From contig JAMOPD010000344.1 in the NCBI GenBank assembly GCA_027064745.1, positions 1 through 7,493 on the forward strand: 7,493 nucleotides of DNA, read 5' to 3'. Numbering within the stretch: the stretch's first letter is position 1; every line of letters starts with the position of its first letter. The position numbers and the translations under genes are program-made. A model generated the notes under the pieces. The model did not search any database. It was not told the origin of the DNA and worked only from the letters and a program-made list of their open reading frames with translations. Origin of the DNA: Thermococcaceae archaeon. GTDB taxonomy: Archaea; Methanobacteriota_B; Thermococci; Thermococcales; Thermococcaceae. Below are positions 1 through 7,493 of the stretch, piece by piece.

Positions 1-29
1 TCTTAAATTGGGCTATACTACGAATCCCC

Positions 30-1358
30 CTATCCCTCCGGGCTTTCATTTCCTTCACCTCCAAATATAACATGATAATTCATCTCGGGCTTGAAATATT
101 GCTTTCTTTTTATCCAAATAAAACCATCTCCTTTTGAAATAACTGCAACATCAATTGGTCCACCAACAGTTTCAAGTTCTGGGGTATATTTGCGGCGTAA
201 TGATGTTAAATGCACTAAACTTTCTGCAAGAGCTGCCAATTCATCTTTTGGAAGTACTCCAACGATGGCCAAGATAGGTTGGGCATACTCCTCTTCTCTG
301 AAACTTTTAATACCATTTATGAGGTTTTCAATGATAATTTTATTGTCTTCCTCTAATCGGGCAACTAAGTCTTGTTTTTCTTTTTCATTATATTTATTAA
401 GGCGAGATATTATAAGTTTTGTGTATTCCTCTAACACCTCAGACATGTATCTTTTAATCTCATCAATGTACTTTGGTGCAATTCCTCCCATAAAGGTGTC
501 AATCATGCCTCTCTGGGCAAATGGGATGACTGCCGCATCACTTTCCTCTCCTATTTTATGGTATATACCTCGACGATATTTGGGCTGTCCTTCAATTATG
601 CACTCTATATCAAGAGAAATAAGGGAAGGAAATACCTCCTTCTCTCCAAATCCAGCGATTACTATACCAGAAGTTCCTTGGTTAATAATTTCTTCCGGAA
701 ATCTTGTAAATAATAGAGTAGCAATCTCAACTAATTTGTCCTTCCCTTTATTAGGTATAGGAAGTTTCTCAAACCGTTCCTGTATGAGTTGAATAAAAGT
801 TTTCTTGTATTTTCTCTTTATTTTCTTCTCAAATTTTTCGTCAATATTTTCTGACCTTGGGCTATTAGTCCAGATATCATAGTGCCTCTCTATGACTTCC
901 ATGATTATGTTTTTTAATATGGTTTCTTCCTTATCCTCGGGAATTTCACCTTCATTTTTAATAATGGATTGGATTTTTTGAAAAATTTCATCTAGCATGA
1001 ATGAAAAATACCCATACACAGATGACTTCAGATTTCTCAGCTGCAAGAATTCTGGAAAAAGTGTTCTGTTGTCAGTCAAGAACTTCACAAAGTCCTCTGT
1101 GTACTCTTCTATAGTGTCAAATCCGCTTCCTCCTAATTTTTTCCTATACATTTTGATTATAGTTTCCCAAGGAGTTCCGATCAATGTGGCATTTCCGTAT
1201 ACCATCACTCCAACAGGATGAACTTTAGACAATGGGAAAAGTTTATTTGCAGATGGAAACACTTTAGGTCTATCGTAGAAAGGAGTACCTACGGTTACCG
1301 CACTGTCTGCGGCAAGAGCAACGGCTTCTCGATTTAATATGGCAATTTCACTTGTCAT
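30..1358 (-). CDS. Predicted Ntn-hydrolase (proteasome beta/HslV-like), complete, 442 aa
   Basis: The start of this protein matches the N-terminus of proteasome beta subunits. After Met removal it begins with Thr, and the segment REAVALAADSAVTVG follows. With that Thr as residue 1, Asp17 falls exactly where proteasome subunits carry their conserved acidic residue 17, and the NKLF segment (Lys38) resembles the KLF segment containing proteasome Lys33. GVMVYGNA (50-57) resembles the strand and turn after it. A largely helical, charged stretch (about 64-225) separates this part from further beta-like segments (GIVIAGFG 231-238, SLISLDIECII 245-255), then another helical part (about 295-350) and a final strand-like segment (GGPIDVAVISKGDGF, 399-413). 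The family is therefore inferred to be a threonine-nucleophile amidohydrolase, but at 442 residues it is about twice the size of a proteasome subunit. No signal peptide or membrane segment is seen, so it is probably cytoplasmic. The ATG at 1356-1358 is preceded by GGGGAT at 5-nt spacing and is the only start that places Thr at position 2. The substrate is unknown, and no ATPase partner lies nearby. Confidence 0.8.
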   Translation of the reverse strand: MTSEIAILNREAVALAADSAVTVGTPFYDRPKVFPSANKLFPLSKVHPVGVMVYGNATLIGTPWETIIKMYRKKLGGSGFDTIEEYTEDFVKFLTDNRTLFPEFLQLRNLKSSVYGYFSFMLDEIFQKIQSIIKNEGEIPEDKEETILKNIIMEVIERHYDIWTNSPRSENIDEKFEKKIKRKYKKTFIQLIQERFEKLPIPNKGKDKLVEIATLLFTRFPEEIINQGTSGIVIAGFGEKEVFPSLISLDIECIIEGQPKYRRGIYHKIGEESDAAVIPFAQRGMIDTFMGGIAPKYIDEIKRYMSEVLEEYTKLIISRLNKYNEKEKQDLVARLEEDNKIIIENLINGIKSFREEEYAQPILAIVGVLPKDELAALAESLVHLTSLRRKYTPELETVGGPIDVAVISKGDGFIWIKRKQYFKPEMNYHVIFGGEGNESPEG

Positions 1359-1390
1359 CGAATATCCCCAACATAAATGGTTTAATCTCC

Positions 1391-1408
1391 TAAAAAAAAT
1401 TTACCTTT
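1391..1408 (-). promoter_or_regulatory. Candidate BRE/TATA promoter of the Ntn-hydrolase gene
   Basis: On the minus strand this reads AAAGGTAAATTTTTTTTA, a purine-rich BRE-like start followed by an A/T-rich box. It lies about 35-50 nt upstream of the ATG, a plausible distance for an archaeal TATA element with a short leader. The match to a TATA consensus is loose and the region is generally A/T-rich, so the exact box is uncertain. Confidence 0.3.
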
Positions 1409-1470
1409 AACTAAAAGAGGCACCAATCAATACCGTCTATCCCCACAAGCTTACTGTGTTTTGTGAGCAC

Positions 1471-1505
1471 GAGAGTAATGAGGTATGTAATTCTCATCCT
1501 CTCTC
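1471..1505. repeat. Imperfect inverted repeat in the divergent intergenic region
   Basis: GAGAG (1471-1475) and ATGAG (1478-1482) can pair with CTCTC (1501-1505) and CTCAT (1493-1497) around a 10-nt loop, with a 2/3-nt internal bulge. It lies between the two divergent genes, upstream of both candidate TATA boxes, so it could be an operator. With only 10 pairs broken by a bulge, chance is also plausible. The remainder of the 251-bp gap holds no recognisable gene or RNA. Confidence 0.25.
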
Positions 1506-1555
1506 TTACTACCGTTTGAAATTTGTCCCAAAAGCCCTGAAAGTCAGTTCTATGA

Positions 1556-1573
1556 CCGGAATAAGATTTATTA
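1556..1573 (+). promoter_or_regulatory. Candidate BRE/TATA promoter of the prolyl oligopeptidase gene
   Basis: CCGGAATAAGATTTATTA contains a purine-rich BRE-like element followed by a TATA-like TTTATTA at 1567-1573. Archaeal start sites lie about 25 nt downstream of the TATA centre, which would put initiation near 1594-1597 and leave a leader of only about 13-16 nt before the ATG at 1610. The Shine-Dalgarno match in that leader (GTGG, 1601-1604) is weak, in keeping with a short-leader transcript. The placement is inferred from spacing. Confidence 0.4.
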
Positions 1574-1609
1574 CTAACCAACCTTAATTCTGAAATGGCA
1601 GTGGTTTAA

Positions 1610-3457
1610 ATGGAAGACCCACACATCTGGATGGAGAATCTGAATGATGAGAGAGTTCTGAAGTTCATTGAGGAGGAAAACAAGCGCTTTAGGAAATTCA
1701 TTGGTGATTTGCCAGAAAAGCTAATTGATGATGTGAGAAAGTACTATTATTTGCCCAACATCTGGGAGGCTCAAATTACAAAGAGAGGAACATTTGTGAA
1801 GATAAATGAAGCAGGAAGACAGCTCATAAAACTCCTTGAGACTGGAGAAATTATAGTTGATTCTAAAAAGCTTGAAGAAGAGCTTGGCGATGAGGTTCTC
1901 CTTCAGAGTTTCACCGCTGACAGAGAGGGGAAAAGATTGGCTTATAACTTCTCAATTGGAGGAGCTGATGAGGGGATAACGAGAATAATTGACCTTAAAA
2001 CTGGAGAAATCATCGAGGAGATAAAGCCATCCTTGTGGAATATCGTTTTTCTCGATGATGGTTATTATTTCGCTCGCTTCTACCGAAAAGAAAAGACTCC
2101 CGATGGAGTCTCTGCTCCAGCAGAGAGAATTTTTCTGAAGAAAGGGGAAGAGGAGGTTATGGTTTTTGGTGAGGGACTTGGTTCAGGATATTTCATGAAT
2201 CTGCACAAGAGTACGGATGGAAAGTGGGCAATGCTGACGGTTACATTCGGCTGGAACAAAGCCGATATCTATCTCGGCCCGATTGATAAGCCAGAAAAGT
2301 GGAGAAAAGTTTATTCAAGCGATGTTCCAGCGCATCCGATAGATGTCATCAATGGAAAGTTCTACATTTATACGCGCGAAGGTAAGATTATTGCCATCAA
2401 AAATGACAAAGTCGAGGAGATTATCCCAGAAAATGAGTTTCCGCTTGAGTGGGCGATTATTGTCAATGACAAAATACTCGCCAGCTATTTAGTCCATGCC
2501 TCCTCGAAACTTAAGGTGTTTGCACTTGATGGAATGCTCAGGGAAGAGATAAGCTTTGAGACGCCTGCACAGCTTTATCCGCTTGACCATGATGGAAAAC
2601 AGGCTCTCCTTAGATATGAGAGCTTTACAGCTCCCTACAGGCTTTATCGCTTTAGAGACAAGCTTGAGCTGATTGATGAGGTTGAAGTTGAAGGGGAATT
2701 CCAAGTAAGTGAAGATTTTGCAGTTTCCAAGGATGGAACAAGGGTTCATTATTTCATGGTCAAGAAAAAAGGAACAAAAAGCAACAAAGCTTGGGTTTTC
2801 GGGTATGGAGGCTTCAACATTGCCTTGCTCCCAAGGTTCATTCCTCAGGTGATTCCCTTCATTGAACGTGGTGGAACTTTTGTGATGGCAAACTTAAGAG
2901 GTGGGAGCGAATACGGTGAGGAATGGCACAGAGCTGGAATGGGGGAGAACAAGCAGAATGTCTTTGATGACTTCATTGCAGTTTTGGAGAAACTCAAGAG
3001 TGAAGGCTATAAAGTTGCCGCTTGGGGAAGGAGCAATGGCGGGCTTTTAGTTTCTGCCGTGCTAACACAGAGACCTGATCTTATGGACACCGCTTTAATT
3101 GGATACCCAGTTATAGACATGCTGAGGTTTCATAAACTCTACATCGGCAGCGTCTGGATTCCAGAATACGGAAACCCTGATGATCCAAAGGATAGGGAAT
3201 TTCTGCTAAAGTATTCACCTTATCACAATGTGAAGCCTCAAAAATATCCGCCGACGCTAATCTACACTGGTCTGTACGATGACAGAGTTCATCCTGCACA
3301 TGCGCTCAAATTCGCCAAGAAGCTGAAAGATGTCGGTGCTCCTGTTTATCTGCGCGTTGAGACAAAGAGTGGACACATGGGAGCTTCGCCAGAGACCAGA
3401 GTAAAAGAACTGGCAGATTTATTGGCGTTTGTGGTTAAAACCCTCACTATCATCTGA
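1610..3457 (+). CDS. Prolyl oligopeptidase (prolyl endopeptidase, family S9A), complete, 615 aa
   Basis: This is a cytoplasmic serine peptidase that cleaves short peptides on the C-terminal side of proline, and probably takes part in peptide breakdown in a peptide-fermenting archaeon. The start MEDPHIWMEN is typical of the family N-terminus. A short N-terminal segment is followed by a beta-propeller of about residues 45-365, which gates access by size. The alpha/beta-hydrolase domain occupies about 366-615. The nucleophile is Ser475 in GRSNGG. The acid is Asp557 in YDDRVHP, followed by Arg559, whose equivalent in the porcine enzyme contacts the substrate. The base is His589 in SGHMGASP. NLRGGSEYGEEWH (428-440) is a family hallmark before the active site. 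The length matches my memory of the 616-residue P. furiosus enzyme, and the catalytic domain is nearly identical to it. There is no signal peptide. The gene diverges from the Ntn-hydrolase gene and converges on the membrane protein gene, so it is probably monocistronic. The ATG directly follows an in-frame TAA, so the start cannot lie further upstream. Confidence 0.97.
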   Translation: MEDPHIWMENLNDERVLKFIEEENKRFRKFIGDLPEKLIDDVRKYYYLPNIWEAQITKRGTFVKINEAGRQLIKLLETGEIIVDSKKLEEELGDEVLLQSFTADREGKRLAYNFSIGGADEGITRIIDLKTGEIIEEIKPSLWNIVFLDDGYYFARFYRKEKTPDGVSAPAERIFLKKGEEEVMVFGEGLGSGYFMNLHKSTDGKWAMLTVTFGWNKADIYLGPIDKPEKWRKVYSSDVPAHPIDVINGKFYIYTREGKIIAIKNDKVEEIIPENEFPLEWAIIVNDKILASYLVHASSKLKVFALDGMLREEISFETPAQLYPLDHDGKQALLRYESFTAPYRLYRFRDKLELIDEVEVEGEFQVSEDFAVSKDGTRVHYFMVKKKGTKSNKAWVFGYGGFNIALLPRFIPQVIPFIERGGTFVMANLRGGSEYGEEWHRAGMGENKQNVFDDFIAVLEKLKSEGYKVAAWGRSNGGLLVSAVLTQRPDLMDTALIGYPVIDMLRFHKLYIGSVWIPEYGNPDDPKDREFLLKYSPYHNVKPQKYPPTLIYTGLYDDRVHPAHALKFAKKLKDVGAPVYLRVETKSGHMGASPETRVKELADLLAFVVKTLTII

Positions 3458-4172
3458 TTTTTGATTTTATTTTTTCAGCAATTCCCTGTCTAAAAAGAAT
3501 GTAATAACCTATCAGGTTTATCAAGATGGTTAATGTAGTTGCCATTATTAAAGCACGGTAGACGGCATCTTTAATGCTCTCATTCATCCTCCTGAATATT
3601 GCATAGCGAATATACTCTGATGGACTCATCGGTTTCATTGCTAAATTAACCTTAATGGTGCTTTTTTGAGGAAGTAAAGAAAAAGCATGATTCCATGTAG
3701 CAGTATAGATTCTGACATGTGTCCTGTTTTCAACACAATTATCAATCACAATGTTACCATACGAACATGTCAAGACACCGAAAGTAGCCCAGATTCTCTT
3801 GTGGTCATATGTTTCAAATGTTATCGTTCTGTTTTTAGGATAAACAGTAATAGGTTCTATATCCTCAGCTGAACCATAAAAGAGCAATCTAATGTACTTA
3901 TAAAGCTGGTCTATTATAGGTTTCCCACTATTCTCCCCTTTCCAGAGGACATAATATGTAACTCCCCCAGAACGCTCAAAAGTATATAGCATGAGCTCTG
4001 GTTTATCTTTTGGGAATGTGTAGATAATCGGAGAGTAACGAAGCGCTTTTTCTCCGTGAGCTGGAAGATAGCCTTCCAAGGTGTAACCGGTTTCATAAAG
4101 AGATATGCCAAGTATCATCATAAAATTAAGAATAATCCAGATTACAAAGAGCAATTTTTTCCACTTTGACAT
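3450..4172 (-). CDS. Unrecognised membrane-anchored protein with external domain, 240 aa
   Basis: I do not recognise a family. The N-terminus is MSKWKK followed by a hydrophobic segment (about 7-26, LLFVIWIILNFMMILGISLY), which suggests a signal anchor with the N-terminus inside. Residues about 27-206 form a soluble, Tyr- and beta-rich domain with two cysteines (136 and 146) that could form a disulfide. It has three N-glycosylation sequons (NRT at 114 and 149, NES at 197), in keeping with an external location. A second hydrophobic segment (about 207-227) is followed by a short basic tail, so both ends are probably cytoplasmic. I chose the ATG at 4170-4172 because AGGTGA sits 5 nt upstream; a GTG at 4179-4181 would add three residues and overlap the lhr stop as GTGA. 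The gene follows lhr in the same direction and is probably co-transcribed with it, with no obvious functional relation. Its last codons overlap the end of the convergent peptidase gene by 8 bp. Downstream there is no strong T-tract on its own strand. Confidence 0.8.
   Translation of the reverse strand: MSKWKKLLFVIWIILNFMMILGISLYETGYTLEGYLPAHGEKALRYSPIIYTFPKDKPELMLYTFERSGGVTYYVLWKGENSGKPIIDQLYKYIRLLFYGSAEDIEPITVYPKNRTITFETYDHKRIWATFGVLTCSYGNIVIDNCVENRTHVRIYTATWNHAFSLLPQKSTIKVNLAMKPMSPSEYIRYAIFRRMNESIKDAVYRALIMATTLTILINLIGYYILFRQGIAEKIKSKIR
3458..3475 (+). terminator. Oligo-T terminator of the prolyl oligopeptidase gene
   Basis: Immediately after the TGA stop the plus strand runs TTTTTGATTTTATTTTTT, three T-tracts of 5, 4 and 6 without a preceding GC-rich hairpin. 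This is the usual intrinsic termination signal of euryarchaeal RNA polymerase. It lies inside the last codons of the convergent minus-strand gene, where the same bases encode the Lys/Ile-rich C-terminus. Confidence 0.7.
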
Positions 4173-4177
4173 ATCAC

Positions 4178-4183
4178 TCACCT
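4178..4183 (-). promoter_or_regulatory. Shine-Dalgarno site deciding the start of the membrane protein
   Basis: The minus strand reads AGGTGA, a strong match to the archaeal GGTGA ribosome-binding consensus, 5 nt before the ATG at 4172. It overlaps the lhr stop codon (TGA at 4178-4180) and also contains the alternative GTG start at 4181, which has no comparable site of its own. This supports the ATG and suggests translation coupled to the end of lhr. Confidence 0.65.
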
Positions 4184-7100
4184 ATTTTGACAATCACTAT
4201 TTTCAATCATCGCCATTATCTTTCTATGCAGCTGCTTAATCAGCTCTCTCCTATCTTCCATAAGCACAACATCACTCGAGCCTATCACTTCAAGGTTGAA
4301 GGCAAACGGCGAAGGCAGTTCATTCTGTTCAAAAACTACTTTTATCTTACCCTCTTTGATCCACTTCAAAAACAGCTCCGCGTTTTTAACATCCATTTTA
4401 TCCTCCATGATCTCACGGTAGACCTCTTTGAGGAGTGGGAAGTCGGGATAATTCTCTTTGAGAACTCTGAGTAAAGTTACCGCCATTACCTGCTGTCTGC
4501 CGAGACGTTTGCTTCTACCAACATAACGCCTAAGGATCAGCAGACCTCTATTGGCAACATGCCTAAATCTTCGTTTTAAAAGCTCTGTATTGTCAAGGGC
4601 TCTCTTTAGTGTTTCTTTCATATCGTCAATTTCAAAGAGCGCTCTTATCTCCGTCTCACTCAATCTTTTTTCAGGAGGCAGGAGGAGAGCAAAGCCGTTG
4701 TCACTTATAGCTATTCCCACATTGCACTTTTTCCACTTACTCACCATATACGCGAAAACCCTACTTAATGCATCGTTGGCACGCCTGCCTATTAGGGTGT
4801 GGAAGAAATACTTGTTTCTCCTATCGCTAAGAACTTCCTCAACGAGGATGGTTTCATCATCTGGTATTGTGGAGTATCTAGCCTGCTCCCTGAAGTAGGC
4901 CAGAATCGCCTTTGCGGCTCTTTCATCTATACTGTACTTCCTCATGAGAAGTGACTTGCTGGCCATACCCTTGACTTCTCTCCTAAACCTCTGGATATCT
5001 AAAGCTAAGTCAAAGCTCAGCGGAAGCATCTCCGAGAACCATGCTGGAATAGTCGGTCTTGCTCCTTCCCTTGGAATTACATATATCTTATTACCCCTGC
5101 TTTTGACAAATTCATATGTTCTTCCAGCTAAAACAAATATGTCCCCAGGCATCAGCCTTTCAGCAAACTCTTCCTCCACTGTCCCAATGAGCTTTTTATC
5201 CGTTGTATAAACCCTTATCTTGGCTTCATCAGGTATAGTTCCAACATTCATGTAATAAATGGCTCTCGTCATCTTTCCTCTTCTTCCAAATTTGCCTTCC
5301 TCTTCATCGAGCCAAATCTTTGCATAAACTTTCTTTTCTTCTAAACCTGCATATTCGCCTGCCAGATATCTTAAAACGCTCATAAAATCTTCAAAAGAAA
5401 GATTACGATATGGATAAGCTCTCCTAACTAGGTTATAGGCATCTCTAATTTTCCAGACTTGGTTAAGTGCCATTCCAAGCAGATGCTGAACTAGAACATC
5501 GAGGGGATTCTCAGGTATTTTAATTCTATCTAGCCTCCTATTCCTTGCATTATGAGCCAAAACAGTACATTCAACTAAATCATCCCTGTCTAATACGAGA
5601 ATTATCCCTCTGCTTACATCATGCAAATGATGTCCTGCCCTACCGATTCTCTGTAACGCACGATTCACGCTCTTTGGAGAGCCGATTAAAACAACAAGAT
5701 CAATACTTCCGATATCTATTCCCAACTCAAGAGATGTAGAGCTGTTTTTTGAGATAAAGCCGTTAACAACATAGTTTTCAGTTTCTGAGTCTATTATTCC
5801 ATAGGCTTCATCGATAAAAGTAGGCTTAATTTCCTTGATTTTATCAAAGAATATATCACCCTCTGCAAGATTGAGTAACTCTTTTATTTCATGAGCGAGA
5901 TTTTTATCTCCCTTCTCCTCAGCTTTCCTCAAGTAGAATCTTAAAAGCTTAATCATGCTCCTTCTACTTATTTGTCTCATTCCTATTTCCACTTTTTCTG
6001 GATTATAAAGCTCTTTCTGCAGTCTGTAAGTGCTTATTCCAAGTCTCAATCGGATACTCCGAAGTTTCTTTCCCATATTCGGAATTACATCTTTGTTTGA
6101 GTAACCTGAGAATTTAAACTCCTTAATTTTCTTTAGTGTCTTTTTCCAGGGCTCTATAATTTCAAAAAATCGTCTAAGATATTCTCCTCCCAGCACTGCG
6201 ACGGTATAGGCGGTACCTCTTTTTGGAATTGTCCTACCTCTAAATATCTGAACTTCATTGTATGTTCTTTCCCTAATTGATGCAATAATTCCAAATGAGA
6301 GCAGTAAATTTCTAATACCTTCAGCAAAGTCCTTATTGAATGTTGTGAATCCTGCTGAGAATATCCGACCATTTTTAACTTCCAGGTATCCATCTCCATC
6401 AAAGTATCCAGACAAGAACTGTTTCCTATTCTCCAACGGAAGGATATATAGAACGTTTGGAAATGCTCCATTTTTAGATTTCCTACTATTGTTATCGACT
6501 AGAATTTTGAACATTTCCATAAGAGTCCTGAAAGACAGCTCTAGGCTATAGGTACTGGTATTTTGCTTTCTAATTATTGGCTTAACTCCAAACTCTTTTT
6601 TAGCCATTTCTCCATATTTTTCCAGCATTTCAAGGTCGCTTGAGAATAGGGTTATAGTTCCACTTTTCCATGAACCATCGGCAATCCAAAAGCCAAGGAG
6701 ACGAGTCATGAAAGGAGTAAAGGAGGAGGGTATCTGATACTTTCCTTTGTCTGTTGTTATCTTAATGACATTTTCGCTTGGCATTTCAAGAGAGAACTCT
6801 TTCAGAATTTTTCTTAGCAAGCTCCATCTGAACGGATAAAGTCCATTAAGCTGTCTTGTTAAGTAGCTTCGGCTCACTCCCATTCTCTTTGCAAAAGTAC
6901 TAATTGAACCGTATTTACCCTGTATTTCACTTTTTAGTTTGCTCAAGAACGCTTTTTTTAAATGGAGGTATGCTGAATCTGGCAGAAACTCAAAAATCTC
7001 AACTTCCTTCTCAACAGATGTAAACTTTCGAAGAACAGTTATATAATCCCCAACTTTCAAATCCCTCGCTTCGACCCACTCAGGATTTCCATCTTTATTA

Positions 7101-7493
7101 ACAGTTAGGAATCTGTGCTCCTTCGTTACATTGACTTCAAAGCCAAGAGTTGTCCGGATCAGTAAACCTTCAGCCAAGTATTTAATTTTATGAGGCTTTC
7201 TAAACTTAACGAGCCTTGTTTTTCCATTCTCAATTGCAGTAATTGCTTCGTTTCCATGTAACTCCTTTATCATTTTAATCCCGTTGTCAGTTAGTATCTT
7301 AGAGTTTCCTGCCACACATACAACAGCCCTGAGTTCCCCTTTCTTCAATTTCTCCTCAACTTCAAGTCTAACATCTCTTGACAAGCTGGAATGGTGGGCT
7401 TCAACTAATTCAGCATATTTTGGAAACTTTTTCTTGAGGTGATATGCCACTCTCTCAGCTCCGCTCCTAGTGTTTGTGAATATCAGAACTGTT
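4178..7493 (-). CDS. lhr: Lhr-family SF2 helicase, 5'-truncated by window edge, interrupted by an intein
   Basis: Lhr proteins are ATP-dependent superfamily 2 helicases that translocate 3'-5' and are linked to DNA repair and nucleic-acid unwinding. The reading frame is open through the window edge, and its first visible residues, TVLIFTNTRSGAER, are helicase motif IV. The GTG at 7448-7450 is therefore internal, and the RecA1 domain with the ATP-binding motifs lies outside the window. The RecA2 domain continues to GELRAVV, is broken by the intein (5744-7318), and resumes with SSTSLELGID (motif V) and QRIGRAGH (motif VI, about 5629-5652). After that come a winged-helix region, a beta-rich segment with ERLMPGDIFVL and TIPAWFSEMLPLS, and the Lhr-specific C-terminal domain with RRANDALSR. 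The end LPSPFAFNLEVIGSSDVVLM is typical of archaeal Lhr. The visible flanking sequence totals 579 residues; archaeal Lhr proteins are usually about 850-950, so roughly 300 residues are missing. I cannot assign it to aLhr1 or aLhr2 from this part. The membrane protein gene follows 5 bp downstream. Confidence 0.93.
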   Translation of the reverse strand, partial: TVLIFTNTRSGAERVAYHLKKKFPKYAELVEAHHSSLSRDVRLEVEEKLKKGELRAVVCVAGNSKILTDNGIKMIKELHGNEAITAIENGKTRLVKFRKPHKIKYLAEGLLIRTTLGFEVNVTKEHRFLTVNKDGNPEWVEARDLKVGDYITVLRKFTSVEKEVEIFEFLPDSAYLHLKKAFLSKLKSEIQGKYGSISTFAKRMGVSRSYLTRQLNGLYPFRWSLLRKILKEFSLEMPSENVIKITTDKGKYQIPSSFTPFMTRLLGFWIADGSWKSGTITLFSSDLEMLEKYGEMAKKEFGVKPIIRKQNTSTYSLELSFRTLMEMFKILVDNNSRKSKNGAFPNVLYILPLENRKQFLSGYFDGDGYLEVKNGRIFSAGFTTFNKDFAEGIRNLLLSFGIIASIRERTYNEVQIFRGRTIPKRGTAYTVAVLGGEYLRRFFEIIEPWKKTLKKIKEFKFSGYSNKDVIPNMGKKLRSIRLRLGISTYRLQKELYNPEKVEIGMRQISRRSMIKLLRFYLRKAEEKGDKNLAHEIKELLNLAEGDIFFDKIKEIKPTFIDEAYGIIDSETENYVVNGFISKNSSTSLELGIDIGSIDLVVLIGSPKSVNRALQRIGRAGHHLHDVSRGIILVLDRDDLVECTVLAHNARNRRLDRIKIPENPLDVLVQHLLGMALNQVWKIRDAYNLVRRAYPYRNLSFEDFMSVLRYLAGEYAGLEEKKVYAKIWLDEEEGKFGRRGKMTRAIYYMNVGTIPDEAKIRVYTTDKKLIGTVEEEFAERLMPGDIFVLAGRTYEFVKSRGNKIYVIPREGARPTIPAWFSEMLPLSFDLALDIQRFRREVKGMASKSLLMRKYSIDERAAKAILAYFREQARYSTIPDDETILVEEVLSDRRNKYFFHTLIGRRANDALSRVFAYMVSKWKKCNVGIAISDNGFALLLPPEKRLSETEIRALFEIDDMKETLKRALDNTELLKRRFRHVANRGLLILRRYVGRSKRLGRQQVMAVTLLRVLKENYPDFPLLKEVYREIMEDKMDVKNAELFLKWIKEGKIKVVFEQNELPSPFAFNLEVIGSSDVVLMEDRRELIKQLHRKIMAMIENSDCQNR
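5744..7318 (-). mobile_element. Intein with LAGLIDADG homing endonuclease in helicase motif V of lhr, 525 aa
   Basis: The insertion starts with Cys1 (TGT at 7316-7318) and ends with Asn525 (AAC at 5744-5746); the next host residue is Ser (5741-5743). Removing it joins GELRAVV to SSTSLELGID, which restores an uninterrupted motif V with the spacing seen in Lhr proteins. Splicing blocks: the N-terminal CVAGNSKILTDNG; block B with Thr65-x-x-His68 in VTKEHRFLTV; and the C-terminal EAYGIID and NYVVNGFISKN. The residue before the final Asn is Lys524, where most inteins have His. The endonuclease has both motifs, with acidic residues Asp214 and Asp309. A helix-turn-helix-like segment lies before it (intein residues 138-159) and a second after it (415-437). 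No stop or frameshift interrupts the element, so both splicing and homing could be active. Inteins in Thermococcales Lhr proteins have been described, as I recall; whether at this exact site I cannot confirm here. Confidence 0.93.
6389..6700 (-). other. LAGLIDADG endonuclease core within the intein
   Basis: The first motif LLGFWIADGS is encoded at 6671-6700 and the second FLSGYFDGDG at 6389-6418, about 94 residues apart, a normal distance for a monomeric two-motif enzyme. Each has its metal-binding aspartate (codons 6677-6679 and 6392-6394), and the intervening sequence is uninterrupted. By family knowledge it would cut an intein-free lhr allele at the motif V coding sequence and promote copying of the intein. 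Confidence 0.85.

What the first reader, a model, noticed from the sequence alone, without database searches (positions are those of the whole stretch)
30..1358. Orphan double-size proteasome-like threonine hydrolase
Directly visible: Thr at position 2, an acidic residue exactly 16 residues later, and a KLF segment resembling the proteasome Lys33 region, followed by about 160 residues of mostly helical insertion before the strand pattern resumes. Known: proteasome beta, HslV and Anbu use an N-terminal Thr or Ser with equivalent residues. Inferred: this is a separate, enlarged Ntn-hydrolase family whose nucleophile is exposed by methionine aminopeptidase and not by propeptide autolysis. The insertion could replace the neighbouring subunits of a ring or form a substrate gate. 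Its substrate and assembly state are, as far as I know, undescribed.
Basis: partly seen in the sequence, partly recalled or inferred. Interest (0 to 1): 0.7.

Follow-up and report, generated by a model that had tools for sequence, protein, structure and literature searches.

The report
Proteasome-like enzyme with tiny partner gene
This archaeal gene encodes a protein predicted to be a free-standing relative of the proteasome's cutting subunit, and in nearly all the genomes and viral contigs examined the same gene is followed at once by a tiny gene whose product likely keeps the enzyme in check, which gives a first handle on what this large unstudied enzyme family does.

The parts
30..1358 (-). 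Proteasome-like N-terminal-threonine hydrolase gene, 442 aa (ATG 1356-1358, stop TAG 30-32)
1353..1355 (-). Codon of Thr2, the predicted nucleophile, directly after the start codon
   Evidence: Invariant where aligned; model residue 2 at chain residue 1 of proteasome beta5
1305..1307 (-). Codon of Asp18 (proteasome Asp17 equivalent, inferred)
   Evidence: Invariant where aligned
1242..1244 (-). Codon of Lys39 (proteasome Lys33 equivalent, inferred)
   Evidence: Invariant where aligned
714..1052 (-). Helical insertion 1, residues 103-215, after the first helix pair
   Evidence: Predicted secondary structure
186..509 (-). Helices 284-391: second helix pair with long inserted helices (295-366)
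   Evidence: Predicted secondary structure
93..173 (-). Most conserved block ETVGGP.D......GDG..W..RK.YF, residues 396-422; Glu396 lies where proteasomes have Asp166 (my reading of a recalled motif)
   Evidence: Conservation; the best stretch of the family profile's match to proteasome beta chains, E 0.014
1..49 (-). Start of the small partner gene, 16 codons MKARRDRGIRSIAQFK, overlapping the hydrolase gene by 20 nt; the contig ends here
   Evidence: 5.5 bits to the partner profile, reached by 4 of 2000 shuffles; same position as in related loci
55..62 (-). Ribosome-binding-like GGAGGTGA, 5 nt before the partner ATG
   Evidence: Sequence

Best explanation
This is a two-gene module: a protein predicted to be a free-standing proteasome-type threonine hydrolase, and, overlapping its 3' end, the start of a small partner gene that follows the same enzyme gene in nearly all related loci examined and whose product likely restrains the enzyme. 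Steps. (1) Shown: Thr2 follows the start codon without a propeptide; Thr2, Asp18 and Lys39 are invariant where aligned. (2) Predicted: the chain folds as a proteasome beta subunit with helical insertions after the first helix pair and in the second pair. (3) Inferred: methionine aminopeptidase frees Thr2, which is then the nucleophile. (4) Shown: a partner ORF (median 61 codons in the genome loci) overlaps or closely follows the stop codon, evolves under purifying selection and, in its cellular form, faster than the enzyme. (5) Inferred: the overlap couples translation, so that enzyme and partner are made together; the conserved motif (S..EFEK.YFP.S in the cellular form) and C-terminal helix bind the enzyme and block or gate its active site. 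(6) Inferred: loss of the partner in an infected or stressed cell would free the hydrolase, in the manner of a toxin-antitoxin or defence module, which fits carriage by prophages, phage satellites and plasmids and the patchy distribution.
For: Fold. Catalytic residues. Partner: 72 of 78 genome loci and 73 of 77 viral loci have an ATG-started ORF of 40-80 codons starting -40..+30 nt from the stop, against 52 of 540 and 70 of 499 control genes of the same loci; dereplicated at 80% identity 68 of 74 and 42 of 46. Of the 6 genome misses, 3 have a GTG-started partner, 1 an 89-codon one, 1 a 37-codon one, and 1 (L065) none. The partner was the most frequent neighbour cluster, at position +1 in all 29 of its loci. 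One profile, built from 38 genome partners, matches 65 of 78 (those 38 and 27 others), and finds a partner in 38 of 40 whole genomes, most of which supplied a row of the profile. dN/dS below 1 in 62 of 62 usable pairs of 104, median 0.17. Start of the partner in this window. Overlap in 59 of 78 genome loci. Mobile carriage. Patchiness: 1 of 94 genomes of the taxonomic family and 1 of 115 of the phylum (sets overlap). Asymmetry, weak: two decayed-looking partner copies without enzyme were found, whereas enzyme without any partner-like ORF was rare.
Against: Nothing here shows that the partner touches the enzyme or inhibits it. Only 3 of 78 viral partners match the cellular partner profile, so one shared binding mode is not shown. 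Neighbours show at most a weak surplus of defence-gene matches. Four loci with enough sequence carry the enzyme without a partner-like ORF (L012, L065, L107, L109). Many copies lie on cellular contigs whose mobility was not tested. The distance correlation between the two proteins (r 0.755) follows from linkage as well as from interaction. The window shows only 16 partner codons, and the profile score of that piece is low in absolute terms (5.5 bits).
Confidence: 0.45

Rival explanations
1. The partner is an activator, adaptor or assembly factor: it completes or positions the enzyme or brings substrates, and the pair is a regulated protease of ordinary protein turnover.
For: Near-obligate pairing and overlap fit a subunit as well as an inhibitor; single proteasome subunits are inactive until assembled (stated in PMC8665760); the large helical insertions could bind a partner.
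Against: The partner diverges more than the enzyme (median pairwise identity 23% against 42%) and most viral partners are not detected by the cellular profile; sporadic, partly mobile distribution is unusual for housekeeping turnover.
Confidence: 0.27
2. The partner is the enzyme's own substrate or tag: the enzyme cleaves it or joins it to other proteins, as connectase joins proteins.
For: Connectase, a proteasome homolog, is a specific protein ligase (PMC8665760); the cellular partner has an invariant Pro, after an aromatic or Leu, in 38 of 38 rows of A3.
Against: No strict motif is shared by cellular and viral partners; the model has the first helix pair that connectase lacks (connectase features).
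Confidence: 0.12
3. The enzyme works alone and the small ORF is incidental.
For: Such ORFs occur near 52 of 540 and 70 of 499 control genes; four loci with enough sequence have no partner-like ORF (L012, L065, L107, L109).
Against: Control contrast, conserved sequence family, purifying selection, and annotation as genes in several records.
Confidence: 0.03

Closest known systems
PMI-4 (proteasome homolog with multiple insertions), Fuchs, Alva and Lupas 2021, PMC8665760
   Same: Proteasome-beta core with long insertions after helices H1/H2 and between H3/H4; no propeptide; found in many bacterial phyla, Euryarchaeota and phages (paper text; here)
   Different: The paper reports no suggestive genomic context, and the partner gene is not mentioned in the parts of the text read.
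20S proteasome beta subunit
   Different: Twice the size, no propeptide, large helical insertions; ring assembly not known
Connectase
   Same: Proteasome-like protein with inserted helices and no propeptide
   Different: Connectase lacks H1-H2 and has its insertion between strands S3 and S4 (paper text); here H64-75 and H83-96 are present and the insertions lie elsewhere
Anbu
   Same: Structural match (5nyg, Foldseek rank 16, E 3.5e-3); no propeptide (paper text)
   Different: Anbu lacks the two long helical insertions (recalled); no partner gene known to me
Type II toxin-antitoxin modules (as a way of working)
   Same: Two overlapping or abutting genes, one large and catalytic, one small and fast-evolving; often mobile and patchy
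   Different: Toxicity and neutralisation not tested; no matching toxin or antitoxin family found

Membership tests
Proteasome-like family (sense of Fuchs et al. 2021) | N-terminal Thr or Ser nucleophile | tested here: met
   Thr2 after the start codon in 171 of 171 family ORFs with that column aligned; activity itself untested
Proteasome-like family (sense of Fuchs et al. 2021) | Asp17 and Lys33 equivalents | tested here: met
   Asp18 172 of 172, Lys39 174 of 174 where aligned; structural equivalence inferred, since no residue-by-residue alignment was printed
Proteasome-like family (sense of Fuchs et al. 2021) | Conserved beta-sheet core with flanking helix pairs | tested here: met
   AlphaFold2 model, Foldseek and VIA-align matches to 20S beta subunits
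PMI-4 | Long insertion after H1/H2 | tested here: met
   Helices 103-215 in the model
PMI-4 | Insertion between H3 and H4 | tested here: met
   Helices 295-366 between helices 284-291 and 371-391; the assignment of H3 and H4 is mine
PMI-4 | Sequence similarity to PMI-4 representatives such as HDY66466.1 | not testable with these tools
   The sequence could not be fetched; PMI-3 shares both insertions but is rare and not marked for phages in the paper's Table 1
20S proteasome beta subunit | Propeptide (most beta subunits) | tested here: not met
   Start codon directly before Thr in 171 of 171
20S proteasome beta subunit | Assembly into stacked seven-membered rings | not testable with these tools
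   No complex prediction available
Connectase | First helix pair absent, two-helix insertion between S3 and S4 | tested here: not met
   Helices 64-75 and 83-96 present; no helix between the strands at 21-23, 32-34 and 40-42 of the model; strand naming is mine
Toxin-antitoxin module | Two adjacent co-oriented genes in near-obligate pairing | tested here: met
Toxin-antitoxin module | Larger protein toxic alone and neutralised by the small one | not testable with these tools
   Needs expression experiments

The most novel reading that the evidence does not exclude
A minimal protein-tagging system: the proteasome-like enzyme is a ligase, and the roughly 60-residue protein encoded next to it is its dedicated tag, which it cuts or couples to target proteins; phages, satellites, bacteria and archaea carry the enzyme and its tag as one cassette.
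Probability: 0.1. Interest if true: 0.9.

Novelty: new variant of a known kind. Interest (0 to 1): 0.6.

Why it matters
PMI-4 is the most numerous of the 22 newly described proteasome relatives in the table of Fuchs et al. (501 sequences) and had no functional lead. A partner gene that accompanies the enzyme across archaea, bacteria and phages turns 'unknown proteasome homolog' into a defined two-protein system that can be co-expressed, pulled down and assayed. If the partner is an inhibitor, it is a genetically encoded natural ligand of a threonine-hydrolase site; if it is a substrate or tag, it points to a new peptide-joining enzyme. The partner is also easy to miss: in the two E. coli prophage loci read it is not annotated.

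Tried and rejected
Sequence libraries: no meaningful Pfam, NCBIfam or PADLOC match for the enzyme; only phrog_5990, unknown function. By single sequence, no PDB relative: best of 10 matches E 0.35, unrelated. The profile's best PDB sequence matches were cullin-3 (E about 1e-3) on the helical insertion; I take these as chance helix similarity because only helices align, while the proteasome match (E 0.014) falls on the conserved block.

Defence islands: PADLOC on 140 of 363 near neighbours (within 3.5 kb) of the genome loci gave 23 families, led by mad2 6 and mad8 3; on 140 of 221 far neighbours (beyond 5.5 kb) 10 families, one protein each. A surplus exists, but one protein can match several families, one locus can supply several proteins, and some matches look like generic enzymes (my judgement), so I do not count it as evidence for defence.

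Ubiquitin-like operons: on Rhizobium and Mesorhizobium plasmids the gene lies near multiubiquitin and ThiF genes. A blastp of these genes against the ORFs of the 176 loci then held found them only in L012, L014 and L016 themselves: a local association.

Natural fusions of enzyme and partner: none found (14 candidates, none at E <= 1e-3). Flank orientation in viral loci was mixed (13 of 45 with both flanks opposite), so it is not used as an argument. Partner elsewhere in the window's genome: best E 0.41, not significant. Second partner matches occurred in three of 40 genomes: two were inspected, look decayed and lie without the enzyme; the third region (L188) was fetched and not inspected.

A structure model with the partner read through in frame gave three partner helices at moderate confidence; without coordinates no docking claim is made. 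A search of the viral structure library gave one match at E <= 1e-3, a phage protein named proteasome beta type-2 subunit.

Literature: searches listed no paper on this enzyme beyond PMC8665760. Of PMC8665760 I read parts 1-5 of 6 of the text, not its supplement. Of PMC13022661 I saw only passages found by term search, all in its reference list. The library lacks most subscription papers and all preprints.

Full report
What is in the window. The named ORF is real and lies on the minus strand (1358 down to 30, 442 aa). Upstream, divergently, is a prolyl-oligopeptidase gene (1610-3457), then a 243-aa ORF without Pfam match and an Lhr-type helicase with an intein on the minus strand. The window begins at base 1 of contig C344 of an assembly of 424 contigs. 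The enzyme is absent from the other 93 genomes searched in its taxonomic family and the other 114 in its phylum (the sets overlap, and incomplete genomes are among them). The oligopeptidase occurs in 37 of 41 genomes of the genus. In 11 relatives' loci fetched around it (about 1.5 kb on each side) the enzyme gene is not found, while part of the helicase gene is found in 5 of the 11. So the enzyme gene is a patchy, probably acquired gene (inference).

Is the class known? Yes. Fuchs, Alva and Lupas (PMC8665760, text parts 1-5 of 6 read) described 22 new proteasome homologs, among them PMI-3 and PMI-4 with insertions after H1/H2 and between H3/H4; [quoted passage not shown] In their Table 1 PMI-4 is the most numerous PMI and the only one marked for phages. 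The model has these two insertions, and relatives occur in many bacterial phyla, Euryarchaeota and other archaea, and phages. I file it as PMI-4 with the caveat that their sequences could not be compared. The same paper states that no genomic context or co-occurrence suggestive of a specific function was found.

The new element: a partner gene. I fetched 80 genome loci (of 484 stretches that encode a relative) and 80 viral loci (of 164), besides one earlier viral locus and annotated phage and plasmid records. Clustering 2181 neighbours by blastp, the most frequent cluster was an ORF of about 59 aa, always at position +1, in 29 loci (27 genome, 2 viral). A direct scan showed a short ORF right after the enzyme in almost every locus. 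Control: an ATG-started ORF of 40-80 codons beginning -40..+30 nt from the stop occurs after 72 of 78 family genes and 52 of 540 other genes of at least 200 aa in the genome loci, and after 73 of 77 and 70 of 499 in the viral loci (with GTG and TTG starts allowed, 75 of 78 against 109 of 540, and 74 of 77 against 117 of 499). Left out were L077 (no family ORF called) and L033 of the genome loci, and L098, L105 and L108 of the viral loci (too little sequence or no stop codon). Dereplicated at 80% identity: 68 of 74, 42 of 46, and 7 of 9 for the annotated records. Misses: among the genome loci L037, L088 and L090 have GTG-started partners, L066 one of 89 codons, L049 one of 37 codons, L065 none; among the viral loci L110 has a GTG-started and L176 a 34-codon ORF, L107 and L109 none. 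The plasmid copy L012 also has none. In the genome loci the partner start overlaps the enzyme gene in 59 of 78, in the viral loci in 26 of 78.

The partner is a real protein family. An alignment of 38 chosen cellular partners has an invariant Pro and the consensus ..Y.S..EFEK..FPKS......DP...G..LA.ESL.KI...L. A profile from it matches 65 of 78 genome partners (its 38 rows and 27 others) and 3 of 78 viral ones, and 44 database proteins. One of those, CVT88_08720, bears the locus number next to that of the enzyme homologue CVT88_08715. dN/dS is below 1 in all 62 usable pairs (0.06-0.48, median 0.17; 42 other pairs were saturated or failed; pairs are not independent). Five of the annotated records list it as a gene; in others it is present but not annotated, for example L009 and L014. 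It has no meaningful Pfam match. It diverges more than the enzyme (median identity 23% against 42%), and the two distance matrices correlate (r 0.755, 0 of 5000 permutations, n 64), which linkage alone could produce. In 40 whole genomes, most of which supplied a row of the profile, 38 have a match (41 matches); two of the three second matches were inspected, look decayed and have no enzyme beside them.

The partner in this window. Reading the minus strand through the end of the ORF, GGAGGTGA (62-55) precedes an ATG at 49-47, giving MKARRDRGIRSIAQFK before the contig ends. The offset, 20 nt before the end of the enzyme gene, is within the range seen in relatives. The peptide scores 5.5 bits against the partner profile, modest in absolute terms; 4 of 2000 composition-preserving shuffles reach it. 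The rest of the gene is not in the window, and no significant second piece was found in the assembly.

Where the pair lives. Phage records: 13 of 50,697. In the Streptococcus satellites read, the enzyme is the last or next-to-last annotated gene in three and lies seven annotated genes before the end in one. Plasmids: 10 of 72,556, 8 of them over at least 80% of the query. E. coli: each of two distant probes matched parts of 22 of 5426 genomes, on chromosomes only. The two loci read lie among phage genes, one directly downstream of a helix-turn-helix gene on the same strand, one inverted beside RusA and antiterminator genes; neither partner is annotated, and one enzyme start is placed 32 codons too far upstream. 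In viral loci frequent neighbours are Q-like antiterminator, HNH nuclease, RusA, holin and methylase genes. These are places where accessory phage genes are often found (recalled). Whether the cellular genome loci are themselves mobile was not tested.

Mechanism. Shown: conserved catalytic residues, near-obligate pairing, coding selection on the partner, carriage by mobile elements in part of the loci. Predicted: fold. Inferred: that the partner binds and restrains the enzyme, and that release of the enzyme serves the mobile element or its host. The asymmetry (two decayed-looking partners without enzyme; few enzymes without partner) favours restraint over an optional accessory role, weakly. 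Activator and substrate or tag readings are not excluded. The read-through model suggests three helices in the partner but shows no contact.

Verdict. Observation confirmed; interpretation partly right; the enzyme class is known; the two-gene module is, within the text read and the searches listed under Tried and rejected, unreported.

Noticed in passing
window 4178-7492 (minus): Lhr-type helicase interrupted by an intein with a LAGLIDADG homing endonuclease (Pfam matches).
   Followed up: no
window 3450-4181 (minus): 243-aa ORF between the oligopeptidase and the helicase without Pfam match; a homologue lies in the same place in one relative (L193).
   Followed up: no
L012, L014, L016, L189: On Rhizobium and Mesorhizobium plasmids the enzyme gene lies within a few kb of multiubiquitin and ThiF (E1-like) genes, in the Rhizobium loci also a Clp-type protease; not found in the other loci tested.
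   Followed up: partly
L204 10789-12189; L205 10957-12240: In two E. coli prophages the small partner is unannotated (34 and 49 aa), and in one the annotated start of the enzyme is 32 codons upstream of the conserved Met-Thr.
   Followed up: yes
L186 2914-3225; L187 around 2650-2810 (minus): Decayed-looking partner genes without the enzyme, in both cases beside genes that look like carbon monoxide dehydrogenase subunits (name recalled from the sequence).
   Followed up: partly
L163, L145, L148, L126, L106 and similar viral loci: Viral partners fall into several groups (ELREWQKKFNPS, QPKSINDFF, FFNLP-like and other motifs) that the cellular partner profile mostly does not detect; whether they are one family is open.
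   Followed up: partly
model of the window protein, residues about 84-163: The family profile matches a helical stretch of cullin-3 at E about 1e-3; taken as chance, not examined further.
   Followed up: no
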